Shown here piece by piece: positions 1 to 64,000 of a stretch of 64,000 nucleotides of DNA. Position 1 is the first letter of the stretch. Every line of letters begins with the position of its first letter. The stretch lies in the NCBI GenBank assembly GCA_945873125.1, contig CAMCBV010000009.1, positions 1-64,000 of the forward strand, in the 5' to 3' direction. This DNA is from Prosthecobacter debontii (lineage in GTDB: Bacteria > Verrucomicrobiota > Verrucomicrobiia > Verrucomicrobiales > Akkermansiaceae). A program made the translations under genes and the position numbers. The notes beneath the pieces were generated by a model. That model had not been told where the DNA came from and made no database searches. It saw only the letters and a program-made list of their open reading frames with translations.

Positions 1-149
1 CAAGGTGAAGGCTCTTCTGCGCAAGGCCGAAGCCCGCACCAACGAAGCCCTCCTCTTGGCAATTGGAGACGCTCTCTCACAGGTAACCCAAAAAGACGCC
101 ACCAATTGGTTTACCCATTGCGGCTACAGTTTTATTTAAAATGCTCTAG
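1..149 (+). mobile_element. Right end of an IS630-type insertion sequence (partial)
   Basis: The first 139 bases encode the C-terminus of an IS630-type transposase. The reading of the facing methyltransferase gene breaks immediately after this, at the CTAG tetranucleotide 146-149. IS630/Tc1 elements insert at TA, often within CTAG, so the element boundary is placed at that motif. Only one end lies in the window, so the terminal inverted repeat cannot be compared with its partner. Confidence 0.7.
2..139 (+). CDS. IS630 family transposase, C-terminal fragment (runs off left edge)
   Basis: The frame opening at base 2 reads KVKALLRKAEARTNEALLLA and ends GDALSQVTQKDATNWFTHCGYSFI before TAA at 137-139. 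This matches the usual tail of IS630 transposases: a basic helix, then an acidic-box IGDALxxxTxxD segment and a terminal NWFxHCGY. The DDE catalytic residues would lie left of the window. The stop overlaps by three bases (136-138) the stop codon of the facing minus-strand methyltransferase gene, because that gene now terminates inside the insertion. Whether the transposase is intact cannot be judged. Confidence 0.75.
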   Translation, partial: KVKALLRKAEARTNEALLLAIGDALSQVTQKDATNWFTHCGYSFI

Positions 150-3100
150 TCCCATCAATGACTGGTTGAAAATGTTTTGTCCGCGCCTCATTGCACACAA
201 AACTCGTCCGATCAAGAGTCTGAATCCCAAAGTAGGCACCACAGTAATTTCCCAACGGATGCGAAACTGAATCAATTGCATTTAAGACAACGGCAAACGA
301 TTCGTTCACGTCGAGTTCCAATTCATAGCTTGGAGGAACGATCCGTTCAGGCGGCGTCATACGCCAACGCAGCGTCGCGAAGAGATCCTCGTTATTGTTC
401 ATTGGTGCTGATCGGATTGGACCGAGAGCAGTAATGTCAGGAGATTCACGTTTCCTCCAAATGCTAACAGCATTATCCACAGCCTGACCGGGAAATACTG
501 GATAGTAGAACAAAAGGAACGCTAGAGGCTGTGATTCCGTAAGAAGTAATTTTCTCAGGGCTGCGGAATATTTATTTTTGAGGAATGTGTTGGGCGTAAT
601 GAAAGCTAATACGCCACCGGGACAAAGCACTCGTAGTGACGCTTCGAAAAACACCTGGTACAGATCGACTTTGTATTGAGCGGAAACATATCGCTCTCGC
701 CACTCCGTGAGCTGTGATCCTGTCAGTCCTAATGCTTGAAGGAGGACATACGGCGGATTCCCAATAACCACATCGAAACCGCTATCCACCTCTCTCGCAG
801 CCGATTCCGTCAACTCGGACTGGCCAGTGGTTTCATTGATAATGCCGAGGTTGCCCCGTAAGGTCGCGGGAGTTGCCGGGCTATCCGTGCGGACTTTTCC
901 AATGGGTAAGCCAAACATCCATTCCGAATCGAAGAATGGAGCGAAGTCGTTTTGGTCGTAGGGATCCCAGTCCGCGAGTTTGGCGGCGGCGGGGGCATCC
1001 ATGCCGGTTTTTGCGAGGACGGCTCCGAGTTCGGCGCGGATCCGCTGATCCTTTTCCTTGCAGGCGCGTTTGTTGCTTGGATCGCGGGCGTTGAAGTGAT
1101 CGTGGCGTACATCCTGAAGGCGTTGTTTAAGTAGTTTCACCTGCTCGTGGCTGGCGGCATCGCCTTCGAAGAAGCTGGCCTGTTTGAGTTTCGGTCGCGG
1201 GATTGGGATTAGCGAATCCGCGGCGACAAGGCGGGTTTCGAGGTTGGGCAGCGGGCGGACGCCGAGGTTGCTTTCCTCCGGAAGGACGCGCTGATCCACT
1301 ACGAGGGCGATGAAGAATCGTAGCTTGGCGATCTGGACGGCGACGGGCTGAATGTCCACGCCGTAGATGGCGTTTTCGATTAGGTAGAGTTTCCTGCCGT
1401 AATCGGAGGAATTGAACTCGAAGGTGTCATTGATTTCATTGAGCCGTTGTTGGCGGGTTTCCCTGTCGCCAGATTGGAAGGCGGCCTCGGTCTCGATGAG
1501 GGCGCGTTGCCGCTGCACCTCGCGCCAGCGTTCGTTTTCGTCATCGAGTTTCTTGAGCAGATCCACCAAGCGGTGGAGCGCACCCATGGGGAAAGCTCCG
1601 GAGCCGCAAGCGGGATCGAGGATTTTCACGCGGCCAATGGCGTCGATGAGGGCGGCGCGGGTGGCGGGCTGGATTTCCTTGAGGGTGGCCTTGTTGGAAA
1701 AGAGATCCTCCAGCGCGGCCTTGCACTTGGGAACCTGGGTGGTGAGGTAGGATTTCAAGGACTCATCCACCATGTAGGAGACGATCTCCCGGGGCGTGTA
1801 AAAGGCACCGAGAGCCTTACGGGCGGTGGTCTTGGTGTCCTCGTTGTAGGAGGCGAGGAGGTTCTCGAAGACTTTTCCCAACAGCTCGGGGTCGAGGGCA
1901 ATTTCCTCTTCGAGCGGGGTGTTTTCCTCGATGGTGAACTTGTAGCGGGAGAGGATTTCGATGAGGCCGCGAACCTTGGCTTTCTTCGAGCGGGCGGTCT
2001 TTTTGGTTTCTTCGCCATAGTCTTTGGAAAGATCCACGTTCCGTTCGGAGCCGAAGAAGAGATCGTTCGGGAGTAGGCAGGAGAGCTTTGGATTGTCGGA
2101 GAAGCCGTCGAGGATGGTGTTGTCGGTTTTTTTGCCGCTCTTGTCATCTAGGCAATCGAAGAGTCCGCCGTTGAGGAACGGGACACGCTTCGAGATGGCT
2201 GTCCACTCGGAGGGATTGTGAAAGGTGGATTCATGCCGCCAGAGTGTGGTGATACCGAAGTTGGGATCGAAGCGATCGCCTTCCTTTTTCCGCTCACGAA
2301 AGCCGCGCTGCTCGGGCGGCATGTTGAGGGTGCCGAAGAAGAGGTTCTGAAGGACGGCGTGGTAGTAGGCGGGTGAGGAATCGGGTTTCGTGGAGTCGGT
2401 GGACGGGTTGAAATCCTTGATGAGTTTTTTCAGGGTGTGTGCGCGGAAGAGATCGGCGGGTATGAGGCGTTTCTCGACCAGGAACCAGCAGAAGATGATC
2501 CGGGTGAGCAGGCGGATGAGGAAGAGGGATTTCTCCTGCTCGGTATCGCAATGCTCGGGCAGGCGGATAATACCGTCCTCGACCTGATGCTGCGCCCAGA
2601 AATACCAGTCGGCGATCTCGCGGTAGAAGGCGTTCGAGAGCGCGTAGGAATCCAGTTTCTTTTCCCAAGCGGCGTGGAGTTTGACGAAGTTCGGTATTTC
2701 ATCGAACTCGCGCAACGACGGCAGGGAGAAGTCATTGAGGATTTCGATATGGGCGCGGATCGGATCGGCGCAGCGGATGTCCTTGATGAGGGTGGCCTTG
2801 TCGAGAACGTCCTTGGTGGAATCCCGTTTGTTGAGCCGACGCCGAATGATCGCGATGGAGGTGAGGGGTTCGTCCTTTTCGCCATGACGAAAAAGAACGA
2901 TGGATGGCATAGGCAAGGGCTTATTGATGAGCCGTGCAAAGGTTGTGAGTTCACCGCGGGTGTAGGTTCCGTGGGGCAAATCGACGGCGAAGAAAATGTA
3001 GGACTGAATGCGCTGGGTGTCGACAGTGGTGGTGGAGTCGAACATATCGATGTGTTTCGATAGCTCCGCGTCTCCAATCTGGAAAATGAGATGAAGGGAC

Positions 3101-3306
3101 TTTATGCGTCGAAATTCTTTCTCCTCCTTCGCTGTGAGAGGCTTGGATGAATTAGCCGCAATTTTTAGGAACTCATCGAGATCCCAGGATGCTGTGCGCT
3201 CTGATTCGTAGCCCAGCGTGTTGAACAGAGCCTTGCCTGACTTCGCCAAGCTACCTGTTGCAAGGTCAGCAAGTGCTAGTTGGATGGATTCGCGTAGATC
3301 TGACAT
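136..3306 (-). CDS. Eco57I/PglX-like adenine-specific DNA methyltransferase, 3' end truncated by IS630
   Basis: A class I SAM-dependent DNA methyltransferase of the Eco57I/type IIG-PglX kind. The start is the ATG at 3306 (MSDLRESIQL); an upstream TTG at 3351 would overlap the preceding gene. A long N-terminal region is followed by GAFYTPREIV (about residue 500), SAM-binding motif I DPACGSGAF (about 565) and catalytic motif IV DVVIGNPPYV (about 845). N-PP-Y predicts N6-adenine methylation. In relatives a target-recognition region begins with a PVIDGRD-type phrase. Here the protein reads QPVIDG and then TRAF-stop, and the last codons fall in the IS630 end. The product therefore probably lacks its target-recognition domain and may be inactive. 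It is the last gene of a minus-strand operon with the AlbA_2 regulator (27 bp gap) and the PLD-helicase. Confidence 0.85.
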   Translation of the reverse strand: MSDLRESIQLALADLATGSLAKSGKALFNTLGYESERTASWDLDEFLKIAANSSKPLTAKEEKEFRRIKSLHLIFQIGDAELSKHIDMFDSTTTVDTQRIQSYIFFAVDLPHGTYTRGELTTFARLINKPLPMPSIVLFRHGEKDEPLTSIAIIRRRLNKRDSTKDVLDKATLIKDIRCADPIRAHIEILNDFSLPSLREFDEIPNFVKLHAAWEKKLDSYALSNAFYREIADWYFWAQHQVEDGIIRLPEHCDTEQEKSLFLIRLLTRIIFCWFLVEKRLIPADLFRAHTLKKLIKDFNPSTDSTKPDSSPAYYHAVLQNLFFGTLNMPPEQRGFRERKKEGDRFDPNFGITTLWRHESTFHNPSEWTAISKRVPFLNGGLFDCLDDKSGKKTDNTILDGFSDNPKLSCLLPNDLFFGSERNVDLSKDYGEETKKTARSKKAKVRGLIEILSRYKFTIEENTPLEEEIALDPELLGKVFENLLASYNEDTKTTARKALGAFYTPREIVSYMVDESLKSYLTTQVPKCKAALEDLFSNKATLKEIQPATRAALIDAIGRVKILDPACGSGAFPMGALHRLVDLLKKLDDENERWREVQRQRALIETEAAFQSGDRETRQQRLNEINDTFEFNSSDYGRKLYLIENAIYGVDIQPVAVQIAKLRFFIALVVDQRVLPEESNLGVRPLPNLETRLVAADSLIPIPRPKLKQASFFEGDAASHEQVKLLKQRLQDVRHDHFNARDPSNKRACKEKDQRIRAELGAVLAKTGMDAPAAAKLADWDPYDQNDFAPFFDSEWMFGLPIGKVRTDSPATPATLRGNLGIINETTGQSELTESAAREVDSGFDVVIGNPPYVLLQALGLTGSQLTEWRERYVSAQYKVDLYQVFFEASLRVLCPGGVLAFITPNTFLKNKYSAALRKLLLTESQPLAFLLFYYPVFPGQAVDNAVSIWRKRESPDITALGPIRSAPMNNNEDLFATLRWRMTPPERIVPPSYELELDVNESFAVVLNAIDSVSHPLGNYCGAYFGIQTLDRTSFVCNEARTKHFQPVIDGTRAF

Positions 3307-3332
3307 CGGAAAAAAGATTGAAGGTTGAATTT

Positions 3333-4706
3333 TTATGATACTACTTCCCAATGGCCGCCCTTTGCTGGGCCGATACGGCGGATGTATCCCCCTTGTTGAA
3401 GATTTTTGATCGTGCGTTCAATGGAGCGCTCGGTGACTCCAATGGCGTTAGCGAGTTCTGGGATGGTGATCAGAGCGTTGGCAGTCATCAGAGCGACGAT
3501 TTTCCCCGACGTTTTCCCCGACGTTTTCCCCGACGTTTTTTGATCTCCTCCTGTCAGGGTTTCGCCTTTGGATGTGGTGGCGATGGCCTTGAGGTATTCC
3601 GGCGAGAACGGGAATTCGATCCACAGGTCATTCGGCTTGTAGTCGATGATCGGGGTGGGTGTCCCAGCCTTTTGGCAGGCTTCAAAAATGCGTTGGATAC
3701 CGCGTCCCCAGGTTTCGATTTCGCCGGCTCGGAAGAATGCGTTCGCGATGTCGGGATTGAAAGGTGTGGAAGCATGATCCGCCAGCAGGCTTTCCGATGT
3801 CCAGCCTTCCGGCAGGACGGCGGGGTTCCAGATTCTCAAACGGTCTTCATAAGCTCGGATCTGCACGGGTGCGCCAACGGCGTAATCCCGATGCACGAGT
3901 GCGTTCAAAATGGCCTCGCGCAGTGCCACATCAGGCACAGGGTAGCGTTCGATGCGATGGATGCCATCGTAGGTGATGGCGGCCTTGAGATATTTGGTTC
4001 TAACAAGATCGATGGTTTTGGCACTTTGCTCGAAGAGATTACCATGCACCTCGTCGTGGTATGCAAACTCCGCAGCCGTGCGGAAGTAACCGATCTTGAC
4101 GAAGGCTCCGGTGACGAAGTGTTCCGGGTCGTGATGGAAGAGAAGGAGAGCGGCGCGTTTGAGGTAGGTGCCCTCGGTGAGTTTGAGTTTATCGATCAGA
4201 GCGGTGTCCGACACGCGGAGGTCAGCGGGATCGAGTCTTCCACTGCGTTCGGCGAGTTTGCGGAATTGCTTGATAGCGGTGCCTGACAAGTCGGTTGCCT
4301 TCACCTTCGGCACTGGGACGCTGTCCCAAGTTCTCCCTTGCTTGCGCAAGAGGAAGCGGTCGAGGGCTGCGCCCTTGAGCTCCTGCAAAGTGCTGCCGCT
4401 GCGGATGTAGTAGTGACCCCGGTAGCTGATGGGGTTCGGGTAGGAATCGACTTCGATGGCGATCCATGGCTTGCCCTTGGTGTGATGGAGATTGACCGCT
4501 ACGAGGATTCCCAAGAGATCACGGATTTTGTTAGGCAGGTCTTCGAGTAACTTCGAGGCGTCCGCCAAGCCGACGATCTCGCCTTTGTCGTTGCGCCCGA
4601 TTTCCAAGCGCCCCCCTTCCGCGTTGGCGAATCCCGAAACCCAACGGAGAAGGTCGTCGCGCCACGACTCCTTCCATTCGGCGTGCTGGGATTCAAATTG
4701 GCTCAT
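3333..4706 (-). CDS. AlbA_2 (Schlafen-type) domain / HATPase_c_4 / winged-helix putative regulator
   Basis: A 457-residue protein of the family often annotated as ATP-binding protein or putative transcriptional regulator. The N-terminal AlbA_2 domain is visible as EWKESW followed by GFANAEGGRLEIG (residues 10-45). The central HATPase_c_4-like region has LREAILNALVHRDYAVG and GRGIQRIFEAC (about 260-345). The C-terminus (after about 400) is a winged helix, ITIPELANAIGVTERSIERT. A Thr-Ser-Gly-Lys tetrapeptide is repeated just before the winged helix. The gene lies 27 bp downstream of the helicase and 26 bp upstream of the methyltransferase ATG, so the three are probably co-transcribed. Such proteins are common companions of restriction and defence genes; a regulatory role is inference. 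Confidence 0.8.
   Translation of the reverse strand: MSQFESQHAEWKESWRDDLLRWVSGFANAEGGRLEIGRNDKGEIVGLADASKLLEDLPNKIRDLLGILVAVNLHHTKGKPWIAIEVDSYPNPISYRGHYYIRSGSTLQELKGAALDRFLLRKQGRTWDSVPVPKVKATDLSGTAIKQFRKLAERSGRLDPADLRVSDTALIDKLKLTEGTYLKRAALLLFHHDPEHFVTGAFVKIGYFRTAAEFAYHDEVHGNLFEQSAKTIDLVRTKYLKAAITYDGIHRIERYPVPDVALREAILNALVHRDYAVGAPVQIRAYEDRLRIWNPAVLPEGWTSESLLADHASTPFNPDIANAFFRAGEIETWGRGIQRIFEACQKAGTPTPIIDYKPNDLWIEFPFSPEYLKAIATTSKGETLTGGDQKTSGKTSGKTSGKIVALMTANALITIPELANAIGVTERSIERTIKNLQQGGYIRRIGPAKGGHWEVVS
3496..3540 (-). repeat. 12-bp tandem repeat encoding a TSGK linker
   Basis: Almost four copies of a 12-bp unit (gacgttttcccc on the plus strand) lie in frame in the AlbA_2 regulator and encode repeated TSGK between the ATPase-like domain and the winged helix. 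In-frame 12-mers can change copy number by slippage without breaking the gene. Similar EKTxEKT linkers are frequent in this family. Confidence 0.8.
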
Positions 4707-4733
4707 TGGGTGTAAATCGTGTGGGGTTTGAGT

Positions 4734-7700
4734 TCAGGATTGCGAACCCATGATCACAAGCCAAGTGACAAGTTCCATGTCGTCGGAGGATGTGGGGGTT
4801 TCTGAGGCTGTGGGTAGCAAGCCATCCCGGCCTGAGAGTAGAGAGGATGTTGCGCGACGGGCGAAGGTGCGCTTGATGGATTCCATCGCAGAGTCTAAGA
4901 GATTCGATTCGTGGCTCATGTCGGAGCCGTTGGTGGTGCGGGTATCGAAGGCATCGCAGAGATCGGTAAAGGCGCTGACGTGACCTGCGGCGAGTGCGCG
5001 GAAGAGTTCCAAGCACTGTTTCGGCTGCATGAAGGTGAGGCGGACGTTTCCGTCATCCAGAACATAGACGAGGTAGAAGGGCGCGAGTGGGTTTACCTCC
5101 GTGGGTCGCTTGTTGTCCCGCTGGCGTAGGCAGAACAAAATCCCCGGCTGAGACACCGGTAATTGAGGATCGGGCGGCACGACTGCGAAAAGCCCGAGTT
5201 CGGCAGTTTCGAGAAGTTCGCGGTTGTTTTCGAGGAAGCGGAGCAGGTCGAGCCGGAAGTCTGTGAGCGAGAAGTCGGCGAGTGAGATTCCATCGGGATC
5301 TTCCTCGTCAAAATCGACAACGCCCTTTTGCAAGTCCTGAAGTTGCTTGTTGCGGTAATGGAGATCCGCCTTGATCAAATCTTCGATTTGATCGGAGGCA
5401 AGGAGATTGTCCTCACCGGAGGCTGTTAGATCGACGAGCGCCATGCGGTCTTCCACCCGGTTCTTGACGTTGAGGTAAGCGTCGAGGTCTTTCGTCGGCC
5501 AGAAATTGACGAGTGAAACGGATTTGTTGCGTGAGCCGATCCGGTCAATCCGGCCAAAGCGCTGGATGATTCTAACAGGATTCCAGTGGATGTCGTAGTT
5601 AATGAGGAGGTCGCAGTCCTGGAGGTTCTGGCCTTCCGAAATGCAGTCTGTCGCGATGAGGAGGTCGATTTCCTCATCCTGAGGAAGTTCCGGCTGTCGA
5701 TCGCGTTTTTTCGAGATCGGAGAGAAGTTGGTGAGGATGTGTTCGAGATCCACTTTGCCGAGCGATGCCTTGTATTGGCCTCCGCCGCAGACAAGCGCGG
5801 TGTGGATGCCGAGCGATTCCTTTGCCCACCCGGCGAGGTTGTCATGGAGGTAACGGGCGGTATCGGCAAAGGCGGTGAAAAGCAGGACTTTCCGAACGGG
5901 TTTGCCATCAATGTTCTCTGCCGGCTTTGTGACCTTGGCTGTGATGAGTTCCTTGACGCGTGCGAGCTTGGCATCGCGGATGGGAACCACTGGGCGGGAG
6001 TGGTCTAACAAATTCTGGAGCTGCGCCCGGTCTTGGCGAACTGCAAGCAACCAATCCGGAAGATTGAGGTGGGCGAGGTTGATCTTGTGCTTGCCACCGA
6101 TTTCGAGGTCTTCCGGGTCGAGATCCAGATCGTCGAAGTCGTCTTCGGAGAGATTGGCGAAATCCAGCGATGGGTTATTGTCCCGCTTCTCCTCGAAAGC
6201 CCGGATCTTGGATTCCAACTTGTCGATTTTTTCGATGGTTCTTTCAAGCGTAAGCCGGAAGGAATCGATGGAGCTTTCCAGGCGTTTGAGGAAGTTGATC
6301 TTCATCATGCAGATGAGAATCCGTTCGCGGCCTTCCTGGTTGAAGTTCCCGATCTTCGCTGCGTATTTCGCAAGAACTTCAGGGGGGAGGTTCTTCTTCA
6401 GCTTGGTGCTGGGATGGTAGAGGCTGAGTTTGAGATCGCTGATTTTCTGGTCGAGTTCCTCGAAAGAAATGAAGTCGTTCAGGAGATCAATGTGCGGGTA
6501 TTCCGCAGTGGGTTTCTCACGCTTGGGGAAACCACCCAGGCGTTCCATTTCTTTTGCGTAGTAGCGTTTGATCTGAGAGCGCGAGCGGGCGATGGAGAGT
6601 CCGTCGAGCAGTTTGAAGAAATCGCTGCCGAGTTCGTGGATGAGGTCGCGGGCTTTACGCTCGTTGGCAGGTTTCTTCGTCCAGTTGGTGAACTTGGCCT
6701 GAGCTTTCCGGGTGGTTTCCTTGATGCTGGGGATACCTAGCTTCTCCTTGAATACCCCGTCATACTCACCGCTGCTATCACGTGCGACATCGCCGCCGGC
6801 AATGAAGGAGATCTGGTTTCGTAGGTCGGCGATCTGGTTGTTGACCGGAGTGGCCGATAGAAGAAGCACTTTGGTTTTTTGTCCTTTCTGGATGACCTCC
6901 TCCAGCAGGCGCTCGTAGCGTGTGCGTCGGGGCGTGCCATCCTCTCTTGCTTTGCCGACGGCGTTGTTCCTGAAATTGTGAGATTCATCGATGACGATCA
7001 GGCTGTAGTTGTGCCAGTTGAAGTTCGCGAGGTCGATGTCCCCGGTGAGGCCGCTTGTGCGGGAAAGGTCGGTGTGGGACACCACATCGAATCCGAAGCC
7101 GTCTTCCAACAGTGGATTGAGCTTGCTGTTAGATCGGAATACCGTCCAGTTCGGGCGGAGCTTCTTCGGGCAAATCACGAGGACTCGTTCGTTGCGGAGT
7201 TCGAAGTATTTGATGACGGCGAGGGCTTCAAAAGTCTTCCCTAACCCGACACTATCGGCGAGGATACAACCGTTGAATTCAAGCAGTTTATTGATCGCTC
7301 CTTTAGCTCCATCGCGCTGAAAGGAGTAGAGCATTTTCCAGACTTGGGATTCCAGCAGTGTGGTGCGCTTGAGTGCGTCGTCCACGTCTTTGGAGCCTTC
7401 GAGTTCATCCCGGAACAAATGGAATAGCGTAAGGAAGTAAATGAACTGAGGCGCATTCGGTGATGCCAAGCGCTTGAGGTAGGTTAGCACTTCCTCTTTC
7501 ACATCCTTGGTGAGCGAGTCATCCCCCCAGACCTCGCTGAACCAGTTCTTGAGATCTTTGCGGTCGCGGTCGGAATCGACCACTAGGTTCAATTCGATGT
7601 TGCTGTTCGTTCCGAGTCCCAACCCAGGCACCGTGAAGTTCGAGCTACCAAGAATGGCACTGGAAGCATTGCCGTTCTCAATGTGGTAGGCTTTACCGTG

Positions 7701-8144
7701 GAGGAAATTCGATTGGCGGATAGAGCGGATCTCCACCATGCGTTCGATCCATTCGGCGCAGGCTTTGGCCGCTGGGCGCTGAGTGAGGGTTTTTGCGATG
7801 GTGATGCCGTGCTCTGTGAGCTTGAAATTCGCCTTCGTTTTGCCGTCGCGATCTACTTCCGTGACGAAGGATGGCTCACCGAAAAGAAACTGGAGCTTGG
7901 CGGCTGATTCGAGCTGCGATGCCAGAGCCTCGTAGGCATGAACGGTGAAATAAGCTGAGACGAAGGAGAGCTGGCTGCCCGGCTGTATCTCCGCTTTGAG
8001 GAAGTCCCCGACGGTACCCCGGTGGGTGCGGTTGTCACGCAATGAGGAGTTTGATTGGGGATGGGCGGGCGGCATGAATGATGAATGAAAATTATTGATT
8101 GGCTCTGATACAGAACAATTAGAGCCAAGCGAAAATTTCACCAT
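4734..8144 (-). CDS. PLD-nuclease / SNF2-like helicase fusion protein (defence-associated)
   Basis: A 1136-residue protein with an N-terminal phospholipase D-like nuclease domain and an SF2/SNF2 helicase. The PLD signature is HGKAYHIENG followed by GSSNFT (about residues 150-170). Helicase motifs follow in order: Walker A DSVGLGKTFEAL (about 297), DESH box VIDESHNFR (about 385), motif III LLSATPVNN (about 430), and motifs V/VI ATDCISEGQNL and QRFGRIDRIG (about 840-870). This fusion is typical of restriction and phage-defence loci that pair a translocating helicase with an Eco57I/PglX-type methyltransferase, as here; the set recalls DISARM and type III/ISP-like logic but matches none exactly. 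The ATG at 8144 is used; an internal ATG at 8075 (MPPAHPQ) is an alternative. Neither has a clear Shine-Dalgarno. It is the first gene of the minus-strand operon. Confidence 0.88.
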   Translation of the reverse strand: MVKFSLGSNCSVSEPINNFHSSFMPPAHPQSNSSLRDNRTHRGTVGDFLKAEIQPGSQLSFVSAYFTVHAYEALASQLESAAKLQFLFGEPSFVTEVDRDGKTKANFKLTEHGITIAKTLTQRPAAKACAEWIERMVEIRSIRQSNFLHGKAYHIENGNASSAILGSSNFTVPGLGLGTNSNIELNLVVDSDRDRKDLKNWFSEVWGDDSLTKDVKEEVLTYLKRLASPNAPQFIYFLTLFHLFRDELEGSKDVDDALKRTTLLESQVWKMLYSFQRDGAKGAINKLLEFNGCILADSVGLGKTFEALAVIKYFELRNERVLVICPKKLRPNWTVFRSNSKLNPLLEDGFGFDVVSHTDLSRTSGLTGDIDLANFNWHNYSLIVIDESHNFRNNAVGKAREDGTPRRTRYERLLEEVIQKGQKTKVLLLSATPVNNQIADLRNQISFIAGGDVARDSSGEYDGVFKEKLGIPSIKETTRKAQAKFTNWTKKPANERKARDLIHELGSDFFKLLDGLSIARSRSQIKRYYAKEMERLGGFPKREKPTAEYPHIDLLNDFISFEELDQKISDLKLSLYHPSTKLKKNLPPEVLAKYAAKIGNFNQEGRERILICMMKINFLKRLESSIDSFRLTLERTIEKIDKLESKIRAFEEKRDNNPSLDFANLSEDDFDDLDLDPEDLEIGGKHKINLAHLNLPDWLLAVRQDRAQLQNLLDHSRPVVPIRDAKLARVKELITAKVTKPAENIDGKPVRKVLLFTAFADTARYLHDNLAGWAKESLGIHTALVCGGGQYKASLGKVDLEHILTNFSPISKKRDRQPELPQDEEIDLLIATDCISEGQNLQDCDLLINYDIHWNPVRIIQRFGRIDRIGSRNKSVSLVNFWPTKDLDAYLNVKNRVEDRMALVDLTASGEDNLLASDQIEDLIKADLHYRNKQLQDLQKGVVDFDEEDPDGISLADFSLTDFRLDLLRFLENNRELLETAELGLFAVVPPDPQLPVSQPGILFCLRQRDNKRPTEVNPLAPFYLVYVLDDGNVRLTFMQPKQCLELFRALAAGHVSAFTDLCDAFDTRTTNGSDMSHESNLLDSAMESIKRTFARRATSSLLSGRDGLLPTASETPTSSDDMELVTWLVIMGSQS

Positions 8145-8222
8145 TTGGGAAGGTCAAACACTGTGAAGGAGTTGCACTTTCTCCGGTGGCATTCCGCCGC
8201 TATAGGCGGTGTGTCAAAAGCA

Positions 8223-8471
8223 TCAGGCCGCAGTCCGCCGATCTGAGTCTTTGGGTCGCCCGCGCTTCGGGGTTTTTGCCCGTGCCTCAATCACGTCGAC
8301 AATGTCCGCAAAGCGTGTCTGATGAATCCGAGGCTTACAGTAGGCCACCGCCGATGGGGGAATCCCCAAGCTCTTAGCGATGTCGATTTGCAGGGCGCAA
8401 TAGCGCCCCGTTTTGGGGTCGATTACGGCTCCGGGAATTTTTGAAGGGTCAAGGTTGGCGTGAGTGTTCAT
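8223..8471 (-). CDS. Small hypothetical protein with HTH-like segment and AT-hook-like tail
   Basis: An 82-residue product, not assigned to a family. The middle (IDIAKSLGIPPSAVAYCKPR) looks like a helix-turn-helix, and the tail PKRGRPKDSDRR contains a GRP core flanked by basic residues, as in AT-hooks. It is divergent from the 133-residue and relaxase-like genes across a region with two hairpins, the usual place for an autoregulatory DNA-binding protein of a mobile element. That role is inference. The ORF could be spurious, but its codon use matches its neighbours and no better ORF covers the stretch. Confidence 0.5.
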   Translation of the reverse strand: MNTHANLDPSKIPGAVIDPKTGRYCALQIDIAKSLGIPPSAVAYCKPRIHQTRFADIVDVIEARAKTPKRGRPKDSDRRTAA

Positions 8472-8559
8472 GGTTGATTGGGCTTTTGATTACCTCAGAA
8501 ATTAGTGGATTTCACCAGCTCTGTCAAAGATTTTCATGTGTTCGTTTCAAACAGGTGTT

Positions 8560-8670
8560 TCTTCTGGGGGAGGGGGCGCATTCTACATGTGGGCGTAGCC
8601 AACATGCATTGGTTTATCGGCACGCCGATAAACAGGTCTAGCCCCCTCTTCCCCCCTCTCCCCTGGCTTG
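8560..8670. other. Double-hairpin intergenic structure, candidate oriT or operator of the element
   Basis: Two adjacent inverted repeats lie here. The first (8586-8606) has 9-base arms, catgtgggc and gccaacatg, with one mismatch and a 3-base loop. The second (8612-8633) is a perfect pair of 10-base arms, gtttatcggc and gccgataaac, with a 2-base loop. A G-rich run (about 8564-8578) lies before them and C-rich runs (8642-8665) after, so the outer flanks are also roughly complementary. The position, upstream of a relaxase-like gene and next to a possible regulator, suits an origin of transfer or an operator. Confidence 0.5.
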
Positions 8671-8737
8671 AAATACTTGAATAAATACCTTTTTACGGAA
8701 TTTGGCTGTGTTGGCAAATCCAGGTTAGATTCCCAAC

Positions 8738-9139
8738 ATGCACATCGATCAAGCAATATGGAAAAAAATCACCAAGCGCCTCTCTCTGTTAGAAGATGCC
8801 ATCGAAAATCAGAACGATTGGAACCAAGGGGTCTATGCCTGCTTGCGCATGACCTCGTGGCGCAACGGATCTTCTTGCGGCACTGATCCGATGAGCGTTC
8901 TCATGCTCGGCCCAGGTTCGCGTCCGCGTGTTCTTCCGGATGGGATTCCGAATGAGGACATTCCGGGGTTTTACAAAATGGCCTTGGGCTTGCTCACGGG
9001 TGAAGAGGCATTGGAGTTCGCCCGCCGCCAATCCATCTTGTGGGAGTTGCGCCAGATGCGTGAGGAGCGTTTGGCGCTCAAAGCGAAGCTTACCCCTCCA
9101 CCAAAAAGCCCGCCTAGTGGAGGTATGAGCGGCTTCTAA
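8738..9139 (+). CDS. Hypothetical protein preceding the relaxase-like gene
   Basis: A 133-residue product with no recognised domain. The N-terminus (IWKKITKRLSLLEDAIEN) and the stretch FARRQSILWELRQMREERLA are predicted helical and partly heptad-like, and the tail is Pro/Ser/Gly-rich. It ends 13 bp before the relaxase-like gene and is almost certainly in the same transcript. It could be an accessory DNA-processing protein, as small genes beside relaxases often are, but no motif shows this. Confidence 0.6.
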   Translation: MHIDQAIWKKITKRLSLLEDAIENQNDWNQGVYACLRMTSWRNGSSCGTDPMSVLMLGPGSRPRVLPDGIPNEDIPGFYKMALGLLTGEEALEFARRQSILWELRQMREERLALKAKLTPPPKSPPSGGMSGF

Positions 9140-9152
9140 CAAACAAAATACG

Positions 9153-10232
9153 ATGCCTCAAAATCTAACAGGTTCGGTAGCATGGCATGATGACGCCACG
9201 TCTGCCCTGCATGCCAAGCACAAGGCGGAAAAAGCCTTGCGGCTTCAGAACCACTATGAAGCTGTCCCAGCAATCGAGCGTGAGGCAGGCGGCGGAATAG
9301 TCGATGGGGTTTTTAAGTCACCTATCAAAGGTTTTTCATTCAAGCTTTCGGGAGGTTCTGCCCACAAAGTTTCTGACTCGGCTGCCTACACGCGCCAGGC
9401 TTTGGCAATGAGTAAATCCAGAGCGCAATTTGTGCGGGTTCGAATCCGAGATGGAAGTGTGCGACGCGAAGCAGGGCGATACAAATATGGGGCGGTTAGT
9501 CTCGTCACAACATTGCCTCCGTGGTGTGTCAAAACCGTATCCCGCATCGGTTCGTCAGAGCGTGAACACCTCTTACTGTTTCTTGCTGAGGCTCAGGCTC
9601 GTGAGATCAAGAAGGTTTCAGAAAGGGACTTGTTTGGTGGAGGAGCACATTTGAATAATGCGGTCCCACATTTCCATCTCCACGTGCCTAAAACATCAGC
9701 TGAGGGAAGTCCTCACCCTAAGTCGAAATTTCTAACAGCGGGTCCTTGGATTGTAGGGGCTCATCGTATCGAGGCCAAATTCCCGGGGCTCTTGACCGAA
9801 AAAAAGCGGTCGCAACTTGCCCGTCATTTGGAGCGAAAAGATCAATCCCATCTGATCGATGTGCGCTGTGCAGCGGTGATAGATCGTGAGCTGGAAGTGT
9901 GGATTCGCGAGCGTGGTTTGTGGCCGGATTTTCAAGCCGAATGCACAGAGTATTTCAGGCGAAAAAGCAAAGCCCAGAGTGAAGAGCCACTTCGCCGGCT
10001 CATTCAAGCGGCGGTGGGACATCACGCGCGCAGCGGTGTTTGGCCGATTGCATACAGCGCGATGGGATTCGTGGCTTGGCGTATGATTCCGCGCGAGCTA
10101 CGAGGGCCGATCATGTCATGTATCCGCGTGCATCAGATCGTCCGGAAGCCTTCCAAGGCGTTGAAGATCGGCGTGCGAATGTTAGCCGAAATGGATCGGC
10201 AACCAGAAATGAAAGGGCCATCTAGATCATGA
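9153..10232 (+). CDS. Putative HUH relaxase/mobilization protein, degenerate MOBV-like
   Basis: A 359-residue protein, mostly unrecognised. Residues 165-178 read AHLNNAVPHFHLHV. This resembles motif III of MOBV/Pre relaxases (HLDE-A-TPH-x-H), with the same spacing of the first His, the Pro and the His-x-His pair (H166, P172, H173, H175); the acidic pair is replaced by Asn-Asn. In that family the histidines bind the metal and a tyrosine or histidine nearer the N-terminus attacks DNA; Y79 and Y110 are candidates. It follows the 133-residue gene by 13 bp, is preceded by two hairpins, and is followed by a perfect terminator. With a recombinase gene beyond it, a mobilization or replication-initiation role is likely but unproven. 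Confidence 0.55.
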   Translation: MPQNLTGSVAWHDDATSALHAKHKAEKALRLQNHYEAVPAIEREAGGGIVDGVFKSPIKGFSFKLSGGSAHKVSDSAAYTRQALAMSKSRAQFVRVRIRDGSVRREAGRYKYGAVSLVTTLPPWCVKTVSRIGSSEREHLLLFLAEAQAREIKKVSERDLFGGGAHLNNAVPHFHLHVPKTSAEGSPHPKSKFLTAGPWIVGAHRIEAKFPGLLTEKKRSQLARHLERKDQSHLIDVRCAAVIDRELEVWIRERGLWPDFQAECTEYFRRKSKAQSEEPLRRLIQAAVGHHARSGVWPIAYSAMGFVAWRMIPRELRGPIMSCIRVHQIVRKPSKALKIGVRMLAEMDRQPEMKGPSRS

Positions 10233-10306
10233 TTTTCATAATCCCATAAACTCTCGGGCTGTCTGCTGAATTCCGAGACTGATAGCAGGCGGTATTGTAA
10301 TAAGAT

Positions 10307-10341
10307 CCCAACGGGTTGCAACCCGTTGGGTCTTTTTTTTT
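10307..10341 (+). terminator. Rho-independent terminator after the relaxase-like gene
   Basis: A perfect palindrome (10307-10330, arms cccaacgggttg and caacccgttggg) is followed by a run of Ts broken by one C (10331-10341). It lies between the relaxase-like gene and the convergent recombinase gene and should stop plus-strand transcription. Confidence 0.9.
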
Positions 10342-10399
10342 GATACGAAAGGATGATTTCCGCCCGACGCATCCCCGCTGGTATCTTCTATTACTTCCA

Positions 10400-11659
10400 T
10401 CATTTCTTGGAGTGTTCTTCCCTATCAGCCCGTTGGGCTTCCAGCAGCATCGCACCGGAAAACCCGGACTCTTTGAACCATTCCAGCATGTCTGCGCCGA
10501 CTGACTCGATCCTTCTAATTTCCTCTTCCTCTGCCTTCTTTTTCTTCTTGGCTGCCTTCGCTGCTTTTTCCTGCGCCTTGCGTTGCCCCGGCGTCTCGAA
10601 TGCAGCCTCCGCCTTGGATGCGTCCGCCTGTAAATGCAGGTAGTGCTTTTCGAGCGTGGAAATTCGGTCGCCAACCCACGAAGACAGCTGCGCAATTCCA
10701 ACCCCGTAGTTGGCAAGGTGGCTCGCATAGCTATGCCTCATCACATGGGCTGTCATGGTCGGACAATTTTTCTTGGCGAACCGGTCGAACATTTTTCGGA
10801 AATCAAAACGGTAACGCCATTTCCCCATTTCCTTATCAGGGCGGAGGCACCATTTCTGATTTTCCCAATCGGGGAAATTCTCGCGAATGAATGTCACGAA
10901 CTCAGGAACCAGCGGGATGATGCGCGAACGCTTGGACTTTGGTACAAAACCCGAAACGGGGTCTTTGGCCGGTATACGGATTTTTCCGTTTGCTAGATCG
11001 AACCATGCTGGCCTTGCCATCGATATTTCCGCCCGGCGCAACCCCGCTCGGAAACCGCAAAGCAGAATGAATTTCAACTCAACGTTGCTCTTCGCCGTTT
11101 CGAGTAGTTCATTCACTTTACCTTTGGCGATCACCACTTCCCGCGATGGTGTTTCCTCAGAGAATTTGGGTGATGTGACACGTAGACCGTTCCATCGAGC
11201 GAACGTGCCAACGCGGGCAACGTATGTCTGTGCTGTGGCCTCGCTTTTCTCCTCGCGGGTTTTTGCGTAGTAAGCCGCAAGATTTTCCGTTGTTATTTCC
11301 TCGGGGTGTAGCACTCCCATGGATTTGGAAAAGTGGGTGACGGCTAGGCGGGCGGTATCCTCTGCCCTTCCCCCAAACCCACCGACCGCACCCAACCTGG
11401 CAGCCTTGTATTTATCAAGCGCCCGATCAATCGGGGTGCGACCTCCTACAACCCGGCCTGTTTTCTTGGCCGTGATTTTCCTCCCCCGCCTTTCATCTGC
11501 CCGCTTGATCGCCTCCGCCGGATCTTCCGTTTCCAAGCTAACCCGAATCTGTTCACCGCCGGCCGAGTAGCGCAACCAGTAGGTTTTCCCTCTCTGAAAA
11601 ATGCCGGGTGCAACGGCCGATTTTGGTGGACGACCAACGGTCGGGGTTTTCTTTGCCAT
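10400..11659 (-). CDS. Tyrosine recombinase/integrase of the genomic island
   Basis: A phage-type integrase of about 419 residues. The catalytic domain shows the first Arg in GFRAGLRRAEIS, then HVMRHSYASH (the HxxR box) and the nucleophile Tyr in LEKHYLHL. The N-terminal half has a SAM-like core-binding domain. The C-terminus carries an unusual Lys/Glu/Ala-rich helix (about 365-385) and about 35 further residues after the Tyr box. The ATG at 11659 is preferred over a TTG six bases upstream. The gene sits 110 bp from the 3' end of tRNA-Val, the classic position for an integrase that uses a tRNA 3' end as attB. It probably integrated the DNA to its left. Confidence 0.9.
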   Translation of the reverse strand: MAKKTPTVGRPPKSAVAPGIFQRGKTYWLRYSAGGEQIRVSLETEDPAEAIKRADERRGRKITAKKTGRVVGGRTPIDRALDKYKAARLGAVGGFGGRAEDTARLAVTHFSKSMGVLHPEEITTENLAAYYAKTREEKSEATAQTYVARVGTFARWNGLRVTSPKFSEETPSREVVIAKGKVNELLETAKSNVELKFILLCGFRAGLRRAEISMARPAWFDLANGKIRIPAKDPVSGFVPKSKRSRIIPLVPEFVTFIRENFPDWENQKWCLRPDKEMGKWRYRFDFRKMFDRFAKKNCPTMTAHVMRHSYASHLANYGVGIAQLSSWVGDRISTLEKHYLHLQADASKAEAAFETPGQRKAQEKAAKAAKKKKKAEEEEIRRIESVGADMLEWFKESGFSGAMLLEAQRADREEHSKK

Positions 11660-11768
11660 GCCCAAGTGTGCTAAACTACTTGTGCTAAATCGAGCAAAAC
11701 TTTTCCTTTTCCTCGGAAACCAAAGGCTCTCTTTTCCTTTCTTATTCAGGGGCGAAATCCCCGGAAAG

Positions 11769-11843
11769 TGGTGCGCGATACTGGGTTCGAACCAGTGACC
11801 CCCTCCGTGTCAGGGAGGTGCTCTACCACTGAGCTAACCGCGC
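11769..11843 (-). tRNA. tRNA-Val(GAC)
   Basis: A full cloverleaf reads on the minus strand: acceptor GCGCGGT pairs with ATCGCGC, the D-stem is GCTC/GAGC, the anticodon stem is CCTCC/GGAGG with loop CTGACAC (anticodon GAC), and the T-arm is ACTGG-TTCGAAC-CCAGT. The terminal CCA is encoded (11769-11771). The 3' end faces the integrase gene, so it is the likely attachment site of the island. Confidence 0.97.
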
Positions 11844-11994
11844 ATTCCGAAGCTCTTCTGCGGGCGGCGAAGCTAGTGTCAAAGTCGCATTTTACGCAAC
11901 CCCTTTTTCAATCGAAGCGAAAAAATTTCATTCATGACTCCCTGGGATTCCAGCTTGAGTTCTTTAGGGGAGCGTCGCAGGCTACCCGCACATC

Positions 11995-12717
11995 ATGAAA
12001 ATTTTCTCCCTGTTGCTCCTTTTCACCGCCTCCCTTTCCGCTGAAGTGCCTGAAATTTTCAAAGGTCTGTTTGAAGAGGAAGTGCCAGTGAAGGCCAATA
12101 TCGGTTTGGTCGTACCGCCTGCAGAAATCGATAAATTCATGGCCAAGGTCGAGATTGCGGCGCGCAAAAATCCGGAATGGTTCAAAGAATATTCAGCTGC
12201 CGCAAAACCCGGAGTTCCGCTGCCTTTTCATGAAAACCTTGGCCTCACCAAAGAAGAATATGACGAATACATTGCACTCTGGGCGAAGCGTGAGTTCAAG
12301 CCCACCGAGGAAGTGATCCTCGTGCTACGTAAAACCATAGGCGATACGTGGACCCTCACCGCAACGGGCAGCGCCGGTGTGATCTCAACGCTGCGCTACA
12401 ACCCGAGCAAAGACTCTTTCCACTCACCTGGCGGAGATCTGAATCGTCTCAAAGACATCAATACTGACGAAAATCACATACTCGGAGCTTGGACCGCAAA
12501 GGAATGGCGCTTTCAGGAAAACAGTCTTTTAGGCCTAACCAAACTGAACTTCGCAGTCGGAAAATTCAACAAGGGAGAATTCGGCATCATCATTTATCAT
12601 GCCCAAGAAATTTCGCCCAAGGGCAGTCGCGTACATGATAAAAGCATCGTCCTTCGGTTCCCCCTCGGTAAAGCCACTCAAGTCAAGCCCCAGACGAAAC
12701 CCAAAAAAAACAAGTAG
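11995..12717 (+). CDS. Hypothetical secreted protein
   Basis: A 240-residue protein with a short hydrophobic leader (MKIFSLLLLFTASLSA, likely cleaved before EVPEIF) and no lipobox Cys. The mature part contains mixed helices and strands, including GDTWTLTATGSAGVISTLRY and the tail FPLGKATQVKPQTKPKKNK. I do not recognise the family. It converges on the PBP gene with 29 bp between stops, and its own promoter must lie in 11844-11994 next to tRNA-Val. Nothing points to a specific function. Confidence 0.75.
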   Translation: MKIFSLLLLFTASLSAEVPEIFKGLFEEEVPVKANIGLVVPPAEIDKFMAKVEIAARKNPEWFKEYSAAAKPGVPLPFHENLGLTKEEYDEYIALWAKREFKPTEEVILVLRKTIGDTWTLTATGSAGVISTLRYNPSKDSFHSPGGDLNRLKDINTDENHILGAWTAKEWRFQENSLLGLTKLNFAVGKFNKGEFGIIIYHAQEISPKGSRVHDKSIVLRFPLGKATQVKPQTKPKKNK

Positions 12718-12746
12718 GGCATCCCCGAAGTAGGCCATCCAAATTC

Positions 12747-15185
12747 TCAGTCCGGAGAAATCTCCAAGCGCGTTGGCCTGCGAAGTCGGATCGTTTCCTC
12801 GATGTTGCCCAGGTCCAAGCTATCAAGAACATTGGTGGAACGGTTCGTCAGGCCGGTTCCGGCGCGCGCCGTGGTGTCATCCGGCAATTCCGTATGATAA
12901 GGATCCACTCCGATCAGCACCAATTGCGCGGGACGGACCGGTATCGTATCCAGTGCGGGAAGATGATTCAGGGTATGCGAAGGATCGATCTCCAGGGAAT
13001 GCGACCCGGAATGGACCCCACAAAACGGCAAGCCTTGGGTACCTTCTCTCATCGACTCGATGATTTGTGTGCTGACCGACTTGGCTATTCCACTCGCGAG
13101 ATCTTCCTTGAGTTCCTGACAATACTCCGTCGAGCGCTGGCCTGAAACCGAACAGATTTTGACATCAACCAAACCGACAGGACGATGAATCCTAGTGGAA
13201 GTGAGTGAGGGACTTTGAATCGCATTCATTGCCGCAAGCCAGACGGGCATTGCCAAATCACGGCTGAAGGCCCCGGGATAAATCGGCTTGCTGTTGCCTT
13301 GAAGAAATCCAGTCCAAACGCCGCAACTCAACCGGCCGTTATATCCCAAAAACCATGCATCAGAAAAATCATGTGTGGTACCACCCTTACCAGCTCCATG
13401 AAACGGCTTGGCAATGAGTTGATCTTTCAAACCTCGCGCACTGCCTTTTTCCATTCCGGACGTCATCATTTGATGAACCTGCCACGCCACCCTTTCATCC
13501 AGAAGACGTCCCGATGGATTCGATGGCGGGGTCATTTCATATACCACCAAACCATTCGCACTCTCGATTCTGGAAACATAGGTGAACTTAGACGGACCTT
13601 TTTTTCCTCCCAGAGGAAAAGTCGAGATCGCGGTCACGGCCTGCTTGAGTGAAACCGGCTCCCAACCCAGCGTCACGCGAGGAAAGACTTCCGCATCCTG
13701 CATCGGAAAACCGAATATTCTAGCGGCATCAATCACCTGTTCGATCCCGATTTCCGTTCCCAACCGAACCGTCGCCGCGATCTTCGAATTCTCAAATGCC
13801 TGCCGCAATGTGATACGTCCTTCATACACAGGTGAGCTGACTTCCATCCCCCACTCGCCCAGAATTCCCTCGCGTCCACTGATCATCACCGCACGGTTAT
13901 CCATCGGCTCATCCTCAAGAATCGATACCGGAGTGTGCTTGCCGGCAAGTCCAAGCGAATAAAGAAATGGAAAAAACGCCGTTCCCAACGGGCGCTGTCC
14001 TTGTTCGATAAAATCATAGGGAACTTGCGCATAGTCCCTACCACCCACGTGAACCAGGACTTCGCCCGACTCATGATCCATCATGAATACCGCACCTTGC
14101 AGATACTCTGGCGCAATCCCATTCTGGTTTTTGACATAATCACCGCGTTTCTGATTCACATAATCCGGATGCTTCTCCGCCTGGTTCAGCGATTCTTGCA
14201 AAGCCTTTTCCGCAGCGAATTGGGCTTCCGCCAAAATGGTTGTATGGATGGTAAAGCCACCGGCCGAGAGCGCGTCACGCCCGAGTGAGGCTCCAACCAC
14301 ATCCGCAATGCGCTCATACAAATGCGATGTCCCGCGTTGCAGGGGCTTGGAATCAAGATCGATAGGCTTGAGCAGCGCTTCCGCATATTCCGAGCGACTC
14401 AACATCCCCTCCTCCCGCATTCGCTTCAGCACCATGTTTCTCGACTTGAGGCTCGACTGCAAATTGTTCAGCGGAGAATTGTTCGTAGGATTTTTAATCA
14501 GCCCGACAATCGTGGCGCATTCCACAAGATTGAGATCCATCGGCTCCTTGCCAAAATAACCCAGAGATGCGGACCTCAATCCGTAAAACCCGCTACCGAA
14601 ATAGATGCGATTGAGATAAAAATCCAAAATCTCTTGTTTGGAATAGCGCTTCTCGATTCGCATCGCCAAAAATGCCTCGACCATTTTCCGCTCGATTCCG
14701 CTCTCACCCTTTGCCAACGCATCCTGTTTCAACGGATACGCATTTCTCGCCAGTTGTTGGGTGATCGTGCTTGCACCTTGGGTGGTCGTTCCCGCCTGAA
14801 AGTTCAGCTTCAAGGCGCGCACAATTCCGATGTAATCCACCCCTTGGTGCTCGTGAAATCTTGAGTCCTCACCTGCTTTCAACGCTCGGATGAATAGCTC
14901 CGGCACATCACTGATCTGCATCACACTTCGGTTCTGAACAAAGATCCGACCAATCTCTTTTCCGTTCCTATCCAGGATCATGCTTGGAATCTCCAAATCG
15001 TTGATCTTTTCCAAATCATACGTCAAAGCGCGTTCCCGATAGGATCTCGTGTATTGCTCCGCATAGAGGTAAGCGACCAAACCCGCGCTCGCAAAGAACA
15101 TGAAGAGCACAAACCAAAATGTTTTGCGCTTGTAGAATCGGCGCTTGCCGCTCTTTCTCCCGTTGCTTTCCTTGTGTTTTACCAT
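12747..15185 (-). CDS. Class A penicillin-binding protein: GT51 glycosyltransferase with a degenerate transpeptidase domain
   Basis: An 812-residue bitopic membrane protein: a Lys/Arg-rich cytosolic start, one transmembrane helix (FWFVLFMFFASAGLVAYLY), then the GT51 domain with EDSRFHEHQG and GASTITQQLARN. These are the intact lipid II polymerase signatures. The penicillin-binding domain keeps the fold but has lost its catalytic motifs. The SxxK site is T402-A-F-F405 in the context PLGTAFFPF. The SxN site is S467-K-I469. The KTG site is K600-G-G602 in GAGKGGTTHD. The codons were read directly. The protein is therefore predicted to polymerize glycan but not crosslink it, and the dead domain may serve as a scaffold or regulator. 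Its ATG overlaps the start codon of the divergent MidA-like gene. Confidence 0.92.
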   Translation of the reverse strand: MVKHKESNGRKSGKRRFYKRKTFWFVLFMFFASAGLVAYLYAEQYTRSYRERALTYDLEKINDLEIPSMILDRNGKEIGRIFVQNRSVMQISDVPELFIRALKAGEDSRFHEHQGVDYIGIVRALKLNFQAGTTTQGASTITQQLARNAYPLKQDALAKGESGIERKMVEAFLAMRIEKRYSKQEILDFYLNRIYFGSGFYGLRSASLGYFGKEPMDLNLVECATIVGLIKNPTNNSPLNNLQSSLKSRNMVLKRMREEGMLSRSEYAEALLKPIDLDSKPLQRGTSHLYERIADVVGASLGRDALSAGGFTIHTTILAEAQFAAEKALQESLNQAEKHPDYVNQKRGDYVKNQNGIAPEYLQGAVFMMDHESGEVLVHVGGRDYAQVPYDFIEQGQRPLGTAFFPFLYSLGLAGKHTPVSILEDEPMDNRAVMISGREGILGEWGMEVSSPVYEGRITLRQAFENSKIAATVRLGTEIGIEQVIDAARIFGFPMQDAEVFPRVTLGWEPVSLKQAVTAISTFPLGGKKGPSKFTYVSRIESANGLVVYEMTPPSNPSGRLLDERVAWQVHQMMTSGMEKGSARGLKDQLIAKPFHGAGKGGTTHDFSDAWFLGYNGRLSCGVWTGFLQGNSKPIYPGAFSRDLAMPVWLAAMNAIQSPSLTSTRIHRPVGLVDVKICSVSGQRSTEYCQELKEDLASGIAKSVSTQIIESMREGTQGLPFCGVHSGSHSLEIDPSHTLNHLPALDTIPVRPAQLVLIGVDPYHTELPDDTTARAGTGLTNRSTNVLDSLDLGNIEETIRLRRPTRLEISPD

Positions 15186-16374
15186 GTCTGAAAACCATCC
15201 AACAACGCCGCATAAAGCTGACGCGCGCTCTGTGGATTATCCGAATCCAGCCCCAGCCGCAACCTCTTCCTGTCTTTTGATAAGGGAAAAAATCGCTGCG
15301 GAACTGGCAAAACAAGGCGCCATCTCTTTTCCCCGTTACCTCGATCTCGCCCTCTATGATCCCGATCATGGCTATTATGCAAGCCGGTCAAGCCAAGTCG
15401 GCCGTGAGGGAGACTTCCTGACGAGCGTAAGTATCGGCCCTCTTTTTGGACAACTTCTCGCCCGCAGAATGGTTCATTGGTGGCAAAGTCATGGAAAACC
15501 CACCGCATGGCGGATACTCGAAATCGGTGCCCACGACGGCAAACTCGCCGCCGATATTTTGGAATCCATCGCCACCCTCTCGGCAGAAGCATGGCACACC
15601 CTCGAATACGCCATCGTGGAGCCCATGCCTTTACTCCGAGAAGCACAAGAGCAACGCATCAAACCCCTCGCCGCGAAACTTCACCTCGCCTGCGATACCC
15701 TGTCGCTCTCTGAAAATCCCCTGCCCGGCATCGCTTTTGGAAATGAAATCCTGGACGCCCTCCCTTTCCATCTTATCCGGCGTTGCGATCACTCTTGGAA
15801 GGAACTCTTTGTCGCCAACAACTTAGAATTCATTACACGGGAGATCGACCCCACATCCGCCCTTGGAATAAAAACCCACACCCTCGGCCATGCGTTTCCT
15901 GAAGATTATCAAACCGAAGTGCGCACCAACTACCTGGAGTTTCTAAGCAAGATATCCCCCTGCATCGGAGATGGGATGCTGCTCTTTATTGATTACGGAT
16001 TCGCCGCACCTGAATACTACGACACGCACCGCACCCGCGGCACCCTGCGAACTTTTTACAAACATCAAGCAGCAGAGGATCCGCTGGTTGATCCGGGAAA
16101 ACGAGATATCACGGCCCATGTCGATTTCACCGATCTCGCGCGCGAGGCAGAAACCATCGGCTGGCAACCCACCCATTTCTCCTCCCAAGGCAGCTACCTC
16201 ACCCACCTCGCTAAGGAGATGATCGAAACCGGTGAATTCAGCGATCCCAAAACCATCGCCCAATTCCGCTCCCTCACCCACCCGGCCCGTCTTGGAGCGA
16301 GTTTTCACGTGATTGAGTTTGAGAATTCGAAAGAGCCGACGCCGCAGGTGATGCATCGGCTTGCGTTGGGGTAG
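15184..16374 (+). CDS. MidA/NDUFAF7-type SAM-dependent protein arginine methyltransferase family
   Basis: A 396-residue member of the MidA (DUF185) family. Visible motifs: entry region YDPDHGYYASR, SAM loop ILEIGAHDGKLAADI, the family hallmark FGNEILDALPFHL, the IDYGFAAPEYY strand and the late box KRDITAHVDFTDLA. The mitochondrial relative NDUFAF7 methylates an arginine of complex I; bacterial targets are mostly unknown. The ATG at 15184 overlaps the PBP start codon on the other strand (the palindrome CATG, 15183-15186). An in-frame ATG at 15145 or GTG at 15232 are alternatives. The promoter must therefore lie within the PBP coding sequence unless the start is further downstream. Confidence 0.88.
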   Translation: MSENHPTTPHKADARSVDYPNPAPAATSSCLLIREKIAAELAKQGAISFPRYLDLALYDPDHGYYASRSSQVGREGDFLTSVSIGPLFGQLLARRMVHWWQSHGKPTAWRILEIGAHDGKLAADILESIATLSAEAWHTLEYAIVEPMPLLREAQEQRIKPLAAKLHLACDTLSLSENPLPGIAFGNEILDALPFHLIRRCDHSWKELFVANNLEFITREIDPTSALGIKTHTLGHAFPEDYQTEVRTNYLEFLSKISPCIGDGMLLFIDYGFAAPEYYDTHRTRGTLRTFYKHQAAEDPLVDPGKRDITAHVDFTDLAREAETIGWQPTHFSSQGSYLTHLAKEMIETGEFSDPKTIAQFRSLTHPARLGASFHVIEFENSKEPTPQVMHRLALG

Positions 16375-16382
16375 AAATTTTT

Positions 16383-16528
16383 AACCACGAATTTCAGAAT
16401 GACACGAATGGGTCCAATATGGCCTCGGTTCCACTTTTCCTGAATAATCCAGATTGCTGAAAGGTTGAGAAAAATCCATAATGGCCAACCATCTCCAAAA
16501 ATTCGTGCTATTCGTGAAATTCGTGGTT
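16383..16528. repeat. Hairpin-type intergenic repeat with 13-bp perfect terminal inverted repeats
   Basis: The 320-bp gap 16375-16694 holds a 146-bp segment bounded by aaccacgaatttc (16383) and its exact complement gaaattcgtggtt (16516). Inside the right end the ttcgtg hexamer recurs with near 9-base periodicity. The motif recurs at 19751-19784. The rest of the gap is AT-rich and should hold the promoter of the PilT-like operon; no clear -35/-10 was identified. Confidence 0.6.
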
Positions 16529-16694
16529 CAAAACCTCCATTTCCTCAGCTCCATCCGTTTTGATATTTTCTCATTAAGTCATTCAGATTGTCTGTTCCTT
16601 AGTGACTCAGCGCCAGGGGTGATTGAGATTTTCCCGCTAGATTTTCATTTCATTCGCATTTTCCATCCATTAGCTTGCGTCAACCTCACATTCG

Positions 16695-17744
16695 ATGGAC
16701 GAAGCCTTGCTACAACTGATCCGGGACGCCTTGCAGGGCGTGGCGACGGATGTTTTCTTGCTTGAGGACGAGCAGCCACGCATCCGCAGCGAGGGGAAAG
16801 TGGTTCCGCTTCATCCGGGTCCGGTTCCGCGTTTCGCGATCGAGGGTCTGTGGAAATCCTGCGGGGTCGATCCCAATACCACCAAGGAAGCGGATGTTTC
16901 CTGGCAACTTCCTGAGGGGAAACGCCTGCGCGTGAATCTCTACCACACCCTCGGGCGGCTGGCGGCGGTGATGCGTCCGATCCGAGAGGATATTCCAGCA
17001 CTGAGCCAACTCGCGATGCCATCTGAGCTTCTGGAATCCTGGATGATACGCGGCAACGGCCTCATGCTTGTCACGGGGCCGACGGGTTCCGGCAAATCCA
17101 CCACGGTCGCCGCTTGCCTGAATTGGATCAACGAAAACCAATCAAAACACATCGTGACTTTGGAAGATCCCATCGAGTTCCTTTTCCAAAACGATAACTC
17201 GATGTTCTCTCAACGCGAAATCCGGCTCGATACCGAGAGCTTCGCAAGGGCACTGCGATCCGCTATGCGACAGAGTCCGGATGTCATTTTCCTAGGTGAG
17301 ATCCGCGATACCGAGACGGCGGTAACCGCCCTGCATGCGGCGGAAACTGGGCACCTGGTTGTCTCGACGATGCACAGCGGCGGTGTGGTGGAAACGATTG
17401 AGCGCTTCATCCATCTGTTAGGCGAGAGTGGTGACGGTGCGGTGCAGATGCTCGCCGCGCAACTCATCGGCGTCATTTCCCAACGCCTGCTTCCTAAGTG
17501 TGGTGGCGGGCTTTTTCCAGCCCTCGAATATTTCCAGAATGAGGCTGGTACGCGCCGCTGGATTTTAGAAAAACGGCTGGCCGATCTACAGGATCACATC
17601 AACCGCTCCGACGGCAGCAAGAACTGCTCGGCGCTCAATTATATGGTCGCATCGGTAAAACAGAATTACCTTGAATTAGAAGTCGCACGCGCTGCGTGCT
17701 CGAAGCCACAGGATCTCGACCGAGCGATACGCGGAATCAGTTAA
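16695..17744 (+). CDS. PilT/PilU-family pilus motor ATPase (first copy)
   Basis: A 349-residue secretion-superfamily ATPase. It has Walker A GPTGSGKSTT, the Asp-box segment TLEDPIEFLF, Walker B VIFLGEIRD and the His box VVSTMHSGG. The N-terminal PAS-like domain is shorter and more divergent than in PilT. The C-terminus ends soon after the ATPase core (QRLLPKCGG). It is followed 15 bp later by a second PilT and then a membrane protein, all on the same strand. Two neighbouring retraction ATPases resemble the pilT-pilU arrangement of type IV pili, where one is the main retraction motor and the other its helper. No pilin genes are in the window. Confidence 0.87.
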   Translation: MDEALLQLIRDALQGVATDVFLLEDEQPRIRSEGKVVPLHPGPVPRFAIEGLWKSCGVDPNTTKEADVSWQLPEGKRLRVNLYHTLGRLAAVMRPIREDIPALSQLAMPSELLESWMIRGNGLMLVTGPTGSGKSTTVAACLNWINENQSKHIVTLEDPIEFLFQNDNSMFSQREIRLDTESFARALRSAMRQSPDVIFLGEIRDTETAVTALHAAETGHLVVSTMHSGGVVETIERFIHLLGESGDGAVQMLAAQLIGVISQRLLPKCGGGLFPALEYFQNEAGTRRWILEKRLADLQDHINRSDGSKNCSALNYMVASVKQNYLELEVARAACSKPQDLDRAIRGIS

Positions 17745-17759
17745 AAAACAGAAAATCAC

Positions 17760-18851
17760 ATGCCACGCGAAATCACCGAATATCTGAGAGACACTATCGC
17801 GAGGGGCGGCTCGGATCTGCATCTCAGTGCATGGGCACCCGCCTGTGCCCGGGTGAGCGGATCGCTTGTTTCCCTTGATGAACAACCGCTCGATTCCAGC
17901 ACCGTACGCAATCTTATCATCGATACGCTCAGCGAGGCGCAGCGCGCCCGCCTGGAGGAGGATATGGAACTGGATTACGCGTTGCAGGTGGAAGGAGTCG
18001 GTCGATTCCGCGGCAACGTATACATGGCGCGCGGCAACACAGAGGCAGCGTTCCGTTTCATCAGCGACGAGATCCCGGATCTGGAAGCACTGGGACACCC
18101 ACCAGTGATCAACGATTTCTGCGGAATTCGTGCCGGTCTGGTGCTCGTCACCGGAATCACCGGCTCTGGCAAATCCACCACGCTCGCCTCCATGGTGAAA
18201 CGGATTTCCGACACCCGCAGCGGCGTGATCATCACGATGGAGGATCCGATCGAATACATTTACCAGCACAGTGCCTGCCTCATCAAGCAGCGCGAGGTCG
18301 GCGGCGATACCCGCAGCTTCCCCAAGGCGCTGCGCCAATCGCTGCGGCAGGATCCGGACGTGATCGTTATCTCTGAGCTTCGCGACTTGGAGACGATCCA
18401 GATCGCTATCACGGCGGCTGAAACCGGTCACCTGGTGTTGGCCACACTCCATACCTCGGACGCGCCGCAGAGCATTGACCGCCTCGTGGATATTTTCCCA
18501 CCGGAGCAGCAGCCGCAGATCATCACCCAGCTCGCCGCGGTGCTGGAGGGGATCATTACCCAACGTCTCCTGGCCCGTGCCGATGGCGAAGGACGGATTC
18601 TCGCCACAGAAATCCTACGCCCCAATTACGCGATAAGGACTTGTATCCGCGAGCGCAAAATGGAGCAGGTGGTTGGCCTCATGGAAATCGGCGCCAAGGA
18701 GGGCAACCGCACTATCGACCAAAGTCTCACCGAGCTTTATGAGGCAGGATTGATCACCCGCGAGGAGGCTTTTTTCAATGCCCGCGAGCGTGCCCTTTTC
18801 GCCGAAAAACCCAAGGCCGCAGCTAAACCGAAATCGATCTGGAACACATAA
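17760..18851 (+). CDS. pilT: Type IV pilus retraction ATPase PilT
   Basis: A 363-residue PilT. The N-terminus has the PilT phrase GGSDLHLSAWAPACARVSG. The ATPase core has GITGSGKSTTLAS (Pro of the usual GPTGSGKS replaced by Ile), TMEDPIEYIYQH, Walker B VIVISELRD (usually GEMRD) and the His box LATLHTSDAPQSIDR. The C-terminal AIRxxIRE retraction motif is present as AIRTCIRERK. Length and order fit a functional retraction motor at the cytoplasmic base of type IV pili. It lies 15 bp after the first ATPase and 3 bp before the membrane-protein gene, suggesting a three-gene operon. Confidence 0.9.
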   Translation: MPREITEYLRDTIARGGSDLHLSAWAPACARVSGSLVSLDEQPLDSSTVRNLIIDTLSEAQRARLEEDMELDYALQVEGVGRFRGNVYMARGNTEAAFRFISDEIPDLEALGHPPVINDFCGIRAGLVLVTGITGSGKSTTLASMVKRISDTRSGVIITMEDPIEYIYQHSACLIKQREVGGDTRSFPKALRQSLRQDPDVIVISELRDLETIQIAITAAETGHLVLATLHTSDAPQSIDRLVDIFPPEQQPQIITQLAAVLEGIITQRLLARADGEGRILATEILRPNYAIRTCIRERKMEQVVGLMEIGAKEGNRTIDQSLTELYEAGLITREEAFFNARERALFAEKPKAAAKPKSIWNT

Positions 18852-18854
18852 ACC

Positions 18855-19565
18855 ATGGAACCTGAGCACATCCGTTACATCCTATCCCGCGCCGTCGCAG
18901 TCATCATCCTGATCGTGGCCATCCTCTACGGCGTCAGTATTTTCAAGAAAAAGCAACGCAAGGACGCGATCATCGCCGACATGAAATCCGTGTGCAGCGA
19001 TAGCTCATTCTTTCGGCAGTTTCATGCTCAAGACGCTCGCAAGACGCTGATCCGGGGTGTCGGTCTGATTGCGGAGGCGAAGCAGATGGGATTAGATCCC
19101 GATAAGGTCATCGACGGTGGACTGGGCATCGAGCAGAAATATTTCGCGATGGACGAGAACAAAGATGAAGTCTCGATCAAGGAAAGCATCATCCGCGATT
19201 CCCTGCGGTCAAACTATGAGAACTTCATTAAACTCGGCTACACCCCTGATTTTCGAACTCTGAAAAGTATGAAGCAAGGCGAACTCCCACCGCCCGTCAT
19301 CACCGGTTCCTCAGCGGGCAGCCGCGCCGAAATCGGTACTATCATCGATCCCAATCTTTCGCCGGGGATCGACCGCGTCGTCGCAAACTTGGAAATCCGT
19401 CCGCCAAAGAAGCCGGGTATGCCAATGACCGATGTGGAGATCGCATCCGCCAAACAGCTCGCCAAGAATCTATCCCAGGCGCTTGTGATTGAGAAAGTGG
19501 CGGCTGACCGGATTATCGAGAGCCTCACTCCGAAACAGACCGAAGACCCTGATAAGAAAAAGTAA
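18855..19565 (+). CDS. Single-pass membrane protein in the PilT operon
   Basis: A 236-residue protein with one N-terminal transmembrane helix (AVAVIILIVAILYGVSIF) and a hydrophilic remainder: a helical region around SVCSDSSFFRQFHAQDARK, a Pro/Gly linker (PPPVITGSSAGS) and a charged C-terminal helix. No family recognised. The start is 3 bp after the pilT stop, so it is very likely translated with it. A helper at the inner-membrane pilus platform is plausible but not shown by any motif. Confidence 0.75.
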   Translation: MEPEHIRYILSRAVAVIILIVAILYGVSIFKKKQRKDAIIADMKSVCSDSSFFRQFHAQDARKTLIRGVGLIAEAKQMGLDPDKVIDGGLGIEQKYFAMDENKDEVSIKESIIRDSLRSNYENFIKLGYTPDFRTLKSMKQGELPPPVITGSSAGSRAEIGTIIDPNLSPGIDRVVANLEIRPPKKPGMPMTDVEIASAKQLAKNLSQALVIEKVAADRIIESLTPKQTEDPDKKK

Positions 19566-19750
19566 TACCGCGCCTTTCCGCTTCTACCTTTCCCAAACGA
19601 GCGCTCCATCGTATGATCCACCCTAGGTAAAAGAGCATATCCCTAACATGAGTTTAGGCAAAATCAGTCTCTTATTCCCTCCTCTTCCTCCTCTCTCCTT
19701 GGAGAAAAAAGCGTGAAACATGAATAGTGCCTCGACTCCATATCCTTGCC

Positions 19751-19784
19751 ATTTCGTGTTTTTCGTATTTTTCGTGGTTAAAAA
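19751..19784 (+). repeat. ttcgtg-type repeat half-element
   Basis: Three ttcgt(g/a) units 9-10 bases apart end in ttcgtggttaaaaa. This resembles the right end of the 16383-16528 repeat and lies alone in the gap between the pilT operon and tRNA-Leu (19566-19854), which otherwise shows no gene. Confidence 0.5.
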
Positions 19785-19854
19785 CTCCCCAACTAAGCTC
19801 CAAAAAATATCCGCGCTTGCAGCCTAAGAGAAAAACCTCCAACTTGCCCGCGTT

Positions 19855-19935
19855 GCCGAGGTGGCGGAATTGGTAGACGCGCCTGACTTAGGATCAGGTG
19901 TCTTTGATGTGCAGGTTCGAGTCCTGTCCTCGGTA
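19855..19935 (+). tRNA. tRNA-Leu(TAG)
   Basis: A class II tRNA. The acceptor GCCGAGG pairs with CCTCGGT, the anticodon stem CCTGA/TCAGG encloses loop CTTAGGA (anticodon TAG), a short variable arm follows, and the T-arm contains GCAGGTTCGAGTCCTGT. CCA is not encoded. Confidence 0.96.
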
Positions 19936-20000
19936 CTTACTTTAGCGGAGAGCATGGAGCTGAGAGCGAAGAGTTGGAAATTTCTAAATCAACAATTCTT

Positions 20001-20124
20001 ACAGAAGGTAACAAAGAGAACGAAGGATGTTCCAGCCTCTCATTCTCAAATCTCCTACCAAAGAATTATGAAGCAAAGCCAAGGCCGATCGCGAAGCTCC
20101 TTCGTTGACTTCGTTACCTTCTGT
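20001..20124. repeat. MITE-like hairpin repeat, copy A
   Basis: A 124-bp element with 27-bp imperfect terminal inverted repeats: 20001-20027 begins acagaaggtaac and 20098-20124 ends gttaccttctgt. The interior differs from copy B at several positions and by a short indel. It lies just 3' of tRNA-Leu. Short ORFs reading KRTKDVP across it are repeat-encoded and not genes. Confidence 0.8.
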
Positions 20125-20221
20125 TAAAAAATCTGAACCGAAAATCAGCAATCTGGAATGTGATAGCTAAGTTGTTCCAGCTCTCCGTTATCTCCGTATG
20201 CTCCTGTGAAATATTTTCTTC

Positions 20222-20347
20222 ACAGAAGGCAACGAAGAGAACGAAGGATGTTCCAGCCCCTCATTCTAAAATCTGCCGCCATAGGAATCATAAATGCAAG
20301 GCCAAAGCCGATCGCGAAGCTCCTTCGTTGACTTCGTTACCTTCTGT
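20222..20347. repeat. MITE-like hairpin repeat, copy B (direct repeat of copy A)
   Basis: A 126-bp element in the same orientation as copy A, with ends 20222-20248 and 20321-20347. It shares the core phrases aacgaaggatgttccagc and gccgatcgcgaagctccttc. The 588-bp gap between tRNA-Leu and glcD (19936-20523) is filled mainly by these two copies and a terminator-like hairpin. Confidence 0.8.
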
Positions 20348-20418
20348 TAAAAATTCTAATTCTAAAGATCGCAGTTAAAACGTCGATTTTTAGGTTCAAC
20401 CATTATCGCAGCTTTCTG

Positions 20419-20447
20419 GCACCCACTCCGGGGTGCTGAATTTTTTT
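20419..20447 (+). terminator. Terminator-like hairpin with T-tract
   Basis: The stem gcaccc/gggtgc (20419-20424 and 20431-20436, 6-base loop) is followed by tgaa and seven Ts. It is a plausible plus-strand terminator for the tRNA-Leu region, though the hairpin may equally be one unit of an intergenic palindromic repeat (a second weak hairpin lies near 20455-20490). Confidence 0.4.
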
Positions 20448-20523
20448 CGTGATTCCTCTCGGGGTATTCGTCGTTGCACTCCTCGACCCCGAGCTAATGT
20501 CTGGAATCCCTTCAGGATTAATT

Positions 20524-21906
20524 TCACTCTTCAAGAAACTTCCCTGGATTGAGAATCCCGTTCGGGTCGAGAGTGTTCTTCAAGGCCCGATGCACATCAA
20601 ACGATGTCTCGCCCAAGGCTTTTTTGATCCAGCGTTTTTTCGCAAGGCCCACGCCGTGTTCTCCGGTGATCGCTCCACCTTGGTCTAACACCCAGTTGAA
20701 AAGTTTATCCAGCGCATCATCGGCGCGCGCTTTGGTTGTTGGGTTGGTGTAATCATCGACCATCAGATTGGTGTGGATGTTTCCATCCCCTGCATGCCCG
20801 AAACATGCGATCGAAATTCCGGTTTCCGCCTCAAGCGATCTCGCAAAATTGACCAACTCCACCAATTTTCCACGCGGAACAACGATGTCTTCGTTGAGTT
20901 TAGTTAGACCCGTATCGCGCAATGAATAAGAAAACTCCCGGCGCAATTGCCAAATCGCTTCGCATTCCACCTCGTCATGTGCCAATCGGATTTCTCCGGC
21001 TCCACATTGCTTGAGCAAAAGTTCCAACTCTTTGAGTTCCGCTTGAACGGCGGTGGAACGACCATCGATTTCCACAATCAAATGACCATTGCCTTCAGGG
21101 AAAACCTTGGCACCCATTTTTTTGCGGGCAGCAGCCAAAGTAAAAGCATCACTCACTTCGAGTGCCGATGGCAAATGTCCTGATTGAAGAATCGTTTGAA
21201 CGGCTTTTGCCGCTGCCTCGAAGTCTGAAAACACCGCCGCCAGCATCCCGCGGCTGGCGGGCTTGGGAATAATACGCAGGGTAATTTCCGTCACCACACC
21301 CAACATCCCTTCAGAACCCACGAAGATTCCGATCAAATCAAAACCGGTTTTGTTTTTATGGAGTCGCCCCCCTGTTCGCAACACGCGTCCATCGGCCAAG
21401 ACAACCTCCAGTCCCAACACATAATTCCGCGTCACTCCGTATTTCAAACAACGAGGCCCGCCGGCATTGGTGGCGATATTGCCGCCGATCGAACATTCCT
21501 TGAGCGAAGCCGGATCAGGCGGATAATCCCAACCCACCGCGCGAACCGCTTGTTGAAGATCGCCTGTGATCACACCTGGTTCTACAATCGCCACCCCATC
21601 CTCCGGATGAATGCCAATGATTCGTTTCATCCGCTCCGTGGTAAGGACAATCCCACCCGAAACCGGAACACATCCACCTACATAACCTACACCCGCCCCA
21701 CGTGTGGTGACTGGAATCCGGTTTTCATTTGCATATGCCAAAACGGCGGAAACATCAGCAGTCGATTCCGCGAAAACCACGACATCCGGCGCATGCGATG
21801 CGAACCATTTATCCCCCGAATGTGAATCTAACACCGCCTGCCTGCTGCTGACTTTATTTTCTCCTAAAAGATCAATCAGCGCTTGTCTGGTGATTTCAAC
21901 ATTCAT
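20524..21906 (-). CDS. glcD: FAD-linked oxidase, glycolate oxidase GlcD / D-lactate dehydrogenase family
   Basis: A 460-residue flavoprotein of the GlcD/FAD-binding type 4 family. The N-terminal FAD domain has PVTTRGAGVGYVGGCVPVSGG and the following GVITGDLQQAVRAVGWDYPPDP; KECSIGGNIATNAGG binds the flavin diphosphate. The C-terminal cap has CFGHAGDGNIHTNLMVD and ITGEHGVGLAKKRW. It oxidizes 2-hydroxy acids such as glycolate or D-lactate; which one cannot be told from sequence. It is the last gene of a minus-strand cluster, 10 bp after the DUF420 gene, although the partners are of a different functional class. Confidence 0.9.
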   Translation of the reverse strand: MNVEITRQALIDLLGENKVSSRQAVLDSHSGDKWFASHAPDVVVFAESTADVSAVLAYANENRIPVTTRGAGVGYVGGCVPVSGGIVLTTERMKRIIGIHPEDGVAIVEPGVITGDLQQAVRAVGWDYPPDPASLKECSIGGNIATNAGGPRCLKYGVTRNYVLGLEVVLADGRVLRTGGRLHKNKTGFDLIGIFVGSEGMLGVVTEITLRIIPKPASRGMLAAVFSDFEAAAKAVQTILQSGHLPSALEVSDAFTLAAARKKMGAKVFPEGNGHLIVEIDGRSTAVQAELKELELLLKQCGAGEIRLAHDEVECEAIWQLRREFSYSLRDTGLTKLNEDIVVPRGKLVELVNFARSLEAETGISIACFGHAGDGNIHTNLMVDDYTNPTTKARADDALDKLFNWVLDQGGAITGEHGVGLAKKRWIKKALGETSFDVHRALKNTLDPNGILNPGKFLEE

Positions 21907-21916
21907 GTGTATTTGA

Positions 21917-22537
21917 CTAGGGATAGTATGACCGAAGCATCAGGTAACAGATCGGCCCTGTCACCGCGACATACAACCAGATCGGAAACACCCATTTTGC
22001 CAGCTTGCGGTGCGTTTGAAAATGACGGCTCCATGCGGCTGTGAATGTCAGTAAAATAAGCGGCAAACTCACTCCGGCGGCAACGATATGTGTGATTAAA
22101 AGAATCAAATAAACCACGCGCCACATGCCGACTGACGCAAGCTCGGCGACATCAACCACCTGATCCCCGTTCGTATCACCGAAAAGAACCTCGGTATTCG
22201 TAAAGTGATAAGCCACGTAGCCGAGCAAAAAAATGACCGACATCCCCATGGCACCCAACATCAGGTTGCGATGTCTCGTGATATTTCCCGAGCGAACTGC
22301 CAGAACCGCTAGAACCAGCAAGATGGCCACGATCGAATTTACCATCGCATGGAATGGCGGGAGAAATCCCAAATCCACACCCTCGGGCAACGGGATGCGC
22401 AATTCCGGACGCCGCATCAACCCCACCAAAACCAACACCAGGGAGGTGACGATCCAAGTAACGGATTTAAGGATCTTGGAAAGCTTTTCATTTGGCTTTT
22501 GGCTCAACCATTCTTCTCTGTTTCGGTTCGGTATCAT
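21917..22537 (-). CDS. DUF420-family membrane protein with an EF-hand-like loop
   Basis: A 206-residue protein with about five transmembrane helices. The helices around WIVTSLVLVLVGLM, MVNSIVAILLVLAVLA and VVYLILLITHIVAAGVSLPL, and conserved His residues (PFHAM, ITHIVAAG, RHFQTHRKLAKW), fit DUF420/CtaM-type proteins found near cytochrome oxidase assembly genes. One loop contains DTNGDQVVDVAEL, a canonical EF-hand calcium loop (D1, N3, D5, D9, E12), which is unusual for this family. It lies 5 bp downstream of the SCO-like gene, matching the common SCO-DUF420 pairing. Role: probably copper or haem delivery to an oxidase encoded elsewhere. Confidence 0.8.
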   Translation of the reverse strand: MIPNRNREEWLSQKPNEKLSKILKSVTWIVTSLVLVLVGLMRRPELRIPLPEGVDLGFLPPFHAMVNSIVAILLVLAVLAVRSGNITRHRNLMLGAMGMSVIFLLGYVAYHFTNTEVLFGDTNGDQVVDVAELASVGMWRVVYLILLITHIVAAGVSLPLILLTFTAAWSRHFQTHRKLAKWVFPIWLYVAVTGPICYLMLRSYYP

Positions 22538-22542
22538 GTGGA

Positions 22543-23274
22543 TCAGGGTTTGCTTGGAGATTTTGCCAATTCCTTGGAAATTTTCTCAACCATCTCTTTC
22601 TTGAGGTTTTCATATAGCCCCGGATTGAGTTTCACTCCCTGTTCCGAGCGGGCATCCGCAAGCGGCCATTTGCCGATCACCGTGAAATCACGATCCACCA
22701 GCATCAATCCCATGTCATGCTGGAAACGTCCGCTCGCCTCGATCTCCGCAGGATCGCTGCGCTCGCGAATACCGAAAAATTTTAGGGTTTTTTCCAGATA
22801 CTCATGGGTCACCGCTTCATCGCCCGCATTCAAAAACCACCAATTTTTAACATCCGCACCAAGTGCCTTGGCGTAATCATTGAGTTTTTCGACCTTGTCC
22901 TCTTTCGGATCTACACTGACGCAAACTATGTGAAAATCAGGATGATCCTTAAACTCATCGTAGAGCGCGCGCAGTTCGGTTCCATTTCTCACCGCGCAAT
23001 GCGGACATACAGCGAAGAATTCCGCGACCACCCATACTTTTCCTCTCAGATCCGAGAGCTTAACTTTCTCTCCCGCTTGGTTGGTCGCGCTCAAATCCTT
23101 CTCAATCTTCAACCACTTTTCCTCGGCTTTTCCACCCACATTCACAAACGCCTTCTCACCCTTTCGCTCGGACCGCATACCTGGAACAATAACGAGGTTC
23201 ACAACGCACATGATCGCAATGCAGATCAGTGCAACGCAGCTGTAGAAAAAAATAAGAGATGTCTTTTTGCTCAT
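22543..23274 (-). CDS. SCO1/SenC-like thioredoxin-fold membrane-anchored protein
   Basis: A 243-residue protein with an N-terminal anchor (LIFFYSCVALICIAIMCVV) and a periplasmic thioredoxin fold. The active site reads FFAVCPHCAVRN, a CxxC instead of the SCO CxxxC. The SCO histidine is probably that in RFQHDMGLMLVDRD, and ASGRFQHDMG-LMLVDRDF follows the SCO order. SCO proteins deliver copper to the CuA site of cytochrome c oxidase; a CPHC site could make this a reductase instead. The start codon overlaps the stop of the upstream SCO-like gene by 4 bp, so translation is coupled. Confidence 0.8.
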   Translation of the reverse strand: MSKKTSLIFFYSCVALICIAIMCVVNLVIVPGMRSERKGEKAFVNVGGKAEEKWLKIEKDLSATNQAGEKVKLSDLRGKVWVVAEFFAVCPHCAVRNGTELRALYDEFKDHPDFHIVCVSVDPKEDKVEKLNDYAKALGADVKNWWFLNAGDEAVTHEYLEKTLKFFGIRERSDPAEIEASGRFQHDMGLMLVDRDFTVIGKWPLADARSEQGVKLNPGLYENLKKEMVEKISKELAKSPSKP

Positions 23275-24035
23275 GGTTTGAGGGGTTCTTGGAGTAAAAT
23301 TTCAATGGTATCCGCCAACAAAACTTCGGTCTGCTCCACGTTGGTATGTGACGTGCCGGTCTTGATGCCCTGCTCATCCCATTTGCTTGCCAACTCGAGA
23401 TCGAAACTCGCCACATACGGCGCACCACCACGCTTCTGAGGAACCACCGCTTTTCGAACATGCCGGTTTTTATCGATCAGAAACAACGAGCGATCATACT
23501 TCCACTCCCCATCTTTCTCGTAAGGCAATTGATTCGCTTTGAATTCGTTTTTGATGAATTTATGCAATGTCGGCCTGTCATTTGAAGCCACGGTCCATTG
23601 CGGCAACTTCGCACCCAACTTCGCAGCAAGCTGGGTGAGCTGATTCTTCAGCTCTTCCGAAGCACCCGGATCAAGCATGAGGGTCACCAAGGCAAAATCC
23701 TCGTTCGCCGCATATCTCTCCGCCAGGCGCCGCATCGCCGCGGTCGTCAGGGCATCGTCCTGATTTGAAGCCAGACACTGCATGACCAACACCTTTCCTT
23801 TCAACGACAACAAATCCCTCAACTCCCCATCCTGACGCATGAAAACCAAATCCTTCTGCTCGGAAATCCGTGCCACAAAACTCGGTCTGTCATCGTTGAC
23901 GGATTCCTTGTTGCGCTTCTCATAAGCTTTTAGGATCACGATCCCTCCAATTATCATCACAACAACCAGAATTAAAGCCGTCCGACGCAGTTTTTTCGGG
24001 TCGGGATTCACAGGTTCAAGATCTTGATAAGCCAT
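23271..24035 (-). CDS. SCO-like thioredoxin-fold protein lacking the active-site cysteines
   Basis: A 254-residue paralogue-like partner of the next gene: N-terminal anchor (TALILVVVMIIGGIVIL) and a thioredoxin/SCO fold. Where SCO proteins have CxxxC this protein has VLVMQCLASNQDD, with a single Cys. The C-terminal part SLFLIDKNRHVRK aligns with the strand after the metal-binding His. A redox or copper-transfer role is therefore doubtful. It may be a binding partner of the CPHC protein encoded 4 bp into its own stop. The ATG at 24035 (MAYQDLEP) is preferred because the 52 residues upstream in the open frame look non-coding. Confidence 0.75.
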   Translation of the reverse strand: MAYQDLEPVNPDPKKLRRTALILVVVMIIGGIVILKAYEKRNKESVNDDRPSFVARISEQKDLVFMRQDGELRDLLSLKGKVLVMQCLASNQDDALTTAAMRRLAERYAANEDFALVTLMLDPGASEELKNQLTQLAAKLGAKLPQWTVASNDRPTLHKFIKNEFKANQLPYEKDGEWKYDRSLFLIDKNRHVRKAVVPQKRGGAPYVASFDLELASKWDEQGIKTGTSHTNVEQTEVLLADTIEILLQEPLKP

Positions 24036-24210
24036 CACTTGTGGGCAACTTAGCGAGGAACCCTCTCTTGGCAAGATTTCCAGAGTGGTTTTGAATACAA
24101 ATCTTATGTATTCTTGAATCTGGCGCAAAAATGAAACGTGCAGAAGATCGAATTTGATGAAGATGCAACTTGACACAGAGTCCCTCCACATGAATCATGA
24201 ATCATGAAAA

Positions 24211-25119
24211 ATGAAATTTATGAAAAACCGATACAAATCTATCTTGGGGCTGGCTCGTATGACCGGCTTACGCACTCTGCTCATCACAGGTATGATATTC
24301 AGTCCATCCGCCCTGATGGCCGCGCCGAGTGATCTGGATGGGGATGGTATTCCCAATTCCACGGATACTGACGTTGACAATGACGGCAAGCCCAACGGCA
24401 AGGACACCAACGTCGATGGAGGCATTGCCAAATCAGGCCCTTACAAAGGCACCTACATCGGAGACTCACTTCCAAACAATCATCCTGCCGAATTGGATAT
24501 TGATGATGACGGACTTGCGGATGATTCACCCGCTGAACTTGATATTGACGGAGACGGACTTGCGGACGATTTCCCAAAAGAAAAGGACATCGATGGTGAC
24601 AATCTGAAAGATGATGCTTCTTCCGAGTCGGACATCGATGGCGACGGACTTGATGATGATGACGTCAATGAGCTCGATATCGATGGAGATGGCCTGGATG
24701 ACGACGACTCCGAGGAACTGGATTGCGATGGCGACGATTTGTTGGACAACTCCGCCAAAGAAAAAGACATTGACGGTGACGGATTCAGTGATGACGCCTA
24801 TGCTGAATACGATATCGATGGTGACTCACTGGATGACGGTGATGCGGATGAAGACGATATCGACGGCGATGATCTGGATGACGACAACTCCTACGAACTC
24901 GACATCGACGGAGACGGTCTTTTAGATGCTTCCAAAAAAGAAAAAGACATCGATGGAGACGGCGATTCAGATGAAATCGACGACGATTGCGATGGCGACA
25001 GCCTGAATGATGATGAGGACGACAACGACGATGGTGATGATTTTCTCGACGACGACGATGACGATGACGATGGCGACGATGTTTCCGACGACGATGAAAT
25101 TGAAATCGAAATTAATTAA
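24211..25119 (+). CDS. Secreted, extremely acidic DxDGDG repeat protein (putative Ca2+ binding)
   Basis: A 302-residue protein with a leader (LRTLLITGMIFSPSALMAA) and a mature part made almost wholly of Asp, Gly, Glu and Leu. From about residue 90 a 15-residue unit, DIDGDGLxDDxxxEL, repeats about ten times, then breaks into runs such as DDDDDDDDGDD near the end. DxDxDG loops resemble thrombospondin type 3, dockerin and EF-hand calcium sites. The predicted charge is extreme. It probably binds calcium at the cell surface or in the matrix. An ATG at 24220 is an alternative start. It is a single gene ended by a strong terminator; no export signal beyond the leader was seen. Confidence 0.85.
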   Translation: MKFMKNRYKSILGLARMTGLRTLLITGMIFSPSALMAAPSDLDGDGIPNSTDTDVDNDGKPNGKDTNVDGGIAKSGPYKGTYIGDSLPNNHPAELDIDDDGLADDSPAELDIDGDGLADDFPKEKDIDGDNLKDDASSESDIDGDGLDDDDVNELDIDGDGLDDDDSEELDCDGDDLLDNSAKEKDIDGDGFSDDAYAEYDIDGDSLDDGDADEDDIDGDDLDDDNSYELDIDGDGLLDASKKEKDIDGDGDSDEIDDDCDGDSLNDDEDDNDDGDDFLDDDDDDDDGDDVSDDDEIEIEIN

Positions 25120-25162
25120 TCCGTCATGCGAGCGACCGCTCGTCTCTAACGCTTAAATCCAA

Positions 25163-25197
25163 GAGCCGGGTCGATATTCGCCCCGGCTCGTTTTTTC
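25163..25197 (+). terminator. Rho-independent terminator after the acidic repeat gene
   Basis: Perfect 8-bp arms gagccggg (25163-25170) and cccggctc (25182-25189) enclose an 11-base loop and are followed by g and six Ts. Confidence 0.85.
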
Positions 25198-25214
25198 TAA
25201 AAATAAACCTCCAT

Positions 25215-26585
25215 ATGTTTAAACCTAGTCATTACTCGTTTTGGATCACCTTTTTAGGCGGTCTCATCGTGGGTGGAATCGGAGTCAATGTTTTAAAAAT
25301 CCGGCATTTCCCATTCACGGAATCCTCTTCCCACAACGCAGTTGGGATATCCAAGCCTGAGAGATTCCGTCACGACAACAACGGATCCGGACGAATATCG
25401 GGCGTGGGTGAACGGCATCGCTCGATGATTGAACTTGCGAGAAAACTGGGAACTACGGATCCAACCGCGGGATGGAGCCATGGGATGAGCTTGAAAAATC
25501 TCAGCGACAAGGCTGACTTTATGGCGGCATTCATGGAATCATGGGCCATAAAAGATCCCGAGGCGTCCTTGGCAAAAGCTGGCGAACTGGGAATTGGACG
25601 ACTCAGAAACGAGTGTATCGCGGCAGCTTGTGGTGGTTGGGCGTCACGCAATCCAATGGCTTCCGCCAAATGGGTTGAAGATCAACTCACGGGCGCGGCG
25701 AAATCCCAAGCCAACGCTGCTATTGCCTCGGCTTGGGCAGAATTTGCCCCAGACGCAGCAACTGAGTGGGCAGGCTCCCTACCCTCCGGAACAGCTTCAG
25801 AATCCGCCATTTCGAAAGCTCTGAAAACTTGGGTTGATCGGGATCCAAAAGCTGCTTCCGATTGGGCTTCAAACCAGCCTGAGGGGTCCAAGCGAAGCAC
25901 CGCGATGCTACAACTTGCTGTCGAATGGTCCGATCAAGATCCAACTGGGGCTGCCGAGTGGATCACCCGACATGTGACCTCAGAGGATGGCAGTGACATG
26001 GTGGACATACTCCTCAATCGCTGGTCTTCAGCTGATCCAATCGCTGCCGCAAGTTGGGCCGGTTCTCTACCGGAAGACCAACAGCCAGAAGCTTATGCGA
26101 TGATACTCGCCGTCTGGACTTCTGATGATCCGGCCGGCGCTTCTGCTTGGGTTACAAGTTTTCCACCAGGCAAAACTCGTCAACAGGCCATTCCAAAACT
26201 GGCAGAATCATGGGCCGGTATCAATCCGCAGGAAGCGATTAGTTGGACACTCGCACTCGCCGAATCATCAGAAAAAAACAAGGCACTCGACCAATCGGTT
26301 CGCGTTTGGGCACTCAAAGAGCATGATACCATGAGCGCATGGATTGAGAGTCAACCCGCCGGAGCCGATTCGGATCATCTGCGATCCGTTGCCGCAGTTG
26401 TCATCGCTGAAAATCATCCGCTGGAAGGTGCTACCTTAGCTGCCGCGATCGCTGATCCCTCGGTCAAACAGGATGCCATCGTGGATGTTCTTCGCCAATG
26501 GCAAAAGAAGGATAGCAAGGCAGCCAATGCATGGATAAATCAACAAGTTCTTGATCCTAAAACTCTGGAACGACTGGGGCAATGA
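25215..26585 (+). CDS. Membrane-anchored helical repeat protein (W-x-DP-xxA repeats)
   Basis: A 456-residue protein with an N-terminal anchor (FWITFLGGLIVGGIGVNVL). The body is a series of about 30-residue units, roughly ten, each with W, D-P, A-A, W and L-P-x-G positions, for example WASRNPMASAKWVEDQL, WVDRDPKAASDWASNQPEG and WSSADPIAAASWAGSLPED. Each unit is probably a helix-turn-helix pair, so the whole would form a solenoid. Such proteins are frequent in Verrucomicrobia and have no assigned role. The leader anchors the solenoid at the membrane, facing out. It follows the terminator of the acidic repeat gene and is probably transcribed alone. Confidence 0.8.
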   Translation: MFKPSHYSFWITFLGGLIVGGIGVNVLKIRHFPFTESSSHNAVGISKPERFRHDNNGSGRISGVGERHRSMIELARKLGTTDPTAGWSHGMSLKNLSDKADFMAAFMESWAIKDPEASLAKAGELGIGRLRNECIAAACGGWASRNPMASAKWVEDQLTGAAKSQANAAIASAWAEFAPDAATEWAGSLPSGTASESAISKALKTWVDRDPKAASDWASNQPEGSKRSTAMLQLAVEWSDQDPTGAAEWITRHVTSEDGSDMVDILLNRWSSADPIAAASWAGSLPEDQQPEAYAMILAVWTSDDPAGASAWVTSFPPGKTRQQAIPKLAESWAGINPQEAISWTLALAESSEKNKALDQSVRVWALKEHDTMSAWIESQPAGADSDHLRSVAAVVIAENHPLEGATLAAAIADPSVKQDAIVDVLRQWQKKDSKAANAWINQQVLDPKTLERLGQ

Positions 26586-26595
26586 TGGCTCGGAT

Positions 26596-27435
26596 CTAAC
26601 AGGAATCCATGGTTCCCTCGCTAATCCTCAGCGCATCCACATTTCCTTTCACATCATGCACACGGTGCAACATCACACCTTGCCGCCTAGCGAGGGCGGT
26701 CAGGGCCGATGTGGCAGCATCGCGGTCTGCGGGTAACTGTGCATCGCATAGTTTTGCAAGAAACGATTTGCGAGAAACCCCCAGCAACAACGGTTGCCCG
26801 AACGGCACGAGTTTGTCCAAATGCCTCAACAGGGCGAGATTATGTTCCAAGGTCTTTCCGAAACCGATACCGGGATCAAAACAAATGCGCTCCCGCCCTA
26901 TTCCTGCGGCGGTCAGGGTTGTGAGGCGTTCTTCAAAAAACGCGCGGATGTCACTGACCACATCTTCATACGTCGGATTGGTTTGCATGGTTTGTGGCGT
27001 GCCTTGCATGTGCATGACGACGACCCCGCATTCATCATTCGCACACACCCGGATCATTTCATGATCAGCTGTCAGACCAGAAACATCATTGACGATATCC
27101 GCCCCCGCACGAAGCGCCGCAGCGGCGACTGCGGCTTTTTTTGTATCGATCGAGATCCATCCATTCCATTCCTGCCGCAACTGCCCGATGACTGGAATGG
27201 TGCGGGATATCTCCTCCGCTTCAGAAACCTCTTCTGCACCGGGTCGGGTGGACTCACCTCCAATATCGATCATTGAAGCACCTTGTTGAATCATCTCGCG
27301 AGCTCGATCCACCGCCTTTCGAACGTTATCGAAACATCCGCCATCCGAAAAGGAATCCGGCGTGACATTCAGAATGCCCATCACTTGCGCGCGCTCTGAG
27401 AGATCGAGCACTTTTCCTTTCACTTTCCAAATCAT
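26596..27435 (-). CDS. folP: Dihydropteroate synthase FolP
   Basis: Joins pterin pyrophosphate and p-aminobenzoate to form dihydropteroate in folate synthesis. Signature 1 is MGILNVTPDSFSDGG and signature 2 is MIDIGGESTRPGAEE; later come DPGIGFGKTLEHN and LLGVSRKSFL, binding pterin and phosphate. All key residues are present. The ATG at 27435 (MIWKVKGK) gives the usual spacing before MGILN and leaves 84 bp to the divergent DUF5069 gene. The longest ORF starts at 27510, only 9 bp from that gene, and is less likely. The stop lies 10 bp from the convergent helical-repeat gene. Confidence 0.95.
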   Translation of the reverse strand: MIWKVKGKVLDLSERAQVMGILNVTPDSFSDGGCFDNVRKAVDRAREMIQQGASMIDIGGESTRPGAEEVSEAEEISRTIPVIGQLRQEWNGWISIDTKKAAVAAAALRAGADIVNDVSGLTADHEMIRVCANDECGVVVMHMQGTPQTMQTNPTYEDVVSDIRAFFEERLTTLTAAGIGRERICFDPGIGFGKTLEHNLALLRHLDKLVPFGQPLLLGVSRKSFLAKLCDAQLPADRDAATSALTALARRQGVMLHRVHDVKGNVDALRISEGTMDSC

Positions 27436-27519
27436 ACGCCCAAAGGCTAACGGATCGGGTTTTGAATGTAACCGTAAAAATAACTCGCGCTTTTTCCAAA
27501 CAGGTTCCATTTTTTATCC

Positions 27520-28035
27520 ATGTCTTGGAACGATACCTTCATGGAACTCTTCGCCCGCTGCGCCAGTGCTTATCAGGCCGGAAATTTTGATTACGAAAAA
27601 GACTACTCCCCACAGGATCTGGATTTCTTAAAAAGCATAGGTTACAAGCCTAGGGAGTTTTTCGATTTCATTGAGGACTATGTCGACGAAGCAGAACCTT
27701 CCCCCACCACCGCTCTTCTCATCGCCGCTGCACGGCGGGACTATTTTCTCGTTCATCAGCACGGCATGGTCAGTGGGAAAACCATAACCCGTGATGATCT
27801 GCCCTCTTTTGGCGAGGAAATGGACGGAATCCCTTACTTACCTCGCATCCTCGCCAAGGCCCGCGGAAAAATTCGGGGCGAACTCGATCCCGATATCATG
27901 TTCGGTTGCGGGGGGGATCGCCATTTCTTCAAAAACAACGGCAACATCGAGCCCGCGGATTTTCTCCGTCAGGTATGGGCAGCAGGCGAAAATGATCAAA
28001 AAGTCGCCGCTTGGGTCAAACTCTGCCGGAGCTAA
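27520..28035 (+). CDS. DUF5069-like protein
   Basis: A 171-residue soluble protein. The motif GIPYLPRILAKARGKIRGEL, followed by FFKNNGNIEPADFLRQV and a final DQKVAAWVKLC, matches the DUF5069 pattern (LPRxxDKAR ... DxxVxxWV). The family is of unknown function, frequent in Verrucomicrobia and Planctomycetes. The N-terminal 80 residues are an extra helical region. It is divergent from folP and 83 bp upstream of secG. Confidence 0.75.
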   Translation: MSWNDTFMELFARCASAYQAGNFDYEKDYSPQDLDFLKSIGYKPREFFDFIEDYVDEAEPSPTTALLIAAARRDYFLVHQHGMVSGKTITRDDLPSFGEEMDGIPYLPRILAKARGKIRGELDPDIMFGCGGDRHFFKNNGNIEPADFLRQVWAAGENDQKVAAWVKLCRS

Positions 28036-28118
28036 GTTTTCGATTGTGAGCCGGAAACAAAAAATCCGGAAAAACCCCGCTTTACAAGAACCTGCCTCTT
28101 ACCCATATTCTGCCGCCC

Positions 28119-28574
28119 ATGATTTTCGCCGCAACTTCCATCAACTGGCTGAGCCTCAGCATCACCATGCTTCTCGTCATTTTCGTAGTCATCTGCATAC
28201 TGCTAGCAGTTGTCGTCCTTATCCAACGCCCGAAGCAAGAAGGTTTAGGTGCGGCATTTGGCGGGGGTGTCACCGATCAATTGTTCGGCGCAAGATCCAC
28301 TGACGTCTTCCAAAAAGCGACTTGGGTCCTTGGCACGATGTTTTTCCTGCTTTGCTTCACTTTGGCGATTCTGATCTCAAAACAGAACAAGACCAAATCC
28401 CTCCTCACCGATTCCAAACCAGTTGCCGCAGCGGTCAAAGATGAACCCAAGGCACCTGTTGAAGCTCCAGCTCCTCCATCTTCTCTGGTCAATGAACTTC
28501 CTGCTACAGAGACTCCCGCTCCTGCCGCAGAGACTCCTGCTCCTCAGCAAAACCCAGAAAACAAAACCGAGTAA
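28119..28574 (+). CDS. secG: Preprotein translocase subunit SecG
   Basis: A small inner-membrane subunit of the SecYEG channel. Two transmembrane helices (LLVIFVVICILLAVVVLI and VLGTMFFLLCFTLAILI) flank the family signature LIQRPKQEGLGAAFGGG. The C-terminus carries an Ala/Pro/Glu-rich extension of about 60 residues not found in short SecG proteins; such tails are common in this phylum. Probably monocistronic. The 203 bp downstream hold a palindrome and the fabF promoter region. Confidence 0.92.
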   Translation: MIFAATSINWLSLSITMLLVIFVVICILLAVVVLIQRPKQEGLGAAFGGGVTDQLFGARSTDVFQKATWVLGTMFFLLCFTLAILISKQNKTKSLLTDSKPVAAAVKDEPKAPVEAPAPPSSLVNELPATETPAPAAETPAPQQNPENKTE

Positions 28575-28682
28575 GCTTATCGCTTGCCGCAGCTAAACGG
28601 GAAAAATTAAAAAACTCCCGCATGGTGACTTGGCGATGTTCCAGGCTCAGCCAAAAAATTCTCTGCACTTCTAAGTCGGACC

Positions 28683-28700
28683 GCGCGACTCCAGTCGCGC
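28683..28700. repeat. Perfect intergenic palindrome
   Basis: Arms gcgcgact and agtcgcgc separated by two bases, between secG and fabF. It has no T-tract, so it is more likely a palindromic repeat unit related to the 33126-33220 element than a terminator. Confidence 0.55.
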
Positions 28701-28777
28701 TCAAACATTCTCACTCTCCACTTTGCAATCTATTGCTTGCACGCAAGTGAAGTCCGCGTCTAGGCTAGTGCCATCAT

Positions 28778-30028
28778 ATGAGTGAGCGACGGGTTGTAAT
28801 TACTGGCATGGGTTGTATTTCACCTTTGGGGAATGATCTGGAATTGACATGGGACGGATTGAAAAATGGACGGAGCGGAGTCCGCAGAATCCAATCACTT
28901 GATCCGGAACCTTTCGAGTGCAAGATCGCAGGTGAAATCCGCGACTTCAACGCCGATGGATATTTCAATGTTCCCAAAGACGCCCGCCGTTCGGATCGCT
29001 ATGTTCAATACGCAGTCGCCGCATCCAAGATGGCGATGACAGACTCCGGTCTCGATACGGAAAAAATCGATCCCCGCCGCTATGGTGTCATGGTAGGCAG
29101 TGGCATCGGTGGACTCTCAACCTTAGAGCGCGAACATACGGTTTTCCTCGAAAAAGGTCCACGCCGTGTATCCCCTTTCACCATTCCAATGATGATTTCC
29201 AACATTGCTTCAGGAATCATTTCCATGGAACACCGGCTTCTGGGCCCCAACATGGTGATTGTCACAGCCTGCGCGACATCGAACCACAACATCGGTGAAG
29301 CATGGCGCATGATCAAATTCGGCGATGCCGATGGCTTCCTCTGCGGCGGCGCAGAAGCCGCGGTTCTTCCCATGGGTCTTTGCGGTTTTTCAAGCATGAA
29401 AGCCCTCAGCACCCGTAACGACGATCCAGAAGGCGCATCCCGCCCGTTTGATAAAAACCGCGATGGCTTCGTCATGGGCGAAGGTGCCGGTGTGATCATG
29501 ATCGAAGAACTCGAAACCGCAAAAGCCCGCGGAGCAAAAATTTACGCAGAGCTCATCGGTTACGGTGTCAGCGCGGATGCCTATCACCTCAGCGCCCCCT
29601 CACCCGATGGCAGCGGTCCCGCATACGCCATCGGCATGGCTCTCAAACACGGTAAAACCAAGCCTGAAGAAGTTCAGTATCTCAACGCCCACGCCACCTC
29701 AACCGGTCTTGGCGACGTCGCGGAAACCAAAGCGATCAAACTCGCTTTCGGCGATTACGCAAACAACGGCCTGATGGTCAGCTCCACCAAATCCATGACC
29801 GGTCACATGCTCGGTGCGGCAGGCGGTATCGAACTTATCGCCAGCGTCATGAGCATTGTGGATGGCGTAATACCCCCAACCATCAACATCGAAGAACAGG
29901 ATCCCGAGTGTGATCTCGATGTTGTTCCCAACATCGCACGTGAAGTCCCTGTCAAAGTAGCTCTCAGCAACAGCTTTGGCTTCGGCGGACACAACGCCTC
30001 CCTGCTGGTCAAAAAATTCGAGGACTAA
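28778..30028 (+). CDS. fabF: 3-oxoacyl-[acyl-carrier-protein] synthase II FabF
   Basis: The chain-elongating condensing enzyme of fatty acid synthesis, 416 residues. The nucleophile is C165 in VTACATSNHNIG, followed by the two histidine motifs NAHATSTGLGD (Gly after the first His changed to Ala) and STKSMTGHMLGAAGG, and the C-terminal NSFGFGGHN. The typical thiolase-fold order is complete. The downstream thioesterase starts 3 bp after its stop (TTG codon), so acyl-chain elongation and release are probably co-expressed. Confidence 0.95.
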   Translation: MSERRVVITGMGCISPLGNDLELTWDGLKNGRSGVRRIQSLDPEPFECKIAGEIRDFNADGYFNVPKDARRSDRYVQYAVAASKMAMTDSGLDTEKIDPRRYGVMVGSGIGGLSTLEREHTVFLEKGPRRVSPFTIPMMISNIASGIISMEHRLLGPNMVIVTACATSNHNIGEAWRMIKFGDADGFLCGGAEAAVLPMGLCGFSSMKALSTRNDDPEGASRPFDKNRDGFVMGEGAGVIMIEELETAKARGAKIYAELIGYGVSADAYHLSAPSPDGSGPAYAIGMALKHGKTKPEEVQYLNAHATSTGLGDVAETKAIKLAFGDYANNGLMVSSTKSMTGHMLGAAGGIELIASVMSIVDGVIPPTINIEEQDPECDLDVVPNIAREVPVKVALSNSFGFGGHNASLLVKKFED

Positions 30029-30031
30029 ACT

Positions 30032-30430
30032 TTGGAAAAGATCCGCTATCGCCAACTATCCGAAGTCGCTTTCTCAGATACGGATGCGAGCGGATGGACC
30101 CATTTTTCCAAAATCCTCAGCTACGTGGAAAATGCAGAGCACGGATTTTTCAGTTCCATCGGAATTCCCGTCTTTGATCCGGCACAAGGAGGGTGGCCAC
30201 GTGCCCACGTCCGTTGCGATTACCGCAGGCCTCTGCGTTTTCAGGATACTTTTGAAGTGCGATTAAGCCTCTCAAAAGTCGGAACGACCTCCATTCACTG
30301 GCAATTCGAAATCGTCAAATCTGACACCACCCTAGCCGCCGAAGGCGAAATGGTCAGCGTAAAAGTCGACTCCACCGGAACCCCATCCGCCATCACTGAA
30401 GCCGAACGCACCAAGCTCCTATCAAAGTGA
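30032..30430 (+). CDS. YbgC/4HBT-type acyl-CoA thioesterase
   Basis: A 132-residue hot-dog-fold protein. The region FSDTDASGWTHFSKILSYVENAEHGFF matches the 4HBT catalytic helix (D-x-x-G-x-x-H-x-x-x-x-x-x-E) with D17, H24 and E33 near the start. The later part VRCDYRRPLRFQDTFEV follows the usual strand order. It probably hydrolyses acyl-CoA or acyl-ACP thioesters. The start is TTG, 3 bp after fabF, and no ATG lies nearby in frame. Substrate unknown. Confidence 0.8.
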   Translation: MEKIRYRQLSEVAFSDTDASGWTHFSKILSYVENAEHGFFSSIGIPVFDPAQGGWPRAHVRCDYRRPLRFQDTFEVRLSLSKVGTTSIHWQFEIVKSDTTLAAEGEMVSVKVDSTGTPSAITEAERTKLLSK

Positions 30431-30445
30431 TAAATCCAGATTTGA

Positions 30446-30493
30446 CTCTTCCTTTGCGTTCCCTCTGCGACTTTTGCTGCTTTGCGTTGAAAT
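30446..30493 (+). repeat. tttgcg-type intergenic repeat
   Basis: The 87-bp gap before rsmI contains ttcctttgcgttccctctgc followed by ctttgcgttgaaa, a tandem of tttgcg/ctctgcg units. It resembles short tandem intergenic repeats seen elsewhere in this phylum and carries no gene. Confidence 0.4.
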
Positions 30494-30517
30494 GAAACCC
30501 TCACTGCCGATGATAAA

Positions 30518-31213
30518 ATGAACCAAGACGAACCCGAAATCGGCGGCAGGATCTATCTCGTCCCCACCCCCATCGGCAACCTCGGCGACATCACCTTGCG
30601 TGCGCTGGAGGTTTTGAAATCCGCAAACCGAATTGCCTGCGAAGACACCCGCCACTCCGGCATTCTACTCGCCCATCACGGCATATCAGGAAAGTCATTG
30701 ATCTCGCTTCACGAACACAATGAGGTCCGTAAAGCGCCCGAACTCGTCGCCTCCGCAAAATCCGGCGAACGCATCGCCTTCATCAGCGATGCCGGCATGC
30801 CAGGCGTTTCCGATCCGGGATACCGCCTCGTGCAAGCCTGCTTGGAAGCCGATGTCCCCTTCGAAGTCCTGCCCGGTCCATCCGCAGTTCTCACCGCACT
30901 CATCGGTTCCGGGCTTCCTAGCCATGCGTTTCGTTACGGGGGTTTTCTCTCAGTAAAATCCGGCAAACGCCGCAGCGCCATGCAGGAAGTCATCGACAGT
31001 GGTGAAACCGGAATCTTTTTCGAAAGCCCGCATCGCATCGTCTCAACCCTGAAAATTTTGGAAGAAATCGCCCCGAACGCAAAAGTCTGCGTTGCCAGAG
31101 AACTCACCAAAAAATTCGAAACCTATCACCGCGGAACTCCTAAAGAACTCCTTGAATGGTTTGAGGCTCGCAGCCCCAAGGGTGAAATGGTGATTCTCAT
31201 GAACGGGATATAA
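30518..31213 (+). CDS. rsmI: 16S rRNA (cytidine-1402 2'-O)-methyltransferase RsmI
   Basis: A 231-residue tetrapyrrole-methylase-fold enzyme. It contains LVPTPIGNLGDITLRAL, EDTRHSGILLAHH, FISDAGMPGVSDPG and VLPGPSAVLTALIGSGLP in the RsmI order. It methylates ribose of C1402 in 16S rRNA to tune decoding. The typical C-terminal extension is short here (about 230 residues against 280 in E. coli). It lies in its own transcription unit. Confidence 0.93.
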   Translation: MNQDEPEIGGRIYLVPTPIGNLGDITLRALEVLKSANRIACEDTRHSGILLAHHGISGKSLISLHEHNEVRKAPELVASAKSGERIAFISDAGMPGVSDPGYRLVQACLEADVPFEVLPGPSAVLTALIGSGLPSHAFRYGGFLSVKSGKRRSAMQEVIDSGETGIFFESPHRIVSTLKILEEIAPNAKVCVARELTKKFETYHRGTPKELLEWFEARSPKGEMVILMNGI

Positions 31214-31383
31214 GGCATTTCCCTGAAAAACTTAGATACCGCAACGCGCATTCTAATTTCTTAAACTGTGAACATAAATAGAACCAAAGATGAAGAATGA
31301 GTTACGTAACTCGAGTCTTTTAAAAAAATTCACGTTCATCTACTTCCATCTCTGGTTTATTTTCTAATCCCATCCAATATTTC

Positions 31384-32781
31384 ATGATAGCCAAATTCTT
31401 CAAGATGCTCGCGGCATTGACTCCGCTTTTCCTTATCGCTCCACAGGCAATCAGCGCTGAAACACGCAGACCCAACCTGATTTTCATTCTCTCTGACGAC
31501 GTGGCAATGGGTGACTTGGGTGCTTATGGACAAAAGTTGATTCAGACGCCAAACCTCGATCAACTCTGCAAAGAAGGCACTCGCTATCTAGCGGCATATA
31601 CCGGCACCAGTGTCTGCGCTCCTGCACGTAGTTCATTTTTCACAGGCCTGCATATGGGTCATTGCCCGACACGCGCGAACCGTGAAATCAAGCCAGAAGG
31701 CCAACTACCCATTCCGGAAAACACCGTGACGGTGGGAAGCATCCTCAAGAGCGCCGGGTATCAGACAGCGACCATTGGCAAGTGGGGCATGGGTATGTTC
31801 GATACGACCGGCAGTCCGTTTAAAAACGGCATCGACCACTTCTATGGCTACAACTGCCAACGCCATGCCCACAGCTATTTCCCCACATACCTCTATGATG
31901 ACGACAAGCGCATCGAAATCCCTGAAAATGCCAATGATCAAAAAAAAATCTATGCCCAGAATCTTATTCAAAAGGATGTGCTCAAATGGGTTGATCAACA
32001 GGAAGACAAACCCTTTTTCCTGTTCTACGCTGTGACCTTGCCGCACGGTAAATTCGAGATCGATAACCAAGGAATCTACGCGGATAAACCATGGTCAGAA
32101 TTAGAAAAGAACTATGCAGCGATGGTCACCCGCCTCGACTCGGACATCGGTGCATTAGTCAAACTACTAAAAGATAAAGGAATCGCGGAAAACACGCTGA
32201 TCGTCTTCGCAGGCGACAACGGTTCATCGTTCGAGCCTAACAGCGCAATTGGCAAACGCTTCAATCAGGCAATGGATGGTAAACACCGCGGATTCAAACG
32301 CGGCATGTATGAAGGTGCTCTTCGCCAAGCCTCATTCGCTTGGTGGCCTGGCACAGTTGCCGCCGGACGAGTAACCGAAGAGCCCTGGGCATTCTGGGAT
32401 CTGCTTCCGACTTTCGCCGAACTGGCCGGCGCCAAGATTCCTGAAGGCTTCCAGCCGGACGGCAAATCACTCGTCGGTTTTTTGAAGGGAGGCTCGGCAC
32501 CCAAGCGTGACCATTTTTACTGGGAACTCCACGAAGGACAGGGCACTAACAGCATTCAGGCAATTCGCTGGGAAGATTGGAAAGCCGTCCGCCCAGGCCC
32601 AGGTAAACCGATTGAACTCTACGATCTCTCAAAGGATCCCAGTGAAAGCAAAAACCTTGCTATAGCCGATCCAGATCGGGTTGCGAAAGCGGTGGAAATG
32701 ATGGCCAAAGCCCGCACCCCCCATCCTCTTTGGCCCGATCCCGCTCTTCCAGCAGTTAAGAACCATAAGGAAAAGAAATAG
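31384..32781 (+). CDS. Secreted sulfatase (arylsulfatase family S1)
   Basis: A 465-residue sulfatase with a leader ([19 protein letters not shown]). Metal-binding Asp residues occur in [11 protein letters not shown]. The formylglycine precursor is C78 in [13 protein letters not shown] (CxPxR type). ATIGKWGMG and AGDNGSS supply further metal and substrate residues. It hydrolyses sulfate esters, probably of algal or mucin polysaccharides, in the periplasm. It needs a formylglycine-generating enzyme; the FGE-like gene at 44636 lacks the catalytic cysteines, so the true activator should be elsewhere. No clear operon partners. Confidence 0.93.
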
Positions 32782-32843
32782 ATCGAAAACTCATTCTCAT
32801 GAACGGTGCGTGACTTTCCACCTTCCCTATTGCACAAGGTCGC

Positions 32844-33146
32844 ATGAAAAAATCATTTCCTCTCACATCCAGCACCCACAAGCCCGAGCGTGTCGTCGAG
32901 GCCGTAAAAGCCGATATCCGAAAATACCTGAAACGCGAGCGCCGCAAACCCCTCCCAGAAGAAGCCGATTTCTGGGATTTTGACTGCCGCGCAGGAAAAG
33001 ACGAACCCGCGGCAACTGCCATCCACGTCTCCGAAATCACCAAACCCGTCGATACCGCCGCAGCTAACAACTGGGATGCCGTTTATATCGAAATCCTAGC
33101 CAAACCCGCCAAACGGACCGCTACCGAAAGGAACCGCGATTTGTAA
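32844..33146 (+). CDS. DUF6172-like protein, 3' end supplied by a repeat element
   Basis: A 100-residue basic protein. VKADIRKYLKRERRKPLPEEADFWDFDC and ITKPVDTAAANNWDAVYIEILAKPAKR resemble the DUF6172 family of about 100 residues. The last eight codons (ATERNRDL and stop) lie partly in the palindromic element starting at 33126, so the element provides the stop codon. The conserved body is complete, so function is probably retained. Role unknown. Confidence 0.75.
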   Translation: MKKSFPLTSSTHKPERVVEAVKADIRKYLKRERRKPLPEEADFWDFDCRAGKDEPAATAIHVSEITKPVDTAAANNWDAVYIEILAKPAKRTATERNRDL

Positions 33147-33220
33147 TCGCGACTGCAACCGCTGCGTAGACCCATGATATTTCGCTAACGAGGTCGCGAT
33201 TAAAAATCACGGTTCCTTTC
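33126..33220. repeat. MITE-like element with 28-bp near-perfect terminal inverted repeats
   Basis: The left arm (33126-33153) begins gaaaggaaccgcgat and the right arm (33193-33220) ends cacggttcctttc; they match at about 26 of 28 positions. Each arm itself contains a small palindrome (cgcgatt/aatcgcg in the left). The 39-bp middle is non-coding. It overlaps the last 21 bp of the DUF6172-like gene. Confidence 0.8.
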
Positions 33221-33318
33221 TACCTTCACTAGGCACCCGATTAAAAATCTCTTCTGACTTTGCTGGACGAATCGCAAAAAAGCCGCTTGAGTTCCCCAGC
33301 TTCTTCAACAGAAGCAAT

Positions 33319-33401
33319 GCCGCCGTGGTGGAATGGTAGACACTGCGGATTTAAAATCCGTTGCTTTCAACGGCGTGCCGGTTCGAGTCCGGCCGGCGGT
33401 A
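33319..33401 (+). tRNA. tRNA-Leu(TAA)
   Basis: A class II tRNA. The acceptor GCCGCCG pairs with CGGCGGT, the anticodon stem GCGGA/TCCGT encloses TTTAAAA (anticodon TAA), the variable arm is TTGCTTTCAACGGC and the T-arm contains GCCGGTTCGAGTCCGGC. CCA is not encoded. It is convergent with hisH. Confidence 0.96.
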
Positions 33402-33414
33402 TTCTTTTCTAACA

Positions 33415-34032
33415 TCAAGGTTGAGACAAAAAATTGCGGATCAATCTTAATCCCGCGTCTTGGCTTTTTTCCGGATGAAACTGGCAGGCTAAAATTTTTC
33501 CCTTCTCTACCGAAGCCGCAAACTCCTCACCTGCGTAATTTGTGCGGGAGATCTTCCACGTCGAATCCTCAGGCACTGGGTAAAACGAGTGAACGAAATA
33601 AAAATACGGTTCGTTGCCTAAGCCTTCCCAGAAGTGTGAAACCGGCTGATCCGGGCATGCCGCGTTCCATCCCATTTGTGGGATTTTTTTTCCAGCCTCT
33701 TCGCGGAAACGAACGCAGTTGCCTTTGATCAATCCCAAACCTTCAACTCCCGGTGCCTCGATGCTGCCTTCAAACAAAATTTGATAACCCACGCAGATTC
33801 CGAAATACGGTTTACCGGCTGCAAGCCATAGCTTCAGTGCATCGACCAAATCACGCTTCGCAAGTTGCGCCATCACATCACCAAACTCACCTTGTCCAGG
33901 AAGAATGAGATGAGTCAGTCCTTCAAGATCTTCTGGTTTACTCACCACTACAGGATCCACATCAAGCGCATGCAAAGCATTTGCCACACTACGGAGATTG
34001 CCTCCGCCGTAATCTAACAATCCAACCTTCAC
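33415..34032 (-). CDS. hisH: Imidazole glycerol phosphate synthase glutaminase subunit HisH
   Basis: A 205-residue glutamine amidotransferase that supplies ammonia to HisF in histidine synthesis. It has GLLDYGGGNLRSV, the nucleophile loop YFGICVGYQILFEGS (Val and Tyr instead of the usual Leu and Met after the Cys) and the Cys-His-Glu triad completed by LACQFHPEKSQ. The gene overlaps hisB by 4 bp, indicating translational coupling. HisF is not in the window. Confidence 0.94.
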   Translation of the reverse strand: MKVGLLDYGGGNLRSVANALHALDVDPVVVSKPEDLEGLTHLILPGQGEFGDVMAQLAKRDLVDALKLWLAAGKPYFGICVGYQILFEGSIEAPGVEGLGLIKGNCVRFREEAGKKIPQMGWNAACPDQPVSHFWEGLGNEPYFYFVHSFYPVPEDSTWKISRTNYAGEEFAASVEKGKILACQFHPEKSQDAGLRLIRNFLSQP

Positions 34033-34619
34033 AGCGCTTCTTTGGTGCTGGGAATTCCTTTGACCCGCGCATCTTTTTCACAAGCTTCACGCAATGCTCT
34101 GGCCAACCCTTTGAAAACGGCTTCCGCAACATGGTGACCATCCCGACCATACAATACCTCGACGTGGATATTCGCACGTAGGTTCGATGCCAACGCACGG
34201 CAAAATTCCTCCACCAATGAAAACGGCATATTGGGCGCGGAAGGTGTCCCGACCGGCGCACGAAACTCCAAGTGAGGACGGTTGCTTAAATCCACGACCA
34301 CACGGGCAAGAGTTTCATCCATCGGCAAGTAAGCACAACCATAACGGCGTATGCCTTCCTTCGTGCCCAGCGCTTCTCGCATACATTCTCCGAGGACGAT
34401 GCCAGTATCTTCAATCGTATGGTGAAAATCGACTTCGAGATCGCCATCCACACGTAGATTCAAATCAAACAACCCATGCTTTGAAAACAGCGTGAGCATG
34501 TGATCAAAAAACGGAATTCCGGTTTTAATCTCGGATGAACCGTCCCCATCAAGATCCACAGACAGATCGATGCTGGTTTCGGCAGTTTTTCTAATGCTCT
34601 TGGAAGTTCGCTGGCTCAT
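34029..34619 (-). CDS. hisB: Imidazoleglycerol-phosphate dehydratase HisB
   Basis: A 196-residue Mn-dependent dehydratase. The two metal-binding HHxxED-type motifs are VDFHHTIEDTGIVLG and GRDGHHVAEAVFK, with HTLFSKHGLFDL and FFDHMLTLFSKHG supplying further ligands. It is a monofunctional bacterial form, not fused to the phosphatase. It is followed by hisH with a 4-bp overlap. The upstream PTPDL-like gene ends 20 bp before hisB and may share the transcript. Confidence 0.95.
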   Translation of the reverse strand: MSQRTSKSIRKTAETSIDLSVDLDGDGSSEIKTGIPFFDHMLTLFSKHGLFDLNLRVDGDLEVDFHHTIEDTGIVLGECMREALGTKEGIRRYGCAYLPMDETLARVVVDLSNRPHLEFRAPVGTPSAPNMPFSLVEEFCRALASNLRANIHVEVLYGRDGHHVAEAVFKGLARALREACEKDARVKGIPSTKEAL

Positions 34620-34639
34620 GACTTTAGATAAGTTCGATT

Positions 34640-35701
34640 CTACTGCTCCGGGTTCAAACGCCCTTTCAGCATCTTGATATAAGATTCCGGCATCCGCTCG
34701 CGCTTCAGCTTTTCAATGATGGCCTTCTGGTCTTCCACCGATGCTCCCGGCAATTTTATCCACGCTTCGGAATAGCTGTCTTCCAAAGATACCGTTTCCG
34801 AGCTGTTTTTTGGGGGTGAATTGAGACGCTTGATTTCAGCATCAACTTGACGCAGTGCTTCAACGATGGATTCCTTGTGAAAAGCATCTGGTGTAATCCA
34901 GAAATTTTTCATGGCTTTTTCCAACTCAAACCTGTGTTTCAAACTCGCCATTTGCTCATCAAGCGCTCCTTGGGTAACCATCCTATCTTCGTTCGACATG
35001 CGTGCCAAACCCGCTTCACGTAATTTCAACCGCGCATCATAACCCGACAGGCTCTCATTCAGGCTAGATTGGTAAAATACCAAAACCTGTTTGATCTTGG
35101 AAACAAGCTCAACCCTTGACTTGCCATTCGGAAATCTGGATTCGTAATCCGCAAACAAACGTAAGGCTCCCAGGAAATTCCGATTGAGCATGTCCCGATA
35201 GATTTTCTGCACCGCAATGGATTGGTCGTAGGCATAGGCTGTCGCCATATAATCCTCAACCGTGACCATCTTACCGGACAGCTTCATTCCTCCCGCACGA
35301 ACAATTTCAAATTCCTGTTTCAGGGATTCCTGAATGGTTTTAGCCTCCTTAAGTTTTTCGCTTCGTGGAAAATCATTGATAAAGTCCTCCACGATTTTCA
35401 ACCTCTGCTCATAATCACCCACCCCAAGTAGATCGGGCACCGGATTCAATGCTTTCAATTTCTTAAATTCCCCAATGTCGGGAGTCTCCAGGGTGATCGA
35501 TTTGATATCACTTTTAAGGAATTTTTTCTCCTCCATGATACCTTTGCTATACTCAACTTCAAGCAGACAGGACGTGTCATCTTGAAAGATAACCTTACCC
35601 TCATGACTCTTTCCGTTTTTGAGTAAAATCGTATCGGCAGCTGCCTGATTCACTGAGAAAAGGAAGGTCATGCCAAGCAACGGGAAAAATTTGAGATTCA
35701 T
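34640..35701 (-). CDS. Secreted helical protein, PTPDL-like
   Basis: A 353-residue protein with a leader (MTFLFSVNQAAA). It begins with a small beta domain (ILLKNGKSHEGKVIFQDD) like the SH3-type repeat found ahead of PTPDL proteins. The NPVPDLLGV segment is close to the PTPDL signature. The remainder is a long charged helical region. The family name is tentative. It lies 20 bp upstream of hisB with the same orientation, yet nothing links it to histidine synthesis. Confidence 0.7.
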   Translation of the reverse strand: MNLKFFPLLGMTFLFSVNQAAADTILLKNGKSHEGKVIFQDDTSCLLEVEYSKGIMEEKKFLKSDIKSITLETPDIGEFKKLKALNPVPDLLGVGDYEQRLKIVEDFINDFPRSEKLKEAKTIQESLKQEFEIVRAGGMKLSGKMVTVEDYMATAYAYDQSIAVQKIYRDMLNRNFLGALRLFADYESRFPNGKSRVELVSKIKQVLVFYQSSLNESLSGYDARLKLREAGLARMSNEDRMVTQGALDEQMASLKHRFELEKAMKNFWITPDAFHKESIVEALRQVDAEIKRLNSPPKNSSETVSLEDSYSEAWIKLPGASVEDQKAIIEKLKRERMPESYIKMLKGRLNPEQ

Positions 35702-35895
35702 AGGGTATTTGAAAAACGAGTGTCTGTGGAGATGTAACCATCATTTCCCGATATAGTGCAAGCGAAGAGAGCAAAGCCACCTTAACACCGAAAAACGGGC
35801 AGATCAGGGGTGAAAGAGAATTCGAGCTCGCAAAAGAAAAGACTTTCGCAAGGTTCATGCTTCGATAATCTCTCTCAACTCGAATTTACATCCGC

Positions 35896-36690
35896 GTGAT
35901 CAGCATCGCCATCTCAAGCCAAAAAGGAGGTGTGGGTAAAACTACATTGTCCATCAACCTGGCCCACGCCTTTGCGCGTGCCGGCTTCAACACCCTACTC
36001 GTCGATGCCGACCCACAAGGTTCTGTCGGGTTATCTCTGACCCGCCAATCACGTTTACTGGCCGGTTTTTATGATTACCTCGCTGATCCAAGTATTTCGA
36101 TGGATCGCTTAATTGTACCAACCCGACTCAAAACCTTCTCACTCGTCGCTGCCGGACAAGCCAGTGATTACGAGGCCGGAAATGGATCTTCCGGTTCACA
36201 CCTCACCCGTGTTCGGACGTTTCTAAGCCAAGTTTCCACTCGCGGATATGACATTTGCATCATTGATACCGCTGCCGGTTTGTTTGGTATCAGCAATGAC
36301 ATCATCTCCTCAGCGAATGCAGTGATGGTTCCTCAACAAGCCGAGCCCCTGGGTATCCGGTCTGTCCCAAAACTTTTGGAAGGACTCAACCGCATCCGCA
36401 TCATCAATCCTCGCCTCCACGTGCTTGGAATATGCCTTACCATGCTTCAGTATAATCTCCAAGAAAGCCATGAAGCTGCCGCGGCACTTCGCGAAATTCT
36501 TCCTGAGGAAATGCTCTTTAAAACCGCCGTCCCTCGCGATGATATTTTCATCCGCGCCAGTGCGAAAGGCCTACCCGTCGCCATCCTTGAAGGCGGGGAA
36601 ATCACAGAAAACGTTTTCGATGCGATCCGCGATGAAATTCAGGCAAAACTGAAAAAAACCAATCACCAACCCTTTCCCCAGAAAATCTAA
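35896..36690 (+). CDS. ParA/MinD-type ATPase
   Basis: A 264-residue deviant Walker A ATPase. It has SSQKGGVGKTTLSIN near the start, LLVDADPQGSVG and CIIDTAAGLFG. Start codon GTG at 35896. ParA-type ATPases position plasmids, chromosomes or protein complexes at poles. No parB or parS is nearby; instead the next gene, overlapping the stop by 1 bp (TAATG), encodes an LC7/roadblock-like protein. The pair is therefore more likely to position a complex than to segregate DNA. Confidence 0.88.
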   Translation: MISIAISSQKGGVGKTTLSINLAHAFARAGFNTLLVDADPQGSVGLSLTRQSRLLAGFYDYLADPSISMDRLIVPTRLKTFSLVAAGQASDYEAGNGSSGSHLTRVRTFLSQVSTRGYDICIIDTAAGLFGISNDIISSANAVMVPQQAEPLGIRSVPKLLEGLNRIRIINPRLHVLGICLTMLQYNLQESHEAAAALREILPEEMLFKTAVPRDDIFIRASAKGLPVAILEGGEITENVFDAIRDEIQAKLKKTNHQPFPQKI

Positions 36691-37262
36691 TGGACACGAT
36701 CAATCCGTGGTTGGACGCGTCGGAAGTCCGGCAGCTCGCAGAAAAACTCATTCGCCCAGTTGAGCAGACTCAGGTCCCTTCACAAGATCCTGGGTTTGAT
36801 ACCTCTTTCGTCGGCTTCGTCGAGACCAGCGGGACGGCCAAAGAATTTGCCGTTCAGGAAATTACCAGCACTGCACCAGCACCTGTGATTCCTCAGCCAG
36901 TCTTGCAATCAACGCCTATTCCATCCGCAACCAACGTTTCGGATAACCGATTCCTGAATTTACGCAACAGCCTCACCGAGTATCTCGGTGCAAAAGAAAT
37001 CTTCATTTTGGACCATACCGGAGCGGTCATTTTTGATGAAAGCCATCACGGTCGACTCCATTTCATTGCACGTGATCTCATCCTTCAGGCCGGACAACCT
37101 AACAACGTCCGAGTTAAATTCGGCCCTTCCGCCAATCTCGAGCTCATTCCCTGTGTAAGTCCGCAAGGCCTCGTGATCCTCGGCGCGCTTTTCCCTATTC
37201 CTCTTCCCGTCGAAAAAATCACCGGTATCCGCCAAGCGCTGAGCCAAGCCCTCTCCGCTTAA
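36690..37262 (+). CDS. Roadblock/LC7-like partner of the ParA ATPase
   Basis: A 190-residue protein with a disordered Pro/Thr-rich N-terminal half (residues 30-80, for example PQPVLQSTPIPS) and a C-terminal alpha/beta domain (from about 90) reading LRNSLTEYLGAKEIFILDHTGAVIF, then a long helix and FGPSANLELIPCVSPQGLVILGALF. The order helix, strand pair, helix, strands fits a roadblock/LC7 fold, as in MglB, though the match is structural rather than by motif. Translation is coupled to the ParA gene by TAATG. Confidence 0.65.
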   Translation: MDTINPWLDASEVRQLAEKLIRPVEQTQVPSQDPGFDTSFVGFVETSGTAKEFAVQEITSTAPAPVIPQPVLQSTPIPSATNVSDNRFLNLRNSLTEYLGAKEIFILDHTGAVIFDESHHGRLHFIARDLILQAGQPNNVRVKFGPSANLELIPCVSPQGLVILGALFPIPLPVEKITGIRQALSQALSA

Positions 37263-37335
37263 AGGATTTGCTTCTGCGTTTTCTCGGTCGCCTAGGTGTC
37301 CTCCGTTTTGAATCTTACACGGGCCTCGTTTTCTT

Positions 37336-38247
37336 ATGTATCTTTCCGTCACCGAGAAACACGATCGATTGGACGCTTACCTCGCCAATCAGATCCAAGA
37401 TCTTTCCCGTTCAAGAATTCAAGATCTCATCCGCGAGCACTACATCCTGCTCAATGGAAAGCCTGCAAAACCACGCGATGCCATTTCACCGGGCGATGAA
37501 ATTTCGATCGTGATCCCAGAGGCGGTGCCTGATATCGCTAGTGCCCAGGACATTGCACTCGATATCCTGTTCGAAGACGAACACCTCATCGTTCTTCACA
37601 AAGCTCACGGCATGGTCGTTCACCCCGCTCCAGGAAATCCCGATGGCACCCTCGTCAACGCTCTACTCCATCATTGCAAAGGCAAGCTCTCCGGCATCGG
37701 CGGCGTCGAGCGACCCGGCATTGTGCATCGCCTTGACAAGGATACCTCCGGCTGTCTTGTCGTCGCCAAAACCGACCCAGCACACCAAGGCCTCGCCAAC
37801 CAGTTTTCCGAGCGCTCGACGATGGAAAAAATTTACCTCGCCGTAACCAACGGCATTCCGCTTAAACCCAAGGACACGATTTTCACCCATATCGGCCGGC
37901 ATCCGGTGAATCGCCAAAAAATGGCGGTCATCACCCCTCCCGCCGGCAAAACGGCGATTACCGATTACGAAGTGATCGCCCCCGATCAAGCCACCAAAAC
38001 TGCCTTGGTTCTCTGCCACCTACATACCGGACGCACCCACCAAATCCGCGTCCATCTCCAACACATCGGCACCCCGATTCTTGGCGATCCCATTTACTCC
38101 AAAAAACATTCCCTCCCCACCCCCAGACTCCTCCTCCATGCTTGGAGGCTCTCCTTCAACCACCCGGTCACCGGAGAAAAACTCTCTTTCACAGCCCCAC
38201 CTCCCCCAGATTTCGATCCCTGGCTACCGGAAAACTTTAAACTCTAA
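37336..38247 (+). CDS. rluD: RluA-family 23S rRNA pseudouridine synthase (RluD-like)
   Basis: A 303-residue protein with an N-terminal S4 RNA-binding domain (DLSRSRIQDLIREHYILLNGKP) and the RluA catalytic domain. The catalytic Asp is in VHRLDKDTSGCLVVAK; GMVVHPAPGNPDGTLVNAL and HTGRTHQIRVHLQHIGTPILGD complete the family pattern. It converts uridines in 23S rRNA, probably positions in helix 69. It is 73 bp from the LC7-like gene. Confidence 0.92.
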   Translation: MYLSVTEKHDRLDAYLANQIQDLSRSRIQDLIREHYILLNGKPAKPRDAISPGDEISIVIPEAVPDIASAQDIALDILFEDEHLIVLHKAHGMVVHPAPGNPDGTLVNALLHHCKGKLSGIGGVERPGIVHRLDKDTSGCLVVAKTDPAHQGLANQFSERSTMEKIYLAVTNGIPLKPKDTIFTHIGRHPVNRQKMAVITPPAGKTAITDYEVIAPDQATKTALVLCHLHTGRTHQIRVHLQHIGTPILGDPIYSKKHSLPTPRLLLHAWRLSFNHPVTGEKLSFTAPPPPDFDPWLPENFKL

Positions 38248-38304
38248 GAATGAGTCATCAAACAGCCTCTCTTCATTGAGATTTAGAGTTTAAAATTTAA
38301 AATT

Positions 38305-39105
38305 TCACCCAACGACGGCCCTATGAATCTTGCCCGTTGACCGTTTCAAGAAACGCCTTGCGAGTTCTTCAAACTGCTCTGAAAGGTCCGTCAGATAAAT
38401 GGACAACTTGCCGTCTTCTTCTTGATCGCTGAGAAGATCGATTTTTTCTAACATGATTTTCAAATGCTCTGCACAAGTCGTCGCGGAATCCACCAAGCGC
38501 ACATCCGACGGAAGCACCTCTTTCAAAACCGGAACCAACAGCGGATAATGCGTGCAGGCCAACATCAAAGTATCGATCCCTTTATCGATCAGAGGTTGTA
38601 AATATTTTAACAACACTTGTTGAGTCACCTCTTCAGAAATCCAGTTTTCCTCAATCAACGGCACCAATAACGGCGCGGCGATCCCATGGATCATTAACCC
38701 AGTCCGACGTGTCGCAAGAGCGTGCTGATAAACATGTGAACCGATCGTTCCACGCGTCGCGATAATCCCGATCCGCTCCGCTGTGGGATCAGCCAACGCG
38801 GCTTCAACACCTGGTAGAATCACTCCCATGATAGGAATTTCATATTTCTGCTGGAGTGATGGCAAAGCATGTGCCGTCGCGGTGTTGCACGCTACAACAA
38901 TGGCCTTAACGCCCTTAGATAACAAAAAATTTACATCCTCATCCGCAAACTGCCGGATCGTCTCCGGGCTCTTCGACCCATATGGCAAGCGTGCCGTGTC
39001 ACCTAAATAGATGACATCCTCATGCGGCAATAAATCCTGAACCGCCCGCACGACGGTCAACCCGCCGACTCCCGAATCAAAAAATCCCAATGCTGCTTGC
39101 TTCAC
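38305..39105 (-). CDS. murI: Glutamate racemase MurI
   Basis: Interconverts L- and D-glutamate, supplying D-Glu for peptidoglycan. The two catalytic cysteines are in VVACNTATAHALPS and MLACTHYPLLVPV. The N-terminal GFFDSGVGGLTVVRA and DTARLPYGSKSPE confirm the family. The GTG at 39105 gives the usual spacing to FFDSGVGG; longer GTG/TTG starts exist at 39144 and 39147. Same strand as dgkA, whose start is about 480 bp upstream on that strand. Confidence 0.94.
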   Translation of the reverse strand: MKQAALGFFDSGVGGLTVVRAVQDLLPHEDVIYLGDTARLPYGSKSPETIRQFADEDVNFLLSKGVKAIVVACNTATAHALPSLQQKYEIPIMGVILPGVEAALADPTAERIGIIATRGTIGSHVYQHALATRRTGLMIHGIAAPLLVPLIEENWISEEVTQQVLLKYLQPLIDKGIDTLMLACTHYPLLVPVLKEVLPSDVRLVDSATTCAEHLKIMLEKIDLLSDQEEDGKLSIYLTDLSEQFEELARRFLKRSTGKIHRAVVG

Positions 39106-39205
39106 GAGTCCGATTCTTATAGCTCCAAAAAAATCATCAATCACCAAAGCAGGAACTGGGACTAAAAATCAGGGATGACCGCCCAAGAGCCCATGGTGAC
39201 AACTT

Positions 39206-39586
39206 TCAATTTTGGACCATCACCAGAATTTTGGGCAAATAGATGATGCATCCAACCGTTACCGCCCCGATCACCGAGATCAACACGGCACCTGCCGCCA
39301 CATCCTTGGCGTGCGCGATGACTGGATGAAAATCTTCGGTCGTAGCATCACATAAAAACTCAAAAGCCGTATTCATGGCTTCGGACGCCCAAACCGAACT
39401 GATTGCCAATGCAATCCAACACCATTCCGCCGAAGCGAGGTTCAAGGCAAATCCCGCAACCACCGTCACTACCGTCGCAACCAGATGAATCCACGCATTG
39501 TGCTGGGACCTGAGCATGTGGCGTATGCCTTGAATCGCGTATGTGAAACTGCGAACTCTACCGGTGAATTGAAAGGGACGGTTCAT
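39206..39586 (-). CDS. dgkA: Diacylglycerol/undecaprenol kinase family protein
   Basis: A 126-residue protein with three transmembrane helices. The family signature is SEAMNTAFEFLCDATTEDFH followed by AHAKDVAAGAVLISV, where the Glu and Asp bind Mg-ATP. It phosphorylates undecaprenol or diacylglycerol at the inner membrane and so feeds peptidoglycan or lipid recycling. It lies in a same-strand run with murI and the antiporters; the antiporter gene ends 19 bp before it, suggesting co-transcription. Confidence 0.9.
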   Translation of the reverse strand: MNRPFQFTGRVRSFTYAIQGIRHMLRSQHNAWIHLVATVVTVVAGFALNLASAEWCWIALAISSVWASEAMNTAFEFLCDATTEDFHPVIAHAKDVAAGAVLISVIGAVTVGCIIYLPKILVMVQN

Positions 39587-39605
39587 GGATTTCCTTGGAA
39601 TGGAT

Positions 39606-41177
39606 CTATTTCAAACGGTCATTGACTGACATCCAAGCCATAAAGGTATCAGCCGCAGCTTCCGAGTTCATGACTGGAATACCTCCGGCGGCTTTGACCC
39701 GCTGAGCATCTTCATTTTCAAAAACCCGGGCGATCACTGGCACACCGCGGACATGGCTCAAAACGGTCAAGGCATCGCCGACCCGTCTCATTGATGCAAT
39801 GATAAGCTTCGCATCGCGCGCACCGGCTTTTTTCAAAACCTCCTCCTCTGCCCCGTCCCCACGAATAAACGCGATATTTTTGGCTGCCAGTGCACGGCAA
39901 ACCGCCGCGTCATCATCGACCACGACGATCTCATCGCCCTGTGCCAACAACGGCTTTACCGTCCACATCCCTGCCGATCCAAAACCGAGAATCAGCACGT
40001 GTCCTTTCGGCGTTTCAACAGGCTTACTCCTCTTTCTCAGGGGATGAAATGGCAACAGGAAATTAGCAACAGTTTCTCGGCCTAGCAGAGGAGTCATCAC
40101 CATAGTCATGATCGTAGTCAGGGCTAAAACCGAAAATGTATCCGCACTTACATGACCAAGGAGCACCCCACTCAATCCAAGGAGCAGGGAATACTCACTC
40201 GTTTGTGCCAAGAGCAAACCCGTCTCGATCGCCGCTCGCGCATTGAGTCCCCGCCATTCCGCGACCCATGCAACCAATGGCGGAGTCACAACAATGACCA
40301 CCAGAGAATAAACCCCCGCCTGCAACCAAAATTCCAAATCCGGAATACCGAGCAAAGCACCCAGGGCCACGAAGAACATCGCGTGGAAAAAATCGACCAG
40401 TGAAGACAACTGACCACGCACCAAGCCGTTAAGCGGAAACGCGGAAAATACAAAGCCTCCTGCGAACGCACCCGAGATGAGTGGCAGTTTCAGCCAGGAA
40501 GCCACACCCACAAATCCCAGCAACACCGCAATCAGCCAAAGCAACAAGTTCTCCTCATCGGGTTTGAATTTGAGAACCAATTTCGGAATCAAGAAACGTT
40601 GTGCGACCCAGGCTACAGAGCCCATTAGCAAGACTTCGAGAAGCCCCCTACCAACATTCCAAGCCCCGCCATCCACTCGGGAAAGCATGACAATCAACAA
40701 AACCAACGCCACATCCTGCAACAACAATACCCCCGTCACGACCCGCCCATAGGGCTCAAACATTGCCTTGCGAGTTTGCAAATGCCTTAGCACCACCAAG
40801 GTCGAACTCGCCGCTAACCCACCTCCGATATATATAGACTCCAGCGTTCCCACACCCATCCACTTCGCGCAGAGAAATCCGATGCCCAATGCGAAAAGAA
40901 ACTGAACACCAGCCACCCAAACAACCGCCTTTCCAAATTTCCTGAAACGCTTGGGGTTAAGCTCAACTCCTGATGAAAACACCAGAAACACCAAGCCCAA
41001 CTCGAGCAGGTTCATGGATCCGGCGCCGTTGCCTAAACTCAATTCTCTCGGAACCAGACCAGACAAACTCAGAGCCATTCCCGCTGCAATGAGCACGGGA
41101 AGCGATGGCAGACGAAAATACTTCGCCAATCCATAGGCTATCGCGGCAGCACCGAGCAATAAGGCAAAAAGATTCAT
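39606..41177 (-). CDS. CPA2 family monovalent cation:proton antiporter with TrkA_N domain (second copy)
   Basis: A 523-residue membrane protein with about 12 helices, among them AALLLGAAAIAYGLAKYF at the start and GGGLAASSTLVVL (the CPA2 substrate region). The C-terminal Rossmann TrkA_N (KTN) domain begins GHVLILGFGSAGM and has VVVDDDAAVCRAL, then an ADP/NAD fold. It exchanges K+ or Na+ for protons, as in KefB/KefC/YbaL. It overlaps the upstream paralogue by 4 bp, so the pair is translated together. No separate KefF-like oxidoreductase is present. Confidence 0.88.
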   Translation of the reverse strand: MNLFALLLGAAAIAYGLAKYFRLPSLPVLIAAGMALSLSGLVPRELSLGNGAGSMNLLELGLVFLVFSSGVELNPKRFRKFGKAVVWVAGVQFLFALGIGFLCAKWMGVGTLESIYIGGGLAASSTLVVLRHLQTRKAMFEPYGRVVTGVLLLQDVALVLLIVMLSRVDGGAWNVGRGLLEVLLMGSVAWVAQRFLIPKLVLKFKPDEENLLLWLIAVLLGFVGVASWLKLPLISGAFAGGFVFSAFPLNGLVRGQLSSLVDFFHAMFFVALGALLGIPDLEFWLQAGVYSLVVIVVTPPLVAWVAEWRGLNARAAIETGLLLAQTSEYSLLLGLSGVLLGHVSADTFSVLALTTIMTMVMTPLLGRETVANFLLPFHPLRKRSKPVETPKGHVLILGFGSAGMWTVKPLLAQGDEIVVVDDDAAVCRALAAKNIAFIRGDGAEEEVLKKAGARDAKLIIASMRRVGDALTVLSHVRGVPVIARVFENEDAQRVKAAGGIPVMNSEAAADTFMAWMSVNDRLK

Positions 41178-42832
41178 TCAATCACCCCTAACTCTTTCAT
41201 CTTTTCCAGCTGCGCCTTTACCCCGTCGACTTTCGAGACCATCAGATAATCCGTTTCCAAATCCAATAAATTATCCACCACGGATAGATCCACGACATGG
41301 ATTGCACAGGGCACATTCACACTCTTCGCGCGATACGCGAGTAGGTCGTTCGTCTCCTCAATTTGTAGCGCGGAGACGATCAGTTTCGCGCGCGAATATC
41401 CCGCCTCCTCAAGCACCGAAAGATATCCGACACTTCCTAATAAGGACCGGCCTGGCAACCCCTCGAGTTTGGCGGGATCCGTGTCCACGGCCAAAACGTC
41501 CTCGCCTTTCCCAACCAAACGCCGCACCAATGACCTGCCCAAGGTATTCATACCGACCACAATTACATGCCCCTCCAAATGCTCACCCGCATGCACGATC
41601 CGGTCCGTCACCTCAGGCTTGCCATCGAGAAATTTCCATCTAAGCAAACCCGCCTTCAGCACCCACGCGAATACCCCATGGTTGTGGATAATCACATAAG
41701 ACGAAACCGCAATTGTCACCACCCCGACCAAAGCTGAAACTAAAAGGATTTCCGCACCGATCAAACCGTTGCTCATGGCCAGCCCAGCGAGAATAAATGA
41801 GAACTCACTGGTCTGAGCCAAGGTCACACCTGTTAGAAAAGACGTCTTACGGCCGTATCCCAGCCAACCTAGAATCCCGAGAAACAACAAGGGCTTCACA
41901 AGCAAGACAAAGGCGGAAAAACCAAACACCGCACCCAAGTGAGCGCTCGCACCAGTCAAATCCATCCGTATTCCCAGCGTCACGAAAAACACCGCGATGA
42001 AAAAATTCATCAAGGGATGCACCCTGCTGCGCAGGTCTTCGTTATAGGGAAGTTGCGCCAAACTCATGCCCGCAAGAAACGCTCCTACCTCCACGGATAG
42101 CTCGAAATGATGAGCGCACAAAACCATCAGAAAACACCAGGAAAGCGCCCAGATCAATAACACATCCGGCGACCTCGCCGCCCATTTGAACGCTCTTGGT
42201 AACAGGTATTTCGAGGCAACCATGGCCACGACAAGCAATACCACCATGCCACCAAATGCTTTGAGCAGTCCCTTTCCCACCACCGCGATGTCCATGCTCC
42301 CGGCATCACCTGAAAATCCCGCTAAAAAAGTCAGCAGCATGATTACCACTACATCCTGAACCAACAAAACCCCCAGCCCGATCCGACCATACAAACTTTC
42401 AATCTCACCTTTAACCTCTAACAATTTCACCACCACCACCGTGCTGCTGAATGTCAGCGCCAAAGCCAAAAACAAACCCTGCACCAGTCCGAAACGCATC
42501 GCTTTGGCCAAAAGAAAACCAAGTCCCGCCGTCAAAACAACCTGCATGAATCCGGCAATCAAGGCCACCTTTCCCACATCGCGCACTTTTCTCATGCTGA
42601 GCTCCAGTCCGACCAGAAACAGCAGCAAGGCAATTCCCATCTCGGAAACAAGATCCAAACCTTGCTCAACCGCCACCCAACCCAACACCGGTCCAATCAA
42701 AATTCCACATACCATATAAACCGCAATCGCCGGCATGCGTAACATCCGCCCAGCCATCACCATCACCGCAGCACAGATCGCAATAATTCCCAAACTCTGT
42801 AAAAATCCGATTCCTGCCATAAACCATGACAT
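41174..42832 (-). CDS. CPA2 family monovalent cation:proton antiporter with TrkA_N domain (first copy)
   Basis: A 552-residue paralogue of the next gene, with about 12 helices (LGIIAICAAVMVMAGRML at the start; FSSTVVVVKLLEV in the core). The TrkA_N domain starts GHVIVVGMNTLGRSLVRRL with VDTDPAKLEGLPG. The final residues (MKELGVIE) are outside the KTN domain. The sequences of the two paralogues differ throughout, so this is an old tandem duplication. Possibly a heteromeric pair. Confidence 0.88.
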   Translation of the reverse strand: MSWFMAGIGFLQSLGIIAICAAVMVMAGRMLRMPAIAVYMVCGILIGPVLGWVAVEQGLDLVSEMGIALLLFLVGLELSMRKVRDVGKVALIAGFMQVVLTAGLGFLLAKAMRFGLVQGLFLALALTFSSTVVVVKLLEVKGEIESLYGRIGLGVLLVQDVVVIMLLTFLAGFSGDAGSMDIAVVGKGLLKAFGGMVVLLVVAMVASKYLLPRAFKWAARSPDVLLIWALSWCFLMVLCAHHFELSVEVGAFLAGMSLAQLPYNEDLRSRVHPLMNFFIAVFFVTLGIRMDLTGASAHLGAVFGFSAFVLLVKPLLFLGILGWLGYGRKTSFLTGVTLAQTSEFSFILAGLAMSNGLIGAEILLVSALVGVVTIAVSSYVIIHNHGVFAWVLKAGLLRWKFLDGKPEVTDRIVHAGEHLEGHVIVVGMNTLGRSLVRRLVGKGEDVLAVDTDPAKLEGLPGRSLLGSVGYLSVLEEAGYSRAKLIVSALQIEETNDLLAYRAKSVNVPCAIHVVDLSVVDNLLDLETDYLMVSKVDGVKAQLEKMKELGVIE

Positions 42833-43013
42833 AGTTAGAGGATGGAACGGATCACGTCGAGAAAAGAGCCTTCAATTTCAATATTCGATTTTTTTTACGG
42901 CTACTGAATCACGACTGGCGATACCAAGACAGGATTGGGGTTGTAGCTACGGAATGTCATCTGAACCAACCGACTGGCAGGGGTTGCACTTCACTCTTGA
43001 TCCTGAGATTGAA

Positions 43014-43436
43014 TTATTTGATGTAATATCCAGATACACGCCATATTCCATCAGCTTTCATCGGTGTAACTGTCTCAACCGATTCACGCTTATCTGTAAA
43101 TGATGTCTTGAACTGAATGACGACATACTCGCCATCGGGCGCGCCAGGAAGTGAAGTCTTATACATCACAGAGCTTAATTCTCGTGATTTCAGCACACCA
43201 AACGGCTTCCGAGCTGACGCAACCATCTCTGACCACTGCTCCTCTTTCACTTTATCCTTAAAAAATGGCGCAGCCTCCTGCCAGCTTTTCTTGTATTCTT
43301 TAGAATCAACCAACGCCAGCCACGACTTGGCGGCGGTAACAGCTGCATCAGTCTTCTCATCAGCTTGTGCGGTGGCTGCGAATATTCCGAGCCCGCATAC
43401 AAGTACTGCAGTCTTAATCATTGTTGATGTTTTCAT
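43014..43436 (-). CDS. Secreted DUF4019-like protein
   Basis: A 140-residue protein. The ATG at 43436 gives a good leader (TAVLVCGLGIFAATAQA). The mature part, KSWLALVDSKEYKKSWQEAAPFFK and a C-terminal VTPMKADGIWRVSGYYIK, fits DUF4019, an NTF2-like small secreted family of unknown role. It is isolated: 181 bp follow the CPA2 start and 370 bp precede rph. Confidence 0.78.
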   Translation of the reverse strand: MKTSTMIKTAVLVCGLGIFAATAQADEKTDAAVTAAKSWLALVDSKEYKKSWQEAAPFFKDKVKEEQWSEMVASARKPFGVLKSRELSSVMYKTSLPGAPDGEYVVIQFKTSFTDKRESVETVTPMKADGIWRVSGYYIK

Positions 43437-43806
43437 GAGGTTGATTTGGCTGGTTGGCTTCATTGTTAGCATACAGCTTTATTATTATGACTTAGGCACC
43501 CTATATTCAGCGAATGCCAAATCCAAATCTGATAGAAAAGTCTTTTATTTGAAAAGGATTATTCCAGCTGGCGTATGTAGAACCAGCTCCTTTAACACGA
43601 TTTTAGCTCCAGCATCAAACCTCATCATGCTCTCTCCGTTTTACGCGGCGGTTTTATCAAAACCGCCCTACCATTGATTCCCTACCTCTTATTTCTCTTT
43701 ATTCCATTGAGAACTTACTTCGAAGATCCTGAGCTTCTTGGGACGACCCATCGCTTCCTTGGAATTTGAACTTTGAACTTTAAACTTTACCGCTCATCGT
43801 CCCCAC
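43437..43806. other. Non-coding gap with a perfect palindrome
   Basis: No convincing gene. A perfect palindrome (ggcggtttt, 3-base loop, aaaaccgcc; 43647-43667) lies in the middle. The right end (43765-43795) has a tttgaactttaaacttt stretch similar to AT-rich stretches after rluD (about 38279) and after the FGE-like gene (about 45745). The rph promoter must lie at the right end. Confidence 0.6.
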
Positions 43807-44595
43807 ATGACTCGCCCCGACGCCCGCGCCACCGACCAGCTCCGCCCGATTTCCTTTCACCCAAATGTCGCCCCTAACGCCACCGGCTCCGTACTCGTCA
43901 ACTTCGGCAATACCCGCGTGATCTGCTCTGCAACGGTTGAAGAAGGAATTCCTGGCTGGATGCGTTACCAAAAAGTCTCCGGTGGCTGGCTCACCGCGGA
44001 ATACTCGATGCTCCCTTATTCCACCCATGATCGCAAAGCGCGCGACATTTCTCGTGGCAAACTCGACGGTCGCTCCTCGGAAATCCAACGCCTCATCGGC
44101 CGCTCGATGCGCGCGGTGGTCGATCTCCAAAAAATCGGCCAACGCACGATCTGGATCGACTGCGATGTCCTGCAAGCCGATGGAGGAACCCGCACCGCAT
44201 CGGTCACCGGTGCCTGTGTCGCCACTGCGATCGCCTTCAACCGCATGATGGCCGAGGGGAAAATCAAGGATTTCCCGCTCAAAAAACTCGTCGCCGCCGT
44301 TTCTGCCGGAATTTTCGAGGATACTGCCGTACTCGATCTCAATTACCTCGAAGACAAAGCCGCTACGGTCGATTTCAACATCGTCATGACCGAGTCGCTG
44401 GAATTCGTCGAGGTCCAGGGCTCCGGCGAGGAGGCCGTTTTCACCAACAACCAAATGACTGATATGATCGGTCTCGCACAAAAGGGTATTTCGGAGATTT
44501 TCTCCCTCCAGAAACTCGCCATTCTCAATGCAGACAAGGCCGAGCCATTGGATTTCGCTTCTCTGATCGGTAAGTTTTCTCAAAAATCCCAGTGA
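43807..44595 (+). CDS. rph: Ribonuclease PH
   Basis: A 262-residue phosphorolytic 3'-5' exoribonuclease that trims tRNA 3' ends. The sequence shows RPDARATDQLRPISF, SATVEEGIPGW, EYSMLPYSTHDRKARDISRGK and IDCDVLQADGGTRTASVTGA, with the phosphate-binding Arg/Ser/Thr residues in place. It is followed 40 bp later by the FGE-like gene, which may be co-transcribed. Confidence 0.96.
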   Translation: MTRPDARATDQLRPISFHPNVAPNATGSVLVNFGNTRVICSATVEEGIPGWMRYQKVSGGWLTAEYSMLPYSTHDRKARDISRGKLDGRSSEIQRLIGRSMRAVVDLQKIGQRTIWIDCDVLQADGGTRTASVTGACVATAIAFNRMMAEGKIKDFPLKKLVAAVSAGIFEDTAVLDLNYLEDKAATVDFNIVMTESLEFVEVQGSGEEAVFTNNQMTDMIGLAQKGISEIFSLQKLAILNADKAEPLDFASLIGKFSQKSQ

Positions 44596-44635
44596 ATACC
44601 CGCAAGTTTTCCCCAATCATCACGTATTCCCAACC

Positions 44636-45742
44636 ATGAAACGCTTTTTCCTTTTTATCCCTCTTTTCCCCTGCCTCACGCTCGGTGCGGAAGAACTTCC
44701 CAATCCCAATCTACTGCCTACCACCAAGGCGATTCGCGAAATCATCCTCGCCAAACAGAAAGACGAGAAGGCAAAGCTCGAAGCTTATACCCAAACCATT
44801 CCTCTCGCCGAAGGCTCGAAAATCGACCTCATTCCCATCCCCGCCGGAAAATTCAAAATCGGCTCCAATCCTGCCTCTCCAAACCATAAACCCGACGAGG
44901 CCCCACAAAAGGAAATCGCCATTCCATCTTTCTGGATGGCAAAGCTGGAGACGACTTGGGATATCTACCGCCCTTTCATGGAAAACGGTAAAGCCCGTAA
45001 CAAAGACGGCACTCTAAATCGCGATGCCGACATGACGACATCCGAAGCACCCGATCTTAAAGACGGCGAAACCTTGATCGATACCGTGACCCAACCCACA
45101 CCGCCCTATATTCCCATGCATTTCTCCATGGGCGATGGTTACTCAAAAGATTACCCGGCTGTCGGAATCACCTTTCATGCCGCCAATAAATTCTGCGAAT
45201 GGCTCTCGGGACAAACCGGCCACTTTTACCGCCTCCCGACCGAAGCCGAGTGGGAATACGCCTGCCGTGCAGGAACCACCACGGACTATTCCTTTGGTGA
45301 CGATGTGAGCAAACTCGGCGAATACGCATGGTTCGCCGATAATTCCGAATTTCAGTATCAAAAAGTCGGCACGAAAAAACCCAACCCATGGGGCCTTTAC
45401 GACATGCACGGCAACGCTGCCGAGCTAACCCTCGATCACTATGCCGCCGACACTTACGGAAAGATCAAAGATGGTGCGATGAACCCTTGGCTATCCGGCC
45501 AAAACCGCTACCCCACCATCCATCGCGGCGGCCACTGGGACGCGGATGCCAAAGCACTGCGCTCCGCGGCGCGCGGACAGACTTCCGCCGAACTCAAATC
45601 CCTCGACCCCCAGATTCCCAAATCACTCTGGTATTTTACCAACGCCTCATGGCTCGGCTTCCGTGTGGTGAGACCCCTGGAACTCCCAACGCTCGAGGAA
45701 ATGCACAAAGCATGGAATCAAGGACCGGGGCCGACCGAATGA
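44636..45742 (+). CDS. Secreted SUMF1/FGE-fold protein lacking the catalytic cysteines
   Basis: A 368-residue protein with a leader (FFLFIPLFPCLTLGAEE) and a SUMF1 domain: IPIPAGKFKIGSN, YRLPTEAEWEYACRAGT, NPWGLYDMHGNAAELTLD and HRGGHWDADAKALRSAARG. True formylglycine-generating enzymes have two Cys in the final segment; here that segment (IHRGGHWDADAKALRSAARGQ) has none. The conserved WEW pattern after HGN is also changed to AEL. It is therefore unlikely to activate sulfatases and is better called a secreted SUMF1-fold protein, which may be a binding or polysaccharide-linked protein. It is 40 bp from rph. Confidence 0.85.
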   Translation: MKRFFLFIPLFPCLTLGAEELPNPNLLPTTKAIREIILAKQKDEKAKLEAYTQTIPLAEGSKIDLIPIPAGKFKIGSNPASPNHKPDEAPQKEIAIPSFWMAKLETTWDIYRPFMENGKARNKDGTLNRDADMTTSEAPDLKDGETLIDTVTQPTPPYIPMHFSMGDGYSKDYPAVGITFHAANKFCEWLSGQTGHFYRLPTEAEWEYACRAGTTTDYSFGDDVSKLGEYAWFADNSEFQYQKVGTKKPNPWGLYDMHGNAAELTLDHYAADTYGKIKDGAMNPWLSGQNRYPTIHRGGHWDADAKALRSAARGQTSAELKSLDPQIPKSLWYFTNASWLGFRVVRPLELPTLEEMHKAWNQGPGPTE

Positions 45743-45961
45743 GTTTAAATCTCTAAATTTTAAACTCTAAACTTCAAGACCGAGAGGAGCAGTCCCGACA
45801 AATTCGGAGCAGACAGCCGCGCAAAGCAAAGAACGAAGATTTCCTGGATGGTTAATTGACTTCACGCTTCGCGTTGCGTCCTCGGCGCCTCAACATCGGG
45901 CTGTAGGATGGCGACCAAGCTATCATTATCGGATTTTTAGAAGCGGTTTCATACTCAAAAC

Positions 45962-45997
45962 AGAAAGCCCACCTCGATCACTCAAGGTGGGCTTTTA
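45962..45997. terminator. Strong bidirectional terminator
   Basis: Perfect 11-bp arms aaagcccacct (45964-45974) and aggtgggcttt (45985-45995) with a 10-base loop, A-rich before and T-rich after. It lies between the convergent FGE-like gene and the oxidoreductase gene and could terminate both. The remainder of the 311-bp gap 45743-46053 shows no gene. Confidence 0.88.
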
Positions 45998-46053
45998 CGT
46001 AATGATTTTTTAACTTATGCGGTTTTCTTGAAAAAACCTGGCAGCGTTTCTTA

Positions 46054-47343
46054 TTAGAACACCTTCGTCACTCCGGGAATCGGAGCAGGATACAATCCGT
46101 CAGCCCCCATCTTCGGACCTGGATCGGCATCCCAAGCCAAGGTTTTAGGCATGGTATCCAAATCTGAATTCAGTGCCTGCTCCCATGTGATTTCCTGACC
46201 GGAATAGGTCGCCATTCTTCCCATGATGGCTGTCAGAGTGGATTCAGCCGTATAGTGGGCATTGTTGATGGGCTTGTTCTCATGAATGTGCTTCACCAAC
46301 ACATCGTGCTCGGTCTGATAAGGGTTATTATTCTCACCGCGGAAACGCCAAATAATCTTTCCAGAAAGATCCTTGATCACCCCAGCTGTTGCCGTGCCTT
46401 TGGTGCCGATGATGGTCTCTGAAACTTTCGACCAAGTGCCATTCCAGTGCTTGCACTGGCTATTCATGATCGTTCCGTTCGGATATGTATATTCGACGTA
46501 GTGATGGTCATAAATTTCACCCCAGTTTTTGCCGATGCGCTTGGTGCGGCCACCCATCCCGACAGCTTTGACCGGATGCTGACCCATGAACCAGTTGCCG
46601 ACATCGATGTTGTGAATGTGTTGCTCGCAAATATGATCGCCACAGATCCAGTTGAAATAGAACCAGTTGCGCATTTGATATTCCATCTCGGTCATCCCCT
46701 CTTTGCGCTCGCGGGTCCAAACTCCGCCACCTGACCAATACACCTGCGCGTTCACAATGTCGCCGATCAAGCCTTCTTTGATCTGCTGCAGGGTTTCGAT
46801 ATAGGTGTTTTGGTAATGGCGCTGAAGACCACAAACCACTTTCAGGTTTTTCTTATCCGCCTCCTTCGCTGCCTCGATCACTTTGCGAATTCCCGGTCCG
46901 TCGACGGCAACCGGTTTCTCCATGAAAACGTGTTTTCCTTGCTGCACCGCATACTCAAAATGCGCAGGACGGAAACCCGGTGATGAACACAACAAAACCA
47001 GATCCGCCGCATCAATCGCTTTTTTGAAAGCATCAAAACCGACAAATCGACGCTCCGCAGGAACATCCACTCTTTCCTTATATTGATTCTGCAAGGCGGT
47101 GTGCGCTTTGGTCAAATTATCCTCAAACGCATCCGCCATCGCCACAAGCTTGGTTCCGGGAACATTCAGCGATTGACTCGCCGCTCCGGTTCCACGTCCG
47201 CCGCAACCGATCAAGGCCACTTTGATTTCTTTCGCCGCGCCTTGGGCACTGGCGATTCCCGGCAACAAGGTCGCAGCACTGACTAGAGCTCCGGCTTTGA
47301 TAAAATCACGACGGTCCGATTGAGGTAAACTTGGATTTTGCAT
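46054..47343 (-). CDS. TAT-exported Gfo/Idh/MocA family oxidoreductase
   Basis: A 429-residue NAD(P)-dependent sugar oxidoreductase with a twin-arginine leader (SDRRDFIKAGALVSAATLL). The Rossmann domain reads IKVALIGCGGRGTGA, the catalytic EKP is in HVFMEKPVAVDG, and CEQHIHNIDVGNWFMG contains the His/Asp substrate region of the Gfo/Idh C-terminal fold. Verrucomicrobia and Planctomycetes carry many such exported forms, thought to act on carbohydrates outside the cytoplasm. Single transcription unit. Confidence 0.92.
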   Translation of the reverse strand: MQNPSLPQSDRRDFIKAGALVSAATLLPGIASAQGAAKEIKVALIGCGGRGTGAASQSLNVPGTKLVAMADAFEDNLTKAHTALQNQYKERVDVPAERRFVGFDAFKKAIDAADLVLLCSSPGFRPAHFEYAVQQGKHVFMEKPVAVDGPGIRKVIEAAKEADKKNLKVVCGLQRHYQNTYIETLQQIKEGLIGDIVNAQVYWSGGGVWTRERKEGMTEMEYQMRNWFYFNWICGDHICEQHIHNIDVGNWFMGQHPVKAVGMGGRTKRIGKNWGEIYDHHYVEYTYPNGTIMNSQCKHWNGTWSKVSETIIGTKGTATAGVIKDLSGKIIWRFRGENNNPYQTEHDVLVKHIHENKPINNAHYTAESTLTAIMGRMATYSGQEITWEQALNSDLDTMPKTLAWDADPGPKMGADGLYPAPIPGVTKVF

Positions 47344-47504
47344 TACGGATCATACGTAACCCTATCTGACCGTCTTTCGTAAATGGATTTTTTGCTAATT
47401 TTACCCAGATAAACAACCTCGGAAAGAAACCGTGAATCGAAGTCAGCGGAGATAGCGCTTTTAAGATGGTTTGCCATTCGAAGCTTCCGAAACGGAAGCG
47501 AAGA

Positions 47505-47692
47505 ATGGTGGGCAGGGCTGGATTGGAGAATGCTTTGCACTCCCCCGACTCCGCTTCGCTGCGGCTCAAACCTTTTGCCTCACCGCTTGGGCGGATTCGG
47601 CAGTGGTTCGAACCCAGCCCTGCCATAATAAAAAAACGTTCACCGTGATGATGAACGCTTTGTTTGAAAATGATGGTGGGCAGGGCTGGATT
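47505..47692. repeat. tRNA-Tyr 3'-end duplication and inverted T-arm copy
   Basis: The 20-bp 3' end of tRNA-Tyr (plus strand 47673-47692) is repeated perfectly at 47505-47524, 168 bp away in the same orientation. A third copy, inverted and covering the T-arm and acceptor (tggttcgaacccagccctgcc, 47604-47624), lies between them. The 330-bp gap 47344-47673 thus holds tRNA-derived repeats and no credible gene. The arrangement recalls the rtT repeats after E. coli tyrT, each carrying 19 bp of the tRNA end. Confidence 0.75.
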
Positions 47693-47758
47693 CGAACCAG
47701 CGTACTCAATGAGAGCAGATTTACAGTCTGCCGCCTTTAACCACTCGGCCACCTACCC
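47674..47758 (-). tRNA. tRNA-Tyr(GTA)
   Basis: A class II tRNA on the minus strand. The acceptor GGGTAGG pairs with CCTGCCC, the anticodon stem GCAGA/TCTGC has loop CTGTAAA (anticodon GTA), there is a long variable arm and the T-arm is GCTGGTTCGAATCCAGC. CCA is encoded (47674-47676). Confidence 0.97.
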
Positions 47759-47837
47759 GGTGCCGCATGTGCGGGGCGGGATGTTTGTTTTCGATACGGG
47801 GTGCTGACAAGTAAAAAGAGGGGAAAAACTTCATTTT

Positions 47838-49169
47838 TTACTTCTCCAGCGTTTCCGCACGGGAAATCAAGGCTCGTGCGGCATCCGCGTTACGGCCTTC
47901 AGCGTTCCAGATCCCGGCAAGCGCTCGAAGTGCGACTGCGGTTTCCTTGGTCGCTGTTCTCGGAAAGGTCTTGATCGCGTTTCTCAGTCGTTCCTCGGCG
48001 GCCTTGTTCTGCCCCTGAGCCACAAGCTCTCGAGCGAATTCTAACAAGAAACTGGGATCAACTTGAGATGGATGGGTCATCATGCTTTCTGCCTGACGAA
48101 ACAAACGAAGCGCCGAGTCTTTCGATTCCGAATCCCTTACCGCCGCAACCGCCAGCTGCGTCATCAAACGCACGTTGTCGGGATGGTTATAAACGGCTTT
48201 CTCGAGCAACAAGCGGGCATCGCGGCTTTTTTCTGCCGCGAGCAACTCAACCCCGAGTTGTTCAAATTCCTCAGGAGATCCGCCTCGGATTTTCAGCAAC
48301 TCCGCTGAATGATACAGAGCTTCATTTAGCTGGCTGCTCTTCCGATAGTGCTTGGCAAGCGATTCATGAGCCAATGCTTTGCGCGAATGGATAACCAAAA
48401 CAGCTTTCAATGCGTTAACCCCTGCCTCGTCCTCTTTTGCGACGAAATGCAGAATTCCTTTGCGTATTCTCAGATCCAACGAAGACGGAACCACAGCCGT
48501 ATGGATATTAAGCATACGAATCGCCTCTTTGATGTTTCCCGCTTCACGGAAATGCTCGCTCGCCGCTCTGGCAATTCCGGCCCATTCCGGATGCTCTTCC
48601 ATCGCTTTTTGAAAGCTGTTCGCTATCCGTTTCTGCGCAGCCTCATCCTCCGAATCGTAGAGGCTTTTTGTGCTTGTAACATAAAAGCTCACCGCCTCCT
48701 GCGAATCCATATCGATTTTTTCTAGCCATGCTCTCGCCCCATCGTCATCTCCTTTTTCACGAGAGAATCGAATCAAGCGCTCAATCGGCAAAACTTGGCC
48801 CGGCATGGCTTCCAGCACAGCCCGATACGCAGCCACGCGCTTGCGATCGGCAAGAGCATCTCCCCTACCGATCGTCCCGAGGAAATCGCCGAATTCAATG
48901 CGTGCCTCCATGGATTCAGGTCGCTCCGAAATGACTTTTTCATAAATTCCAATAGCCCCCAACTTGTCGCCGGATTCCATTTTCATTCCAACTATGATCC
49001 TCACCAGCGGCATGGCAGTAGGATCCGTTGCGTAAGCCGATTGGAAATACCCGTTCGCACGTAAATCATTGTCATTCAGGGACTCCAGAGTTCCATATGA
49101 AAAATCCAACAAACTTCCTGCGTTTAATAGACCGCACGAAGCTGAAATCATTCCCACAATCAAGCGCAT
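47838..49169 (-). CDS. TPR-type repeat protein, probably secreted
   Basis: A 443-residue helical protein with a weak N-terminal leader (MRLIVGMISASCGLLNAGS). Repeating helix pairs follow the TPR spacing, for example GAIGIYEKVISERPESMEARIEFG and ARLLLEKAVYNHPDNVRLMTQLA, to the final GIWNAEGRNADAARALI. TPRs bind partner proteins; which one is unknown. It is divergent from the heparinase-like gene with 28 bp between the ATGs, so the promoters must overlap. Confidence 0.8.
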   Translation of the reverse strand: MRLIVGMISASCGLLNAGSLLDFSYGTLESLNDNDLRANGYFQSAYATDPTAMPLVRIIVGMKMESGDKLGAIGIYEKVISERPESMEARIEFGDFLGTIGRGDALADRKRVAAYRAVLEAMPGQVLPIERLIRFSREKGDDDGARAWLEKIDMDSQEAVSFYVTSTKSLYDSEDEAAQKRIANSFQKAMEEHPEWAGIARAASEHFREAGNIKEAIRMLNIHTAVVPSSLDLRIRKGILHFVAKEDEAGVNALKAVLVIHSRKALAHESLAKHYRKSSQLNEALYHSAELLKIRGGSPEEFEQLGVELLAAEKSRDARLLLEKAVYNHPDNVRLMTQLAVAAVRDSESKDSALRLFRQAESMMTHPSQVDPSFLLEFARELVAQGQNKAAEERLRNAIKTFPRTATKETAVALRALAGIWNAEGRNADAARALISRAETLEK

Positions 49170-49197
49170 CCCTCTTCCCTACCCGCAAAAAACCACC

Positions 49198-50991
49198 ATG
49201 AAAAGCCTCTATCTTATCACTTTAACGATAGTTTGGCTTATCCTGCCTCCATCCCTGCTGGCAATTCCTGAGCACCCGCGACTGCTTGTCACAGCAGACG
49301 ATTGGAAAAATCTACCCTCTCGCATGGAAGGCGATCCGAGAGTGAAAAAAATCATTTCCGCCACCATCGCACGGGCTGATGTCACTTTTGAAAAGCCCCT
49401 GCTCCAATACAAACGCGAAGGACGCCGCATTCTTTCCGTATCCCGGGATGCCATCGAACGCGTGCTCGATCTCTCCACCGCATGGAAAGTTACTGGGGAA
49501 AAGAAATACCTCATTCGCTGCCGAGACGAAATGCTCGCGATTTCGAATTTCAAAGACTGGAACCCCGACCACCACCTCGACACCGCGGAAATGCAAACCG
49601 CACTCGCCATCGGCTATGACTGGTTGTTTCATGATCTATCAAAAACGGATCAAAAAACGATCTCCACGGCACTGCGTGACAAAGGTCTGAAATCCACGCT
49701 CGCCAACCGTCACCTAGCCAAACGCAAAAACAACTGGAACCAGGTTTGCATGGGCGGCCTAGTCATGTCCGCCATCGCCATAATGAATGAAGAGCCTGGG
49801 CTCTCAAACGAAGCTCTAGAGCTTGCAAAAGCTGGTATACCGAACGGCCTGCGTGGTGGCTACCCAGTCAACGGAGCTTACGCGGAGGGCGGGGGTTATT
49901 GGTCTTACGGAACGATCTATACCATCCTCACTATCGAGGCTCTTCGCAACGTTCAAATGCCTTTCGAAGCCTATCGCGCGCATCCCGGCTTCCTCCAAAG
50001 TGCGGAGTTCATCCAACAAGTCCAAGGCACCAGTGGTCTGCTTTTCAACTATGGTGACAACGCTCCGAAGAATCTCGAATTCAGCACGGCGTTGACTTGG
50101 ATGGCAAAACAAAACCAGAGCCAATCACTCAATCAATTTATCGCTCCAACTTTCGATCAACTCGACGCATCCACACATGAGCGATTTCTCGCTCTGGCTG
50201 CCTTCTGGGTTTCCCATACTGCCGAAGCAAAAGAAAAAACATTAGCCCTTCATTTTCTCGGATCAGGCTACAGCCCCATCGCCATCCACCGCACAGGCTT
50301 CGAATCCAAAGATCTCTTCCTCGGCATCAAAGCCGGAATGGCCAATGTTAACCATGGTCACATGGACGCCGGATCATTTGTCATAGACTGGGCAGGAGAA
50401 CGTTGGGCGAGTGATCTTGGCGTGCAAAAATATCACGATCTCGAGTCCGTTGGGATCGATCTCTTCAAAATGACCCAAGACAGCGGACGTTGGTCCGTAT
50501 TCCGCCTCAATAATTTTTCACATAACACCCTCACCTACAACGGCAAGCTCCACCGAATAGAAGGAAAATCAGAAATTCTCTCCTCAAAAAGCACTCCTCA
50601 ACACGAAACGATTGTCAACCTCGCAGCCGTCTTAGACCTACCGAAAAACGCCACGGCCACCCGCCGTTTCATCTTGAATTCGGATCAACGCACAATGACC
50701 ATCACCGATTCCCTTTCGGGTCTCAAACCCAAAGATGAAATCACCTGGAACCTCTACACTCCAGCAACGCCCACCCCAACCGATAACGGCTTCCTGCTCT
50801 CCATAAAGAAATCCAAGATGCAACTCGATCTGACATCGCCACAATCTATACAGAGACTCGCCTCCCCCGCTGATCCACCACCCAACGCTCACGATGTCAC
50901 CAACCCTGGCATCACCCGCATCCACCTGAACGCAACCGCCGACTCCGAGGGGAAAATCCAAATCAGCGCCATTTTCAAGACCGCTCGCTAG
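49198..50991 (+). CDS. Secreted heparinase II/III-like protein
   Basis: A 597-residue protein starting at the ATG 49198, with leader SLYLITLTIVWLILPPSLLA. The N-terminal half is an alpha/alpha toroid (DTAEMQTALAIGYDWLF; YAEGGGYWSYGTIYTILT; the Tyr in this segment is a candidate catalytic residue). The C-terminal beta-sandwich has NVNHGHMDAGSFVIDWAGERW, the heparinase II/III His/Asp motif, and FSHNTLTYNGKLHR. These are polysaccharide lyases of the PL8/PL12/PL15/PL17/PL21 fold; the substrate cannot be assigned. It shares its 5' region with the divergent TPR gene. Confidence 0.88.
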   Translation: MKSLYLITLTIVWLILPPSLLAIPEHPRLLVTADDWKNLPSRMEGDPRVKKIISATIARADVTFEKPLLQYKREGRRILSVSRDAIERVLDLSTAWKVTGEKKYLIRCRDEMLAISNFKDWNPDHHLDTAEMQTALAIGYDWLFHDLSKTDQKTISTALRDKGLKSTLANRHLAKRKNNWNQVCMGGLVMSAIAIMNEEPGLSNEALELAKAGIPNGLRGGYPVNGAYAEGGGYWSYGTIYTILTIEALRNVQMPFEAYRAHPGFLQSAEFIQQVQGTSGLLFNYGDNAPKNLEFSTALTWMAKQNQSQSLNQFIAPTFDQLDASTHERFLALAAFWVSHTAEAKEKTLALHFLGSGYSPIAIHRTGFESKDLFLGIKAGMANVNHGHMDAGSFVIDWAGERWASDLGVQKYHDLESVGIDLFKMTQDSGRWSVFRLNNFSHNTLTYNGKLHRIEGKSEILSSKSTPQHETIVNLAAVLDLPKNATATRRFILNSDQRTMTITDSLSGLKPKDEITWNLYTPATPTPTDNGFLLSIKKSKMQLDLTSPQSIQRLASPADPPPNAHDVTNPGITRIHLNATADSEGKIQISAIFKTAR

Positions 50992-51105
50992 TTTCGCCCT
51001 CGATGGATAGGTATCGTTACGGGTCAGACCCGAATGCAAAATTGTCGACCAAGAAAGTATCTCGACAGAAATGCACCAACCTTTATCTTTCTACAGCACC
51101 GATTG

Positions 51106-51294
51106 ATGCACTTCCGTCCTGAATTCGCCGATGGCAAAAACATAAAAATGCTCAACAGGATCATCGATGATCTCGCGATAGTTAAATATGAATCCATCGA
51201 GGAAGCGATCGCTGACCTAGTCTCATATGGAGAGGATCCATTGATAGCTCATACGATGGTTCTAACCATGGATCGTATCGACGTCATCGAATAG
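51106..51294 (+). CDS. Small hypothetical protein
   Basis: A 63-residue product starting MHFRPEFADGKNIKMLNR; the open frame reaches back to 51034, but the upstream part looks non-coding. It is predicted mostly helical and acidic (NRIIDDLAIVKYESIEEAIA). No family recognised. The 174 bp downstream contain a good promoter and RBS area for the next gene. Confidence 0.4.
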   Translation: MHFRPEFADGKNIKMLNRIIDDLAIVKYESIEEAIADLVSYGEDPLIAHTMVLTMDRIDVIE

Positions 51295-51452
51295 AATTTT
51301 CAACCTCAAATGAAATGCACAACGGCATAAAATCAACGCCGCCCTTCAAGAACGAACATCCCCTTCCCAGACCGGCTATCGAGTCGATTCTCCGGCCCAA
51401 GTGGAAAACCATTTTAGCATATACCGATTGACCACATTGGATCAATTTGACT

Positions 51453-51470
51453 TTTACCACAGGAAACTAT
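51453..51470 (+). promoter_or_regulatory. RBS deciding the start of the transglutaminase-like gene
   Basis: An AGGAA stretch (in ccacaggaaact) sits seven bases before ATG 51469. Good Shine-Dalgarno sequences are rare in this window, so it supports this start strongly. Confidence 0.6.
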
Positions 51471-53325
51471 GATATCATCAAAACGCTTAATATTAGCTGG
51501 TGCATTAGCATCCGCTTGGTTTGTAACAACAGCATTCCTGTTGGCCGCGCCGAAGAAGGTCGATACACCGCTATCCCCTGAAGCCCAGAAGGCACATGAT
51601 GGTTATGCTGGCATGCTTGAAGCATTGCGCAGCGAGTTAATGCCAAAGCTTCCGCAGATTGATGCAGCCAAGTATGCGAAGCTCACAGAGGCTTATGCCG
51701 CAAAAAAAGTTTCCAGCGATGCCTGTATGCTGGCAGCAAAGCCGGTTTTGGCCGATATCGAAGGATTTATAGCGAGTGATGCGGTGGATGAAAAGCTGGT
51801 CAAAGCAGCAGTCATTGCGGATGCAACACCGCGTGGTTTGGCTGAATTTACCCAACAAGGACTGGCGGAGAAAAAGATAATCGATGATCTGTTGAGTCGT
51901 CCAACCCTCATGAAACAGATGCTGCTTGCCGGTGGTGCCAAGGCGGGGCGTTACGGAAGATCCATGCAGATTTATCATGAAATCCTATCGAGGCATCCAC
52001 GAGCCAAAGACGGGCAACTCAATCGACTGGCATGGGCTGTTTCCTTGGAGTTTGCAGCACCGGAGTTGTGCGGATACAGCGCCATAGATCCGATCAGGCG
52101 CTATGCTTTTTTTGAAAAATCCTATTTAGAAAAGGAACTATCGCCCAATTTTGAAAAGCATTCCGTCTGGCTGCTCAGGCACGTCGTCAATGATCCCAAC
52201 ATGGAAGAGGACATGCTTTGGATGCGAGAGATGCTTTGGAACTATCGGCCGGATCAAATCAATGCACCAGATGAATACAACGCTCATGTCGTGGGATTGA
52301 TGTATTCCGATTTTGGGCACAGAAAAGCCGAAGTAGGCGAGACAGGCCCCCCTTACACCCAGTTGCAGCAGTTCATGGACAGGGGCTCAATATGTGGAGG
52401 AAAAGGCTCCTTCGGTCGCTGCTTGGGTCGCGCTTTTGGAATTCCAGTCTGGGGTGCACGTCTCAGGAGCCATACCGCCATGAGTTATTGGACGCCGAAG
52501 GGCTGGGAGACTATTCTCGGAGTTTCGTTCGCAAACGGATACTGGATTGTTGATCAGGTTGACTCGATGCGTGGTCCGTATTTTCTGGATATCGCCAAGT
52601 CACGTAATTTTCCAGATGAATACATCAAGGCATGTCGCGCCGATTGGGTCAGCAGTATGCTGGGTGAAGAAAAAGTAAAGGGAATGGAGCCAGACAAGAC
52701 TGCGGGAACGTGGAGCACTTTGGCGGTCAACAAAAGACGCGCAATCGTTGCGACTTTTGATCCTCCTCCAGCCCCCGTGAAGCCAGATCCGAATGTGCCT
52801 AAGCCTGAAAACAATCAGGGCTATCCCGAGCGCTTGGTAAAAGTCGTGGTTCCAAGCGAGCTCAAAAAAATCAGCATCGATGGGCATGGAGGAATTCATA
52901 TTCCTGCTGTAGCTTGCACCAGCCCAACAACTAACACTAAAAAGATCGTTTTCATGCCAACTCGCGAAGGCGGAATGAATCTGCACTACAAACGCTGGGA
53001 AATGCCAGAGCCTTTGGTTTATGAAATAGAGGTACCTGCTGCTGGAAATTACGCGCTGACGGCGAATGTCGTCACCGTCAATCGCGAGCAATTTTTCCTA
53101 GTCACAACAAATGAGGCAAAGGAACCTATTAGATTGGAAATGCCTTACACGGTTGGTAAATGGGGAGGAACTACCCCGGTTACGGTCTCTCTGACAAAGG
53201 GCGTAAATAAAATGACTTTCCAACGCACCGTGATTGCGGATTTCATCAAAGAGGGATATCGATTTGCAGGTCCAGAATATGGCGGCATCACCATCAAAGA
53301 TTTTGAACTCAAACCCTTGAAGTAA
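51469..53325 (+). CDS. Secreted transglutaminase-like protein with C-terminal beta-sandwich (paralogue 1)
   Basis: A 618-residue protein with a leader (AGALASAWFVTTAFLLAAP). A helical N-terminal region contains ATPRGLAEFTQQGL and LMKQMLLAGGAKAGRYGRSM, shared with the protein encoded at 58450-60369. The core GSICGGKGSFGRCLGRAFGIP, then SHTAMSYWTPKGW, resembles the transglutaminase-like fold: C309, H335 and perhaps D362 in WIVDQVD as the triad. The C-terminus (after about 450) is beta-rich with EIEVPAAGNYALTANVVTV and ends in a CBM-like sandwich. It may cleave or crosslink peptides or glycopeptides outside the cell. Function unknown. Confidence 0.78.
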   Translation: MISSKRLILAGALASAWFVTTAFLLAAPKKVDTPLSPEAQKAHDGYAGMLEALRSELMPKLPQIDAAKYAKLTEAYAAKKVSSDACMLAAKPVLADIEGFIASDAVDEKLVKAAVIADATPRGLAEFTQQGLAEKKIIDDLLSRPTLMKQMLLAGGAKAGRYGRSMQIYHEILSRHPRAKDGQLNRLAWAVSLEFAAPELCGYSAIDPIRRYAFFEKSYLEKELSPNFEKHSVWLLRHVVNDPNMEEDMLWMREMLWNYRPDQINAPDEYNAHVVGLMYSDFGHRKAEVGETGPPYTQLQQFMDRGSICGGKGSFGRCLGRAFGIPVWGARLRSHTAMSYWTPKGWETILGVSFANGYWIVDQVDSMRGPYFLDIAKSRNFPDEYIKACRADWVSSMLGEEKVKGMEPDKTAGTWSTLAVNKRRAIVATFDPPPAPVKPDPNVPKPENNQGYPERLVKVVVPSELKKISIDGHGGIHIPAVACTSPTTNTKKIVFMPTREGGMNLHYKRWEMPEPLVYEIEVPAAGNYALTANVVTVNREQFFLVTTNEAKEPIRLEMPYTVGKWGGTTPVTVSLTKGVNKMTFQRTVIADFIKEGYRFAGPEYGGITIKDFELKPLK

Positions 53326-53389
53326 TCAGTCTCACCCTCATCCCATAACCTTTATTATTCGCTCAAAAAAAACCTCATCATTCCATTCC

Positions 53390-54562
53390 ATGAAAACCAC
53401 CCACCCTTCCCTGTTTTTTCTCGCTTTTGCAGCACTTTTTGCGCCGTTGCTCCATGCCAAGCCGCTCAAGGTCTTCATCCTCGCCGGCCAATCGAATATG
53501 GAAGGGCATGCGGAAATTTTCACTTTCCCCCTCATCGCCAAGGATCCAAAAACAGCGGATCTCTATAAGCAGATGGTGGATGCCACGGGTAAGCCGGTGA
53601 TCTGCAAGGATGTTTGGATCTCTTACGCTTATGGTGATTTTGGCGGCGCGCCGATCGGTCGCAAGGCAGGTAATCTGAGCGCCGGTTGGGGTAGCCAACA
53701 CCACGTCCGCGAGGCCAAGATCGGGCCCGAGTTCACCTTTGGCATCACGATGCAGAAACACCTTGGCGAGCCGATTCTACTGATTAAAAACGCATGGGGC
53801 GGCAAGAGCCTGATGGTTGATTTCCGTCCGCCAAGCGGTGGAGAACCGACCGATCCGCGCCACAAGGAAATGGCAGGTAAATACTACGGACACATGTTAT
53901 CCCATGTGAAGGACGTGTTGGCCGATCCAAAAAAGGTCTATCCGGATTATGATCCGAAGGAGGGCTATGAGATTGCCGGCTTCGTCTGGTTCCAAGGCTT
54001 CAATGACCTCGTGGGCCCTTATCCTGGCGATCCAAGCAAAAAGAGCATCAAGGACTACTCCGAATACAGCCGTCTGCTGGCTTGCCTCATTCGCGACCTG
54101 CGTAAGGATCTCAACACACCAAACATGCCTTTCGTGACGGGCGTAATCGGTGTGGGCGGAGAAACGAAAGGTGATGGCACCGAGGCCTTCCGCAATGCGA
54201 TGGCAGCGCCGGGAGAAATGGACGAATTCAAGGGCACTGTAGCCAACGTTTACACCCACAAGTTTTGGCCCGCCGACATTGATGCGATCAAGCTCAAGCT
54301 ATCAGCAGCCACCGCGGAGTTGGGCAAGAAAAACAATGTGCTCAAGATGCGTTCCAAGAAGGGCGAGGACGTCAAGGAGGAGATGACCAAACTTGCGGCC
54401 GAGATCGCAGCGGTCAACGAGAAGGCAATCAGCGAGGACGAGAAATACCTGCTTAAAAATGGAAGCTCGAATCAGGGATTCCATTACTATGGCTCAGCCA
54501 AGTTCTTCGCCCAAGCGGGCCAAGCCTTTGCGGAAGCCATGGCTAAAATGAAAAAACCTTAA
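53390..54562 (+). CDS. Secreted SGNH/sialate O-acetylesterase-family esterase (390 aa)
   Basis: A protein of the SASA/DUF303 carbohydrate esterase family with leader SLFFLAFAALFAPLLHA. Block I FILAGQSNMEGHAE has the catalytic Ser, and IAGFVWFQGFNDL the oxyanion Asn region. The His block reads NQGFHYYGSAKFF, where the Asp usual before the His is Asn. A helical insertion (KLSAATAELGKKN to ISEDEKY, about 295-360) precedes that block. It removes O-acetyl groups from polysaccharides or glycans. 64 bp after the transglutaminase-like gene and 56 bp before the second esterase, all on one strand. Confidence 0.85.
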   Translation: MKTTHPSLFFLAFAALFAPLLHAKPLKVFILAGQSNMEGHAEIFTFPLIAKDPKTADLYKQMVDATGKPVICKDVWISYAYGDFGGAPIGRKAGNLSAGWGSQHHVREAKIGPEFTFGITMQKHLGEPILLIKNAWGGKSLMVDFRPPSGGEPTDPRHKEMAGKYYGHMLSHVKDVLADPKKVYPDYDPKEGYEIAGFVWFQGFNDLVGPYPGDPSKKSIKDYSEYSRLLACLIRDLRKDLNTPNMPFVTGVIGVGGETKGDGTEAFRNAMAAPGEMDEFKGTVANVYTHKFWPADIDAIKLKLSAATAELGKKNNVLKMRSKKGEDVKEEMTKLAAEIAAVNEKAISEDEKYLLKNGSSNQGFHYYGSAKFFAQAGQAFAEAMAKMKKP

Positions 54563-54618
54563 GACTCATCTGTTTCGTTTCCAATCAAAGCAGGAATCAT
54601 CCCGTCCAAACGACTCCT

Positions 54619-55365
54619 ATGTTTGATAAAATGACTAGCAAACTCCTGTTGTTTCCGGCGGCTATCCTGCTCGTTTCCCTGAAATTAACGCCATGTATCG
54701 CCGCTGAACCGGACATTGACGGAAAACACCTGTTTATCCTCTCCGGGCAATCCAACATGGTGGGAATGAATCAAGATGTCTCTTTCACCCCTGCGGTAAA
54801 CAAGGCCTTCGGCAAGAACAAGGTGATCGTGGTCAAAGACGCACACGGCGGGCAATCGATCCGCAGCTGGGGTAAAACAAACCACGAATTCCCACCACCA
54901 ACGACTGGCCGAGTGCCTAAAGTGAGAGGTGAGCTCTACGATCGCCTGATAGAAAAAGTGAAAACCGCGATCGTGGGGCAGCCACTCAAAACCGTCACCT
55001 TCGTTTGGATGCAAGGTGAGTCGGATTTGAATAATACGGCATACGATGCCTACCTGAAGGAGTTATTAGACCAACTTGAGACCGACCTAGCATTCAAAAG
55101 GATCAACTTCGTAATCGGGCGAATCAGTGATGCTGGGCTCGATGGTGGAAAACGACGTGAAGGAATTATGACCATACGCCGTGTCCAGCAGGAGTTCGCG
55201 GAAGCGCATCCGCGGGGAGCATGGGTCGATACGGACGACCTGAATGACAGGAAGGATGGGGAAAAGGTCGTGCACGATCTTCACTACACCAAGGACGGAT
55301 ACGTGATCCTTGGTGCAAGGTTCTCCGAGAAAGCCATTGAGCTTATCGAAAAGTCAAACAAGTAG
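54619..55365 (+). CDS. Secreted SGNH/sialate O-acetylesterase-family esterase (248 aa)
   Basis: A shorter SASA-family esterase with a leader (LLLFPAAILLVSLKLTPCIAA). Catalytic Ser is in LFILSGQSNMVGMN, the Asn/Gly oxyanion block is VWMQGESDLNNTAYDAYL, and the Asp-His pair is VHDLHYTKDGYVILG. All three blocks are intact, unlike those of the neighbouring larger esterase. It probably acts on the same kind of acetylated carbohydrates. No further gene follows for 344 bp. Confidence 0.87.
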   Translation: MFDKMTSKLLLFPAAILLVSLKLTPCIAAEPDIDGKHLFILSGQSNMVGMNQDVSFTPAVNKAFGKNKVIVVKDAHGGQSIRSWGKTNHEFPPPTTGRVPKVRGELYDRLIEKVKTAIVGQPLKTVTFVWMQGESDLNNTAYDAYLKELLDQLETDLAFKRINFVIGRISDAGLDGGKRREGIMTIRRVQQEFAEAHPRGAWVDTDDLNDRKDGEKVVHDLHYTKDGYVILGARFSEKAIELIEKSNK

Positions 55366-55709
55366 CTCGCCCAACACTTTTTTCCGCTACCAATGACCAA
55401 ATCTCCAGTGTGTCTCTCCCATGGGTAATTGAGCAAATTTCCTGCATTCATTGATACGAGGACCCATAGGATAACGATAACTTTCGACCATTATCCAAGG
55501 AGCTTGTAAACGGAATCAAACAAACCAGATAGGCGGATTCAGATCAAAAACACTTTATGTTGTGGTCAATCTCGGTTTTTAAAAAATAGCCCTTCTTCGG
55601 CTCGCATAAACCGGACATCATAGCAGATCCCCATGCACCCTCGTCGAGAACTGCCAGCGGCATGTAAAAAATATCTAACAATAAATCAAATTCGCAAATA
55701 AACGAAAGA
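55366..55709. other. Non-coding gap
   Basis: No credible gene; an ORF on the minus strand (55544-55774) is part of the neighbouring gene's 3' end in another frame. The 3' ends of two convergent genes meet here. No strong terminator palindrome was found. Confidence 0.6.
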
Positions 55710-58415
55710 TCAGTCCTTTTGCTTTTCGGGGACAAATTTACGTATTTCCGCAACCAGCTTTTCAATGATACCAAGCTCCTTGGAACGGAGACTCATGCCA
55801 CCATCGGTAGCCTTTTGCCGACTAAGAACTTCTTCGGCATCAGCAAGAGCCTTATCGTATTCCTTGAGTGCCAAATACACACGAGCTCTTGCACGCAGAT
55901 GTTCCGTACTAGGCGGAGCGGGTTTGATGTTCTTTTTTTTGGGATCGGTCGAGACCGGAGGTTCCGCCGGTGCGAATTGAAACACTAACCGTTTAGCTTC
56001 CTCAATATCGCCCTTCTCCAAAGCCGCATTCACCAAAGACTCATCGTGCCAGTTGATGATGTTTTGTATATTTGCATACCTACCCGAACGCATGGCAGCG
56101 ATGCTACCATCAGGCCGCATGAGTAAAACATTCGCAACCTCGTCTTCCGATTCGATGCCTAGTTTTTGGACGATCGGATTTTTGAGTCCGTTCGGCACCA
56201 TCATGACTGGACACGTTATAGGCGCCACTCCCTTATCGGATGGCTTGAGAAGAGCTCCTATTTTTTCAGCATCATCATCAAGAATTGCATAGAACGCTTG
56301 CACATCGCCAAGACCACGAGCCTCCATGAAAGTGTTAAGCCCTCTGGTGTCACCCACGAGGCTCCGGGTGATGCCTGCAGGATCTTGGTTTCCGATGGAT
56401 CTGAAATAAATCACGGCCCACTTTCCTGCGGTATCTTTCGGGATTTGGAACGATGTACCATCGAGTTTTTTCAATTCCGCCGTGATCGTTCGTTTGCAAT
56501 CCTCAGGATCACCTTTGGAAAGGAAGTATTCATCGCGTCTTCCATAACTCCAACCAGCAGAGAACGGCACCTGATAGAGCCAGTAGCGGTTATTTCTATC
56601 CACCATGTAGGAAACAACCGTCCACATCATCGGATCCTCGTTATATTGATCGAGGATGTTTCTACGGAGTTCATCGTGGAGCATTCGGTCTCCGATTTCC
56701 AAGGCAAGTATGGCAGCAACCGCAAGCGCAGGACCCGGAGCTTTATCTCCGCCGAGGGCTCCGAGGAAATCCGTAATGACTTGCTTAGGCTTCACTTCAG
56801 AGGAGCGCAAAGCCACCCGTGCGAGACAAAAACGTGCGATGAGATCGGTTCCGGCGGGAGGCTTGGAATCGATGAGAACTTTCGCTTCGGCAGCCGCGCG
56901 ATTGAATACCGTAAGATCATTTTCGAATTTCCAGAGTGCCATGAGGGCGATGATGCGGCGATTGCGCACGATCCAAAGATCAGGGGCTTGCGGATGATCT
57001 TTTATAGCTTTGGCACATAAGGCCTCGGCTTTCTCAAAGTTGGCTTTGAGATCAGCGTTGGGTTTTCGAAAGCGAATGGGTGACATGATAAAACAATCCT
57101 GAATGGCATTGAGTGTCGCCTCCGGTATTGACGCATCCGTACGGGTGAGTGGCTTAGCATTTGAACCCAGTGATTTGATTTCCGGAGGTCTTGAAGGATC
57201 CAAAGGCCCTTGCGGATCAATCACAAGAAACTCACCGTTGATAAAGGAAACCAACTGGCTGGTATAGCGAGGCATTGCCCATTCCTTGGTGAGACTCAAC
57301 CCAACCAAACGCTTGAAATCCGGCATCACTGTTACATCTGTCTTAACAGGAGCACTGTTTCTCGTTGATCCCGCCATAAGAAGCGCGGCTTGAGCTGAAA
57401 CACTGAGCGGTACGTAGGCAGGATTGAGATTTGCAAAGATTTTATAGGCAGGATTGCGATTTGCGTAGATTTTGTAATACGGGTTTTCGCGACCTCCGGG
57501 AAGCTTCAAAGCAGGCCAGTCGACTCCTATTTCCTTTAAAATACTCGCACCCGCATCGGGCAATTCATCCAAATTGAAACTGACAATCATGGTTCGGCCG
57601 TAACCTTCCGCTTGCAGTTCTTTGACCGTTGCCGCGAGAGCCTCCAACTCCTTGACTGCATCGCCTTCCTTCGACCAAAAACACAGGATGGTGGATTTTC
57701 CCATGGCATCCATCGGAAACCGCATCACCGTCCCATCGGACTTTTCGAAGGTTCCGGTGAACCATGCACCGATCACTTGGCCACCCAGTTTTTCGCGCTG
57801 GTAAGCTAGCATATCCAAATCCCCAGAAAAACGTTCGGAGATGAGATTCATCAATTCATCGATTACAAGGTTATCTCCCAGTTCCAGAGCCATTGCGATC
57901 GCAACCTTGATTGCTTTGGTCTCAATCTCCGTGCCGCGATAGCGCCCAACAAGATCCATCAGTGCCTGAGCTCTTTGTCTTGTATCAGCTCCTTTACGTA
58001 CCATCTCGCTTTGTGATAAAAGCAAATCTGCATCGAAGCGGAGCGAAGCATAATCATTGGGGGCGGCGAGCAGCAGTTTGCATGTTTGCAAAAACGCTTC
58101 ACGGTTCTCGGTTGAATTGTCCGCATCCAACAATTCTTTCTGGGCGCGGGACATCAATCCAAGCACCTCAAATCGATTCGGCGCAGTGGCATTGGCCGCC
58201 ACGAGTTCGCCAGCATCTCTAAGCAAACGCTTCACGGACAGCCGTTTGCGCGCAGCTGAGCTTTCCGTCTTGCTACTTGTATAGGTTTCCTCGAGAGCCG
58301 TAATCTTTTCTACCGGAATCGGCGCACCAGTTTCCTGTGCCGATGCAACGAATGCGCAGAAAAAACTGAAAATAACAATAAAGTTAAAGATACCTGTGCG
58401 AGATTGCGATTTCAT
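55710..58415 (-). CDS. Secreted protein with two Cys-less thioredoxin-like domains and a TPR tail
   Basis: A 901-residue protein with leader (NFIVIFSFFCAFVASAQ). Two TlpA-like domains are seen: around residues 210-330 (STILCFWSKEGDAVKEL) and 620-760 (GKWAVIYFRSIGNQDPAG). Neither has the CxxC of thioredoxins. After the first lies a tandem NPxYKIxAN repeat encoded by a 30-bp unit. Helical TPR-like stretches follow each domain, and the C-terminus is KEYDKALADAEEVL. Possibly a scaffold, not a redox enzyme. Next to the transglutaminase-like gene on the same strand (34 bp from its stop). Confidence 0.78.
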   Translation of the reverse strand: MKSQSRTGIFNFIVIFSFFCAFVASAQETGAPIPVEKITALEETYTSSKTESSAARKRLSVKRLLRDAGELVAANATAPNRFEVLGLMSRAQKELLDADNSTENREAFLQTCKLLLAAPNDYASLRFDADLLLSQSEMVRKGADTRQRAQALMDLVGRYRGTEIETKAIKVAIAMALELGDNLVIDELMNLISERFSGDLDMLAYQREKLGGQVIGAWFTGTFEKSDGTVMRFPMDAMGKSTILCFWSKEGDAVKELEALAATVKELQAEGYGRTMIVSFNLDELPDAGASILKEIGVDWPALKLPGGRENPYYKIYANRNPAYKIFANLNPAYVPLSVSAQAALLMAGSTRNSAPVKTDVTVMPDFKRLVGLSLTKEWAMPRYTSQLVSFINGEFLVIDPQGPLDPSRPPEIKSLGSNAKPLTRTDASIPEATLNAIQDCFIMSPIRFRKPNADLKANFEKAEALCAKAIKDHPQAPDLWIVRNRRIIALMALWKFENDLTVFNRAAAEAKVLIDSKPPAGTDLIARFCLARVALRSSEVKPKQVITDFLGALGGDKAPGPALAVAAILALEIGDRMLHDELRRNILDQYNEDPMMWTVVSYMVDRNNRYWLYQVPFSAGWSYGRRDEYFLSKGDPEDCKRTITAELKKLDGTSFQIPKDTAGKWAVIYFRSIGNQDPAGITRSLVGDTRGLNTFMEARGLGDVQAFYAILDDDAEKIGALLKPSDKGVAPITCPVMMVPNGLKNPIVQKLGIESEDEVANVLLMRPDGSIAAMRSGRYANIQNIINWHDESLVNAALEKGDIEEAKRLVFQFAPAEPPVSTDPKKKNIKPAPPSTEHLRARARVYLALKEYDKALADAEEVLSRQKATDGGMSLRSKELGIIEKLVAEIRKFVPEKQKD
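57415..57474 (-). repeat. Two 30-bp in-frame tandem repeats (NPAYKIxAN)
   Basis: Copies 57415-57444 and 57445-57474 match at about 26 of 30 positions and encode NPAYKIFANL and NPAYKIYANR; a third, less similar unit (NPYYKIY) precedes them in protein order. This is a recent in-frame duplication in the first thioredoxin-like domain. Confidence 0.8.
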
Positions 58416-58449
58416 GTAACGAAGATGGTTGATATCAAAAGCAAGTATT

Positions 58450-60369
58450 TCACTTCACCGGCTTAAGCTGGAAGCTCTTGAAGCTTACACCACGATTCGT
58501 AGCACGTGCCGTCACGCTGATCGTATTTTTGCCTTCCTCAAGTTTCACTCTAAGCGGCTCCATTTCACCCCACATGCCTTTGGTATATGGAATCGAATGA
58601 GTCACCGGATCCTCACGATTCATGCGGAAAATCATCTCTTGCTTGAAGGATACGGTAGCGAGCTGTGCGGTTAGCTCGTATTCACCGGCAGCAGGAACTT
58701 CAATACGGTATTTGATCAGTTCAGGACGGCTACCGAGGCGACTGTAGTGAACTTGAGAACCTTTGTTCTCCCAACTTCTCATGAATATCACGCGATCCGT
58801 TGGCTCTTTAGGAGAGTAACAACCCGCAGCAGGAATGGTTATCACACCATCCGCGGAAATCACAATCTTGCGATCTTCTTCCGGGATCTCGATGATTTTT
58901 GCCAATTCATCGCCAGTTAGATGATCCGATTCGGCAAGTTCTCCACCGGTCAGCTCGAGTGCTTTCAATTCGGCGTCTTTGACCAAGACCTGCTTTTTGC
59001 AAAACGCCAAACTGTCCCAGAAACCGCCGCCAATACCGTATGAACGAATACTCACATCCTCTTCATTCAGAGCATCACTAATCCACTGAGCTCGCAGCAC
59101 CTTGAAATAATCGTCAAAAAACTTACGTGCCTGTGTCTCTAACAACAAATCCAATCCGCCTTGCGGGCCGCACCAGGCAACTGACCACCATCCACCGAAA
59201 CAAATCGTCCATCCATCCGGCGTCCAGTGACTAAGAGCACCGTGTCCTCTTTGTGTCGATGGTTTAGAGGGAATACCGAAAGCGCGTAGCGAAAATCGGC
59301 CAAAGAACGCACGAGGTCCGCAAATACCACCAAGAGCAAGTATCTGCTGTACGGTGCTGCCCAACTCTGGCATTCTACCCAAGAGCGGTCCATCCGCATC
59401 AGCAGGCGTGCCATAAGGAACATCGGTCTTCACAATACGAGCATAGCGCCATTTGTAATCGGGATTCGTGACATGGTCAGGGCGATAGGTTCGCATCATT
59501 TTCCTGCACCATGTGAGGTCTTCGTTCGAATAAGGAGAATCCGTGGCGAAACGATATTCCCATGTCGTCAAATCCTTGAATCCAGGATCGAGTTCGCCTT
59601 CGAGAAAACATTTTTCATAATACATGTAACGCTCGACCTGATCTGACTTGAGCTCTGTAGCATGAACAAGGCCGTAAATGCCAGTTTTATCCGAGTCGAT
59701 TTTCCATGGAGTATGTATACTGGTGCCGAGTGCGAGTCTTTGGAAAACACTACCGACTTCACGAGAACGCTCACTCTTTTTTTGGATCGCAGCATAGATC
59801 TGCATGGCTTGTCCGTAGGCTCCGCCATTAGCACCACCAGCTTCGAGGATTTGTTTCATCAGTGCTTGATTTGCAAACAAATCATTAATGATTTTCTCCT
59901 GTTCTGCTCCAGCTTGTGCAAATTCCGCGAGCCCGTGTGGTGTGGCGTGAGTGATGATTGCGATTTTCATCAAACTCGCATCCAGCTTTTCGCTTCCCAA
60001 AAATCCATCCAAATCTGCCAGTAAGGCCCTAGCTGTTTCGATCGACTTGGCCTCAATATTTGTAACCGCTTCCTTATAGTCATTTTGCTCTTTTGGGGAC
60101 GCGCCCTCTTCAGGAGCTTTGAGTGCATTCCATTCAGCACGAGCTGCCATGAATGCTGATTTCTTGGCTTCGTCCACCGCAGGCAGTGATTTCTTAACTT
60201 CCGCACTCAGTTCATCGAGCATCTTCGTATATTTCTCGAGCAGCGTATTCCCACGGGCTGAGAGCGGATTTTTTTCCGGCGCTTTGGCGGCAACCAATGA
60301 CATAAAGGAGCCGACCGATACGATAATCGCGAGTATGTTACGAAGGGTTCTATTCCGAAGTGTGATCAT
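58450..60369 (-). CDS. Secreted transglutaminase-like protein with C-terminal beta-sandwich (paralogue 2)
   Basis: A 639-residue paralogue of the 51469 protein, with leader (ILAIIVSVGSFMSLVAA). The ATG at 60369 is chosen over a TTG at 60393. Shared N-terminal phrases are ATPHGLAEFAQAG and LMKQILEAGGANGGAYGQAM. The core is GGICGPRAFFGRFSLRAFGIP followed by RGHGALSHWTPDGW: C350 and H376 or H381. The C-terminal EVPAAGEYELTAQLATV sandwich is also shared. Same strand as the Cys-less thioredoxin-like, toroid and coiled-coil genes. Confidence 0.78.
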   Translation of the reverse strand: MITLRNRTLRNILAIIVSVGSFMSLVAAKAPEKNPLSARGNTLLEKYTKMLDELSAEVKKSLPAVDEAKKSAFMAARAEWNALKAPEEGASPKEQNDYKEAVTNIEAKSIETARALLADLDGFLGSEKLDASLMKIAIITHATPHGLAEFAQAGAEQEKIINDLFANQALMKQILEAGGANGGAYGQAMQIYAAIQKKSERSREVGSVFQRLALGTSIHTPWKIDSDKTGIYGLVHATELKSDQVERYMYYEKCFLEGELDPGFKDLTTWEYRFATDSPYSNEDLTWCRKMMRTYRPDHVTNPDYKWRYARIVKTDVPYGTPADADGPLLGRMPELGSTVQQILALGGICGPRAFFGRFSLRAFGIPSKPSTQRGHGALSHWTPDGWTICFGGWWSVAWCGPQGGLDLLLETQARKFFDDYFKVLRAQWISDALNEEDVSIRSYGIGGGFWDSLAFCKKQVLVKDAELKALELTGGELAESDHLTGDELAKIIEIPEEDRKIVISADGVITIPAAGCYSPKEPTDRVIFMRSWENKGSQVHYSRLGSRPELIKYRIEVPAAGEYELTAQLATVSFKQEMIFRMNREDPVTHSIPYTKGMWGEMEPLRVKLEEGKNTISVTARATNRGVSFKSFQLKPVK

Positions 60370-60432
60370 GGCTTTAGGTTGTGATGGATTCAAATATTAA
60401 TAAATGTTGGGAAAGATGTCATTATCTGTGCA

Positions 60433-61518
60433 TCAACGCTGATAAATAGGAATGTAGCAATGTGGAGTTCCAAGGATAATGATCGCCATCGGCGTATTAC
60501 TTGGGTAATCGTTTTCTTTCTCATTCCAAGATCCGTTAGGCTGTTGAAGTTGGATGAGCGAATCACGGATTTGAGGATACCATTTGGCATAGTGATCTCC
60601 CCCAGCCTGGACCATCGCGGTAATCGCATAATAGTGGGCGTAATAATAATAACCTATCTCCTGTCTCGAAAACACCTTGGGGCTGTTTTCAAGATATCTA
60701 ATAGCAGCTCCGACCCACTCCGTATCACGCTTGCCACAAAGCTGAGCGGCGTATGCACCGCCTGCCGTACATGCAATGGTCGTTCCAGATTTTCCTTGAT
60801 AGCCAAATCCGCCGGTAGTTTCGTTCCAAACCTGTTCACGCAAATACCCGACTAAACGATCAATCGTCTCTGTTGGAACCAATATCCCCGCCTGTTGAGC
60901 TGATGCCAATGCAATGAATACGGTAGCGGTAACAGAAGTGTCCTGTCCCGCATCAGGACGAGCCGTATAGCGCCAGCCACCAAGAGGACTCTGAGCACGA
61001 AGGATGACTGCGACCGCTTTTTCCAAAGCTGCCTGGATCACTTTATTATCCTCCACATTATGAGTCATGCCCCACAATTCCGAAAGCGCGAGGGTGAACA
61101 ACCCATGCTCGTACATTCCCCCCACCACACCGCTCGTCGACTCCTTCGCCTTGGTCAAAAGGTAGTCCTTCGCTTTATTTAATTGTGGACCGTAACGTCC
61201 GAATCCAGGAAAATGCCCCTTCACCATGAACGCCATCAACCCAAGCGAAGTTCCGCCGATATCATAAGCCCCATCGTCCCTTGTCCAAGAACCATTCGGC
61301 TTTTGACTCGCAATAAGGTGGGCAAATCCCTTCTCGATGGCACGGTCGGCGGCTTCGGTGAGTTCAGTCGCGCTTACTTCCTCAATTTCATCAGACTCAG
61401 CGATAGCCGTTGTGTTGGGCGATTTATTGTCCTGCGCATTGACTAAGGAAGAAATGCTCACGCAAGCGAGACAGAAGAAAGCGAATTTTTTTCCAAGATT
61501 TTTAGGTTTCATAATCAT
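60433..61518 (-). CDS. Secreted prenyltransferase/squalene-oxidase-repeat toroid protein
   Basis: A 361-residue alpha/alpha-toroid protein with leader (FAFFCLACVSISSLVNAQ). Repeats of the prenyltransferase/squalene-cyclase type: HLIASQKPNGSWTRDDGAYDIGGTSLGLMA, then GGWRYTARPDAGQDTSVTATVFIALASA and the final QPNGSWNEKEN. The catalytic DxDD of hopene cyclases is not seen, so a binding or processing role is more likely. Its ATG (61516-61518) overlaps the stop of the coiled-coil gene by one base (TAATG), so the two are co-translated. Confidence 0.8.
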   Translation of the reverse strand: MIMKPKNLGKKFAFFCLACVSISSLVNAQDNKSPNTTAIAESDEIEEVSATELTEAADRAIEKGFAHLIASQKPNGSWTRDDGAYDIGGTSLGLMAFMVKGHFPGFGRYGPQLNKAKDYLLTKAKESTSGVVGGMYEHGLFTLALSELWGMTHNVEDNKVIQAALEKAVAVILRAQSPLGGWRYTARPDAGQDTSVTATVFIALASAQQAGILVPTETIDRLVGYLREQVWNETTGGFGYQGKSGTTIACTAGGAYAAQLCGKRDTEWVGAAIRYLENSPKVFSRQEIGYYYYAHYYAITAMVQAGGDHYAKWYPQIRDSLIQLQQPNGSWNEKENDYPSNTPMAIIILGTPHCYIPIYQR

Positions 61519-64000
61519 TATTTCGCAACTTTCTCATAATAATTTTTCAGCATGCCACGGTATTCGAGAGGAAGTTCCCGGGCAAAATTCTGGTTGAGGG
61601 CCGCACGATTTCTTGTTCCAAGCACTTCCCATTCAGTGCGTCTGTCCTTGGGTGCTTCACCGCTGGCAAAATCAGCCGCAGCCATGGCAAGATCAGATAC
61701 ACTGAGATCATCTGTTTCAGCTTCCGTGATGACAGGATCACTCGAAACAGATCCTGGCTTAAGAGATGTATCGAGGATCAATGCCTGTTCGATGATGTAG
61801 TGGCGAAGCGATTGATCATTCATCGCAAGGGACTTCACAACTTCTTCACGAGAAGGAGCCTTGGTCGCTTGGAGCGCGCTCTTCTGTGCACTGACCAATA
61901 TCGCGTTTGGAGCCTCAACTTGAGTCAACTTCGAGTAACGGGCATCAAGTTTCTGTTGAAGAGTCATCAGATCCGAAATCACCACGTCTTTGTCGAAACG
62001 GGCTTTTTGATAAATCGTTCTCTGTTCGCTCGCCAATGCCAAGGCATCTAAGAGGACAGGAAGCTCTGGTGGAGAGGTGGAGAGCACCTCAATAATTGAA
62101 AGCCCGTAAAGCATGCTGATCACACTGAACAACTGATCACCATTTTCCTTCAGCGCAGTCTCGGCAATTTTCATTTGCTCCACAGCCGCAGCAGAGTCAC
62201 CTGATTTGCCGAAACGCATGGCTTCCGCCATGGTGTTGGCAGCTTTCGTGTAATCCGAAATCCCCTCAGGACCCTCAAGCAAAAGCGGATCGATGGGCTT
62301 AAGTGATGCTTTAAGCTTCTCAATTTTTTCGTTATGCTTGGCGATCTTATAGGACTTGAAGTTTTCCAAATTACCCATGATTCCCTGGATCAGGTTACCA
62401 TGTGACTCCGTGGCCTTTTGCAATTGTTCCAGACGTTTGACGATATCAGCAGGCATTTCGCCGGTCTTGCCTTCAAGCATAATACGAAGTTCCAGTTGCT
62501 CGGATTCCAACAACGCCAGTTCCGCCATGGCTTCGTGAAGAAACTCAATGATCTCCGACAAATAGTTAGTTTGCCCGGTGACAGAATAAATGAGTCCTTT
62601 GACTTTTGTCAGTGATTCAGCAACTCCTTCCTGAGCATCAAGAGCATCTTCCATGTCACCATCCTCCATTGAAGCAATGGCATCTTCCACATCGGAACCT
62701 GCAAAAAGCAGCGCTGAGCCAGCATCCAACCTGATTGCCACCGCATCCAATAACGGTGCCACATCCGCAAGGCACTGAAGCAGATTTTTCATCGTGGGAA
62801 GCAATTTCGCGATAGCATCCTCATCATTCTCATCCAGTGCCTTACAAGCCTTGATCATGTCATTCTGCTGATCAACCACATCGATCGTCGCCTGATATGA
62901 ATTACTAACCGATTTCTGGAATCCAAAAATTCCCTGAATCAAACCCAACCTTGAACCCTGAGCCGCAACCAATTCTTTTGCCGAAGCCAGAGCATTCGAG
63001 ACATCCTCCTGAACCAACAGAGCATCTTCCGCTTTGTCGGTTTCTAGTGCTACCGCGGCTTTCGTCATGGCGACACCAATTCTCTCGATACGCTTCAAAA
63101 TCGGCTCCACATCCTTGTCAGGATCCAAGCGGTTCTGCTCCAGCAATTCCTTTTTAAAGCTGACCATTTCTTCGGCAAGCTGACGCTGGGACTCGGCTAA
63201 AGCCTTAACAGGTTTTTTATCAAGAGCCGCTTCCTCAGTCTGTTCAAGAAGCGCAATCTGCCGGTTCTCACAATCTTCGATCCTTGTTAAGCGTTTGGTT
63301 GAGTTGGTAACAAGCGATGTCAGTCCTTGAGTTTGGAGAGCCAGTTCCGATGACCATGTTTTGACAATTTCGGTAAGATCTCCCAGAGACTTTTCTGTTG
63401 ATATGAGTTTTTCGATTGTTGCAGCTTTCGACCCATTTCCCAGCTCCGCAAGCGTTTCAGTCATTCCCTTTTCGGTAGCGGCACGAAGAGTATCGACTGG
63501 AGGAATCACAGGCAAAGCTTCATCCAACAAGCGCGTGCGAGGCGCAGGGATCGCCGGAATGATCGCTTGCAAGATGAGTTTACGCAACCTTGTCTGACTG
63601 GCGATCAATTCTTCACGCTTCGTTGCAAACTGGTCATCTTTCAGGGCTTCACAGTCCGTGCGCAGTTTCACTTGCTCCACCAATAGTGAACTAAGCATTT
63701 CATGGTTCGCTTTAATTGCAGCGTATTCCGCACCGGTTCGAACGCTATACTCGGCCTTGAGCAATGGCTTGATCAGACCGAGCTGTTTTTCAGATGCCTG
63801 AGAGAACTGCTTCTTCTGAATGAGTGCGGCAGATTCTTTCATCCCGTTCTCAATACCAAGTGAGCGCAATTCATTCATCCTACGCAGGAGGGTCAATACC
63901 GATAGCGGACGTTTGTCGTAACGCATGCCATTTTCCAAATCCGTGAGCAAGGCGGCAGTCCAAGAAGCCAGTTCCTCCTGATGTTTCGCGATGAGTTCGA
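61518..64000 (-). CDS. Long coiled-coil protein, runs off right edge
   Basis: At least 820 residues, mostly long Leu/Ala/Glu/Lys/Gln-rich helices with no Pro-rich or Cys motifs. Examples are LDAGSALLFAGSDVEDAIASMEDGDM and the repeated pattern (V/S)LxxLxxI. The last visible frame is open to the window edge (ELIAKHQEELASWTAALL), so the start is not in the window. No enzyme motif; the helices are Ala/Leu/Asp-rich and could form a filament or scaffold. The next gene, a toroid protein, is coupled by TAATG. The 3' end EYRGMLKNYYEKVAK suggests a soluble tail. Confidence 0.7.
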   Translation of the reverse strand, partial: ELIAKHQEELASWTAALLTDLENGMRYDKRPLSVLTLLRRMNELRSLGIENGMKESAALIQKKQFSQASEKQLGLIKPLLKAEYSVRTGAEYAAIKANHEMLSSLLVEQVKLRTDCEALKDDQFATKREELIASQTRLRKLILQAIIPAIPAPRTRLLDEALPVIPPVDTLRAATEKGMTETLAELGNGSKAATIEKLISTEKSLGDLTEIVKTWSSELALQTQGLTSLVTNSTKRLTRIEDCENRQIALLEQTEEAALDKKPVKALAESQRQLAEEMVSFKKELLEQNRLDPDKDVEPILKRIERIGVAMTKAAVALETDKAEDALLVQEDVSNALASAKELVAAQGSRLGLIQGIFGFQKSVSNSYQATIDVVDQQNDMIKACKALDENDEDAIAKLLPTMKNLLQCLADVAPLLDAVAIRLDAGSALLFAGSDVEDAIASMEDGDMEDALDAQEGVAESLTKVKGLIYSVTGQTNYLSEIIEFLHEAMAELALLESEQLELRIMLEGKTGEMPADIVKRLEQLQKATESHGNLIQGIMGNLENFKSYKIAKHNEKIEKLKASLKPIDPLLLEGPEGISDYTKAANTMAEAMRFGKSGDSAAAVEQMKIAETALKENGDQLFSVISMLYGLSIIEVLSTSPPELPVLLDALALASEQRTIYQKARFDKDVVISDLMTLQQKLDARYSKLTQVEAPNAILVSAQKSALQATKAPSREEVVKSLAMNDQSLRHYIIEQALILDTSLKPGSVSSDPVITEAETDDLSVSDLAMAAADFASGEAPKDRRTEWEVLGTRNRAALNQNFARELPLEYRGMLKNYYEKVAK

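Follow-up and report, generated by a model that had tools for sequence, protein, structure and literature searches.

A probable relaxase from an unnamed, divergent HUH family beside an integrase and tRNA-Val in a verrucomicrobial genome

A 64,000-nucleotide stretch of a Prosthecobacter debontii contig, the window, carries at 9153..10232 (+) an ORF for a 359-amino-acid protein that matched no family in Pfam, PHROGs or PADLOC. Its one match in NCBIfam (E = 0.0068) was far under the cut-off (14.3 of 1509 bits). An earlier note had read this protein as a degenerate MOBV-like relaxase of a new gene family, carried by a mobilizable element. Is it a relaxase, and of which kind? The ORF, the absence of recognisable domains and the histidine motif were as described there. 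AHLNNAVPHFHLHV begins at residue 165 and contains H166, H173, F174 and H175, the three-histidine cluster of HUH enzymes, with a MOBV-like spacing and with N168-N169 where MOBV1 relaxases have D-E. The codons of the three histidines, the proposed metal ligands, lie within 9648..9677 (+; 9648-9650, 9669-9671 and 9675-9677). The evidence was obtained by computation, from the family of the protein and its invariant residues, the relaxase-type fold, purifying selection on the gene and the integrase/tRNA setting. We consider the protein to be probably the relaxase of a mobilizable island integrated at tRNA-Val, from an unnamed, highly divergent family of HUH relaxases. The core of the earlier reading, a relaxase of a new family on a mobilizable element, thus held at the level of prediction.

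With the window protein as query, a relative (L002) was found in a genome of the same class (E = 1.4e-6). A copy 95% identical to the window protein (L005) is present in a Luteolibacter MAG. From this first family search, L003 (match outside a plausible gene) and L004 (internal stops) were dropped. With L002 as query, 16 of 384 genomes of the class, the window's own included, were matched at E ≤ 0.01. Nine of the 16 rows were retained; L015-L021 were dropped as weak or broken, on inspection of the ORFs for L016, L018 and L020 and from the table for the other four. Profile searches were run over overlapping sets of genomes: members turned up in 7 of 387 genomes from the phylum, in 5 of 244 from the taxonomic family to which the window belongs and, for two other families, in 11 of 180 and in 3 of 83. 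The family alignment was made of 21 N-terminal regions. L027 and L029 were omitted from it for long insertions, L083 for a missing N-terminus, and L080 as a plain PF03432 relaxase. Judged by these alignments, the window protein is a member of an unnamed, diverse and highly divergent family in its bacterial class, a new gene family as had been proposed; no description of such a family in this group was found in the titles or abstract openings of the papers listed. The window's own genome has a second member (L027:8429-10483, contig C20), a protein of 684 amino acids in which HWN stands for HUH, a long insertion is present and the C-terminus looks like a coiled coil; it lies near restriction-like genes and a tRNA-Pro.

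Four residues besides Met1 were identical in all 21 aligned members: H12, H166, H173 and R205 (codon 9765..9767, +). D244 was conserved in 20, D236, G68 and Y267 in 19 each, and H20 in 16. The third metal ligand, H175 in the window protein, was His in 12 members, Asp in seven, Asn in one and Gly in one; the two members with long insertions both retain H12, H166 and H173 and both have Asn as the third ligand. Such replacement of the third ligand by Asp, Asn or Gly in nine of 21 members is unusual for an active HUH enzyme and counts against a relaxase. Position 168 was Asp in 10 members, Glu in six, Asn in three and Leu in two, so that 16 of 21 have an acidic residue there. Because L028, a relative 70% identical to the window protein, carries Asp at this position, Asn168 in the window looks like a local change.

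A first AlphaFold model, built on 10 sequences, had a poor N-terminus (pLDDT 66.6) and was superseded. With it, relaxases took the top 23 of the best 50 rows of VIA, which re-ranks Foldseek's own list; against viral-protein structures, row 2 was a MobA/VirD2-type relaxase (E = 0.025) and no row had E < 0.001. The second model, from 21 sequences and covering residues 1-291, had a pLDDT of 84.4 (about 86 for residues 1-20) and a pTM of 0.81. Its VIA alignment to relaxases starts at residue 1. The top 29 of the best 50 VIA rows were all relaxases, with Z from 9.7 to 6.8, followed by Z 5.4 in row 30 and 4.4 in row 31. The best row was MOBF TraI/TrwC (Z 9.7, 191 residues, rmsd 5.0); the other relaxases included 4ht4 of S. 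aureus (Z 7.6), which we take to be the MOBQ relaxase NES, MobM (up to 7.3) and MobA (6.9). In Foldseek itself the first 11 rows were relaxases (best E = 9.6e-3, probability 0.97); no row was below E = 0.001, which counts against the relaxase reading. The comparison with HUH endonucleases suggested in the earlier note thus came out on the side of a predicted HUH relaxase-type fold. In the model, a strand at residues 2-4 is followed by a helix at 7-13 that holds H12, and H166 lies on a strand (162-168) joined by a two-residue turn to the strand of H173 and H175 (171-179). The co-location of the histidines proposed there stands to the extent that H166 and H173/H175 are neighbours by the topology of the model.

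The same chemistry would serve an HUH replication initiator, which would start rolling-circle replication of the excised circle by nicking a double-strand origin on it, instead of or besides an oriT for transfer. In L028 and L030 an AAA_25 (RepA-like) gene is found with the family member, and one of the 21 members touches the Rep profile PF23343 (E = 0.08). However, the structures that fill the fold comparison are relaxases, with Y1 transposases reaching only Z 4.3, the position of the conserved candidate nucleophile, near the N-terminus, is that of relaxases, and a RepC-like initiator is already present in L030. We therefore regard an initiator as unlikely.

For a relaxase, the conserved residues also point to a nucleophile. 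His12 (codon 9186..9188, +) is the sole invariant nucleophile candidate in the N-terminal region of the 21 aligned members, among which no Tyr is invariant. Conservation and fold together make it the likely nucleophile, and this fits the histidine cleavage reported for MobM (PMC5863519). Y79 and Y110, put forward earlier as possible partners of the histidine cluster, are poor candidates, with Tyr in only seven and three of 21 members, respectively, against His in all 21 at position 12. The more frequent tyrosines, Y267 and that of column 93 (16 of 21), are not invariant either. A tyrosine nucleophile was rejected for lack of an invariant Tyr, less firmly for a C-terminal one, as Y267 sits after the HUH motif. 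We propose more tentatively, and with considerable doubt, that the family forms a relaxase superfamily of its own in this bacterial class, nicking through its invariant N-terminal His and with the third HUH His replaceable by Asp, Asn or Gly. If true, this would be a second use of MobM-type histidine chemistry and would add a 'HUD' metal site.

The asparagines N168-N169 in place of the acidic pair, and the loss of the third ligand in nine of 21 relatives, would suit a relaxase homolog that has lost catalysis and does no more than bind DNA, for instance to regulate the island. This corresponds to the 'degenerate' relaxase of the earlier note. The window protein has a complete His triad, however, and H12, H166, H173 and R205 are invariant in the alignment. 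Between the window gene and L005 there were 6, 10 and 37 differences at codon positions 1, 2 and 3, respectively (dN 0.024, dS 0.143); between the window gene and L028, where synonymous sites are saturated, there were 88, 57 and 232. By this codon comparison the gene is under purifying selection, that is, maintained rather than decaying. With the triad intact, Asp168 in L028 and purifying selection, the term 'degenerate' does not fit, and we consider a dead homolog quite unlikely.

The relaxase might also be a divergent true MOBV or MOBP member overlooked by standard profiles. Profile links at the HUH motif agree with this: by HHalign, the family aligned there with five MOBV proteins at 73-76% and with five MOBP-like proteins at 60-75%, while the same family profiles gave 0.1-0.5% with integrases and 0.3-0.4% with reversed MOBV sequences. 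The profile of 21 members gave 62% for MOBV, and the N-terminus was not resolved when a global profile alignment was forced. The window clade alone (three sequences) reached no more with MOBV or MOBP (3% each) than with integrases (3.3%), and this counts against the relaxase reading; its figure with the rest of its family was 99.1%. The clade is therefore tied to relaxases through its family and through the predicted model. The family profile also matched L080 (E = 2.1e-4), which is a Pfam Relaxase (PF03432) above the cut-off. Matches to PF03432 itself at E ≤ 1 were weak and found in four of the 21 members (best E = 1e-4). None reached its curated cut-off, the nearest being L075 with 23.0 of 24.6 bits, and NCBIfam MobV was matched weakly by one of 21 (E = 0.003). 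No score above a curated relaxase cut-off was seen for any of the 21 aligned members. The window protein matched neither Mob_Pre (PF01076) nor NCBIfam MobV, the window's genome gave no hit to Mob_Pre or PF03432, and the family profile searched against PDB sequences gave unrelated rows only (E = 0.65 and 1.2).

The motifs described for MOBV1 are HxxR (residues 22-25 in MobSag), NY(D/E)L and HxDExxPHUH (PMC5090054). The first is absent: the window protein has H12-D-D-A, and the family H-x-[DNSE], mostly without Arg at +3. In place of the second the window protein has NHYEAV, with Tyr35 in only eight of 21 members. The third is present in its His triad and Pro, with N-N for D-E in the window. The family thus resembles MOBV (MobM of pMV158, MobSag of IMESag-rpsI) in the H-x6-H-U-H spacing with P before the second His, in the structural match to MobM (Z 7.3 over 156 residues), in the profile figures of 62-76% and in the candidate histidine nucleophile, known in MobM (PMC5863519), but differs from it in all three motifs. 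It resembles MOBP/MobA-VirD2 (PF03432) in profile, but without any member above the curated cut-off. The resemblance to MOBF (F TraI, TrwC, pKM101 TraI) is in the fold, with Z up to 9.7 over 165-191 residues from the N-terminus, but at 6-13% identity; the window family lacks a conserved N-terminal tyrosine, and the TrwC-type helicase part was not seen in the window protein. With equal affinity to MOBV and MOBP, MOBF higher in the fold ranking, and MOBV motifs I and II and the acidic pair absent, true membership in MOBV or MOBP is very unlikely, and the label 'MOBV' used earlier was not retained. We do not class the window protein as a MOBV relaxase, although it may act by a similar mechanism.

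The bare HxxxxxxHxH spacing is weak evidence: it occurred in 3.1% of 20,000 shuffles of the 359-amino-acid protein and in three of 126 window ORFs of at least 100 amino acids. The stricter HxxxxxPHUH is rare, at 0.06% of shuffles. The motif is nonetheless above chance because H166 and H173 are identical in all 21 aligned members. The HIT pattern is HUHUHUU, and a chance motif in an unrelated protein such as a HIT-like phosphoesterase would account for a local similarity seen in the window sequence only, but H-x6-H is kept in the relatives while the HIT pattern is not, and relaxases head the fold list, so that this explanation deserves next to no credence; a HIT domain was dropped as the relatives lack its pattern.

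The genomic setting is that of an integrated element, as had been suggested. The relaxase gene faces a tyrosine integrase gene (10400..11665, -; Pfam Phage_integrase E = 1.4e-10, phrog_1 E = 4e-28), the integrase noted earlier, which adjoins a tRNA-Val (GAC) gene (11769..11843, -), the probable integration target. The neighbouring small protein, described earlier as helical, corresponds to an ORF of 133 amino acids (8738..9139, +), with homologs beside the relaxase in L005 (95%) and L028 (61%); its product may be an accessory protein. L005 has the same gene order, at tRNA-Val. In G776, the genome of L028, two tRNA-Val genes, 83% alike over 76 nt, lie 8,167 bp apart start to start and enclose a D12 methyltransferase, an EcoRV-type endonuclease (E = 1e-116), an AAA_25 protein, an 88-amino-acid ORF, the 133-amino-acid ORF homolog, the relaxase homolog and an integrase. 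The endonuclease and methyltransferase (L028:894-2773) are cargo of this 8.2-kb element. The 88-amino-acid ORF has a counterpart of 82 amino acids in the window (8223..8471, -; 70% identity over 67 amino acids). Further upstream on the minus strand lie a type IIG-like restriction-methyltransferase (136-3351), a 457-amino-acid protein with weak Argonaute-associated matches (3333-4706) and a PLD-SNF2 helicase like DISARM/HKD+Snf2 proteins (4734-8144; HKD+Snf2 E = 2e-121). This defence-like block (136..8144) is probable cargo and would belong to the same island as the relaxase.

On this side of the tRNA, window and L005 DNA are 94.6% identical only over 8668-10333 (L005 153-1819), a 1.67-kb block, with short weaker pieces in the integrase. 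The block ends at a terminator-like hairpin (10307..10330, +). The two integrases are only 50% identical; therefore, the two-gene block was apparently moved or kept as a unit. Its left edge is just beyond the upstream hairpins described below, which would fit the exchange of a two-gene module at that point.

Among 23 members in 21 genomes, at least eight had an integrase within 6 kb by Pfam matches, against 0.71 expected (Poisson P ~9e-7); three of the eight (G000, G750, G776) are related elements and therefore non-independent. The other 15 had none within 6 kb among the matches listed, which counts against the relaxase reading; an integrase-like ORF beside tRNA-Pro in L032, with no Pfam match, was left out of the count. 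L030 is on a 14.6-kb contig with RepC-like, ParA/MipZ-like and AAA_25 genes, probably a plasmid by its gene content. About 3 kb from another family member, past its integrase, is a MobA_MobL (MOBQ) protein (L038:12537-13451, E = 1.7e-22). No match was found among phages with the window protein, nor among viral contigs or plasmids with the window protein and L002. The far end of the island was not found in the window; the tRNA region searched in the window's genome gave short matching pieces on C28 and C2, and the contig start looks by eye like a transposase end.

An integrase with a specific attachment site, as in integrative mobilizable elements (IMEs), was seen in the window, L005 and L028, each with the integrase beside tRNA-Val. 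IMEs such as IMESag-rpsI likewise combine integrase and relaxase, at 9.1-9.5 kb as against 8.2 kb in L028, and MOBV IMEs are also described without a coupling protein (PMC5090054, PMC5357655). IMESag-rpsI differs in belonging to Firmicutes and in its MOBV1 relaxase, whereas here the relaxase family is unnamed and the host verrucomicrobial. The T4SS-DNA_transf coupling protein was not found in the window's genome or in 12 of the 20 other family-bearing genomes; G000, G776 and G750, all draft assemblies, had no match to it.

We infer that the island would transfer as follows. The integrase would excise it, and the relaxase, with a divalent metal held by H166, H173 and H175, would bind the island's oriT and cut a single strand; His12, part of the first helix, would attack the DNA and remain attached to the 5′ end. 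A helper element is proposed to supply the coupling protein and secretion system that would export the protein-DNA complex, because the T4SS-DNA_transf search of the host assembly gave no coupling protein. With no aligned member observed above a curated cut-off, the usual relaxase profiles would score islands and plasmids with these proteins as non-mobilizable. With the family named, islands of this sort, which here bring restriction and other defence genes, could be recognised as possibly moving by conjugation. Because His and Asp replace each other naturally at the metal site, and a candidate His nucleophile is at hand outside MOBV, the chemistry is directly testable.

A possible oriT is formed by two hairpins inside a longer G-rich/C-rich inverted repeat upstream of the 133-amino-acid ORF (8566..8663). 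Both hairpins reported earlier exist: the arms 8612-8621/8624-8633 are 100% complementary, and a second stem near 8585-8605 was seen in the fold. The strand 8540-8680 folds better than 200 of 200 shuffles (z -4.2). Despite this good folding the assignment is kept as a candidate, because the hairpins are absent from L005, the closest relative, where homology starts at window position 8668; this absence also counts against the relaxase reading. In L028, three imperfect direct repeats spaced 37-38 bp, each with a small palindrome, lie upstream of the relaxase homolog (L028:5446-5570) and may be an origin-like site. Upstream of the common block in L005, a tandem CCTCTCTAC-type array occupies the contig start (L005:1-80).

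Follow-up and report, generated by a model that had tools for sequence, protein, structure and literature searches.

The class A penicillin-binding protein (PBP) encoded in the window, the 64,000-nucleotide stretch of Prosthecobacter debontii DNA analysed here, is best read as a glycan polymerase that has kept a conserved pseudo-transpeptidase domain and whose strands would be cross-linked by other enzymes, a reading to which we give a probability of about 0.8. Class A PBPs are defined as bifunctional, with a GT51 glycosyltransferase half and a transpeptidase half. Judged from sequence comparison, the loss is wider than a peculiarity of one genome, extending to the whole genus and, more gradually, to a bacterial class that includes Akkermansia. 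The window PBP sits in a 2.88 Mb genome assembly of 83 contigs (94% complete), and its gene is laid out as follows:

12747-15185, minus strand: class A PBP gene with a pseudo-transpeptidase domain, 812 amino acids plus stop (ORF; Pfam PF00912 and a weak PF00905)
15021-15125, minus strand: long N-terminal helix with a predicted membrane anchor, residues 21-55 (AlphaFold2 helix and hydrophobic stretch in the sequence)
14418-14963, minus strand: GT51 glycosyltransferase domain, residues 75-256, catalytic residues intact (PF00912; invariant residues)
13341-14096, minus strand: transpeptidase-fold domain, residues 364-615, catalytically degenerate (PF00905; predicted fold)
13971-13982, minus strand: TAFF, residues 402-405, in place of SxxK (alignment)
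13779-13787, minus strand: SKI, residues 467-469, in place of SxN (alignment)
13380-13388, minus strand: KGG, residues 600-602, in place of KTG (alignment)
12750-13205, minus strand: C-terminal region, residues 661-812, with Cys678, Cys689 and Cys722 followed by a low-confidence tail (genus alignment; pLDDT; dN/dS)

The overall architecture is that of a class A PBP, with a hydrophobic anchor helix at residues 21-55 (read by eye in both sequence and model), a PF00912 match of 189.6 bits against a cut-off of 27 and a PF00905 match of just 31.2 bits against a cut-off of 22.1. The protein scores 394.6 bits with TIGR02074 (PBP_1a_fam), below the cut-off of 508.75, and at 100.2 bits it falls short of the 182.65 bits set for the monofunctional glycosyltransferases of TIGR02070. 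In a phmmer comparison with solved structures, TAFF, SKI and KGG align with GSSFKPF, SRN and GKTGTT of P. aeruginosa PBP1A (4oon), so that the window PBP has no SxxK with nucleophilic Ser and Lys at 402-405, no SxN at 467-469 and neither KTG nor KSG at 600-602. These replacements had been placed accurately, to the residue, by the first-pass annotation, whose description of the GT51 half as intact also holds: every catalytic residue of that half is present, and E106, D107, H113, G137, Q144, K167 and E170 are invariant in 239/239 aligned rows.

Close orthologues (56-79% identity) were found in 35 of the 36 same-genus genomes searched, the exception (G024) being a 57% complete assembly. Across 37 non-identical genus rows Thr402, Ile469 and Lys600 are each present in 37/37, residue 405 is Phe in 34 and Tyr in 3, and position 601 is Gly in 35 and Ser in 2. 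KSG also serves as the third motif in active PBPs (compare GKSGS in L143 and L145), and the third motif alone therefore cannot be called broken in the two genus rows with KSG. The alignment with orthologues from related genomes, proposed as a check in the first-pass annotation, thus finds the motif loss conserved, and a state shared by 37/37 genus rows excludes chance or sequencing error. That annotation had set against its own reading the combination of intact orthologues elsewhere and a sequencing error here; the error falls away, whereas intact orthologues do exist (L049, L159, L160, L095 and L237), which, lying far off in the tree and within groups of TxxK relatives, give no pointer to an error in the window. 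One genus orthologue, L017 (G020:C238), carries an internal TAG close to the beginning of the reading frame, reflecting either a pseudogene or an assembly error, and was kept as a partial row. Beyond the transpeptidase domain, Cys678, Cys689 and Cys722 are invariant in the genus rows (L014-L038) and are followed, within the low-confidence tail, by a conserved LIGxDPY motif.

For the closest genus pairs (dS 0.2-0.7), dN/dS is about 0.02-0.13 in the transpeptidase domain and about 0.02-0.15 in the glycosyltransferase domain, and entropy at the seven residues of the former motifs falls below that of transpeptidase sites drawn at random in sevens (P = 0.005). In every genome pair compared, transpeptidase identity is lower in the pseudo-transpeptidase family than in the intact paralogue. 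On these estimates the pseudo-domain of the window PBP is under strong purifying selection, with a constraint that is nevertheless weaker than that on an active domain. An AlphaFold2 model built from 54 sequences has a mean pLDDT of 86.9 and a pTM of 0.78, with pLDDT below 50 at residues 729-754 and 769-796; in Foldseek and VIA-align comparisons of the model, solved class A PBPs rank first, and its transpeptidase domain superposes on PonA1 with a Z of 39 at about 3 Å over 338-344 residues. The match of the model to solved class A PBPs and the low dN/dS uphold the earlier suggestion that the transpeptidase fold is well kept and under selection.

The history of the loss was followed in a tree of 136 rows (faster alignment, IQ-TREE quick mode, LG+G4, motif columns excluded), in which 111 orthologous rows group together (SH-aLRT 99), Chthoniobacterales records (L091) included, with canonical Verrucomicrobiota class A PBPs as their sister group. 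Residue 402 is Thr in 106 of these 111 rows. The five Ser402 rows fall in two places, namely genus g13 of family f2 (L049, L159 and the identical pair L095/L160) and L237 (G474), the sister of which is the TxxK row L236; all five carry SxxK, SxN and KTG. A single clade of all Thr402 rows, with the Ser402 rows outside it, was rejected by an AU test (p 0.0007, quick tree, LG+G4), which leaves either two reversions or four or more losses in parallel. A basal Thr402 costs 2 changes against 4 for a basal Ser, and parsimony, the sole consideration here, favours regarding the Ser402 rows as probable reversions, the nucleophile having most parsimoniously changed from Ser to Thr once in the family. Lys405 is replaced in 95 family rows, requiring at least 9 changes on the tree, with mostly hydrophobic replacements in the window's family of genomes (f1), and every f1 row of the PBP family, the Akkermansia-named L082-L085 included, has Thr402, a residue other than Lys at 405 and one other than Asn at 469. 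It should be noted that L094, labelled "Akkermansia muciniphila", is placed in family f4 by the tree, is probably misnamed and was excluded as evidence on A. muciniphila.

Changes in the third motif are few and scattered (KGG in the window's genus, KTS/QTS in f6, YNG in L233). KTG is still present in most lineages of the PBP family, as is TxxK together with SxN in several, and some members may therefore still be active to a degree. The pattern as a whole reads as a stepwise, class-wide loss in which Ser gave way to Thr, Lys was replaced repeatedly and KTG probably went last, combined with two reversions or several parallel losses. In family f4, a divergent, long-branched class A PBP (L073, G039:C1:363000-365900) is also degenerate at the three motifs, with GTAFLPL, GKT and GWGGT. 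Matches to plasmid records were all below 60% identity, the five listed lying at 28-32%.

The genomic neighbourhood of the PBP gene includes a gene that is divergently transcribed from it:

15184-16374, plus strand: MidA-like SAM-dependent methyltransferase (PF02636; Pfam)

Its likely start is the ATG at 15184, inside an ORF listed from a TTG at 15145. A PF02636 methyltransferase adjoins the PBP in 25 of the 28 loci compared, among them those of L090, of L092 and of L272, the intact PBP of G051, and the three loci that lack it are Akkermansia-type (L082, L266 and L267). This shared neighbour supports the orthology of the PBP family. The methyltransferase family is known from respiratory complex I assembly, and joint action with the PBP is not claimed. 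If both starts are right, the PBP start on the minus strand and the likely methyltransferase start on the plus strand share a single CATG at 15183-15186. Translations read by eye also identify a large DNA methylase-like gene, an AlbA-type gene and a helicase-like gene at 136-8144 (minus strand) and a tyrosine recombinase-like gene at 10400-11665, which together suggest a putative defence-type island, as well as two tandem PilT/VirB11-type ATPase genes at 16695-18851 (plus strand).

Other enzymes in the same genome could supply the missing step. Three GT51 proteins are encoded there, namely the window PBP, an intact bifunctional PBP at C36 (L059, with GSIFKPF, SRN and KTGTT) and a 577-residue protein at C4. 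The first-pass annotation had reasoned that a separate transpeptidase would be needed and had advised looking for a second bifunctional PBP; the latter is present and intact at C36, with counterparts in most genomes examined, and it is accompanied by three class B PBPs with intact SxxK, SxN and KTG (PF00905) and ten YkuD L,D-transpeptidase matches, at least seven of them with the Cys motif. Two SEDS proteins and two S11 carboxypeptidases complete this inventory. The idea that L,D-transpeptidase number tracks transpeptidase loss was rejected: Verrucomicrobiales have 6-17 YkuD matches whether the PBP is broken or intact (13 in G051, where it is intact), and with counts alike across broken and intact lineages an L,D-transpeptidase partner gains no specific support. 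In five members of the class drawn without the PBP family, such matches number 1-6.

The 577-residue protein (L060, G000:C4:89700-92700, approximately 656-2359, plus strand) has GSAFEPF for SxxK, neither SxN nor KTG, and a shortened transpeptidase half. Relatives at 54-69% identity occur in related genomes, several directly adjoining the intact paralogue, and L060 may possibly represent a second, independent transpeptidase loss. A different situation is found in G274 and G275 (genus g30; 1.5 and 1.6 Mb; about 90% complete), each with one GT51 match, which is the broken orthologue with GTAFIPF, SKI and KTS; an orthologue that is the lone GT51 protein is hard to explain unless its glycosyltransferase half works. 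This makes a strong but not final case that a cell can have the transpeptidase-broken protein as its sole class A polymerase, both g30 assemblies being incomplete, such that another GT51 gene could be missing from them. In G162 the one GT51 match is canonical, with intact motifs.

In the mechanism proposed here, the GT51 domain would polymerise lipid II, as its intact catalytic residues imply, and the transpeptidase domain would be a pseudoenzyme that keeps the fold without the nucleophilic Ser, the SxxK Lys, the SxN Asn and the KTG Thr. Given these losses, it would be expected neither to cross-link stem peptides nor to be acylated by beta-lactams, and cross-links between the strands would be made in trans, by the intact bifunctional PBP, class B PBPs or L,D-transpeptidases. 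The pseudo-domain most likely has a structural or allosteric role: as the selection on it suggests, it may be kept because the glycosyltransferase domain needs it as a partner in this sense, or as a docking surface.

Among the alternative explanations, a transpeptidase domain that is still catalytic in a non-canonical way, in which Thr402 would be the nucleophile and either K468 or K600 the base, would account for Thr402 being fixed in 106/111 family rows instead of randomly replaced, and the relatives that combine TxxK with SxN and KTG would fit a working Thr enzyme there; in the window's genus, however, K405, the SxN Asn and the KTG Thr are all absent together, and the replacements at 405 in its family of genomes are mostly hydrophobic; we regard this explanation as very unlikely. 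Even less probable is a domain decaying without function under relaxed selection. Its lower identity than that of the intact paralogue is what decay would produce, but dN/dS lies far below 1 and near that of the glycosyltransferase domain, the former active-site residues are conserved above the domain average, the predicted fold is kept and the protein is present even in genomes of 1.5-1.8 Mb. The invariance of all GT51 catalytic residues, together with the lack of any other GT51 protein in the G274 and G275 assemblies, weighs against a protein dead in both halves that serves purely as a scaffold for the intact paralogue, a scenario that the paralogue's presence alongside it in most genomes examined would otherwise suit and that we find scarcely credible.

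A further proposal extends the polymerase reading and does not exclude it, casting the pseudo-transpeptidase pocket as a sensor that gates the glycosyltransferase by binding, but not turning over, stem peptide or lipid II. Conservation is higher in the former pocket than elsewhere in the domain, and motif replacements tend to pair (TxxT with GxN; TxxL/F with SxI), but on independent pairs this co-variation does not reach significance (about 3:0 of 11), and conservation alone cannot separate a ligand site from packing; the sensor is thus a tentative idea. It is tempting to go further and to picture a transpeptidase that was retired in steps (Ser to Thr, then Lys, Asn and KTG) and now controls the polymerase as a non-catalytic module, with Ser re-evolving beside a retained Lys in two nested lineages to restore the full motif set, and with the protein as the sole class A PBP of some small-genome species, though as a complete account this is unlikely. 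The polymerase with a conserved pseudo-transpeptidase domain remains the preferred reading.

These results bear on how cell wall synthesis is read from genomes, as genome surveys infer cross-linking ability from the presence of class A PBP genes. If the family is transpeptidase-dead, gene presence overstates that ability for one copy, a canonical copy usually also being present. The passages concerned in PMC8406291 describe class A PBPs as widely lost in the PVC group and count Akkermansia as keeping one and as "PG classic" by aPBP gene presence, and they say nothing on the motifs of the Akkermansia aPBP. In the open-licence literature, covered mainly as titles and abstracts, no paper on a transpeptidase-dead class A PBP family was recognised, which is weak evidence. 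The natural proteins of the family have lost anywhere from none to all three of the motifs, at apparently one locus, and comparing them would allow a test of glycosyltransferase-transpeptidase coupling in class A PBPs, a long-studied question. It also bears on the beta-lactam response of a group that includes a gut commensal, with resistance not being claimed.

Among known systems, the bifunctional class A PBPs (E. coli PBP1a/PBP1b, P. aeruginosa PBP1A and M. tuberculosis PonA1) share the anchor, GT51 domain, linker and transpeptidase fold of the window PBP and are its highest-ranked structural and phmmer matches, but in the window PBP SxxK, SxN and KTG are replaced and neither cross-linking nor penicillin binding is predicted. 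With the monofunctional glycosyltransferases (MtgA, SgtB; TIGR02070) the likeness would lie in GT51 polymerisation without transpeptidation, whereas the window PBP still has a complete domain of transpeptidase fold, about 300 residues long, together with a C-terminal region. Passages of PMC12539705 report that septum formation by C. difficile PBP1 needs the glycosyltransferase while the transpeptidase is dispensable; the transpeptidase-deficient form there is engineered, and growth, according to the same passages, still needs the transpeptidase. The closest experimental parallel is E. coli PBP1b S510A, a transpeptidase-dead form whose glycosyltransferase activity suffices when the L,D-transpeptidase YcbB cross-links (PMC5089857), that is, a class A PBP acting as a polymerase alone with strands cross-linked by another enzyme, as predicted for the window PBP. 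That protein is a laboratory mutant under beta-lactam, whereas the loss in the window's family is natural, fixed and old.
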